The position numbers were made by a program, and so were the translations under genes. Positions 1 to 32,621 of a stretch of DNA of 32,621 bases are shown here, piece after piece. The DNA comes from an uncultured Prochlorococcus sp. (GTDB lineage Bacteria; Cyanobacteriota; Cyanobacteriia; PCC-6307; Cyanobiaceae): the NCBI GenBank assembly GCA_902536775.1, contig CACAYX010000013.1, forward strand, positions 1 to 32,621, written 5' to 3'. The notes beneath the pieces are model-generated. The model was not told where the DNA came from. It did not search any database and saw nothing but the letters and a program-made list of their open reading frames with translations. The first letter of the stretch is position 1. Each line of letters begins with the position of its first letter.

Positions 1-915
1 AATTATCATAAAATCTTCACTAACCTGTGCGTTTTTACCAACTCTTATTTTATTGCAGAAATCTTCTATTGAATCTTGCTGTTGAGGAACTTCAGTACCA
101 AATAGTGAATTCTTTTTTAGGCCTACTTTATCTTCAATTACAACAGCTGAGACTCCTAATCTTTCTAAATTTTTTACAGTGTATGAAAAATGTTCTGGCT
201 TGCCACCAGTATCACTATCATAAATCATAGGTTTTGTAGTAACGTTGAAGATCTGATCAACTGAGTTTGCCCTACTACTTGGATCTACAGCTTCAATATC
301 AGGCATGCCCTTGGCAGTTGAGTCAGTCAAACTACTCGACCAAACGCCATCAAAACTATGAGTACCATTTTCATCACTAATCTCAATATCTTCTGCTATT
401 AGACTTGAAAGGCCATTATGTGTCTCTAGTATTCTTATTATTGGCTTAGAGTTCAGTAATCTGCGAAGTTGTGATCTTCGGCGATCAGGAGTGGTCCCTA
501 AATCTTTGTGAGCATTAATTAGTTGAGAAGAGGATATCCCTGGAGTATATGGTACCTCTATAAGTTCACCTCCCCAAGAGGAAAGCGTATCGATAACTTG
601 TAAGCGGATTTTTGATTGAACTCCTTTCTTCCAATCATCCCCATGAACAACGATGTCAGGTTTAATTTTTTTTAAATTAGGTCTATAATCTAAAGTTTCC
701 TGCGGAACAACTTTGTAAACTTGTTTCATATTTTCTATTACATTTTTTCTTTGCTCATAGGTTAAGAAAGGAAGTCTTTTGTAAGAAGCAATAGCTTTGT
801 CTGTAAGAAGACCGACTATTACTTGGCCATACTTTGAGGCTTCTTTTAGGATATTGATATGACCTGGGTGCATAATATCTGCACTTATTCCAATGTAAAC
901 AATTTTTGCATTCAT
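1..915 (-). CDS. pepM: Cytidylyltransferase / phosphoenolpyruvate mutase fusion (partial, 3' end cut)
   Basis: PEP mutase converts phosphoenolpyruvate to phosphonopyruvate, the C-P bond-forming entry step of nearly all known phosphonate pathways. The ATG is at 915 and the frame stays open to base 1, giving 305 codons of an incomplete gene. Residues 1 to about 135 form an HxGH nucleotidyltransferase domain, with HPGH at 16-19, like CTP:glycerol-phosphate or ethanolamine-phosphate cytidylyltransferases. The PEP mutase domain starts near residue 155 and shows [15 protein letters not shown], the metal-binding YDSDTGG and the hallmark [11 protein letters not shown]. The fusion suggests one polypeptide both makes a phosphonate and activates a phosphonate or its derivative with CTP; the exact cytidylyl acceptor is not readable. 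It lies downstream of a LicD-like and a CDP-alcohol transferase gene on the same strand. Phosphonopyruvate decarboxylase or another driving enzyme must lie outside the window. Confidence 0.93.
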
Positions 916-1024
916 AAATACTGTTCAGTTATTTATAATTAAAAAATATATATCATCTTTAACTTAAGTTGGGATAATCTAGTACAGTAATTTAATTGAT
1001 ATATATCTTCAAATACTATATTTG

Positions 1025-2188
1025 CTAAAAAATTAATTTTTCAAGTATAGATAGTTCTTCTTCAGAATCTTTACCACAATACAATTTTCGCCTTAATAAA
1101 TACTCAAGACCCAAATGGTTTGGTGCTCCTTTTAAAGAGAGCATATCCCTATGAAAATCATAATCCATTTTTTCTTTTTTCCAATCACCATAAGTTTCTG
1201 ATAAGTAAAGACCACTTTTAGCCGGTCCTTTAATATAAATGTCATATATTTTGTAACTAGATAATTCAAAAAGTGTATTTTTCCACAGAATACTTGATGT
1301 ACCATGGAATATATAGTTTCCACTTATAAAGTGAAAGTATAAATCAATATTGATGCCATTTTTATGAATAATTCTGGCAAAAGTTGGTTTTTTAAAACAT
1401 TCATTTTTATTAAAAAAATATTTCTGATATTCAATTTTTGAAATCTTAAAGATTTGATTATTTTTCAAAATATTTATAACTTTTTCAAAGGATGTTTCAT
1501 TACTCATCACCCCAATATCAATATCTAAATCATGACTAAGAAAAGATTTTTGACGAACAAAGCCTAAAAAAGTTCCAGATATCGCAAACCATTCAATTTT
1601 ATTTTTCTTGAAAAGATTACATATATCAATTAAAACTTTTTGAGCTTTTGAGGAACTGATACCGAATTTTTTATCAGAAAATTTATTTTTTTTAATTTTT
1701 GGGATGTTATATTTTTGAATATTTCTCATATTTAAAAATTTCTTAACAATAAAATATTGCTTTTTAAATTTTTCACTAAGACTTATATTAGATTTAGAAT
1801 TAAATTGATTATTATTTTCGTGAGCAAAAATTTTTAATAAATCTAACTCATTGTATATATTGAATAAAGGCTTTTTTGATTTGATAAAAAAACTTTTTAA
1901 TATCTGAACTTCTTTAAAATTTAATCCATTACAGAAATCAAACATTAAATCAGCTGGATCTGCAATTATAGATGATTTTTTTTTAATTATCCAAACTAAT
2001 CTTCTTGATTCACTTTTTAGATCGTTTCCCAATAAAACTCTTTTAAAAAAAAGACAACTTAGTTTATAGTCAAAAGAAATGATTAAACAAATAAAAAAAT
2101 AAGCTAAAGAAATAAAAAATTTTATATATATTGGATATTGCATATTAAGCAAAGAATGTAAGAAACCAATTTTGGATAAATAGTTCAT
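1025..2188 (-). CDS. LicD/fukutin-like nucleotidyltransferase-fold phosphotransferase
   Basis: This 387-residue protein carries the LicD-type motif in its second half: SGTFLGFVR (204-212) followed by HDLDIDIG (219-226). The acidic residues D220, D222 and D224 are the expected metal ligands. LicD proteins transfer phosphocholine from a CDP carrier to teichoic acid or lipopolysaccharide sugars, and relatives occur in phosphonate clusters, where they are thought to transfer CMP-activated phosphonates to glycans. The N-terminal 180 residues are Lys/Ile/Asn-rich and match no domain I recognise; residues 18-38 could form a membrane segment. The gene is 41 bases downstream of the CDP-alcohol transferase gene and 109 bases upstream of pepM, all on the minus strand, consistent with one operon. 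My reading is attachment of a phosphonate or phospho-alcohol to a surface polysaccharide. Family assignment is good; the substrate is inferred. Confidence 0.8.
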   Translation of the reverse strand: MNYLSKIGFLHSLLNMQYPIYIKFFISLAYFFICLIISFDYKLSCLFFKRVLLGNDLKSESRRLVWIIKKKSSIIADPADLMFDFCNGLNFKEVQILKSFFIKSKKPLFNIYNELDLLKIFAHENNNQFNSKSNISLSEKFKKQYFIVKKFLNMRNIQKYNIPKIKKNKFSDKKFGISSSKAQKVLIDICNLFKKNKIEWFAISGTFLGFVRQKSFLSHDLDIDIGVMSNETSFEKVINILKNNQIFKISKIEYQKYFFNKNECFKKPTFARIIHKNGINIDLYFHFISGNYIFHGTSSILWKNTLFELSSYKIYDIYIKGPAKSGLYLSETYGDWKKEKMDYDFHRDMLSLKGAPNHLGLEYLLRRKLYCGKDSEEELSILEKLIF

Positions 2189-2229
2189 AAATTATCTAAA
2201 AATTCAAAGTCAATTTAAATACAATATTT

Positions 2230-3132
2230 CTAAAAATTTTCCTTAATTTTAGCTTCTACTCGAGAGTATCTTTTGAGTATAAGATTTTTAAAAACTACTA
2301 ATTGAAAACCATACATTTCTTTTGCAATAACTGACAATAAAAGGAAAATCCAAAGAATTAAAATTACTGATTTTGGAACCCCTATTAATTCAATTATTAA
2401 AAGAATTGTAATAAAAAAAAGATAACTTACATGTCTAAAAAATTGCTTTCCTAATCTCAACATTTTTCTTTTTATTCTTTTTTTTATTCTTTTTTTTAAA
2501 CTCCGATCCTTTGGAACAAAAAAATATTCATCTTCAAGCACTTGAAGATCATCATTTTCATTTTTAACTTTTTTATTTTTAGCGTATTTATTTAAGTCAT
2601 ATTGAGAATATTGTTTTTTAGTTATTAACTGTTGAACAATTGTTGTTATTAGCCTGTTCACTGGATTAAAAGTACAAAGACTAGCAAAAAAAGAAATTGT
2701 TAATAAAAAAAATTGATACTCAAATAGATATTGAGAATAATATATACTAACTGCCATAAAAATAGATGGCATAGTTATTGCATGGGCAAATTTATCTAAA
2801 AATACCCCTTCCAAACTACTCATTTTCTTTGCTCTTGCTATTTCTCCATCGGAACAATCCAATAAATAAGCTAAATGTAAAAAAATAATTCCTAAAATAA
2901 AAACTTGTTGTTTTGGGAAAAGTACTATTGCTAAACAAGCAGTTAATCCTACGATAATTTGTAAAAAAGTTACAAAATTAGGAGTTATATTAGTTTTGTA
3001 AAGTAACCAACTAACTCTCAATGAAAAAGGTCTATAGTAACGACTCAAAAATGGATCAATTTTTAATTTTTCCTCAGGAAAAACATCTGCAGAAAATTCT
3101 AAGAAGTTTTGATAGTCTTTATCATTACTCAT
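2230..3132 (-). CDS. CDP-alcohol phosphatidyltransferase family membrane protein
   Basis: This 300-residue integral membrane enzyme has the CDP-alcohol phosphotransferase signature at D92-x2-D95-G96-x2-A99-R100-x8-G109-x3-D113. These enzymes move a phospho group from a CDP-linked donor to an alcohol, releasing CMP. The usual last aspartate of the signature, four residues after D113, is a histidine here (H117; codon CAT on the coding strand). Membrane segments are visible at about 50-72, 76-92, 118-160 and 232-275, with a very basic loop near 205-228. It is the first gene of the minus-strand operon that continues with the LicD-like gene and pepM. A CMP-activated phosphonate is therefore a plausible donor, giving a phosphonolipid or glycan link. 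An ordinary phospholipid synthase is less likely given the neighbours and the changed motif. Confidence 0.85.
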   Translation of the reverse strand: MSNDKDYQNFLEFSADVFPEEKLKIDPFLSRYYRPFSLRVSWLLYKTNITPNFVTFLQIIVGLTACLAIVLFPKQQVFILGIIFLHLAYLLDCSDGEIARAKKMSSLEGVFLDKFAHAITMPSIFMAVSIYYSQYLFEYQFFLLTISFFASLCTFNPVNRLITTIVQQLITKKQYSQYDLNKYAKNKKVKNENDDLQVLEDEYFFVPKDRSLKKRIKKRIKRKMLRLGKQFFRHVSYLFFITILLIIELIGVPKSVILILWIFLLLSVIAKEMYGFQLVVFKNLILKRYSRVEAKIKENF

Positions 3133-3333
3133 CTTTTCTAATAAATTAAATATACTTATTTTGTACTAATCTATCATGTCTAATAGATCCTTAGAAAAAT
3201 ATTTTTATTATTAAGATACATTTAAAAAATTTTTGAATTTGATTTAATGTATACTTAACTAAAAAAGTGAATACTAAAAACTGTTTACCAAATATATGTG
3301 CCTTTAAAAAGCATATAAAAATTTTTTTATTTA
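3133..3333. other. Divergent intergenic region, likely promoters for both directions
   Basis: These 201 bases separate the minus-strand phosphonate operon from the plus-strand membrane ORF. They are extremely AT-rich, so -10-like hexamers are frequent and not diagnostic. I see no clear operator or strong hairpin. Promoters for both directions should lie here because the flanking genes diverge. Confidence 0.4.
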
Positions 3334-4152
3334 ATGAGAGAAAGTAATTTTTATCAAGATATTTATTCTTTTTTAAAGCTCTATAAAAAAAAGAGAGTTC
3401 TTAAATTTTTAATGCCAATTTCACTAGGAGTACTATATAAACTTAATTCTATTTCACTATTTATAATTCCTATTCAAGCAATAAAATCTGTATCGGAAAA
3501 AAAATTTTCATCAATCATCAAAAGTACTTTTGAATTTTTTAGATTTACAGCACCACCAGACAAATATACTTATATTTTTTTCTTAATAATTATACTTTTC
3601 TCTTTATTAATGCTGGTTTATATTAACAAATTAAAAAATTTTTATTTACTCAAAATAAAACAAGAATTTAACTCTTCAAATAACCATATTTCACATAACC
3701 TTATAACAGCTAATGAAATTAGCAATAAAAAACAAATTAACAAAAGGATAGATAATTTTATTCAGAACTCTGAAAATTTTTTTTTCTGTTTAACTTTATT
3801 TATATTTATTCTTTTTTACGATTATCAAATTTCATTGATTCTTATATTTGGTTCAATGCTTTATATCTTAATTTCAAATATGTTTGATAATTTAAAAAGC
3901 AGTAGAAAGAGAATCCGAACGCAAAATTCTGTCCACAACATATTTTTAGAAGTCATCAAAAACCTATATATTGAACCAAAAATTTTTAAACCTTTAATAA
4001 GTACAATAATCATGATATTAATAATGTCGCTCTTGTATCTAAGAACTAATTCTTCAATCTCTATTATTTTTATATTTCTCCTCAGAATATTTCAAAATAA
4101 TATGCTTAATAGTTTGAGAAAATTTTTTAAGAGAGATAAATTACCTTTTTAA
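3334..4152 (+). CDS. Multi-pass membrane protein resembling an ABC-exporter transmembrane domain without ATPase
   Basis: This 272-residue hydrophobic protein starts at an ATG preceded by an AT-rich leader. Membrane segments are visible near 24-47, 76-95, 148-165, 166-182, 218-236 and 240-252. The N-terminal pattern (basic amphipathic start, two long helices, a Lys/Asn-rich cytoplasmic stretch, then further helices) resembles the membrane half of an exporter such as the one at 24256-26082. There is no Walker A, signature or Walker B motif in it or downstream. It could be a decayed ABC exporter that lost its C-terminal ATPase, or an unrelated hypothetical membrane protein. The downstream 400 bases contain only short ORF fragments, which favours decay. 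Function unknown. Confidence 0.45.
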   Translation: MRESNFYQDIYSFLKLYKKKRVLKFLMPISLGVLYKLNSISLFIIPIQAIKSVSEKKFSSIIKSTFEFFRFTAPPDKYTYIFFLIIILFSLLMLVYINKLKNFYLLKIKQEFNSSNNHISHNLITANEISNKKQINKRIDNFIQNSENFFFCLTLFIFILFYDYQISLILIFGSMLYILISNMFDNLKSSRKRIRTQNSVHNIFLEVIKNLYIEPKIFKPLISTIIMILIMSLLYLRTNSSISIIFIFLLRIFQNNMLNSLRKFFKRDKLPF

Positions 4153-4274
4153 CTTTTTCATCAACTAAAACTATTGATTGGTTAATGTTAATTCTGAAAT
4201 CTAGTATTGAAGAAGAATTTTTAAATTCATATAAAATCTTATTTAAATCAATTTTAAAAAACTTTTTTAAATAA
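4140..4274 (+). pseudogene. Short open fragment, possible gene remnant
   Basis: This is an open stretch of about 44 codons, without a start codon near its beginning, in a different frame from the preceding ORF. It encodes a helical Lys/Ser/Leu-rich tail (TIDWLMLILKSSIEEEFLNS, then more) and ends at TAA 4272-4274. It looks like a C-terminal remnant of a larger gene but I cannot assign a family. In such AT-rich DNA a chance open stretch of this length is possible. Confidence 0.25.
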
Positions 4275-4554
4275 TTTTATTTAAAATTTTGTTTATTTTT
4301 AAAGTAGAAAAATTAACAGATTATTTAAAGCAACATTAAGTTCTAGAAAAATTTTTAATAATTATTCACGATAAAAAATGAAAGTAAGCTCCTTAAGTAA
4401 TGCCATAATTAATATTCCTCACAAATATGATTCTGATAAAAATGAAAAGTTTTTTCTTTAGTTCTTAATAAATAAATTTTTCAAATATTGAATTACAGTA
4501 AAAAATTTTCATAAATTAAAAATCTAAATAAACTTCATGAATTACAATTAGAAT
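4275..4554. other. Non-coding or degraded stretch upstream of ugd
   Basis: There is no convincing gene here. One 27-codon ATG ORF (4378-4461, starting MKVSSLSNAII) is too short to support. With 4153-4274 it makes about 400 bases of apparently decayed sequence, and the ugd promoter probably lies in the last 100 bases. No strong hairpin was seen. Confidence 0.4.
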
Positions 4555-5997
4555 ATGGACTTAAATATTAAGAATATTTGTTGTATTGGAGCGGGTTATG
4601 TTGGTGGGCCAACAATGACCATGATGGCGAGCAAATGTCCAGACTTAATTTTTAACGTTGTAGATATAAACGAAAAAAGGATTGCTTCATGGAATCATAA
4701 GGACTTATTGGAATTGCCTATTTTTGAACCAGGTTTAGAAGAATTAATTACAAAGACAAGAAATAGAAACTTATTCTTTTCATCTAATTTAAAAAAGGCT
4801 ATAGAATCAGCTGATATTATTTTTATATCAGTCAATACTCCAACAAAAAAAAAAGGTCTTGGAGCAGGGAAATCAAGTGATTTAAAATGGGTTGAAGCTA
4901 GCGCGAGAGAAGTTGCTAAATATGCTAGAGGACATACAATTGTTGTTGAAAAAAGTACCTTACCAGTAAGAACTGCTGAGGTTATAGAAAAAATATTAAA
5001 TTCAGCAAAAAGAAATTCTAAAAGAGAAGAAATAAGTTTTAGCGTATTATCAAATCCAGAATTTTTGGCTGAAGGAACAGCCATAAAAGATTTAGAAAAT
5101 CCTGATAGAGTTTTGATAGGCGGAAATAATAAAAATGCAATGATTGCATTAAGTAATATTTATAGAGTTTGGGTTCCAGAAGAAAAGATTCTTTTCACAA
5201 ATATATGGAGTAGTGAGCTTGCTAAACTAACTTCTAATGCATTTCTAGCTCAGCGAATAAGTTCAATAAATGCAATAAGTGCAATTTGCGAAGTTACTGG
5301 TGCTGATGTTAGAGAAGTTTCAAGAGCAATAGGCAAGGATAGTAGAATTGGATCTAAATTTCTTGATTCTGGACCAGGATTTGGAGGCAGTTGTTTTAAA
5401 AAAGATATCCTAAATCTTGTCTACTTAGCGGAATATTTTGGATTAACAGAAGTAGCTAATTTCTGGGAAAGCGTGGTTAAGATTAATAACTGGCACCAAA
5501 AAAGAATTTCAGAAATTGTTGTTAAAAAACTTTTTGGGACTGTATCAAACAAAAAATTAGTAATTTTGGGATTCGCTTTTAAAGCCAATACTAATGACAC
5601 TAGAGAATCAGCAGCAATTACTATTTGTAAAAACTTACTAAATGAAGGAGCAAATCTTTTAATTCATGATCCTAAAGTAAACGCTTCCCAAATAAAAAAT
5701 GATTTGAATATTAACCCTAAAAAATCTGTAGAGAATTCTAATTCTTCTTTAAATGAAAAATCAGGTAACTGGGAATTTAGTAAGACTATTCATAATATTG
5801 AGCTTTTCAAAGATGCTTATGCTGTAATAATCTTAACTGAATGGGAAGACTTTAAAAAACTAAATTGGACAGATATAGCCAAAAAAATGGTAGCACCTGC
5901 TTGGGTTTTTGATTCAAGGTCGATTGTAAATATTGATGAAGTTAGAGATGCAGGCCTTAGTTTATGGCGAATTGGTGATGGACTAGAGGATCAGTAA
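4555..5997 (+). CDS. ugd: UDP-glucose 6-dehydrogenase
   Basis: This enzyme oxidises UDP-glucose to UDP-glucuronate with two NAD+. The 480-residue protein resembles the longer, animal-type UGDH in length and motifs. The N-terminal Rossmann motif is GAGYVGGPT (13-21). SVNTPT and EKSTLPVRT follow, then K224/N228 in the SELAKLTSNAF helix and the catalytic cysteine C280 in GFGGSCFKKD with D284. The C-terminal NAD-binding domain includes GFAFKANTNDTRESAA. The animal enzyme has the equivalent K220, N224, C276 and D280, so all key residues are present. It supplies the convergently encoded UDP-glucuronate 4-epimerase and any glucuronosyl transfer in the polysaccharide. The ATG at 4555 gives the complete Rossmann start. 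Confidence 0.97.
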   Translation: MDLNIKNICCIGAGYVGGPTMTMMASKCPDLIFNVVDINEKRIASWNHKDLLELPIFEPGLEELITKTRNRNLFFSSNLKKAIESADIIFISVNTPTKKKGLGAGKSSDLKWVEASAREVAKYARGHTIVVEKSTLPVRTAEVIEKILNSAKRNSKREEISFSVLSNPEFLAEGTAIKDLENPDRVLIGGNNKNAMIALSNIYRVWVPEEKILFTNIWSSELAKLTSNAFLAQRISSINAISAICEVTGADVREVSRAIGKDSRIGSKFLDSGPGFGGSCFKKDILNLVYLAEYFGLTEVANFWESVVKINNWHQKRISEIVVKKLFGTVSNKKLVILGFAFKANTNDTRESAAITICKNLLNEGANLLIHDPKVNASQIKNDLNINPKKSVENSNSSLNEKSGNWEFSKTIHNIELFKDAYAVIILTEWEDFKKLNWTDIAKKMVAPAWVFDSRSIVNIDEVRDAGLSLWRIGDGLEDQ

Positions 5998-6035
5998 GAT
6001 AAATATTTTCATAACATACAAATATAAAGGAATAC

Positions 6036-7085
6036 TTATGGTGCTTGATAATAAGAGGAATTAAAATATTCTTTATACCAGGAAGCGAATTTCGAAATGC
6101 CTCCATTTAATGAGGTTTTGGGACTAAAATTTACCCAGTCTTTTAGCCTATCAATATCTGCAAAGGTTGACTTCACATCACCAGGCTGCATGGGTTGCAT
6201 ATTCTTTATTGCTCTAACTCCCAATGAAATCTCTAATAATTTTATAAAATCTAAAAGATTAGTTGGATTATTATTTCCTACATTAAAAATTCTATGAGGA
6301 GCAAAAGAGGTTGAAGGCTCTGGTCTTTCCTCATGAAAGTGAACATTTGGATATGGAGTTTTTAGACAACATTTATAAATGGCATCTATTACATCATCTA
6401 TATATGTAAAGTCTCTGGACATTTCTCCATTATTAAAAACATTAATTGGTTGCCCTTTCAGCATTGCATCTGCAAAAATCATTGGCGCCATGTCTGGCCT
6501 ACCCATAGGTCCATAAACTGTAAAAAATCTCAACCCAGTCATAGGGATTTGGAACAGATGGCTATAGGAGTGTGCTAATACCTCATTTGATTTTTTTGTG
6601 GCTGCATATAAGCTTACAGGATGATCAACAGAATTAGATTCATTAAAAGGCGTAATTTTATTCCCACCATATACTGAACTACTTGATGCATAAATTAAAT
6701 GTTCAACTTTATATTTTCTACATGCTTCTAATATGTTTAAGAATCCAACGAGATTACTCTGGATATAACTCATTGGATTATCTAGTGAATATCTAACTCC
6801 TGCTTGAGCTGCCAAATTTATCACAATATCAGGTTTACTTTCTTTGAAAATTTCATCTATCTTATCTGAATTCTCCAGATCTACCTTATAAAAACTCCAT
6901 AAATTATTTTTATTAATTTCATCAATAGTTGTAATTCTCTTCTCTTTCAACAATGGATTATAGTAATTATTCAAGTTATCTATCCCAAAAACTTTAATAT
7001 CTTGAGACAAAAGCCTTTTTACAATTTCAGAGCCTATAAATCCTGCAGCTCCGGTCACGATAATTTTCTTTTTTTTTAAAATCAT
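6036..7085 (-). CDS. UDP-glucuronate 4-epimerase (NAD-dependent SDR)
   Basis: This interconverts UDP-glucuronate and UDP-galacturonate. The 349-residue extended short-chain dehydrogenase has the NAD motif GAAGFIG (12-18), LAAQAGVRYS, the catalytic serines of SSSSVYG (134-140) and the YxxxK pair Y160/K164. The NYYNPLLKEKR segment after the first beta strand and AQAGVRYSLDNP are typical of the CapI/LspL-type glucuronate epimerases rather than GalE. It converges on ugd with 38 bases between stops, so the two uronate genes sit together although on opposite strands. It starts 98 bases after the stop of the PhyH-like gene on the same strand, with a hairpin between them. Confidence 0.92.
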   Translation of the reverse strand: MILKKKKIIVTGAAGFIGSEIVKRLLSQDIKVFGIDNLNNYYNPLLKEKRITTIDEINKNNLWSFYKVDLENSDKIDEIFKESKPDIVINLAAQAGVRYSLDNPMSYIQSNLVGFLNILEACRKYKVEHLIYASSSSVYGGNKITPFNESNSVDHPVSLYAATKKSNEVLAHSYSHLFQIPMTGLRFFTVYGPMGRPDMAPMIFADAMLKGQPINVFNNGEMSRDFTYIDDVIDAIYKCCLKTPYPNVHFHEERPEPSTSFAPHRIFNVGNNNPTNLLDFIKLLEISLGVRAIKNMQPMQPGDVKSTFADIDRLKDWVNFSPKTSLNGGISKFASWYKEYFNSSYYQAP

Positions 7086-7106
7086 TTTTAAAAAAAATTC
7101 AAATAT

Positions 7107-7129
7107 GCAAAAATTTTTAAAAATTTTGC
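7107..7129 (-). terminator. AT-rich hairpin between the PhyH-like gene and the epimerase gene
   Basis: GC-A5-T5-A5-T4-GC forms a long near-perfect stem closed by two G-C pairs. On the minus strand it is followed by a T-rich run reaching the epimerase start. It could be a weak terminator after the PhyH-like gene or a leader hairpin for the epimerase gene. Homopolymer-rich palindromes arise easily in this composition. Confidence 0.35.
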
Positions 7130-7183
7130 GGAATAAAAATTTTATTACTATATAAGAATAAGCAAATTATTGGTTATAAACAT

Positions 7184-8227
7184 TTAATTATCAACTAATT
7201 TTTTACTAAATTTTACTTTAAACTCAATAAATGAATTTTTTAATAAATAGAAAGCTTTAGGGAAATTTTTTTCTAGAGAAAAAACTATTTTATTTCTTTT
7301 TTTACTTAGATCTTTCGGCCGATAAACATAAAAAGGATAGTTTTTATCATATTTAAGTTTTCTAAATATATTTCTAAAGACTTGAAATTTTGAAGAAGAT
7401 TTAATTGCATGAAAAGTAATTGAAGATCTTGTATTAGATTTACTTTGAGAATCTAATGAACCGTGAATAGTTAATGCATTCCAAATTAAAATATCGCCCT
7501 TATCTAGCTTAGGAGCTTTTACTTCAAAATTATTATCTTTAACAAGATTTACAATTGTTTGGATATAGTCTTTGTGATTTGAAGTTATTATGTTTGAAAG
7601 ATCCATTTTTGCATAATCAAGCAAATGACTTTTGGGACATACAAAAAATCTTCCAGCATCAGCTTTAATGTTTTCTAAAGCTACCCATCCAGCAAGCATT
7701 GTTCCTGTATGTTCATCATCTAAGTAGTAACTATCTTGGTGTTCCCAAGTAGCCGAATTACCTTCGAAATACATTGATTGAACGATAGCTGGTCTATCTC
7801 CAATAACAGAATTTACAAAGTTAGCCAAGTTATAATCAGAAGCAATTATTTTTTCGAAATTTGATCTTAGATTTTTAAAGTATTTCGGATTTAAACTTTG
7901 TAAATTAAGGATGGGATTCATTACCCAATTTTGATTATTAAAAAAATTTTTTTCTAATTTTGCTGTTGCTTGTCTATAGATATGTCCTTTAAAAGGCTTA
8001 ACTTCTTCATTCCATGATTTGATCAACAAGTCACAATTTTCTGAACTTATTACCTTTTTAATAACTACATAACCATTTTCTTTGTAATATTTTATAGCAT
8101 TTTTATTATCAAATGATAATTCAAATTTAGGAGTTGTATCCTCTAAGTCAATTTCGGGAACTTTACAAAAAAGTCCATTTTTAGTGTAGAGATTTAAAGA
8201 CAGTTTTTTAATAAAATTAATTACCAC
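7184..8227 (-). CDS. Phytanoyl-CoA dioxygenase (PhyH)-family Fe(II)/2-oxoglutarate oxygenase
   Basis: This 347-residue protein uses a GTG start. The iron-binding facial triad is readable as H163-x-D165 in WEHQDSYYLDD and H255 in TIHGSLDS. R267, twelve residues later, is the likely 2-oxoglutarate clamp. NGYVVIKKVI (51-60) is the typical N-terminal strand of PhyH proteins. Members hydroxylate diverse small molecules, including natural-product sugars, lipids and, in a few cases, phosphonates. The substrate here is unknown; nearby candidates are a sugar nucleotide, a polysaccharide lipid carrier or the phosphonate made by the operon at the left end. It is transcribed away from sdhC across a 116-base divergent spacer. 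The reaction turns 2-oxoglutarate into succinate, the substrate of the adjacent SDH, which may be coincidence. Confidence 0.85.
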   Translation of the reverse strand: MVINFIKKLSLNLYTKNGLFCKVPEIDLEDTTPKFELSFDNKNAIKYYKENGYVVIKKVISSENCDLLIKSWNEEVKPFKGHIYRQATAKLEKNFFNNQNWVMNPILNLQSLNPKYFKNLRSNFEKIIASDYNLANFVNSVIGDRPAIVQSMYFEGNSATWEHQDSYYLDDEHTGTMLAGWVALENIKADAGRFFVCPKSHLLDYAKMDLSNIITSNHKDYIQTIVNLVKDNNFEVKAPKLDKGDILIWNALTIHGSLDSQSKSNTRSSITFHAIKSSSKFQVFRNIFRKLKYDKNYPFYVYRPKDLSKKRNKIVFSLEKNFPKAFYLLKNSFIEFKVKFSKKLVDN

Positions 8228-8236
8228 TATAGGCTT

Positions 8237-8279
8237 AATTTCTAAAAATTGTGAAATAAGTTTTAAAAGTTTAGAAATT
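8237..8279. promoter_or_regulatory. 10-base inverted repeat in the PhyH/sdhC divergent spacer
   Basis: AATTTCTAAA at 8237-8246 is matched perfectly in inverse by TTTAGAAATT at 8270-8279, with a 23-base spacer. It lies between divergent start codons (GTG at 8227, TTG at 8344), where an operator or a transcript leader would sit. The arms are AT-rich, so chance cannot be excluded. Confidence 0.35.
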
Positions 8280-8343
8280 TGAATAAAAACAAAAATTTCT
8301 TAAATCTTTTATTAATATAAAATTACTCTATATAGAACATTTT

Positions 8344-8961
8344 TTGGATTTTGAAATTTTTTTACAAAGATCTCTATCCTATTCTGGCTTAATAATTATT
8401 GGTTTTGTATTTATACATCTTGCTGGTCTTGTATATGCTGGCATTAACCCAAGTGGTTTTGAAATATACGCCTCTAACTTACATTCAAATATATTTTTAC
8501 CTTATATTGAAATTGGTTTAGCTTCTATTTTTTTTATACACATAATACTTACGTTTAACAAAGTCGTGAAAAATATTTCAAGTGTTAATAAAGCTTCACT
8601 TATATCTAGGCGAAATGATTTTTTAGGAGTTTTAGCATACAAAATTCAACCTATTTCTGGATTGATCCTGGTTTCCTTTTTAATCATTCACCTCTTTCAG
8701 TTAAGGTTCCCTAGACCAGAAGTTAACCTTGAGTTAGCTTCTCTTAAGAATAACTTGGAAAGTATTCAGAATTTAGTTCTTTATTGTTTAGCTTCAATCT
8801 CTCTTTTTTTTCACATGTTTCAAGGTATTGAATCTGGCCATAGAAGTTTAGGTATACTAAATACAAAAAATTCATTAAATATAAGATATGCGGGGAGATT
8901 AATATCAATTTTATTTGGGCTTTCTTTTTTAATAGTAACTCTTGATTTGAGATTTATTTGA
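8344..8961 (+). CDS. sdhC: Succinate dehydrogenase cytochrome b subunit, type B diheme
   Basis: This is the membrane anchor of succinate:quinone oxidoreductase, passing electrons from the iron-sulfur subunit to quinone. The 205-residue protein has five membrane segments, at about 14-32, 53-72, 103-121, 143-161 and 183-201. Four of them hold a histidine: H25, H66, H116 and H157. Their spacing closely follows the four heme ligands of the Bacillus subtilis diheme SdhC (H28, H70, H113, H155), so two b hemes are predicted. There is no second membrane subunit gene, as expected for type B. The start is TTG; no in-frame ATG precedes the first helix. It is followed 16 bases later by sdhA. Type B anchors are typical of Bacteroidetes, Firmicutes and Epsilonproteobacteria. 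Confidence 0.88.
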   Translation: MDFEIFLQRSLSYSGLIIIGFVFIHLAGLVYAGINPSGFEIYASNLHSNIFLPYIEIGLASIFFIHIILTFNKVVKNISSVNKASLISRRNDFLGVLAYKIQPISGLILVSFLIIHLFQLRFPRPEVNLELASLKNNLESIQNLVLYCLASISLFFHMFQGIESGHRSLGILNTKNSLNIRYAGRLISILFGLSFLIVTLDLRFI

Positions 8962-8977
8962 AATTACTTTAATAAAT

Positions 8978-10903
8978 ATGAGTGACATTCTTAATGCAAA
9001 TTTACCCTCTGAAAACATAGAAGGGGCTTGGGGCAAAACAGTCAAAGATCTCTCAAATCTATCAATTGAAAAGAAAAAGACATTTGAGATTATCATTGTA
9101 GGATGTGGCTTATCAGGCAGTTCAGCTGCTGCTACTCTAGCTGAAGAAGGGTTTAAAGTTAAACTTTTTACTTATCACGATAGTCCTAGAAGGGCTCACT
9201 CCGTTTCTGCTCAGGGAGGAATAAATGCAGCGAGAGCAGAATCAGAAGATAGAAAAAAAGAAGTTATAGATCAATTATTTGAAGACACAATCCGTGGTGG
9301 TGATTTCAGGGCCAGAGAAGCAAGTTGTCAGCGACTTGCAGAGTTAAGTAGCAACATAATTGATCAGTGTGTCTCACAAGGAGTTCCTTTTGCTAGAGAA
9401 TATGATGGGAATTTAGCTACAAGAAAGTTTGGTGGGGCTTTAGTAAGTAGAACTTTTTACGCTCGGGGTCAAACTGGACAACAGTTACTTTATGGAGCTT
9501 ACCAAGCCTTAATGCGACAGATTAACCTTGGAAATATTGAGTTATATACAAAAAGAGATATTCTTGATTTTGTAATTGTAAATAATATTGCGAGAGGAGT
9601 AATTGCAAGAAATTTAATTGGAGGAAATTTAGAGATTCATCAATCTCACTGCGTGGTTTTAGCAACTGGAGGATACAGTAATGTCTATTTTCTTTCTACA
9701 AATTCATTAAAATCAAATGCGACTGCAATTTGGAGAGCACATAAAAAAGGCGCTAATTTTGCAAATCCCTCTTTCACCCAAATACATCCAACATGCATAC
9801 CGCCAAAAGACAGTTATCAAAGCAAATTAACTTTAATGAGCGAAAGCCTGCGAAATGATGGCAGGATTTGGTTGCCAAAAAAACAGAATTCAAAAGAAAA
9901 TCCTGAGAACATTCCAGAGAATGAAAGAGATTATTTTCTTGAAAGACAATATCCTAAGTATGGGAATTTAGTCCCTAGAGATGTGGCTTCTAGAAGAGCG
10001 AAAGAATTATGTGATGACGGTTTTGGCATTGGATATGGATCTAAAGGAATATACCTTGACTTGAAAGACTCAATTAAAAAAAATGGATTAAAAGAAATAC
10101 AAGCTAAGTACGGTAATTTGTTTGAAATATATGAGCGAATCGTTGGTGAAGATCCTACAAAAGTACCTATGAAGATTTATCCAGCGCCACATTATACGAT
10201 GGGAGGTTTATGGGTTGATTATAATTTAATGAGCAACCTAGAAGGACTTTTTGTTTTAGGGGAAGCTAATTATTCTGTTCATGGAGCAAATCGACTTGGT
10301 GCAAACGCTTTACTACAATGCTTATCTGATGGATACTTTATCTCACCTAAAACAATAACCTCTTGGTTAGCTAATAATAATGATGTAGACAAAGTAAAAA
10401 TTAAGGAGGCTTGTAGGGAAGCTTTATATTTGGTTGAAAAAAAGATAAAATCATTACTTAGCAAAAAAGGTAACAAAACTGTCGACTATTTCCATAGAAA
10501 ACTTGGAGAAATAATGATATCAAAATGCGGTATTAGTAGAAATAGAAAAGATCTGAAATTAGCTCTTACGGAAATAGAGCGATTGAATAAAGATTTTCAA
10601 CTAAATGCAAATATTCCTGGATCTAATTCTGGTTTAAATTTAGAACTTGAAAAGGCTTTAAGACTAGAGGACTTTTTTGAACTATCAAATCTTATGATAA
10701 AAGATGCAATTGAAAGAGAAGAATCATGTGGAGCGCACTTTAGAGAAGAATATCAAACAAAAGAAGGAGAGGCAGCTAGAAATGATGATCTTTTCTCACA
10801 TATAGCTGTTTGGGAATATAATTTGAAAAAAAATACTCATATAAGGCATTCTGAAAAACTATCTTTTAAAAAAATAATTTTAAATACTAGAAACTATAAA
10901 TGA
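8978..10903 (+). CDS. sdhA: Succinate dehydrogenase/fumarate reductase flavoprotein subunit
   Basis: This is the catalytic FAD subunit that interconverts succinate and fumarate. The 641-residue protein has the dinucleotide motif GCGLSGSSAA near 42-51 and H74 in RRAHSVSAQGGI, the covalent FAD attachment site. It also has the substrate-site segments QIHPTCIPP and PRDVASRRAKE, the conserved APHYTMGGLWVD, HGANRLGANAL and a C-terminal EESCGAHFREE. Its length and the preceding single anchor gene fit the type B (Bacteroidetes/Chlorobi-like) group, whose members are somewhat longer than the 588-residue E. coli SdhA. The last four bases overlap the start of sdhB (ATGA), indicating translational coupling. 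All recognisable active-site residues are intact, so it is probably functional. Confidence 0.95.
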   Translation: MSDILNANLPSENIEGAWGKTVKDLSNLSIEKKKTFEIIIVGCGLSGSSAAATLAEEGFKVKLFTYHDSPRRAHSVSAQGGINAARAESEDRKKEVIDQLFEDTIRGGDFRAREASCQRLAELSSNIIDQCVSQGVPFAREYDGNLATRKFGGALVSRTFYARGQTGQQLLYGAYQALMRQINLGNIELYTKRDILDFVIVNNIARGVIARNLIGGNLEIHQSHCVVLATGGYSNVYFLSTNSLKSNATAIWRAHKKGANFANPSFTQIHPTCIPPKDSYQSKLTLMSESLRNDGRIWLPKKQNSKENPENIPENERDYFLERQYPKYGNLVPRDVASRRAKELCDDGFGIGYGSKGIYLDLKDSIKKNGLKEIQAKYGNLFEIYERIVGEDPTKVPMKIYPAPHYTMGGLWVDYNLMSNLEGLFVLGEANYSVHGANRLGANALLQCLSDGYFISPKTITSWLANNNDVDKVKIKEACREALYLVEKKIKSLLSKKGNKTVDYFHRKLGEIMISKCGISRNRKDLKLALTEIERLNKDFQLNANIPGSNSGLNLELEKALRLEDFFELSNLMIKDAIEREESCGAHFREEYQTKEGEAARNDDLFSHIAVWEYNLKKNTHIRHSEKLSFKKIILNTRNYK

Positions 10904-11631
10904 ATAACTTCATATCATTAAACTTTAAAGTCTGGAGGCAAATCGACTCTAAATCTAAAGGTTATTTCGAATATTTTACTTTAGAAAAAGTGTCTTTAAA
11001 TATCTCTTTACTGGAAGCGTTAGATCAACTAAATGAAAACTTAATAACTAAAAATATAAGACCTATCACTTTTGACCATGACTGCAGAGAAGGTATATGT
11101 GGAAGTTGTGGATTTTTAATAAATGGTCAACCTCATGGACCTAAAAAAGGGACAACTTCATGTCAGCTTTATATAAGAAATTTCAAAGATAATGCTTTGA
11201 TTACACTTGAACCATGGAGAGTGAAATCATTTCCAGTAATCCAAGATTTAATGGTAGATAGGAATTCATTAGATAAATTAATAATTTCTGGTGGATATCT
11301 TAATACTGGAACTGGTGATTCTCCTGATGCTAATTCAATCCCAATAAGTCCTGAGAAAGCATTTTCATCTTTTGAAACTGCAACATGTATAGGCTGTGGT
11401 GCATGCGTAGCAGGATGTAGAAATTCTTCATCAAGTCTTTTTATCGCCGCAAAACTTGCTCATTTAGGACAGCTCCCTCAAGGTATTTCAAGCAAAAAAG
11501 AAAGGTCCAAAAGAATGCGTAATCAAATGGCAATAGAAGGTTTTGGCCAATGTAGTAATAACCTTGAATGCGAGGCTGTTTGTCCAAAGGAAATATCAGC
11601 AGATTGGATTAGTTGGATGAATAAAATTTAA
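10900..11631 (+). CDS. sdhB: Succinate dehydrogenase/fumarate reductase iron-sulfur subunit
   Basis: This electron-transfer subunit links the flavoprotein to the heme anchor. In its 243 residues the [2Fe-2S] ligands are C62, C67, C70 and C88 (CREGICGSCG plus a later Cys). The second domain has CIGCGACVAGC with C163, C166, C169 and C173, then C218, C224 and C228 in QCSNNLECEAVCP, consistent with the [4Fe-4S] and [3Fe-4S] clusters. The ATG overlaps the sdhA stop. It is the last gene of a three-gene sdhCAB operon; a 202-base convergent spacer separates it from manC. The FGQCSNNLECEAVCP wording and gene order C-A-B match the type B group rather than the proteobacterial sdhCDAB arrangement. Confidence 0.95.
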   Translation: MNNFISLNFKVWRQIDSKSKGYFEYFTLEKVSLNISLLEALDQLNENLITKNIRPITFDHDCREGICGSCGFLINGQPHGPKKGTTSCQLYIRNFKDNALITLEPWRVKSFPVIQDLMVDRNSLDKLIISGGYLNTGTGDSPDANSIPISPEKAFSSFETATCIGCGACVAGCRNSSSSLFIAAKLAHLGQLPQGISSKKERSKRMRNQMAIEGFGQCSNNLECEAVCPKEISADWISWMNKI

Positions 11632-11833
11632 ATTATATTTGTAAAAAAAATAAAAACCTAGTCATAAAGTTAAAAATTATTCTGCATAGTGAGTAGCAAA
11701 TTTTTTTAATTTCTCCAGATTAAATTTCAGATTAAAATTTTATACCGAAAAGATAAATAATTTTGACTAATTTTAATTTAATGAAACTCATTATAAATCT
11801 GTCTTAGGCTTGAATATGGATGCTTTAAAACTT
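11632..11833. other. Convergent intergenic region between sdhB and manC
   Basis: This AT-rich spacer sits between two gene ends. It holds a short imperfect direct repeat, CAGATTAAATTT then CAGATTAAAATTT, around 11717-11742, but no GC-closed terminator hairpin that I can support. Confidence 0.3.
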
Positions 11834-13270
11834 TTATTTCCTACCATACCTGTCCTCATACCTAATTATGTCATCTTCACCCAAATAAGTACCACACTGG
11901 ACTTCTATTATTGACAAATTTTCTTTCCCAGGATTCGATAATTGATGTTTAAAACCTAAAGGAATAAAGGTACTTTGATTTTCTTGAAGAATAATTTCCT
12001 TATCTTCAATTAATACTTTTGCAACACCTTTTACTACAACCCAATGTTCTGCTCTGTATTTATGTTTTTGTAATGAAAGAGACTCTCCAGGTTTTACAAC
12101 TATTAACTTAACTTGCCAAAACTTATCATTAGCTAATGAGAAATAACTCCCCCAAGGTCTAAAACCCCTTTTATGATTTTCACTTTCATTTAATTTTCTA
12201 TCTTTCATATCTTGAACTAAATTCTTGACTTCTTGAGAATAATTTTTATCTGTTACGAAGGTTACATCATCCGTATCTACAACGATCAAATCTTTAACTC
12301 CCATTCCGACTAATAATTTATTGCTTGCAGAATTAAAATAACTATCACACACTTTATTCAAGATAACCCTTCCTTCAATTACATTTCCCTCCTTATTTTT
12401 TGTTTCATATTCCCATAAAGATTTCCAATTCCCAATATCTGACCATTTTATGTTTAGCGGCACGACAGAACCAATTTTTGTTTTTTCCATAACTGCCACA
12501 TCTACAGAACATGAGGGACAATCTGTAAATACTTTTTTATCGATTCTTTGAAAATCCAAGTCATCTTGCATAGATTCCCAAGCTTTTCTACAACAATTAT
12601 TTATTTCAGGAAAAAACTTTTCCATTTCAGAAATTATGGTATCAGCGTTAAAGACGAAAATTCCACTGTTCCACGAATATTTTTTATCCAATACAAACTT
12701 TTCTGCAAGTGATCGATTTGGTTTCTCAATAAATCTCTTTATATCTAAACCTTCTGAAGTCTCAAAATTTAAAGGCCTTTTTGACTCAATATAACCAAAT
12801 CCAGTATTTGGTGAACTTGGCCTTATTCCAAAAGTAACTATTCTTCCTTTATCTGCCAATTCAAATGCTTTATGAAGCCCTTTATTAAATTCATTTTCAG
12901 ACTTCATTAAATGGTCTGATGATAATACTAATAGTTTTGCATTTTTATTAATTTTTTGCGCATGTAAAGCCGCCAATATTATTGAGGGTGCAGTATTTTT
13001 TCCAATTGGTTCGAGAATAATTGAATTAGGGGTAATATTAATCTCCCTCATTTGTTCTGCAACTATAAACCTGTGCTCTTCATTACAGATTAAAATGGGA
13101 TTAGAAAAGTTTTCAAAATTATTAATCCTTATTTGAGTTTGTTGTAAGAGGGAATATTTACTTTTGGAGTTTAATTTCAAAAATTGTTTGGGGTAGGATT
13201 TTCTTGATAGAGGCCACAGTCTTGTTCCATACCCGCCACATAGTATTACTGGGAAAATATTATTTGTCAT
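11834..13270 (-). CDS. manC: Mannose-1-phosphate guanylyltransferase, probably with mannose-6-phosphate isomerase domain
   Basis: This makes GDP-mannose from mannose-1-phosphate and GTP, the precursor of GDP-fucose. The 478-residue length is that of the bifunctional ManC/XanB group. The nucleotidyltransferase signature CGGYGTRLWPLSR begins at residue 11, with YPKQFL after it and FIEKP near 180. The C-terminal cupin of about 115 residues starts at RPWGSYF and includes GESLSLQKHKYRAEHWVV with the metal-ligand histidines and QENQSTFIPLGFKHQL; this part usually has phosphomannose isomerase activity. It is encoded 155 bases downstream of galE on the same strand and faces gmd and fcl on the other strand. 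No phosphomannomutase gene is in the window, so mannose-1-phosphate must come from a gene elsewhere. Confidence 0.95.
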   Translation of the reverse strand: MTNNIFPVILCGGYGTRLWPLSRKSYPKQFLKLNSKSKYSLLQQTQIRINNFENFSNPILICNEEHRFIVAEQMREINITPNSIILEPIGKNTAPSIILAALHAQKINKNAKLLVLSSDHLMKSENEFNKGLHKAFELADKGRIVTFGIRPSSPNTGFGYIESKRPLNFETSEGLDIKRFIEKPNRSLAEKFVLDKKYSWNSGIFVFNADTIISEMEKFFPEINNCCRKAWESMQDDLDFQRIDKKVFTDCPSCSVDVAVMEKTKIGSVVPLNIKWSDIGNWKSLWEYETKNKEGNVIEGRVILNKVCDSYFNSASNKLLVGMGVKDLIVVDTDDVTFVTDKNYSQEVKNLVQDMKDRKLNESENHKRGFRPWGSYFSLANDKFWQVKLIVVKPGESLSLQKHKYRAEHWVVVKGVAKVLIEDKEIILQENQSTFIPLGFKHQLSNPGKENLSIIEVQCGTYLGEDDIIRYEDRYGRK

Positions 13271-13425
13271 TCTTTTAAAACTTTTTTACTTTTTTTTTTA
13301 TATCATTTAATTCATGCATTAGAAACTTAAATTTATAAATCAAACACTTTTTATTCATTTTTTAAAAGTTTTAAATCTTAATTTTCCTAAATTTATAATT
13401 ATCTATAGTTAATTTTATTTAAAAT

Positions 13426-14469
13426 CTAACTAATATTTTTTTGCCAAGCCCAACCATCTCTGCACATATCTTCTAAACTTCTTGAAGGTTTCCATTTCAA
13501 TAAACTAAACATTTTTGCTGTATCAGCATATGAAATTGGAATATCACCAACTCTTCTATCTGAAAATTCATAATTAATATTAATATTGTTTACTCTTTCA
13601 AAAGTTTTTATAAGTTCTAGCACACTAGAAGGTTTTCCTTTACCTACATTAAGTATTAAATTTTCATTTTCTTTATTAAAAAGATAATTTAACGTAATTT
13701 TATGAACTTCTGCAAGATCAACGACATGTATATAGTCCCTATAACAAGTTCCATCAGCTGTCGGCCAATCATTTCCAAAAACATATAGTTTATCCCTAAA
13801 ACCAGATGCAACTTGGCAAATATATGGAAAAATATTTTCTGGCTTTCCATTAGGACTTTCGCCAATAAACCCTGAAGGATGTGCACCAATTGGATTAAAA
13901 TATCTAAGGCACCCAATTTTCCATCCTGAAGAATTAGAGTCATAAATATTCTTCAAAATATTCTCTACTGTTGCCTTTGTATGGCCATATGTATTAAATG
14001 GATTTATTAGTGCTGATTCTTTAAATGGAATATTTTTTGAGTCTCCATAAACTGTTGCGCTACTGCTAAATAAAATTGTCTTACAATTATTTGCTTCCAT
14101 AACCTTTAGTAGACTTATTGATCCATTAACATTGACATCCCAGTAAATAATAGGGTTTACCATAGACTCGCCAACAGCCTTCAACCCTGCAAAATGAATT
14201 ACTCCGTCAATAGGTTTTTTATTATTTTTTGAATCAAGAAATACATCTTGAAGAAAAGAAGTATTTCTTATATCTCCTAGGTAAAGATGAATTTTGTTTT
14301 CATCTAAATTATTGGATAATTTTAAAACTTTCTTTATTCCTTCTATAACTGATTTGTTACTATTCATAAATGAATCAACAATTGTAATGTTATTTCCACT
14401 TTCCAACAAGCTTATACAAGTATGACTTCCAATAAATCCAGTGCCTCCAGTTACAAGTATGTTTTTCAT
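13426..14469 (-). CDS. galE: UDP-glucose 4-epimerase
   Basis: This interconverts UDP-glucose and UDP-galactose (or the N-acetyl forms). The 347-residue extended SDR has GGTGFIGSH (8-16), the GalE-specific HFAGLKAVGES (92-102), the serines of SSSATVYG near 135-142 and the YxxxK pair Y161/K165 in YGHTK. CLRYFNPIGAHPSG and the C-terminal WKPSRSLEDMCRDGWAWQ are also GalE hallmarks. The ATG at 14469 begins the first beta strand. It is divergent from gmd across 278 bases and upstream of manC, with which it may be co-transcribed. It presumably supplies UDP-galactose for the surface polymer. Confidence 0.96.
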   Translation of the reverse strand: MKNILVTGGTGFIGSHTCISLLESGNNITIVDSFMNSNKSVIEGIKKVLKLSNNLDENKIHLYLGDIRNTSFLQDVFLDSKNNKKPIDGVIHFAGLKAVGESMVNPIIYWDVNVNGSISLLKVMEANNCKTILFSSSATVYGDSKNIPFKESALINPFNTYGHTKATVENILKNIYDSNSSGWKIGCLRYFNPIGAHPSGFIGESPNGKPENIFPYICQVASGFRDKLYVFGNDWPTADGTCYRDYIHVVDLAEVHKITLNYLFNKENENLILNVGKGKPSSVLELIKTFERVNNININYEFSDRRVGDIPISYADTAKMFSLLKWKPSRSLEDMCRDGWAWQKNIS

Positions 14470-14747
14470 AATGTTAAAAACCGAATCTAAATTTAAGAAG
14501 TTAAGATTAATTTTATAATGCTCTAATGATCACTTATAAAATACTAAAAGAAAATAGTATTAAAATAGAAGAAATCTTTTTTATTAAACTTTAAGTATTA
14601 ATGTCATTTTTTTACATTAAATGAAGTTGATTTTTAGACAAAATAAAATTTAATACAAATAATACTTTAAACTTGAATAAATTGAAACTTTTGAATTAAA
14701 GTGTACTAACTTCTCTATGGAACTACAACATATCCAATGCTATTTTA
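14470..14747. promoter_or_regulatory. Divergent galE/gmd promoter region
   Basis: These 278 bases lie between divergent start codons, so both transcripts should begin here. A TATAAT-like hexamer occurs near 14514 but similar words are common in this composition. A 13-codon upstream ORF (ATG at 14717, ending inside the gmd start region) overlaps gmd out of frame; whether it is translated is unknown. Confidence 0.35.
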
Positions 14748-15872
14748 ATGGAAAGTAAATCAAATAAGACTGCTTTAATCACTGGAATAACTGGACAAGA
14801 TGGTAGTTATCTTGCAGAACTTCTTTTAGAAAAAGGTTACGAGGTTCATGGGATTAAAAGGAGATCTAGTACTTTCAATACTTCTAGGATTGACGGCTTA
14901 TACCAAGACCCACATGAGAAAAATCAGAAATTTTTTCTTCACTATGGAGATTTGATAGATAGTACAAATATTTTGAAAATCATTGAGAAAGTTCAACCTG
15001 ACGAAATATATAACTTGGGAGCGCAAAGTCATGTGGCAGTAAGTTTCGAAACACCTGAATACACTGCAAATTGTGATGCATTAGGCATTCTTAGAATATT
15101 AGAGGCAGTTAAGATTTTAGAATTAAATAAAAAAACTAAAATCTATCAAGCAAGTACTAGTGAATTATATGGTCTTATAAGAGAATCACCACAAAAGGAG
15201 ACTACGCCTTTTTACCCTAGGAGTCCCTATGCGGTTGCAAAATTATATGCTTATTGGATTGTGGTTAACTACAGAGAAGCTTATGATATTTTTGCCTGCA
15301 ATGGTATTCTTTTTAATCATGAGAGTTCCAGGAGAGGTGAAACATTTGTAACAAGAAAAATAACTAGAGGATTAGCGAGAATAAATGAAGGATTAGATAG
15401 TTGTATTTATATGGGGAATATAAATTCACAAAGAGACTGGGGTCATGCAAGAGACTATGTTTATATGCAATGGCTTATGCTCCAACAAGAAAAACCTAAA
15501 GATTATGTTATTGCTACAGGAAAAATGATTACCGTAAGAAAATTTATAGAGATCTGCACAAATAAGCTTGGATGGAATAAAAAAGATTTAAATAGCCCAG
15601 GAATAATTTGGCAAGGGACTGGTTTAGAAGAAGTAGGATTAAGAGCTGACACTGGGGAAATAGTAGTAAGAATAGATCCAAAATATTTTAGACCAACTGA
15701 AGTAGATGAACTACTAGGAGACTCAACTAAAGCTAAGGAAGAACTTAATTGGGAACCAAAAATTGCTCTTGAAGAGCTTATTGACGAAATGATTAATAAA
15801 GATTTAGAAGAAGCCCAAAAAGAATCTATCTTAAAAAAACAAGGGTTCACAATTCACGCAACAAAGGAATAA
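14748..15872 (+). CDS. gmd: GDP-mannose 4,6-dehydratase
   Basis: This converts GDP-mannose to GDP-4-keto-6-deoxymannose, the committed step to GDP-L-fucose. The 374-residue protein has [20 protein letters not shown] at 11-30 with the NADP-binding glycines, followed by [24 protein letters not shown] holds T137 and E139, with Y161 and K165 in [12 protein letters not shown] forming the catalytic set. [18 protein letters not shown] and the C-terminal [12 protein letters not shown] are diagnostic for Gmd. It is followed eight bases later by fcl, the next pathway enzyme. manC, two genes away on the opposite strand, makes its substrate. Confidence 0.98.
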
Positions 15873-15880
15873 ATTAGTAA

Positions 15881-16885
15881 ATGCAAAAATTAATTTCAAA
15901 AGATGAGAGATTTTTTATTGCTGGATCTAATGGAATGGTTGGCAAAGCCATAATACGAGCGCTCAAAAAATCAGGATATGGGAAAAAAGAAAATAAAGGC
16001 ATTTTACTTACCCCTTCAAGAAAGGAATTAAATTTGCTTAATTTTAGGGATGTCGAAAGTTGGTTTCAAAAAAATAAACCAACAATTGTAATTCTTGCTG
16101 CAGCAAAAGTTGGAGGAATATATGCAAATTATTCTCAGCCAGCAGATTTTATTTTAGAAAATCTTAAAATACAAAATAATGTTATTGAAATGGCCTGGAA
16201 ATATAATGTCAAAAGATTCCTTTTCTTGGGAAGTAGTTGTATATACCCTAAATTTGCCTCTCAACCGATATCAGAGGAATCTCTACTTACAGGGGGGCTT
16301 GAAACGACAAATCAAAGTTATGCTATTGCAAAAATAGCTGGCATTAAATTGTGTGAGTCTCTCAGGAAACAGTATAAATTTGATTCGATTTCATTAATGC
16401 CAACAAATTTATATGGTCCTGGAGATAACTATCATCCAGAGAATAGTCATGTAATGGCTGCTCTAATAAGAAAGTTTTTAATTGCCACTAGAGACTCTTT
16501 ACCAGCAGTTAATTGTTGGGGTACAGGCAGTCCATTCAGAGAATTTATGCACGTAGATGATTTAGGAGAAGGCGTAGTATTTGCTTTGGAACAATGGAAT
16601 CCTGACGCAATTAATGCACCCCATGATATAGAGGGTAATCCATTACTCATATTAAATATTGGAACTGGTAAAGATATCTCTATTAAAGATTTAGCCGAAA
16701 AAATTGCTTTATTAACTAAATATAAGGGTAAAATATTATGGGATAAAAGTAAGCCTGATGGGACCCCAAAAAAACTGTTGGACATAAAAAACATTAAGCT
16801 ATTAGGTTGGGAACCGAAAATTAAATTGGATCAAGGTATAGAAATGACTATTGAAGGTATTTCAAAAGAAAAAATATTATATTAA
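15881..16885 (+). CDS. fcl: GDP-L-fucose synthase
   Basis: This epimerase/reductase turns GDP-4-keto-6-deoxymannose into GDP-L-fucose with NADPH. In its 334 residues GSNGMVGKAI (15-24) is the cofactor motif. AKVGGIYAN is typical of Fcl/WcaG. The catalytic residues are S118/S119-C120 in LGSSCIYP with Y147 and K151 in SYAIAKIAG. LMPTNLYGPGDNYHPENSHV and FREFMHVDDL are also family-specific. It is eight bases after gmd, and almost certainly co-translated with it. It is the final sugar-nucleotide gene of the plus-strand pair and converges on a glycosyltransferase gene 24 bases away. Confidence 0.97.
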   Translation: MQKLISKDERFFIAGSNGMVGKAIIRALKKSGYGKKENKGILLTPSRKELNLLNFRDVESWFQKNKPTIVILAAAKVGGIYANYSQPADFILENLKIQNNVIEMAWKYNVKRFLFLGSSCIYPKFASQPISEESLLTGGLETTNQSYAIAKIAGIKLCESLRKQYKFDSISLMPTNLYGPGDNYHPENSHVMAALIRKFLIATRDSLPAVNCWGTGSPFREFMHVDDLGEGVVFALEQWNPDAINAPHDIEGNPLLILNIGTGKDISIKDLAEKIALLTKYKGKILWDKSKPDGTPKKLLDIKNIKLLGWEPKIKLDQGIEMTIEGISKEKILY

Positions 16886-16909
16886 AAAAAATATTTACTA
16901 AAAATATAT

Positions 16910-18145
16910 TTAATTTATTATTTTTTTAATATTTAAAAATAATTGGGTCAAAACAGATTCTTTATCATAATACTTTTTAACATATTCATAGCCTCTTAAC
17001 CCTAATTCTCTTCTTAATTCAATATTCTCAGTTAAATTCAAAATGCCTTTTGCTAATAATTCAGGCTCCTCTTTAGGAATTCTTACTCCTACTTCATCAA
17101 GAATCTTACCAAGATCAGAGTCTTCTGGAGCAAAACCAATTACTGGTTTTTGTGAAGATAATATACCAAGTAATTTTGAAGGCAAAACTAGATTAGAAAC
17201 TGAAAATTTCTGAGGGATAAGATGAATGTCCGCAATATTTAGCCAGGATTGCAACTTATCAACCGGTTGAAATGGTTTTATTATGGCATTATCAAATCCT
17301 TCTAAATTTTTTAATAAATAATCTTTTAAAGGTCCTTCACCAGAGATAATAAAGAAAATATTCTTTCTATCTTTAAGATATTTTATTGCATTTATTAAAC
17401 TTCTATAAGATAATTTCTCATTTAGGCTTCCGGAATACATAACTATTTTGCATTCATTTGGTAAATTTAATTCCTCAAATAAAGGATTATCTTTTTTATT
17501 TTGATAGTTTACAACCTTTTTATTAAACTCGATAAAGTTAGGTAAGAACAATATTTTTTTATTTTTATCTATTTTTTTTTGTAATTTTCCCATCATTCCA
17601 TTACTTATGGTGCTGATTACACTAAATTGATTTATGATTATTTTCTCAAAATATAAAATAATTTTTTTTAAAGTTTTTCCTCTTAAAATTTTTAAATTAA
17701 ACGCAGCTTCAATCTCAAGATCTTGATAATGTATCCATGTTTTAACTTTTTTCTTAAAAAAGATTTTTGTCAATGCAGAAATCAAAAAAGTAGATGGAAC
17801 TGAAAAAAACGTTGGGCAAACAGTAAAAACAAGGTCAGGTTTAAATTTTATTGAATAGATAGCTATTGGTAAAGAAGAAAGTAAAAAACTTAAGTAATGA
17901 ATAATCTTAGTTAAACCATTTATTTTTTTGGGTATGTATACAGGACACCTTAAAACGATTATTCTTTTATTCTCTTCACGCTTGTATTTATTTGAATAAC
18001 ATTTCCATTGCGGATAATATGGATTTGTAGTTATAACAATTATTTTTTCAACTTTTTTTGATAACCAAAAAACTTTTTCAGAGGTATATTTCCCATTTCC
18101 TACAATTTCTGGGGAGAAGTTTAATGCGTTAAAAATAATAATCAT
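16910..18145 (-). CDS. GT4-family glycosyltransferase, WcaI/WbuB-like
   Basis: This 411-residue cytoplasmic GT-B fold enzyme probably adds a sugar to the lipid-linked repeat unit. The N-terminus FNALNFSPEIVGNGKYTSE with ITTNPYYPQW is characteristic of the WcaI/WbuB branch, used for colanic acid and O-antigens. A hydrophobic hairpin near 85-130 suggests membrane association. The C-terminal domain has MYSGSLNEKLSYRSL and ISGEGPLKDYL, then the donor-site segment around VLPSKLLGILSSQKPVIGF, in which the usual E-x7-E is degenerate. Donor and acceptor cannot be read from the sequence; fucose is a natural guess because gmd and fcl adjoin. It converges on fcl and is divergent from the initiating transferase gene. 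Confidence 0.85.
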   Translation of the reverse strand: MIIIFNALNFSPEIVGNGKYTSEKVFWLSKKVEKIIVITTNPYYPQWKCYSNKYKREENKRIIVLRCPVYIPKKINGLTKIIHYLSFLLSSLPIAIYSIKFKPDLVFTVCPTFFSVPSTFLISALTKIFFKKKVKTWIHYQDLEIEAAFNLKILRGKTLKKIILYFEKIIINQFSVISTISNGMMGKLQKKIDKNKKILFLPNFIEFNKKVVNYQNKKDNPLFEELNLPNECKIVMYSGSLNEKLSYRSLINAIKYLKDRKNIFFIISGEGPLKDYLLKNLEGFDNAIIKPFQPVDKLQSWLNIADIHLIPQKFSVSNLVLPSKLLGILSSQKPVIGFAPEDSDLGKILDEVGVRIPKEEPELLAKGILNLTENIELRRELGLRGYEYVKKYYDKESVLTQLFLNIKKIIN

Positions 18146-18283
18146 TTGTCTTTAATCCATATATTTTTGAGATGCCATAATAATTTTATTAAAAATTAAT
18201 AAATAGATCAGAAAATATTGATATTTGCGTAGATATAAAAACCATAATGTATAGTTAAAAATAATATTTAGAGTTTACTAAAA

Positions 18284-18910
18284 TTGTTAAATAGATACAT
18301 ATTCTACAAAACATTTTTTGACAAATTATTTGCAGTTTTCGTTTTAATCGCTTTATTTCCTTTTTTTGTATTATTGTCTCTTGTCATTAAATTAACTTCA
18401 AAAGGACCTATTTTTTTCTTACATAAAAGAATTGGATTGAATAATAAAACTTTTAAATGTATAAAATTTAGAACTATGTATGAAGGAAGTGTGGGAAATT
18501 TAGCAGAGTTACTAAAAAATGACATAAGTCTGAAAAAAGAATTTGATGAAACTCATAAACTAAAAAATGATCCAAGAATAACACCCCTTGGGAATTTTCT
18601 AAGAAAGACAAGTATCGATGAATTACCACAATTTATCAATGTTCTTTTAGGCACTATGTCAGTGGTAGGTCCTAGGCCTATAGTAGAAAAGGAAAAAATA
18701 AGATATGGGAAAGACATCGATCAATTGCTTTCAGTAAAACCTGGGATAACTGGATTATGGCAAACTAAAGGTAGATCAGAATTAACTTATAAAAAAAGAA
18801 AGCAACTAGATATTTATTACACAAGAAATAATTCTTTCATTTTAGACTTCTACATAATTATGAGAACTTTTTTTGTATTATTTTATCCAAAAAATAAAGG
18901 GGCTTTTTAA
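18284..18910 (+). CDS. Initiating phosphoglycosyl transferase (bacterial sugar transferase, small PglC-type)
   Basis: This attaches the first sugar-1-phosphate to undecaprenyl phosphate, starting each repeat unit at the inner membrane. The 208-residue protein is the short monotopic form, with one membrane-inserted helix (about 13-35) and no extra WbaP/WcaJ-type N-terminal helices. Conserved parts are KFRTM (61-65), the catalytic D112-E113 in SIDELPQFINV, VGPRP (128-132) and PGITGLWQ (153-160). The start is TTG with no usable in-frame ATG before the helix. It lies between the WcaI-like glycosyltransferase (divergent) and the phosphatase/wzc pair (convergent). The first sugar could be galactose, glucose or an N-acetyl sugar. 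Confidence 0.93.
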   Translation: MLNRYIFYKTFFDKLFAVFVLIALFPFFVLLSLVIKLTSKGPIFFLHKRIGLNNKTFKCIKFRTMYEGSVGNLAELLKNDISLKKEFDETHKLKNDPRITPLGNFLRKTSIDELPQFINVLLGTMSVVGPRPIVEKEKIRYGKDIDQLLSVKPGITGLWQTKGRSELTYKKRKQLDIYYTRNNSFILDFYIIMRTFFVLFYPKNKGAF

Positions 18911-18941
18911 ATTTAAAACCTTTTTAATAAAACAAATTTCG

Positions 18942-18955
18942 TTCTTAAGTAAGAA
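18942..18955. terminator. Weak bidirectional terminator candidate
   Basis: TTCTTA-AG-TAAGAA forms a perfect six-base inverted repeat in the 64-base convergent spacer after the initiating transferase, followed on the plus strand by a T-rich tract. The stem is short and AT-rich, so it is only suggestive. Confidence 0.3.
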
Positions 18956-18974
18956 AAGTTTTTATAAAAAAATT

Positions 18975-19424
18975 TCAAATGGAACAAAATTCTTTTAGGA
19001 CTTTAATCTGACTTGACATTGGATTAGTAGTCTTATTAATTTGCATCATGTAAGCAATTGCATCATTAAAATTTATTTGTTTTTCTTTTATTAAATAAGC
19101 AAGACATAGAAGAGGTCCCCTTTCAACGGCTGCGAAACAATGTAAATATACTGCTGGGTGATTCTTAACTAAATATTGCAGAGTCTCAAAAGCTTTTTCT
19201 AAAGATTCTAATTTCAAACTTTCAGAGGACTTATGATCAGGTAAGATAATCCTCTTAAACAAAATGTTATGCGACGCATAGTCTAAATTAGGGGATTCAT
19301 TTTCGTCACAAAGACATAATACACTTTTTATTTTCTTTTCTTGCAAAATTTTTATATATTTTTCTTCTTTAAATGCTCTTCCAATTGCCAACTGATTAAT
19401 AGCTACCCACTCAAAATACAACAT
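18975..19424 (-). CDS. Dual-specificity-type protein phosphatase adjacent to Wzc
   Basis: This 149-residue protein carries the Cys-x5-Arg signature of cysteine-based phosphatases as HCFAAVERG, with catalytic C96 and R102. D63 in ILPDH is the probable general acid. The overall layout (N-terminal strands, acid loop, P-loop, C-terminal helices) resembles compact dual-specificity phosphatases, not the low-molecular-weight type in which Cys lies near residue 10. Its ATG directly abuts the wzc stop codon (TAA then ATG, no spacer), so expression should be translationally coupled. By position it should dephosphorylate the tyrosine-rich tail of Wzc, as Wzb does in E. coli capsule systems. The family call is from the motif; the role is inferred from context. 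Confidence 0.8.
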   Translation of the reverse strand: MLYFEWVAINQLAIGRAFKEEKYIKILQEKKIKSVLCLCDENESPNLDYASHNILFKRIILPDHKSSESLKLESLEKAFETLQYLVKNHPAVYLHCFAAVERGPLLCLAYLIKEKQINFNDAIAYMMQINKTTNPMSSQIKVLKEFCSI

Positions 19425-21785
19425 TTAATTATCAACCCAATTTAAAAATAATTTCAATTTTTTATAGAATTTTTGAAAATACTGATTTTCTTTTAAAAAG
19501 TTAGGAAGAAGTATTATGTCTTCTAGATTATCCTTTTGTTTTTCCCTAGGGTCTTGAGCATATTGTTCATATAAGTAATTATATTGATATCCATAGCCAT
19601 AGCCATATTTTTTATCAAATTTCTTTATGTATTTTCTTTGATTAGCGACAACTCCAAGTAGATTAACCTTATTGCTATTGGTATCTATTCTTTTAAAGGT
19701 TTCATTAACAACTGGCTTGCTAACATTATTTAAACTAACAGTTACGATAAGACCATCCATTTTTTCAGACACCAAAAGAGGATCAGATAAACCACCAACT
19801 GGAGTATTATCTATAATTATTAAATCATAAATATTTTTTGCATTTAAAATATCAATAAAATCTTTGAATCTCTCACTGCCAAGTAACCTTGGAGCATCTG
19901 GAGGTCTAACTCCCGAAGTAATTACATCAAATTGATTATCATCAGCAAGATGATTAACAGTTTTTTCCCAATCAGTTATATCACCAGTCAAGATATTAGA
20001 AAGTCCCAAAATGTTGTCAATTTCAAGAGCTTTGTGTACTCTTGGTTTTCTTAAATCTGCATCTATTAATAAAACTTTTTGTCCCATAGAAAGCAAAGTT
20101 CTACATAAAAGGACACAAATTGTAGTCTTACCCTCACCAGGGATAGCGCTTGTGATAGCAATATTTTTAATTTTTTTACTGCTATTTAAAAATCTAAGTG
20201 ATGTATATAAATATCTAAAAGCCTCTTCATAAAAGAATCTATTGTAACTGTTATCATCCGTTTTTAGTTTTTTTGAATCCATATTTTTTAATTTTCCGTT
20301 TTCTGTAGATATTAAATTATCAGGATCCTCGATGTATGGTATTTCTGCCAAAATTGGTGATGATATGAGACCTTTAAGTTCTTCAACATTATGTAAAACA
20401 TTATCTGTTTTTTCTCTTAAATAACCAATCAAGAATCCGCCTAAGATACCTAAAAATAATCCTCCAGCTATATTTCTAATTAAGTTTGGTTCTACAGGTT
20501 TTTCTGAAATTTTTGGAGGATTAATTATTTTCCAAGGAACTGTGCTTTGAGCTATTTCTAGAAGAAGTTTCTCTCTAGCAGAAAAAAGACCCGTTAAATT
20601 TTTTTGAGCTAACTCAAGCTTTTGGATTAAAACTTGATAATCTTTTAATAAAACAGGGGTTTTATCGAATTTCTCTTTGAGTTTTTCTTTCTGTATTAAA
20701 ACAGTTTGCATTTTAGTTTTGTTAATACTCAATGCAGCATTAACTGTCTCAATTTGATTATTAATAAGTATAGGTCTAAGTTGATCTCTTCTAGTTTGTA
20801 AACTTTTCAAATATTTTGAATTTTCAGTGTATTTTGATTTGGCAATTGATAGTTCTTTATTTACTTTTAAAAGTTCATTAAGTAAACTTTGATCCTTAGA
20901 ACTTAAGCTTAAGCCAGAAGAGGAGCTACTCATAAAATTCCCATTCTCAACTGCAGAATTTATATTCCCATCAAATCCTATGGCAGTAATTAGACCATTT
21001 TTAATTTTAGTTTTAACTTCTAACAATCTATTTTTTTCAGTTTCAAGCCCCTCTGCTACATATGTTAATCTTTTTAATTCTTCTCCTATTTCCTTTGCTG
21101 TAATTTCTGGTTTGATTAAAGAATTTTTCAATCTTAATGACTCAAGCTTTTGTTGAATAGAAGAAACTTTTTCTTGCAATATTGGCTCTTGAGAATTTAA
21201 AAAGGCCAAACCTTCAGATAAAGTTTCTTGTCTCATTGATTTGGTAGTCCTTAAATAGGCCTGGCTTAAATCTTGTAAAAGAAGAATATCCTTTTTTGGT
21301 TTTCTTGATTCAAAACTAAGAACGAGTATTCCATCTGCTCTGTCTCTGAAGCTAGTGGGATCCCCGCCAGGCTTGATATCTATCATTTTTCTTAACTTTT
21401 TTTCTTTGATATTATATTTTTCAGAAATGGGCTCTAAAAAAAAGGAGCTTTTTAATAAATCAATTAGAGTTGGCAAATCATTACTGGTATTACCTAGTGC
21501 CAATTCTTCAAATACTTCATCGGTCAAACCTTTTCCAGAACTTGAAGATTCACTTATTGGATCACTCACTAATAAAGTAAAACCAGAATCATAAATTGGA
21601 AAAAATTTTCTATAAATTAAAGTTTGAAACGTTATTAATGTTGAAATAAAAACAAATGAAGAAATAACAAGCCTTTTTCTCCTCCTGTATATTTCAAGAA
21701 TTAAATTAGCAAAACCCTTTTCATCTTTAACTAAAGTTTCACCATTTTTGGTATATGAGTATTTTGGAATGTCGTAATCGGACAA
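19425..21785 (-). CDS. wzc: Polysaccharide co-polymerase / tyrosine autokinase (Wzc-type)
   Basis: This inner-membrane protein controls polymer length and export through cycles of tyrosine phosphorylation. In 786 residues there are membrane helices at about 38-58 and 436-455 enclosing a large coiled-coil-rich periplasmic domain, with the PxxP-like PPKISEKPVEP before the second helix. The C-terminal BY-kinase has Walker A SAIPGEGKTT (546-555), Walker A' LLIDAD (572-577) and Walker B LIIIDN (655-660). A tyrosine cluster, YGYGYGYQYNYLYEQY, lies at 727-742. About 44 residues follow the cluster, a longer tail than usual. The TTG start lies 101 bases from the divergent wza; no in-frame ATG is near. 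It is coupled directly to the downstream phosphatase gene. Confidence 0.95.
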   Translation of the reverse strand: MSDYDIPKYSYTKNGETLVKDEKGFANLILEIYRRRKRLVISSFVFISTLITFQTLIYRKFFPIYDSGFTLLVSDPISESSSSGKGLTDEVFEELALGNTSNDLPTLIDLLKSSFFLEPISEKYNIKEKKLRKMIDIKPGGDPTSFRDRADGILVLSFESRKPKKDILLLQDLSQAYLRTTKSMRQETLSEGLAFLNSQEPILQEKVSSIQQKLESLRLKNSLIKPEITAKEIGEELKRLTYVAEGLETEKNRLLEVKTKIKNGLITAIGFDGNINSAVENGNFMSSSSSGLSLSSKDQSLLNELLKVNKELSIAKSKYTENSKYLKSLQTRRDQLRPILINNQIETVNAALSINKTKMQTVLIQKEKLKEKFDKTPVLLKDYQVLIQKLELAQKNLTGLFSAREKLLLEIAQSTVPWKIINPPKISEKPVEPNLIRNIAGGLFLGILGGFLIGYLREKTDNVLHNVEELKGLISSPILAEIPYIEDPDNLISTENGKLKNMDSKKLKTDDNSYNRFFYEEAFRYLYTSLRFLNSSKKIKNIAITSAIPGEGKTTICVLLCRTLLSMGQKVLLIDADLRKPRVHKALEIDNILGLSNILTGDITDWEKTVNHLADDNQFDVITSGVRPPDAPRLLGSERFKDFIDILNAKNIYDLIIIDNTPVGGLSDPLLVSEKMDGLIVTVSLNNVSKPVVNETFKRIDTNSNKVNLLGVVANQRKYIKKFDKKYGYGYGYQYNYLYEQYAQDPREKQKDNLEDIILLPNFLKENQYFQKFYKKLKLFLNWVDN

Positions 21786-21886
21786 TATACTGGAGAAAAT
21801 TATTACAATAAATATATTACAGTAGAGTCTTTAGTTTTTTTGTAAACTTTCAAAATATAGAATAAATACACATTAATAAAAAAATT
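21786..21886. promoter_or_regulatory. Divergent wzc/wza promoter region
   Basis: This 101-base AT-rich spacer lies between two TTG start codons. Promoters for both export genes must lie here or inside the opposing gene. TATA-rich candidates occur on both strands (for example around 21855-21865), but none stands out from background. No operator dyad was found. Confidence 0.4.
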
Positions 21887-22984
21887 TTGATTTTGGTTTT
21901 AATAAACTCTAAAATTAGGTTAATACTAAAGTTTTTAATATTAAATACTTTCATTTTTTATCCACTTGAGACATATTCTGATTACAAAATTGTTAATCAG
22001 AATAATATAGAACAATCAAATATTGAAACTAAAAGCAACATTCAAAAAAATCTTTATTTACTAGGACCTGGAGACACTCTAGGATTATCGATTTATGGAT
22101 TAGAAGATTATGCAACTGAGATCCCCATACTCAATGATGGTACGTCTAATATTCCACTAATAGGAAATGTAAATGTAACCAACTTAACTTTAAAAGAAGC
22201 AAAAAATAAAATCATATCATTATTATCTTCAGAAATAATTGAACCAGTCATAGAATTACGTCTTATTTCTCAAAGACCAATAAGAGTATCAGTAATTGGA
22301 GAAATAAGTAGGCCAGGGTTATATAAAATGAAATCAAAAGAATTAAATCAAAATTATAAATATTTAAACTTTGAGGCCTTCACAGTTATTGATGCTTTAA
22401 AAAAAGCAGGAGGTATTACTCCAGACTCAAATTTAGCAGAAATAATTCTAAAAAGAAAACTACCTGAAAATGGTAGATACAAAAAAACAACTTTAAATCT
22501 CATCGAAGTTATTACTAAAGGAGATCAAATAAATAATCCTTTTATTTTTGATGGTGATGTCATTGAAGTTAAAAAAGTAGATAATAAATTTGTGCAACCT
22601 TTTGATATTTTTTCAACAAACTTAACTCCGGACGAAATAAAAGTAAATGTAATTGGAGAAGTAAATTTACCTGGGCAATATACAATGGAAGCTAATGCCC
22701 TGCTTCATGAAGCAATATTGGTAGCAGGAGGTCCTTTAAAAGGTACTTCTAATAATAAAATTAAGCTTGTAAGAATTAATAATAATGGAACCTTAGTTAA
22801 AAAGACATACGATTCAAAATTTAATTCCTCAAGAGAAACAAATCCTTATCTAAGAAATGGTGACACATTAATTGTTGGTGAAAATCTATTTGGTAGAGGC
22901 ATGCGAACATTAGGGGCTATAAATAATCCTACTTTTTCAATTTATAATATATTTAGAACAATAGATTTGATTAGAAATTATTGA
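21887..22984 (+). CDS. wza: Polysaccharide export protein, Wza-like
   Basis: This is the probable outer-membrane/periplasmic export channel for the polymer. The 365-residue protein begins with a hydrophobic segment (about 8-28) acting as a signal. No lipobox cysteine is visible, unlike E. coli Wza, so lipid anchoring is doubtful. The Poly_export domain starts at LLGPGDTLGLSIYG near residue 63, with NIPLIGNVNV. Two SLBB-type beta-grasp repeats follow, recognisable at VIGEISRPGLYKM and VIGEVNLPGQYTM, each leading into an A-x-AGG segment. The start is TTG at 21887; no ATG exists in the signal region. It is first of a tight plus-strand run with the polymerase/ligase and ABC exporter genes, and divergent from wzc, its expected partner. 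Confidence 0.9.
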   Translation: MILVLINSKIRLILKFLILNTFIFYPLETYSDYKIVNQNNIEQSNIETKSNIQKNLYLLGPGDTLGLSIYGLEDYATEIPILNDGTSNIPLIGNVNVTNLTLKEAKNKIISLLSSEIIEPVIELRLISQRPIRVSVIGEISRPGLYKMKSKELNQNYKYLNFEAFTVIDALKKAGGITPDSNLAEIILKRKLPENGRYKKTTLNLIEVITKGDQINNPFIFDGDVIEVKKVDNKFVQPFDIFSTNLTPDEIKVNVIGEVNLPGQYTMEANALLHEAILVAGGPLKGTSNNKIKLVRINNNGTLVKKTYDSKFNSSRETNPYLRNGDTLIVGENLFGRGMRTLGAINNPTFSIYNIFRTIDLIRNY

Positions 22985-22987
22985 AAA

Positions 22988-24253
22988 TTGAAATTTATAG
23001 ATTTACTACTTTTTATTGCTTTTTTCCCTTTAGGATTTTCAAATTTAACTATAACTCCAACAATAAAAATTGGAATTTTCATAATTTTCTCAGCTTTTTA
23101 TGTAATTTTTAGCAGCAATTTAAAAAAAAAGGAGTTTTTTATATATTCTTCAAATTTTCAAAAACGAGTATTCTCTGCTTATTTAATTTTTTTTGTTGGT
23201 TTAATAATAAGCTCTTTATTTTCAGTTTATGAAAATACATTATCAAGTATTTTTTATACGGCTTTATGGCTGGTGAAATTTTTTTGTTTAAAATATTTTT
23301 CTCAGAGGAAAAATATTTTAGACCTACTTAATTTATTCTCATTAGCACTAATTGGTGGGGCAATAATAGAATTAATAGATAATATTAGTCTATTACAAAG
23401 CATATTAAAAATTTTTAGTTCAAGTGATTTTTTAAGTAGTGCAGGTTCTTTATACAGATCAACAATTACTGAATATCATCCTAATGAGTTAGCAAGTATT
23501 CTTGGTATTGCTTTGCTATTTTTTGTAATGCGTTATGTTAATGTATTTCTTATTTCTAAAAGTTTCAAATTTAATTTGAAAAATTATATATCAGAATCAA
23601 TTTATGCATTTTTATTCATTATAAGTTCTTCAGCTTTACTAATTACTAGCAGTAGAAGCGTATATTTATCAGTCCTACTCAGTCTTTTTTTAGCTTTAGT
23701 ATATTATCTAAAGGTAAATAGAAAAAATATTTTAAAAATAATTATTCCTTTGTCCTTGATTACTTATTCTTTTACGAGATTTATACAATTAGATAAACTA
23801 TTCTTGTTAAATGATGTATCAAGAGGTATTGGCTCAGGATTTACAGGCAGAAGCCTTACTTGGACTACAATTTTTAGAGAAGTCGGCTTACTTGGTTATG
23901 GGTACGTGTATGATCCAGCCTTGGTTTTAATTGATTCTTTTCATAGTAGCTTTTTAGCAATCCTCTATCAAAGTGGATACATTTTTGGATCTTTTATAAT
24001 CTTCATTTACCTACTTACATTTTTAAAAATTTTTAATATATTTTTAGATAAAAACCCAGATAAAGAATTAGGCCTTAAGAATATGATCCAAATTATATTT
24101 GGATCATATCTAATAATTCATGGATTCTTTGAAAATTTTTTAATAACCTTATCTAATATAGATTCGTTTGTATTTTTGATTTGTATATTTGGAAGGTACG
24201 AAGATAAAAATATTAGAAATAAACTTTATGAACATTATCAACCAATAGCTTAA
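22988..24253 (+). CDS. O-antigen polymerase/ligase family membrane protein (Wzy/WaaL-type)
   Basis: This 421-residue protein has about ten to twelve membrane helices and the features of the Wzy_C/WaaL superfamily. These are SSRSVYLSVLLSLF on a helix near 215-235, a periplasmic loop with SRGIGSGFTGRSLTW, and the DSFHSSFLAILYQSG segment with H319 at the usual position of the functional histidine. Such proteins polymerise lipid-linked repeat units or ligate glycans to an acceptor. With wza just upstream (3-base gap) and wzc divergent, polymerase is the more likely role. The start is TTG. Near the 3' end the coding sequence holds a perfect 13-base inverted repeat (24081-24109). The stop is two bases before the ABC exporter ATG. 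Confidence 0.85.
   Translation: MKFIDLLLFIAFFPLGFSNLTITPTIKIGIFIIFSAFYVIFSSNLKKKEFFIYSSNFQKRVFSAYLIFFVGLIISSLFSVYENTLSSIFYTALWLVKFFCLKYFSQRKNILDLLNLFSLALIGGAIIELIDNISLLQSILKIFSSSDFLSSAGSLYRSTITEYHPNELASILGIALLFFVMRYVNVFLISKSFKFNLKNYISESIYAFLFIISSSALLITSSRSVYLSVLLSLFLALVYYLKVNRKNILKIIIPLSLITYSFTRFIQLDKLFLLNDVSRGIGSGFTGRSLTWTTIFREVGLLGYGYVYDPALVLIDSFHSSFLAILYQSGYIFGSFIIFIYLLTFLKIFNIFLDKNPDKELGLKNMIQIIFGSYLIIHGFFENFLITLSNIDSFVFLICIFGRYEDKNIRNKLYEHYQPIA
24081..24109 (+). repeat. Perfect 13-base inverted repeat inside the polymerase gene
   Basis: ATATGATCCAAAT at 24081-24093 and its exact reverse complement at 24097-24109 flank the three bases TAT. The RNA would form a 13-pair hairpin with a triloop. 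It lies in codons about 365-374 of the Wzy/WaaL-type gene, 144 bases before its stop, in the wza-wzy-ABC operon. It is the strongest perfect hairpin I found in the window. Confidence 0.8.
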
Positions 24254-24255
24254 TT

Positions 24256-26082
24256 ATGTTGAAACTAAATGGAATTTTTATAAGTATTAAACAAGTTTTA
24301 AATCTTTTAAGTAGGAAAAGAAGATTAGAAATTTTATTTTGTGTTTTACTTAGCATTATTGCTGGCTTTTTCGAAATTTTTACGATCGCATTAATAATAC
24401 CCTTTATTAATGGGATAGCAAATGATGGATTTCAATCAAATTTTTTAATTGATTTAGAAAAAAAATTGAATATTTTTAATGGTAATTTTTTCACTATACT
24501 AGCAATTTGTTTCATATTTACTCTATTAATTTCAATGCTAATTAGAGTTTATACTTTAAAATATCAATTCAAACTTAGTACGAATATTGCTTCAGAACTT
24601 GGTCTTATAGTTTTACATAAATCATACAGAATGCCATATGAGTGGCATGTAAAGACCAATTCTAGTATTTTACTTGGATACTTAACTAAAGATGTAGACA
24701 ATTTAAGCGAATATTTAAGAGGCCTAATAAAAATACAAATAAATATTATTATTGCTATTTCAATTGGTTCATACTTGATATATCTTTATCCTTATAAAAC
24801 AATAATACTATTCTTAATAGTATCTATATTTTATATTTTTATTTTCTTTTCTTTAAAAGTTGGGATGAAAAGAGATGGGAAAATATACTCTGATTCCTAT
24901 CAAGAAACGTTAGGTACAGCAACAGAGATTTTAAATAATATTGACATAATCAAAATAGTTAAAAATTTTGATTTTTTTAGAAAAAAATTTAAAGGATCAA
25001 ACTATAAATATAGAAAACATTATGCAAATATAATTTTTAAATCTGAAGTTCCAAAATTTATTATTGAAGGTTTCATTTTAATTCTTACTGTAGCATTGAC
25101 AACTTTTGTTTATTTAACAAAAAACTCTATTCAAGAAGAATTAACATTTATTACTACTATAGGCCTTGGGACTTATAAAATGACAATTCCAATACAACAA
25201 TGTTTTATTGGATTGAGTTATGTCCAATCATATAAATCATCTTTTAAAAAAGTGATAGATCTTTGTAACTTAAAGATAAATGAAAATAAAAATTTTAAAA
25301 TTGAATCACATTTAACTAAAAAAAATAAAAATATCGAAAAAGATAATTTGTTAGAATTTTCGAATGTGAGCTTTAAATATGAGTCAAATAAAGAATATGC
25401 TTTAAAAAATATTAACTTTGTATTAGAAAACAAACAGAAATTAGGTGTAATTGGAGCCTCTGGAAGCGGTAAATCAACATTTATAAAATTACTAGTAGGT
25501 TTACTCTCTCCTCAAAAGGGAGAAATTATTCATGGTGGAAATTTTTCTTTAACAAATGATATAAATTTGGATAATTGGCAAAAAAGTCTTTCCTATTTGT
25601 CCCAAGAAACATATTTAAGTGATGAAGATTTAATTTCCAACATAGGTTATGGATTAGATAAAGAATATATTGATTTTAAAAAAGTAAAAAAAGCCTCAAA
25701 ATTATCTCTTGTAAATGAGTTCGTTGATAATTTACCAGATAAATTTAAAACAAATCTAGGAGAGAAAGGAGCAAAGCTAAGTGGAGGTCAGAGACAAAGA
25801 ATAGGAATTGCACGATCACTTTATCCAAGTCATTCTTTATTAGTATTGGATGAAGCGACAAGTGCTTTAGATGCAAATAATGAATTAAAAGTGATAGATA
25901 ACATTTTTAAAAGTTATTTAGATAAAACAGTAGTAATTAGTTCTCATAGGCTTAGAAGTTTAAGAAAATGTGACCAAATTTTAGTATTTTCTAATGGAGA
26001 ATTGGTAGATGCAGGCTCATTCGATGAGCTAAGAAAAGGCAACGATATTTTCAGATCTCTCCTAAATAATGAGAGCCAATAA
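24256..26082 (+). CDS. ABC exporter with fused membrane and ATPase domains, PglK/MsbA-like flippase candidate
   Basis: This 608-residue half-transporter has six membrane helices in the first 330 residues and a C-terminal ATPase. Walker A is GASGSGKS (400-407), the signature LSGGQ (508-512), Walker B LLVLDEA with D532/E533, and the H-loop histidine H564 in SSHRL. The N-terminal domain, including MPYEWHVKTNSS, resembles PglK-type lipid-linked oligosaccharide flippases. No Wzx-type flippase is in the window, so this is the best candidate to turn the undecaprenyl-linked repeat unit to the periplasm. It starts two bases after the polymerase/ligase stop, clearly in the same operon. A lipid A or lipid exporter (MsbA) is the alternative, but position argues for polysaccharide. 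Confidence 0.9.
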   Translation: MLKLNGIFISIKQVLNLLSRKRRLEILFCVLLSIIAGFFEIFTIALIIPFINGIANDGFQSNFLIDLEKKLNIFNGNFFTILAICFIFTLLISMLIRVYTLKYQFKLSTNIASELGLIVLHKSYRMPYEWHVKTNSSILLGYLTKDVDNLSEYLRGLIKIQINIIIAISIGSYLIYLYPYKTIILFLIVSIFYIFIFFSLKVGMKRDGKIYSDSYQETLGTATEILNNIDIIKIVKNFDFFRKKFKGSNYKYRKHYANIIFKSEVPKFIIEGFILILTVALTTFVYLTKNSIQEELTFITTIGLGTYKMTIPIQQCFIGLSYVQSYKSSFKKVIDLCNLKINENKNFKIESHLTKKNKNIEKDNLLEFSNVSFKYESNKEYALKNINFVLENKQKLGVIGASGSGKSTFIKLLVGLLSPQKGEIIHGGNFSLTNDINLDNWQKSLSYLSQETYLSDEDLISNIGYGLDKEYIDFKKVKKASKLSLVNEFVDNLPDKFKTNLGEKGAKLSGGQRQRIGIARSLYPSHSLLVLDEATSALDANNELKVIDNIFKSYLDKTVVISSHRLRSLRKCDQILVFSNGELVDAGSFDELRKGNDIFRSLLNNESQ

Positions 26083-26201
26083 TTACATCACTAATAATTG
26101 TTCTATCTAAGTAGCCATTCCACTAATTTATTACATCATTTATGATTAAAATTGATTATTTAAAATTTATCTTTTCAAAAACAAATTAGTTAATTAATTT
26201 T

Positions 26202-27305
26202 ATGAATATTGTTTATGACCATCAAATATTTGCACTTTGGCAATATGGAGGAGTTTCAAGGTATTTTTTTGAAATCTCAAGAAATATTAATAAAAACATT
26301 AATTCGTCAACTAAGGTCGCAATAGTTGCTCCGGTTTATATTAATAAGCACTTAAGTAAAAAAGAACTGCTCATAAAAGGGAAAAGGGTGGGTTTTGGTA
26401 ATAAAGCTGGAAAAATTCTTTTTACCGCAAATAGACTTATAGCTCCGAGAATCATTTCAAAATTAAAACCTGATATTGTTCATAAAACTTATTACTACGA
26501 TCACTCTAGATTTTTAAAATCCAAAACAAAAAATGTCATAACAATACATGATATGACTAATGAAATTTTTCCTCATTATTCAAAAAATTCAAAAAACCAC
26601 ACAAGAAACAAAAAAAAAGCTGCAAGGGAGGCTGATCATATTTTTTGTGTTTCAGAAAATACTAAAAATGATTTAATGAGAATTTTTAATGTGAATTCTG
26701 AGAAAATAACTGTTATATATCATGGAGTTTTTCCAAATAAAAATCTTTTTCTTGAAAAAAAATCATCTTTTAAAAAGCCTTTCCTTTTATTTGTGGGGAA
26801 TAGATGTACTTATAGAAACTTTAGAAATCTACTATTTGTGTATGCATCAAATCCTGATTTAAATCAATATTTTAATTTAGTAGCTTTTGGTGGAGGAAAG
26901 TTTACAAAAGAAGAAAAAACTTTAATAAAAGAACTTAATCTTTCTCTTGAAAACGTTATTCATAAAACAGGCAATGATAATGATTTGTTTAATTTGTATA
27001 AAAAAGCATCTATGTTAGTTTACCCATCTTTGTATGAAGGCTTTGGCTTGCCTCCGCTAGAGGCAATGAAATATGGTTGTCCAGTTGCATGCAGTCATAC
27101 TTCATCTATTCCAGAAGTAGTGGGTGATGCAGCCTTGTTATTTGACCCCTTATCTCTAAAATCAATTTCAGATTGTATTCTAAAGATAATTTATGACAAA
27201 AAAGTAGCGAAAGATTTAACTTCTAAAGGACTCGAAAGAGCTAAAAAATTCAAATGGGATAAGGCTGCTAAAAAAACCTTAAATACATATAAAAAATTAA
27301 TTTAG
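26202..27305 (+). CDS. GT4-family glycosyltransferase
   Basis: This 367-residue GT-B enzyme starts MNIVYDHQIFALWQYGGVSR, where the GG loop is the glycine-rich acceptor site of GT4 enzymes. FCVSENTKNDLMRIF is the usual inter-domain helix, and the donor-site EGFGLPPLEAMKYGCPV begins at residue 279 with the paired glutamates E279 and E287. It probably adds a mannosyl, fucosyl or related nucleotide-linked sugar to the repeat unit. It lies 119 bases after the ABC exporter on the same strand, so it may be read from the same operon or its own promoter. There are no membrane helices. Specific donor unknown. Confidence 0.92.
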   Translation: MNIVYDHQIFALWQYGGVSRYFFEISRNINKNINSSTKVAIVAPVYINKHLSKKELLIKGKRVGFGNKAGKILFTANRLIAPRIISKLKPDIVHKTYYYDHSRFLKSKTKNVITIHDMTNEIFPHYSKNSKNHTRNKKKAAREADHIFCVSENTKNDLMRIFNVNSEKITVIYHGVFPNKNLFLEKKSSFKKPFLLFVGNRCTYRNFRNLLFVYASNPDLNQYFNLVAFGGGKFTKEEKTLIKELNLSLENVIHKTGNDNDLFNLYKKASMLVYPSLYEGFGLPPLEAMKYGCPVACSHTSSIPEVVGDAALLFDPLSLKSISDCILKIIYDKKVAKDLTSKGLERAKKFKWDKAAKKTLNTYKKLI

Positions 27306-27308
27306 ATA

Positions 27309-27324
27309 TCAATTTTTAAATTGA
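27309..27324 (+). terminator. AT hairpin after the glycosyltransferase gene
   Basis: TCAATTT-TT-AAATTGA forms a seven-base perfect stem four bases after the stop, followed by an A-run and T-run near 27331-27345. It may act as a terminator for the plus-strand export operon. The low GC content of the stem makes this tentative. Confidence 0.3.
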
Positions 27325-27440
27325 GCTATTAAAAAAATTTTTTTAAATAATTTTGAGTAATAAAAATAAATATTTCTAATAAGTTAGAGTTGACGTTCAT
27401 AAACTTTAAATTATTAAGGTTTCAATAAATATCAAGATAA

Positions 27441-28241
27441 TTATTTTTTTACATTAAGAAGGACATATTGATTATATGGATGCAATATTCTTATTTTATT
27501 AATATATCTTTCAACAAAATCACTTAGTTTCAAAAAGACATTTGATGGATAAGGCCTTAAAAATATAGAGGTCATAATTGCAACTGGAGCAGATAAAATT
27601 CCATAAAAAGTACTCTTGACATAAAAGTTTTTAGCCACCCATCTTAAATCTTTTTTCGTGAGAGGTTTTTCATCAGGAGTTCTTGCAAATGGAGTCAAAA
27701 AGCGCAAGATTTTTAAAAGTGGGTTAGCATCAAGAGGTTCCATGAAGAGTGCGCTTCCTCCTTTCTTCAATACTCTTTTTATTTCAAGCAAGCTCACCTT
27801 TAAATCAAGGTGGTGAATTATACCTCTACCTACTACCAAATCAAATGTTTCATCTAGGTAGTTCATGTCATGAACATCCATTTCTTCAAAGATACATTTT
27901 TCTGGTACGCCTTCTTCTTGAGATAATTTTTTCGAAGACTTTATGTATTTACTAGAAATATCAATGCCTGTAACTTGAGCACCATACTTTGCCAATAAAA
28001 CGCTTCTCTCGCCAAAGCCACAACCTACATCTAACACCTTTAATCCTTTACATCCTTTAAAAATTTTCATTTCATCATTTTCTAATCTTTTCATTGTTGG
28101 AGAATATAAGCAATGACAAAAGATGTTCTTAACTTTAAATGATTTTTCTAATATTGAGTTATCGTCGTGTTCTGATTTTTCCCTTTGAACTCTTCCTTCT
28201 ATTTCATTCATTTTTGTCTTTAATTTATCTTTAAAAAACAT
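27441..28241 (-). CDS. Class I SAM-dependent methyltransferase
   Basis: This 266-residue protein has the SAM-binding motif I LDVGCGFGERS (70-80), an acidic motif at GIDIS near 93-97 and the motif IV-like FDLVVGRGIIHHL. LKKGGSALFMEPLDANPL supplies the post-motif strand. The closest style is the UbiE/Methyltransf_11 group acting on small molecules or sugars. It converges on the GT4 gene and is the last enzyme before the tRNA-derived repeats. O-methylation of a sugar in the surface polymer is a reasonable guess from context, as is methylation of a lipid or phosphonate. No membrane segment is certain, though residues 190-220 are hydrophobic. Confidence 0.85.
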   Translation of the reverse strand: MFFKDKLKTKMNEIEGRVQREKSEHDDNSILEKSFKVKNIFCHCLYSPTMKRLENDEMKIFKGCKGLKVLDVGCGFGERSVLLAKYGAQVTGIDISSKYIKSSKKLSQEEGVPEKCIFEEMDVHDMNYLDETFDLVVGRGIIHHLDLKVSLLEIKRVLKKGGSALFMEPLDANPLLKILRFLTPFARTPDEKPLTKKDLRWVAKNFYVKSTFYGILSAPVAIMTSIFLRPYPSNVFLKLSDFVERYINKIRILHPYNQYVLLNVKK

Positions 28242-28389
28242 ACTATATCATCAAAAAAACTTTAATCAATTTAATAATTATATTTTGGGAATATAGATTA
28301 ATAAAAAGTTATTAAATTCTCAAAAAATTTTTGAAGAACTCTTTTGTTTAATTAAACATTCAAATTACTTTTAAAAAAACATTAACTAA
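28242..28389. other. Intergenic stretch before the first tRNA-derived repeat
   Basis: This AT-rich, non-coding stretch holds the promoter region of the methyltransferase gene. No conserved element or strong hairpin was seen up to the tRNA fragment at 28390. Confidence 0.3.
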
Positions 28390-28435
28390 TGGAGCCAAGG
28401 AGACTCAAACCCCTGACCCCCTGCATGCCATGCAG
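28390..28435 (-). tRNA. tRNA-Ala(GGC) 3' fragment, copy 1 (attachment-site remnant)
   Basis: Read on the minus strand this is the anticodon arm CTGCATGGCATGCAG (anticodon GGC), the variable loop, the T arm and the acceptor end GGCTCCA: 46 bases, roughly tRNA positions 28-73. The 5' half (acceptor strand, D arm) is absent and replaced by unrelated sequence, so it is not a functional tRNA gene. The T arm differs from copy 2 at four positions but the changes keep the stem pairable. A fragment beginning exactly at the anticodon arm is what integration by a tRNA-targeting tyrosine recombinase leaves behind. Confidence 0.85.
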
Positions 28436-28550
28436 TAGCCAAAAGCCTTGCAAATTTTGGCAATTACAGGTTTTATGACTGTTTTTTAATAAAGCCAAGT
28501 GCAGAAATAAGTGCAGTTTTGTCTAAGCAAAAATAAGTAAGAAGATCAAT
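28390..28550 (-). repeat. 161-base direct repeat, copy 1
   Basis: This repeat contains the tRNA-Ala fragment plus 115 bases of non-tRNA sequence. It aligns without gaps to 31320-31480, with 12 differences by my count (about 92% identity). The non-tRNA part holds a hairpin, GCCAAAA (28438-28444) with TTTTGGC (28455-28461), and the tail of a conserved reading frame. The distance between copies is 2930 bases. Confidence 0.9.
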
Positions 28551-28559
28551 AGCAATTAA
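28473..28559 (-). pseudogene. Conserved peptide tail next to the tRNA fragment, copy 1
   Basis: This open stretch has no start codon of its own and encodes a tail with IDLLTYFCLDKTALISALG and a lysine-rich end before TAA. Copy 2 encodes the same peptide with a few substitutions and the same stop. It is open upstream for only three more codons, so it looks like the C-terminus of a truncated gene carried by the repeat. The protein family is not recognised; a recombinase tail is possible but unproven. Confidence 0.4.
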
Positions 28560-28569
28560 TTAAAATAAA

Positions 28570-29250
28570 TTATTTTAACTTTAAACCTCTTACCTTTTTT
28601 ATATATGTGATTGCATTTCTAATGTATTCTGGATCATCTGTTTCATATAATTTAGGGAACTTTTTAATAATTTTTTTATCATATAATATTGAATCTTTTG
28701 AATCTGGTCCTAATAACATTTCTAAATTAAAAAGTTCTTCTTGAGCTTTTTTTAGATCTACAAGTGCATTGGCATTCTTTAAAGAATCAGAAGTCCATCC
28801 ACCAGATACAAATATTCGGTCTTTATCATAACAATGGAAGCTTTTCATAGACATAAGTATATGTTTTATACCATTCCAATCAATGTTTCGTTCATAAGTA
28901 TAAGATTCCCTAATCTCTCCTTTATTATTTTGTACTTGTTTAATTTCAAGTTTAGTGGATACCCCCCCTAAATAATCCAAAAATTCTTCAGCCGCCTTAA
29001 GTTTTAGTAATTCAATTTTTTCTGTTAGAAATTTATCATTATCCTTAGGTTCCCAAACAGTCACAAGAGATTTCCAAGAATCGGGACCAGTCACCATAAT
29101 CTGCGTACCAGGAGATGGAGCTCTACTACAAGCTGATTTTTCCTCAGCAAATAAAGATTGAGTATTTAATGGCATGCCCAAAAAAAATCCAATAGTTATT
29201 GGTATCTTGACTAGGCTTAAAAATTTAATTGGATATTTAAATGATTTCAA
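28570..29250 (-). CDS. Secreted protein of unknown function (gene A, intact copy)
   Basis: This 226-residue protein has a convincing signal peptide: basic start, hydrophobic core about 12-28 and likely cleavage after SLFA (residue 35). The mature part is charged, with TGPDSWKSL near 54, FLTEKIELLKLKAAEEF at 74-90, a DWNGIKHILMSMKSFHCY segment and TDDPEYIRNAITYIKKVRG at the end. Mature cysteines C41 and C140 could form a disulfide. The start is TTG; no in-frame ATG precedes the signal core. I do not recognise a family. A degraded paralogue in the same orientation lies at 31605-32293. Both follow the same tRNA-Ala repeat, so the gene travels as part of a repeated module. Confidence 0.8.
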   Translation of the reverse strand: MKSFKYPIKFLSLVKIPITIGFFLGMPLNTQSLFAEEKSACSRAPSPGTQIMVTGPDSWKSLVTVWEPKDNDKFLTEKIELLKLKAAEEFLDYLGGVSTKLEIKQVQNNKGEIRESYTYERNIDWNGIKHILMSMKSFHCYDKDRIFVSGGWTSDSLKNANALVDLKKAQEELFNLEMLLGPDSKDSILYDKKIIKKFPKLYETDDPEYIRNAITYIKKVRGLKLK

Positions 29251-29401
29251 AAATTAGGTGTGATATTTGATCTTTATATTACTAAAACATCTTTAAAAAT
29301 AATTCTCTATAAAAAATTATTAATTACACTTAAATTTTCTTTTGATTAATTTCTGGTGCTCTTCGGTCAATATATTGGATTAAACAATAATTAAATCTTA
29401 A

Positions 29402-29515
29402 TCAGGCATATCCTAAATTTATATATCTCAGAAAATCCTCCATACTATTGTCATAAACTACAGCTAACAAATCAGAATTTCCTTTCTTAAAATTCAGAAC
29501 GTTAGGAATTGTGAC
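29402..29515 (-). pseudogene. C-terminal stump of gene B, copy 1
   Basis: An open stretch of 37 codons ending in TGA encodes a tail with NSDLLAVVYDNSMEDFL. It aligns with the C-terminus of the gene entering the window at its right end (SDLLAIIYNHNLNDG, 32498-32621). A TAG closes the frame upstream at 29516-29518, and a divergent DUF1330 gene begins just beyond. Gene B has therefore lost everything but its 3' end here. Same order as in copy 2: tRNA fragment, gene A, gene B. Confidence 0.5.
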
Positions 29516-29543
29516 CTATTATGAAAAAAATTTCTTTTTAAAT

Positions 29544-29831
29544 ATGGCTAAAGGTTATTGGTTATCAACAGGTTCTATCAAAGACGGTCAAGGCATGCAG
29601 CCTTATTTAAAAGCGTTAAAAGATTGGTTACCTTCTGTTAATGGAGAATTTTTTGTTAGAGATTTGGCAACTATAGAGAAGGAAAGTACTCTTGGACATC
29701 TAACAGTAATTATTGAATTTCCATCAAAAGAAGATGCAGTTTCTGCATATGAATCAGAGGAATATCAAAAGATGATTCCTTTAAGAACTCCATATTCTGA
29801 TCTGACTCTTACTATTTTTGAGGGAATTTAA
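29544..29831 (+). CDS. DUF1330 family protein
   Basis: This small protein of about 95 residues matches the DUF1330 pattern: MAKGYWLSTGSIKDG at the start, GEFFVRD, LTVIIEFPSKEDAVSAYESE and a C-terminal TLTIFEGI. The family adopts a dimeric alpha/beta ferredoxin-like fold; its function is undefined. I place the start at ATG 29544 because family members begin MAKGYW; a GTG at 29511 would add eleven residues and overlap the gene B stump. It lies in the segment between the two tRNA-derived repeats. No signal peptide. Confidence 0.85.
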   Translation: MAKGYWLSTGSIKDGQGMQPYLKALKDWLPSVNGEFFVRDLATIEKESTLGHLTVIIEFPSKEDAVSAYESEEYQKMIPLRTPYSDLTLTIFEGI

Positions 29832-29869
29832 GTTATTTTTAAGCGGTGCAAGTAGTAAGCAATTGATAA

Positions 29870-30136
29870 TTAGAAATCAACAATTCTTTGGCAGTAAGCA
29901 TCAACAAGTTCTACTGGTACTTTAACTTTCTCTGCAGTAATTATCTCATTGCTTTCAGCTTGCTCATCAGTTCCATAAGAATAAAAAGCAAAGTATCTTG
30001 CACATACTTCTCTGAAGTAGGCCAGTTTTGCATTTTCTTTTAGACTTCCTGCTATAGAAAACAAATTAATAGCAATTATCGCCAATATTATTGTTATTGG
30101 GTACTTTTTAAAAAAATTTAAAATTTTGTTTTTCAT
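29870..30136 (-). CDS. Small membrane-anchored protein of unknown function
   Basis: An 88-residue protein, MKNKILNFFKKYPITIIL at the N-terminus, has one membrane helix (about 13-32) followed by a soluble segment with YFREVCARYFAFYSYGTDE and a final VDAYCQRIVDF containing two cysteines overall. The ATG at 30136 follows the upstream TAA by three bases, so it is translationally coupled to the neighbouring small gene. The family is not recognised; this style of short protein is common in marine picocyanobacteria. Confidence 0.6.
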   Translation of the reverse strand: MKNKILNFFKKYPITIILAIIAINLFSIAGSLKENAKLAYFREVCARYFAFYSYGTDEQAESNEIITAEKVKVPVELVDAYCQRIVDF

Positions 30137-30139
30137 CAA

Positions 30140-30331
30140 TTATGAAGCGGGCTTAAATTCTTGAGGTTTTTTGAACCATTCTGGTTTGTCTACCCATTTA
30201 TCTTTATTTTTATTATTTACAGTACTCAGTACAAATTTTGATAAATAGTTAAAACTAGTTCCTATTAAAGTTCTTGTTTTAGGACTAATTGATATAAATC
30301 CAAGCAATAGGATTATTGAAATTAGTTTCAA
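30140..30331 (-). CDS. Small membrane protein of unknown function
   Basis: This protein of about 63 residues has an N-terminal membrane helix (KLISIILLLGFISI) and a polar C-terminus ending KWVDKPEWFKKPQEFKPAS. The TTG at 30331 is the first usable start; the frame runs a few codons further up, through a possible ATT, before a TAG. It is paired with the downstream 88-residue gene, with its TAA three bases before that ATG. Function unknown. The proline and tryptophan-rich end looks conserved rather than random, supporting a real gene. Confidence 0.55.
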   Translation of the reverse strand: MKLISIILLLGFISISPKTRTLIGTSFNYLSKFVLSTVNNKNKDKWVDKPEWFKKPQEFKPAS

Positions 30332-30465
30332 AAAAGATTTAATGAAAAATAGCTAATTTCCCTTATTTTAGATCGACTTTCAATTACTAACTATTAGCGT
30401 TGCAAGTAGTAATCGTTTCAATTATTAATTTTGTCTTATTATTAATAAATTAGTAAATTAATTTG

Positions 30466-31188
30466 ATGGCAGTAAGAAATTTAGAAATTAATTCAAAAGA
30501 TTTTTTAAAATTTAACTTTTTAACTATTATTTCACTTATTATTTTGCATATTATATTTCAAATATGCAATTATTTTTTCAATAATATCACCTACTTTCCT
30601 GATAAACAAATTTACCATCTTTTTAACCTTGATGCAGAGAGAAATATAGCAACGGCTTATGCTGCTACTATGATTTTTGTTTCTTCATTAATCTTATATA
30701 TTAGTGGTTTTCTTGAAGAATTAAAAAAGAATAAATTTTATTATAATTTTTTATCTGGAATTTTCTTTTTTATTGGTTGGGACGAACTATTTAGTATTCA
30801 TGAGTCAATTTTACTTTTCTTACAAAACGAATACAAATTCTCTGGTTTCCTTTATCACGCGTGGGTAATCCCTTATGGAGCTCTAACATTTTTCGTTGCT
30901 GTATTCTTTTATCGTTTTGTTTATAAATTTCCTCGTAAAATAAAGAATCTCATCTTTTTCTCGGGTTTTATATTTGTTTTAGGAGAATTAATCTTTGAGA
31001 CATTTAGTGGGAAATTAGTTTCTTTATATGGAGATCCATCTTTAATGACTAAACCTCAGTTTCTTTTACATTTCTCTTTCATAACTATTGAAGAATCTTT
31101 AGGGTTGATAGGTATACTAATTTTTAATTTTGCATTATTAAAAAACCTCCAAATTAAATTTGGGAAAATAAAAATTCAAACATCCTAA
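30466..31188 (+). CDS. Multi-pass membrane protein of unknown function
   Basis: This 240-residue protein starts at ATG 30466 (a TTG directly precedes it). About six membrane segments are visible, near 15-38, 60-83, 90-108, 124-146, 155-175 and 200-225. Polar residues sit within helices: GWDELFSIHES near 102-112, FLYHAWVIPYG, LGELIFETFSG and ITIEESLGLIG. Acidic residues and histidines inside membrane helices occur in a group of uncharacterised bacterial membrane proteins with a DE-x-SIHE motif, suggesting metal binding or an enzymatic site. It is the last gene before the second tRNA-derived repeat. No function can be assigned. Confidence 0.7.
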   Translation: MAVRNLEINSKDFLKFNFLTIISLIILHIIFQICNYFFNNITYFPDKQIYHLFNLDAERNIATAYAATMIFVSSLILYISGFLEELKKNKFYYNFLSGIFFFIGWDELFSIHESILLFLQNEYKFSGFLYHAWVIPYGALTFFVAVFFYRFVYKFPRKIKNLIFFSGFIFVLGELIFETFSGKLVSLYGDPSLMTKPQFLLHFSFITIEESLGLIGILIFNFALLKNLQIKFGKIKIQTS

Positions 31189-31319
31189 ACAAGTATAAAT
31201 TTCTTCAGTCATTATTTTTTCAGCTAAAAATCTTCTATCCATTAACAGATACCCAGCCTGTCTTTTTTGTCTTTACGAAATTGTCCTCGAAAACAATGGG
31301 TATCACTAGAAAAAATAAA
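31189..31319. other. Spacer before the second tRNA-derived repeat
   Basis: These 131 bases hold no supported gene. Two short minus-strand open stretches exist (a 34-codon ATG ORF at 31143-31247 and a tail ending in GDTHCFRG-like sequence), neither convincing. In tRNA terms this is the DNA immediately 3' of the acceptor end of copy 2. Confidence 0.3.
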
Positions 31320-31365
31320 TGGAGCCAAGCGGACTCGAACCGCTGACCCCCTGCATGCCATGCAG
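31320..31365 (-). tRNA. tRNA-Ala(GGC) 3' fragment, copy 2 (attachment-site remnant)
   Basis: On the minus strand this is a 46-base tRNA-Ala 3' part: anticodon arm CTGCATGGCATGCAG, then AGCGGTTCGAGTCCGCT with a canonical TTCGAGT T loop and a perfect stem, then the acceptor end GGCTCCA. Upstream of the anticodon arm the D arm and 5' acceptor strand are missing. The well-preserved T arm suggests this copy is closer to the real tRNA gene than copy 1. Confidence 0.87.
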
Positions 31366-31480
31366 TAGCTAAAAGCCTTGCAAATATTGGCAATTATAGG
31401 TTTTATGACTTTTTTTTAATAACGCCAAGTGTAGAAATAAGTGCTGTTTTGTCTAAGCGAAAATAAGTAAGAAGATCAAT
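31320..31480 (-). repeat. 161-base direct repeat, copy 2
   Basis: This is the same length and orientation as 28390-28550, with no gaps in the alignment. Identity continues about 115 bases beyond the tRNA part and stops abruptly after GATCAAT. The hairpin found in copy 1 is weakened here (GCTAAAA against TATTGGC). Confidence 0.9.
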
Positions 31481-31486
31481 AATCAT
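31403..31486 (-). other. Conserved peptide ORF next to the tRNA fragment, copy 2
   Basis: The peptide is MIIDLLTYFRLDKTALISTL followed by GVIKKKS, 27 residues from an ATG at 31486 to a TAA. It ends 37 bases before the tRNA-like anticodon arm and reads towards it. Copy 1 has the same tail without an ATG. It may be the surviving C-terminus of a gene once adjacent to the attachment site, or a true small protein. Confidence 0.4.
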
Positions 31487-31604
31487 TTCTAACTTTTACC
31501 TAAAAATACAATTTGAGATCTCACTTCTTAAAAACTTCAATAGGTTTTGCTCAATTCAACGAGCCAAATACTAATATCAATTAATCAAAAATCAATAATT
31601 TGAA

Positions 31605-32293
31605 TTATAAATTTCTCATCCTTTTAACGTATTTAATTGCATTCCTAACATATTCCGGATCATCCGTTTCCTCTAAATTAGGAAACTTTTTTTTAAATTT
31701 TTCATCATCGAATATTGAGCCTTCTCCTAATGAAATAGATATATTAATTAATTCGTTCCAAGCCTTTTCAAGATTTTATATTCCTGTTTATATGTCTATA
31801 GGCTTTCTGCACAGAATCAGAAGTCCATACCCCAGTTAAGATAATTCGCTTGTCATCATAACAATAAAAGCTCTTCATAGATATAAGTATTGGGTTTCAT
31901 ATCATTCCAATGAAAGACACGAGTAAAATATTCTAAATCGTCCATATTTTGATCTTCTTTAATCATCTCTTGTATAAATTTTTTAAATTTGTCTCTTTTG
32001 GTTAATTCCTGCGTCATAAAGTAACTAAATTCTTCAGCAGCCTTAAGTTCTAGCAATCCAATTTCTGTAAGAAATTTATCATCACCCTTATATTTTAAAA
32101 GAGTTCTAGAAAATCTCCATGAACTAGGACCAGTCACAATAAATTGCGCACCAATATTCGGAGCTCTACTACAATCTGATTTTTTCTCAGCAAATAAAGA
32201 TTAAATATTTAATGGCAAACCTAGAGATAATCCAATCATTATTGATATCTTGATTAGGCTAAAAGATTTAATTGAAGTTCTATTGAATTTCAA
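31605..32293 (-). pseudogene. Degraded paralogue of gene A
   Basis: Read from a TTG at 32293, the N-terminus matches the signal peptide of the intact copy (FSLIKISIMIGLSLGLPLN) but then meets a TAA where the intact copy has CAA (Gln). After the stop the match continues with SLFAEKKSDCSRAP, VTGPSSW, KFLTEIGLLELKAAEEF and FHWNDMK. A frameshift near 31897 ends that frame at 31856. The rest resumes in another frame (YCYDDKRIILTGVWTSDS), shifts again, and finishes with FPNLEETDDPEYVRNAIKYV before a stop at 31605. One nonsense mutation and at least two frameshifts make it clearly non-functional. Position after the tRNA-Ala repeat is the same as for the intact gene. Confidence 0.85.
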
Positions 32294-32497
32294 AACTATA
32301 AAGTGATTTTCAATATTAATATTAATAAAATAACTCCAGTAGGACTATATATAAAATCTCTACCTCACACTTAATTTTCCTTTAATTTTCTCATGCTTTG
32401 GGAGCAAAAATAAAAGTAAGATAGTAATTTATTTAAAAAGTATTGATCTTGTCAAACCTAGCTCTCTTTCAATGCTTAGGAAGTTTACGACTTCTAT
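32294..32497. other. Spacer between gene A pseudogene and gene B
   Basis: This AT-rich spacer corresponds to 29251-29401 in copy 1. The two share patches such as CACTTAA-TTTTC-TTT. It presumably once held the gene A promoter. No gene seen. Confidence 0.3.
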
Positions 32498-32621
32498 TCA
32501 AAAAATAAAATCAGATATTGATCCATCGTTCAAGTTATGGTTATAAATTATTGCCAGTAAATCACTTTTCTCTTGATCTATATAAACTTTTAGATTTTTG
32601 CCGCTATCAAAAGCTCCAAGT
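32498..32621 (-). CDS. Gene B, C-terminal part (cut by window edge)
   Basis: The frame is open from the right edge to a TGA at 32498-32500, encoding LGAFDSGKNLKVYIDQEKSD and then LLAIIYNHNLNDGSISDFIF, about 40 residues. The SDLLAIIYN part aligns with the stump at 29402-29515. The family is not recognised from the tail alone. It could be intact outside the window. Confidence 0.5.
   Translation of the reverse strand, partial: LGAFDSGKNLKVYIDQEKSDLLAIIYNHNLNDGSISDFIF

Follow-up and report, generated by a model that had tools for sequence, protein, structure and literature searches.

Probable stacked remnants of two tycheposon-type elements at the tRNA-Ala(GGC) site of an uncultured Prochlorococcus

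Prochlorococcus, a very abundant ocean phototroph, carries tycheposons, elements with exchangeable cargo (such as nutrient uptake genes) that were reportedly described by Hackl et al. in Cell in 2023. Such tRNA-targeting elements reshape Prochlorococcus genomes; the useful new part here is the anatomy of the attachment site. The accessible sections of three papers on tycheposons (PMC10872708, PMC11389934, and PMC10187409) describe elements that resemble those analyzed here in the host genus, the tRNA gene target, the tRNA-adjacent tyrosine recombinase (here, in complete relatives), and the swappable cargo; their length is given as 4-200 kb in the accessible text of PMC10872708. According to the available part of PMC3146451, many ssrA islands of Dehalococcoides are likewise stacked downstream of a single RNA gene, each closed by a 3'-end repeat, and 15 of them lack an integration module, with movement by accretion being proposed; unlike the present elements, they have a tmRNA target, a serine recombinase, and crossover in the T loop. 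Picocyanobacterial elements with separate integrases at tRNA-Phe and tRNA-Cys share the hosts, the tRNA-linked islands, and a divergent tyrosine integrase but use other tRNAs, and the sections of PMC10187409 at hand set their integrase apart from those of tycheposons. Phage satellites such as PICI or VEIME, as covered in the accessible part of PMC11389934, are similarly small integrative elements, and a small helix-turn-helix (HTH) gene is found in the complete relatives of our locus; they differ in that no terminase identity is established for the HTH protein.

The sequence studied here, referred to as the window, is a 32,621-nt stretch from an assembly that is 71% complete and consists of 49 contigs. 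A repeat search of the window recovered a pair of ungapped direct repeats, 28388-28551 and 31318-31481, 164 nt long, 93% identical, and 2930 nt apart, and a direct sequence search aligned 28390-28551 with 31320-31481 (162 nt, 93%, E 2e-64), in agreement with the original prediction of two gap-free repeats of ∼161 bases at that spacing. Each consists of the 3' end of tRNA-Ala(GGC) (46 nt, in minus-strand orientation) and 116 nt of non-tRNA DNA. The predicted length of the tRNA part holds, since same-genus tRNA-Ala matches that lack the remaining segment stop mostly at query position 45 or 46. Homology extends beyond 161 bases: regions 28548-29347 and 31573-32387 share 69% DNA identity, covering an open reading frame in one copy (28570-29250, minus strand) and its broken version in the other, so that the duplicated stretch totals ∼1 kb. 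No complete tRNA was found within the window; the intact tRNA-Ala(GGC) of the same genome, sought as the original prediction had proposed, lies on a separate contig (C25:11928-12002). An Rfam scan of positions 27000-32621 gave only three sub-threshold matches, and none, including a weak tmRNA match overlapping half B (E 0.025, 19.6 bits, the cut-off being 70), was accepted as an RNA gene.

Table 1. Features of the two probable elements, in window coordinates
Feature	Position	Strand	Remarks
Element 1, probable decayed integrative element, 2.93 kb	28390..31319		Bounded by two tRNA-Ala 3' halves; both ends recognised
tRNA-Ala(GGC) 3' half A, anticodon arm to CCA	28390..28435	-	T arm changed, pairing retained with one G-U
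Distal attachment (P') arm A	28436..28551		Adjoins tRNA-Ala halves in 7 further same-genus genomes
Double motif in P' arm A	28497-28516		Intact
Cargo gene A, 226 aa	28570..29250	-	Signal-peptide-like start (by eye)
Cargo, DUF1330 protein	29511..29831	+	PF07045, E 1e-19
Cargo ORF, 89 aa	29870..30139	-	No family in profile searches
Cargo ORF, 241 aa	30463..31188	+	No family in profile searches
Integrase-side (P) arm remnant of element 1	31264..31319		Adjoins the half at 31320; arm motif absent
tRNA-Ala(GGC) 3' half B	31320..31365	-	All 46 nt agree with the 3' end of the tRNA in many relatives
P' arm B, element 2	31366..31481		Double motif at 31427-31446 degenerate, with 2 mismatches
Decayed copy of the gene A region, element 2	31573..32387	-	Gene A' in three pieces, with stops

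The nature of the non-tRNA segment follows from complete elements in related Prochlorococcus (loci are given L numbers here). These have the order intact tRNA-Ala, P arm, divergent tyrosine recombinase, cargo, a 113-aa HTH gene, P' segment, and tRNA 3' half. They include L115 (AG-412-J13; 7.9 kb), L222 (6.8 kb), and L223 (AG-686-J21; 13.1 kb); L018 (AH-321-P05; 8.7 kb) has a broken integrase, and versions at tRNA-Gly and tRNA-Thr are represented by L131 and L129, respectively. As these relatives end in the same 116-nt segment as found in the window, it is the distal attachment arm: the repeated non-tRNA DNA that had been called foreign is real but belongs to the element itself, and it does form the end of elements that carry a tyrosine recombinase and sit at this tRNA, which was the proposed check. 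Rather than sitting at a fixed position unlinked to tRNA, the segment is present in 10 of the 149 genomes, the window's own included (two of them with weak, 35-37-nt matches), and of the 8 further same-genus matches, 7 adjoin a tRNA-Ala half, with varying neighboring genes. Cargo at this site differs among strains: L018 carries a TonB receptor, ExbD, and a binding protein, suggestive of siderophore uptake; L020, Hsp70; L125, a phosphate-type binding protein, MFS, and ArsR; and L021, genes judged by eye to be polysaccharide-related. In L110 and L125, the P arm directly follows the tRNA half; L125 was considered as an excised circle, which was rejected as its contig ends do not overlap.

The other end of element 1 lies inside the window. 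Positions 31264-31318 match the arm beside the intact tRNA-Ala of L018 (84% over 55 nt, E 2.4e-10 in 1.4 Mb), whereas no P-arm match was found to the left of 28390. With this integrase-side arm between the two halves, 28390-31319 is one element with two ends, although the inner portion of the arm is missing. Element 2 starts past 31320 and leaves the contig at 32621, hence it is visible only partly, and its presumed junction with the intact tRNA on C25 would fall outside the contig. The repeats are therefore best read, with a probability of about 0.85, as marking the distal ends (attR side) of two related, decayed, tycheposon-type elements stacked at tRNA-Ala(GGC) by successive insertion, much as the original prediction had it; named relatives support the genus. 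The ends agree with those of tycheposons, a tRNA gene and partial tRNA repeats; the tRNA-adjacent recombinase is seen only in relatives with the same ends, and element 1, a remnant lacking both this gene and the HTH gene, falls below the tycheposon length range, within which the complete relatives fit. The window is a decayed example and no new system. An empty site was sought with the flank 26100-28380 in 151 genus genomes, with two candidates scored per genome, and yielded only short matches of at most ∼100 nt.

The P' arms share a double motif of the (A/T)(A/G)GTGC(A/G) type, whose separation from the tRNA half is 61-71 nt in elements at tRNA-Ala, -Gly, and -Thr. It was found in 42 of the 46 loci that have an HTH gene and a tRNA half (37 in the strict form and 5 in a relaxed one), a count that leaves out loci without a recognized tRNA half or with the half more than 600 nt from the gene (L085); duplicate loci (L083, L086, L101, L107, and L132) were removed from this and the tRNA-half and T-arm comparisons. 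Of 56 HTH gene starts, 43 have the strict motif upstream, and 2.31 million strand-bases apart from these features contain it once. Its distance to the half is nearly constant (mean 68.1 nt, sd 3.7), in contrast to that to the gene (mean 158 nt, sd 97), and the segment was accordingly rejected as a promoter of the neighboring gene or as foreign cargo. At the integrase side, the pattern is present at only 3 of 13 sites, with inspection by eye showing a variant pair in 9 of 12 relatives; also by eye, the P and P' variants agree in L018, L020, L222, and L223 and disagree in L115, L021, and the split genomes G038 and G074. The motif could be used to locate element ends, those of integrase-free remnants included, in fragmentary single-cell genomes.

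A complete element runs from its tRNA 3' part (anticodon arm to CCA) through the P arm, recombinase, cargo, and HTH gene to the P' arm, which would join the tRNA half in the circular form. The integrase would bind the repeated arm motif and cross over within the anticodon-arm-to-acceptor block, so that the insert would supply a new 3' half, rebuilding the host tRNA, and the old half would move to its far end. Upon renewed insertion into the rebuilt tRNA, the newcomer would come to lie before the earlier element, giving the order tRNA, element 2, half B, element 1, half A, and host island. Decay of both elements would account for the unseen integrase, the HTH gene absent by the P' arms, the shortened P arm of element 1, and the broken gene A' of element 2.

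The alternative to successive insertion is a single insertion duplicated in tandem by homologous recombination between the flanking tRNA repeats, with the copies diverging in place. This is unlikely, even though gene A adjoins the arm in both copies and a tree groups the arms A and B as weak sisters (84/83), A being the arm nearest to B. Gene A and A' are only 69-70% identical in DNA, and gene A resembles a gene of another genome (60% aa) roughly as well as it does A' (46-63% across the three pieces), although the broken A' may have evolved faster. The T arms of half A, half B (AGCGG..CCGCT), and the intact tRNA (AGGGG..CCCCT) are all distinct, which would not be expected from duplication alone, and the stacked halves of L085 and L154 lead into differing start sequences. 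Relatives of gene A, which has no Pfam, PHROG, or NCBIfam match, occur in 6 of 264 other genus genomes, and no tRNA-Ala half was found near them within the fetched flanks of ≤1.5 kb; for the 241-aa ORF, a search of 150 other genomes of the genus gave a single distant relative (30%).

T-arm type also differs between intact and displaced copies in L020, L085, L115, L161, L222, and L223, and T arms of displaced halves may help to put insertions in order. Such exchange is not general, since in 9 of the 13 loci compared the displaced half has the T arm of the intact tRNA or one 1-2 bases off. Among 26 intact tRNA-Ala genes sorted by hand, a changed T stem was found in 7 of 11 followed by an element arm and in 0 of 15 others (Fisher 5e-4, with hand-typed counts); this result was left out of the evidence, as the loci are related and non-random and L158 fits either group.

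It is still less probable that the elements remain mobile, being moved by the integrase of another element in the same cell. P' arm A does retain its motif, and L020 and L021 have both arms, different cargo, and no integrase match; against this, the inner P arm of element 1 is gone together with its motif, motif B is degenerate, and no relative of the tRNA-Ala-type integrase was found anywhere in the 71%-complete genome at E 1e-10. Of the predicted "satellites or decayed" elements, the second description suits the locus better, and active satellites fit less well. An assembly or single-cell amplification chimera is highly improbable: the genome is fragmented and the contig breaks off within element 2, but the copies diverge by 7% in the repeat and ∼30% in the gene, the P arm sits between them, and other assemblies, including that of the isolate MIT 9201 (L085), show stacked halves.

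The HTH protein, which we take to have the general build of small terminase subunits, was not adopted as one: it had no Pfam match over the cut-off and no significant PDB fold match, and its best viral fold matches carry no terminase name. No match to it was found in the window's genome or, in a search with this protein, in phage records; the four element 1 proteins had no PHROG match, no small terminase subunit or other phage-hijack gene was found in the window, and an IMG/VR scan with the HTH gene, integrase, and arm returned nothing.

Tentatively, and with considerable doubt, tRNA-Ala(GGC) and its sister sites could be slow cassette platforms, where one integrase family, using a shared attachment code, would load successive cargo cassettes with T-arm rewriting, the stacked old tRNA halves recording the sequence in which they arrived. 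The double motif, with 12-bp spacing and a fixed position relative to the tRNA block in all three kinds of elements, would be the code; integrase-free cassettes would be loaded as well, and a load could replace the host T arm by a pairing-conserving variant.

As originally predicted, no recombinase is visible in the window: element-type integrases had no match to it at E 1e-3, and the PF00589 matches of the genome are confined to contigs C2 and C5. Tycheposon recombinases are described as deep-branching, in agreement with the sub-cut-off PF00589 matches of the two element integrases scanned. Among integrase relatives of at least 47% identity, 13 of the 15 scanned loci (further matches exist) have tRNA-Ala(GGC) and two have no tRNA. 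Relative to the tRNA, seven of these 13 integrases are on the 3' side, the arrangement seen in the elements, and six on the 5' side. This 5'-side position, together with the similar tRNA-Ala location of the L209 integrase (31% identity), counts against the preferred reading of stacked tycheposon-type elements.

The direct repeats near the right end of the window proved to be 2930 nt apart and gap-free, as originally predicted, with 93% identity; the first 46 nt of each represent the 3' part of tRNA-Ala(GGC), from the anticodon arm to CCA, on the minus strand. Beyond the repeats, similarity (69%) extends into a cargo gene, whose copy closer to the contig end (A') is split into three pieces with stops. 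The non-tRNA DNA that follows each tRNA half is indeed repeated but, instead of being the foreign segment of the original prediction, it is the element's own attachment arm (the P' arm, distal to the integrase). It carries a double motif, (A/T)(A/G)GTGC(A/G) twice, with the copies 12 bp apart. This motif was detected in 42 (37 in the strict form) of the 46 loci that contain a recognized tRNA half and the gene for a 113-aa helix-turn-helix (HTH) protein, although these loci (9 at tRNA-Ala, 3 at tRNA-Gly, and 34 at tRNA-Thr) are related, not independent. It is located 61 nt from the tRNA half in 9 of 9 tRNA-Ala loci, 69 to 71 nt in 3 tRNA-Gly loci, and 70 nt in 30 tRNA-Thr loci (overall mean, 68.1 nt; sd, 3.7), and 24 to 257 nt (sd, 97) from the HTH gene. 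The strict motif is found within 400 nt upstream of the HTH gene start in 43 of 56 cases and, away from these features, once in the 2.31 million strand-bases searched. The window has an intact motif beside half A and one with two mismatches beside half B (expected matches, 0.01). On the integrase side (P arm), a pattern search recovered it at 3 of 13 sites, 95 nt (locus L131) and 106 nt (L129) from the tRNA and in a relaxed form in L110. When the integrase-side arms of the tRNA-Ala loci are aligned, a variant pair (e.g., GTGCATTTTAGGGTGC or GAGCATTTTAGAGAGC) is visible by eye in 9 of the 12 relatives. At the level of titles and abstracts, the literature on Prochlorococcus attachment sites or partial tRNAs and on T-stem changes in islands yielded none on this arm motif; the paper defining tycheposons was outside that search.

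Features of the window and of related loci (window coordinates unless a locus is named)
Feature	Position	Size	Remarks
Surface-polysaccharide island	1-28241	~28 kb	Left of the elements; GDP-mannose enzymes, Wzc-like kinase, export protein, lipopolysaccharide-type ABC transporter
Fumarate reductase-type flavoprotein	8978-10903		Within the island
Direct repeats	28390-28551, 31320-31481		Begin with tRNA halves A and B
Double motifs	28497, 31427
Element 1	31319 to 28390
Cargo gene similarity	28548-29347, 31573-32387		Gene A and A'
Giant open frame	L023:12015-18968	>=2318 codons	Contig C25; runs off contig
L115 (AG-412-J13)		7.9 kb	Intact tRNA-Ala, 441-codon integrase frame, ORF (weak excisionase match), AAA ATPase, 1124-codon frame, 113-aa HTH gene, arm, tRNA half
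L222		6.8 kb	Same frame as L115
L223 (AG-686-J21)		13.1 kb	Same frame as L115
L018 (AH-321-P05)		8.7 kb	Same frame, integrase broken; cargo TonB receptor, ExbD, binding protein, probably for siderophore uptake
L131			Same layout at tRNA-Gly; phosphonate-type uptake genes
L129			Same layout at tRNA-Thr
HOT208_60m_813B04	L125:1-11294		tRNA-Ala half, arms on both sides, HTH gene; cargo ArsR, MFS transporter, phosphate-type binding protein
AG-355-N18	L084:6239-14291		HTH gene, primase-like and helicase-like proteins, 427-codon integrase frame, second small protein (20% identical to HTH protein); looks like a satellite

An 84% match (E = 2.4e-10 in 1.4 Mb) links the 55 nt up to position 31318, which adjoin half B, to the integrase-side arm of AH-321-P05, and no such match was found in the 120-nt stretch to the left of half A; therefore, both ends of element 1 are present, and half A lies against other DNA. 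The inner P arm of element 1 and its motif are gone, and only the P' end of element 2 is visible. The predicted presence of two related elements in tandem at tRNA-Ala is thus upheld, and their successive insertion is the favored reading. Elsewhere, two or more tRNA halves per locus are found in MIT 9201 (two) and in L154 and L156 (three each), and a tRNA half is directly followed by a P arm in L110 and L125. The two arms form a weakly supported group in the tree (84/83), which would agree with a tandem duplication of a single element, the less likely reading; gene A, however, is about as close to a G073 gene (60% aa identity) as to A' (46 to 63% in three pieces). In the literature, stacked islands, 15 of them without integration modules, are described at ssrA (PMC3146451).

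Tycheposons are described as having tRNA borders, a tyrosine recombinase, a length of 4 to 200 kb, and seven target tRNAs (PMC10872708) and are counted among the proposed satellite families (PMC11389934); a separate picocyanobacterial integrase is reported at tRNA-Phe and tRNA-Cys (PMC10187409). Because the window elements depart from tycheposons in recombinase and length, two tested features, we call them tycheposon-derived remnants.

A tRNA scan of the window revealed no complete tRNA; the intact tRNA-Ala(GGC) of the same genome (1.16 Mb in 49 contigs, of which the window is C13; 71% complete) is on contig C25. The giant frame on its 3' side, which starts ~13 nt past the tRNA and by eye contains glycine-rich RTX-like repeats, is possibly cargo of element 2. 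A double motif, AGGTGCATTTTAA(G/A)GTGCA, is located ~95 nt 5' of intact tRNA-Ala at three sites, L021:7148, L136:15018, and, on contig C25 itself, L023:11814. Of 149 genomes, 10 (the source genome among them) were matched by the 120-nt arm query, two of them (G088 and one genome from another family) by short, weak matches. The arm adjoins a tRNA-Ala half in 7 further genomes of the same genus (G025, G034, G038, G064, G074, G080, and G084). By record title, the genomes with element relatives are mostly Prochlorococcus, two being labeled Synechococcaceae cyanobacterium. In the tRNA-Ala loci compared by eye, at least three other classes of start sequence come after tRNA-Ala(GGC) or its halves. 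The site seems to be common to several element families.

An inserting element would replace the 3' half of the tRNA. As such replacement predicts, T-arm types differ between the intact tRNA and the displaced half in L020, L085 (MIT 9201), L115, L161, L222, and L223; among the intact genes, T-stem pairing is kept by paired changes (e.g., C-G to G-C and A-T to T-A). In the genome carrying the window, the T arms are AGGGG..CCCCT (intact), AGCGG..CCGCT (half B), and AGGGG..CTCCT (half A). In 9 of the 13 loci compared, the halves are the same as the intact T arm or 1 to 2 bases off, so this sign of exchange is not general.

Relatives of the tRNA-Ala element integrase were detected in 78 of 265 genomes of the genus (E up to 1e-10) and, at the same threshold, not in the 71%-complete genome of the window, consistent with the earlier remark that no recombinase is visible. 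Among 20 scanned integrase loci, 14 have tRNA-Ala(GGC), 3 have tRNA-Gly, and 3 have none. Integrases with at least 47% identity (15 scanned loci) are beside tRNA-Ala in 13 cases and without a tRNA in 2; judged by position and strand, 7 are on its 3' side (L192-L195, L201, L202, and L212) and 6 on its 5' side (L196-L200 and L204). Those with 27 to 29% identity have tRNA-Gly at 3 of 4 scanned loci, and the L209 integrase (31%) is at tRNA-Ala. The 5'-side integrases (L115:10934-12208, L196-L200, and L204), ~47 to 57% identical to the tRNA-Ala element integrase, read away from tRNA-Ala(GGC) and may be either resident integrases or part of a second class of elements.
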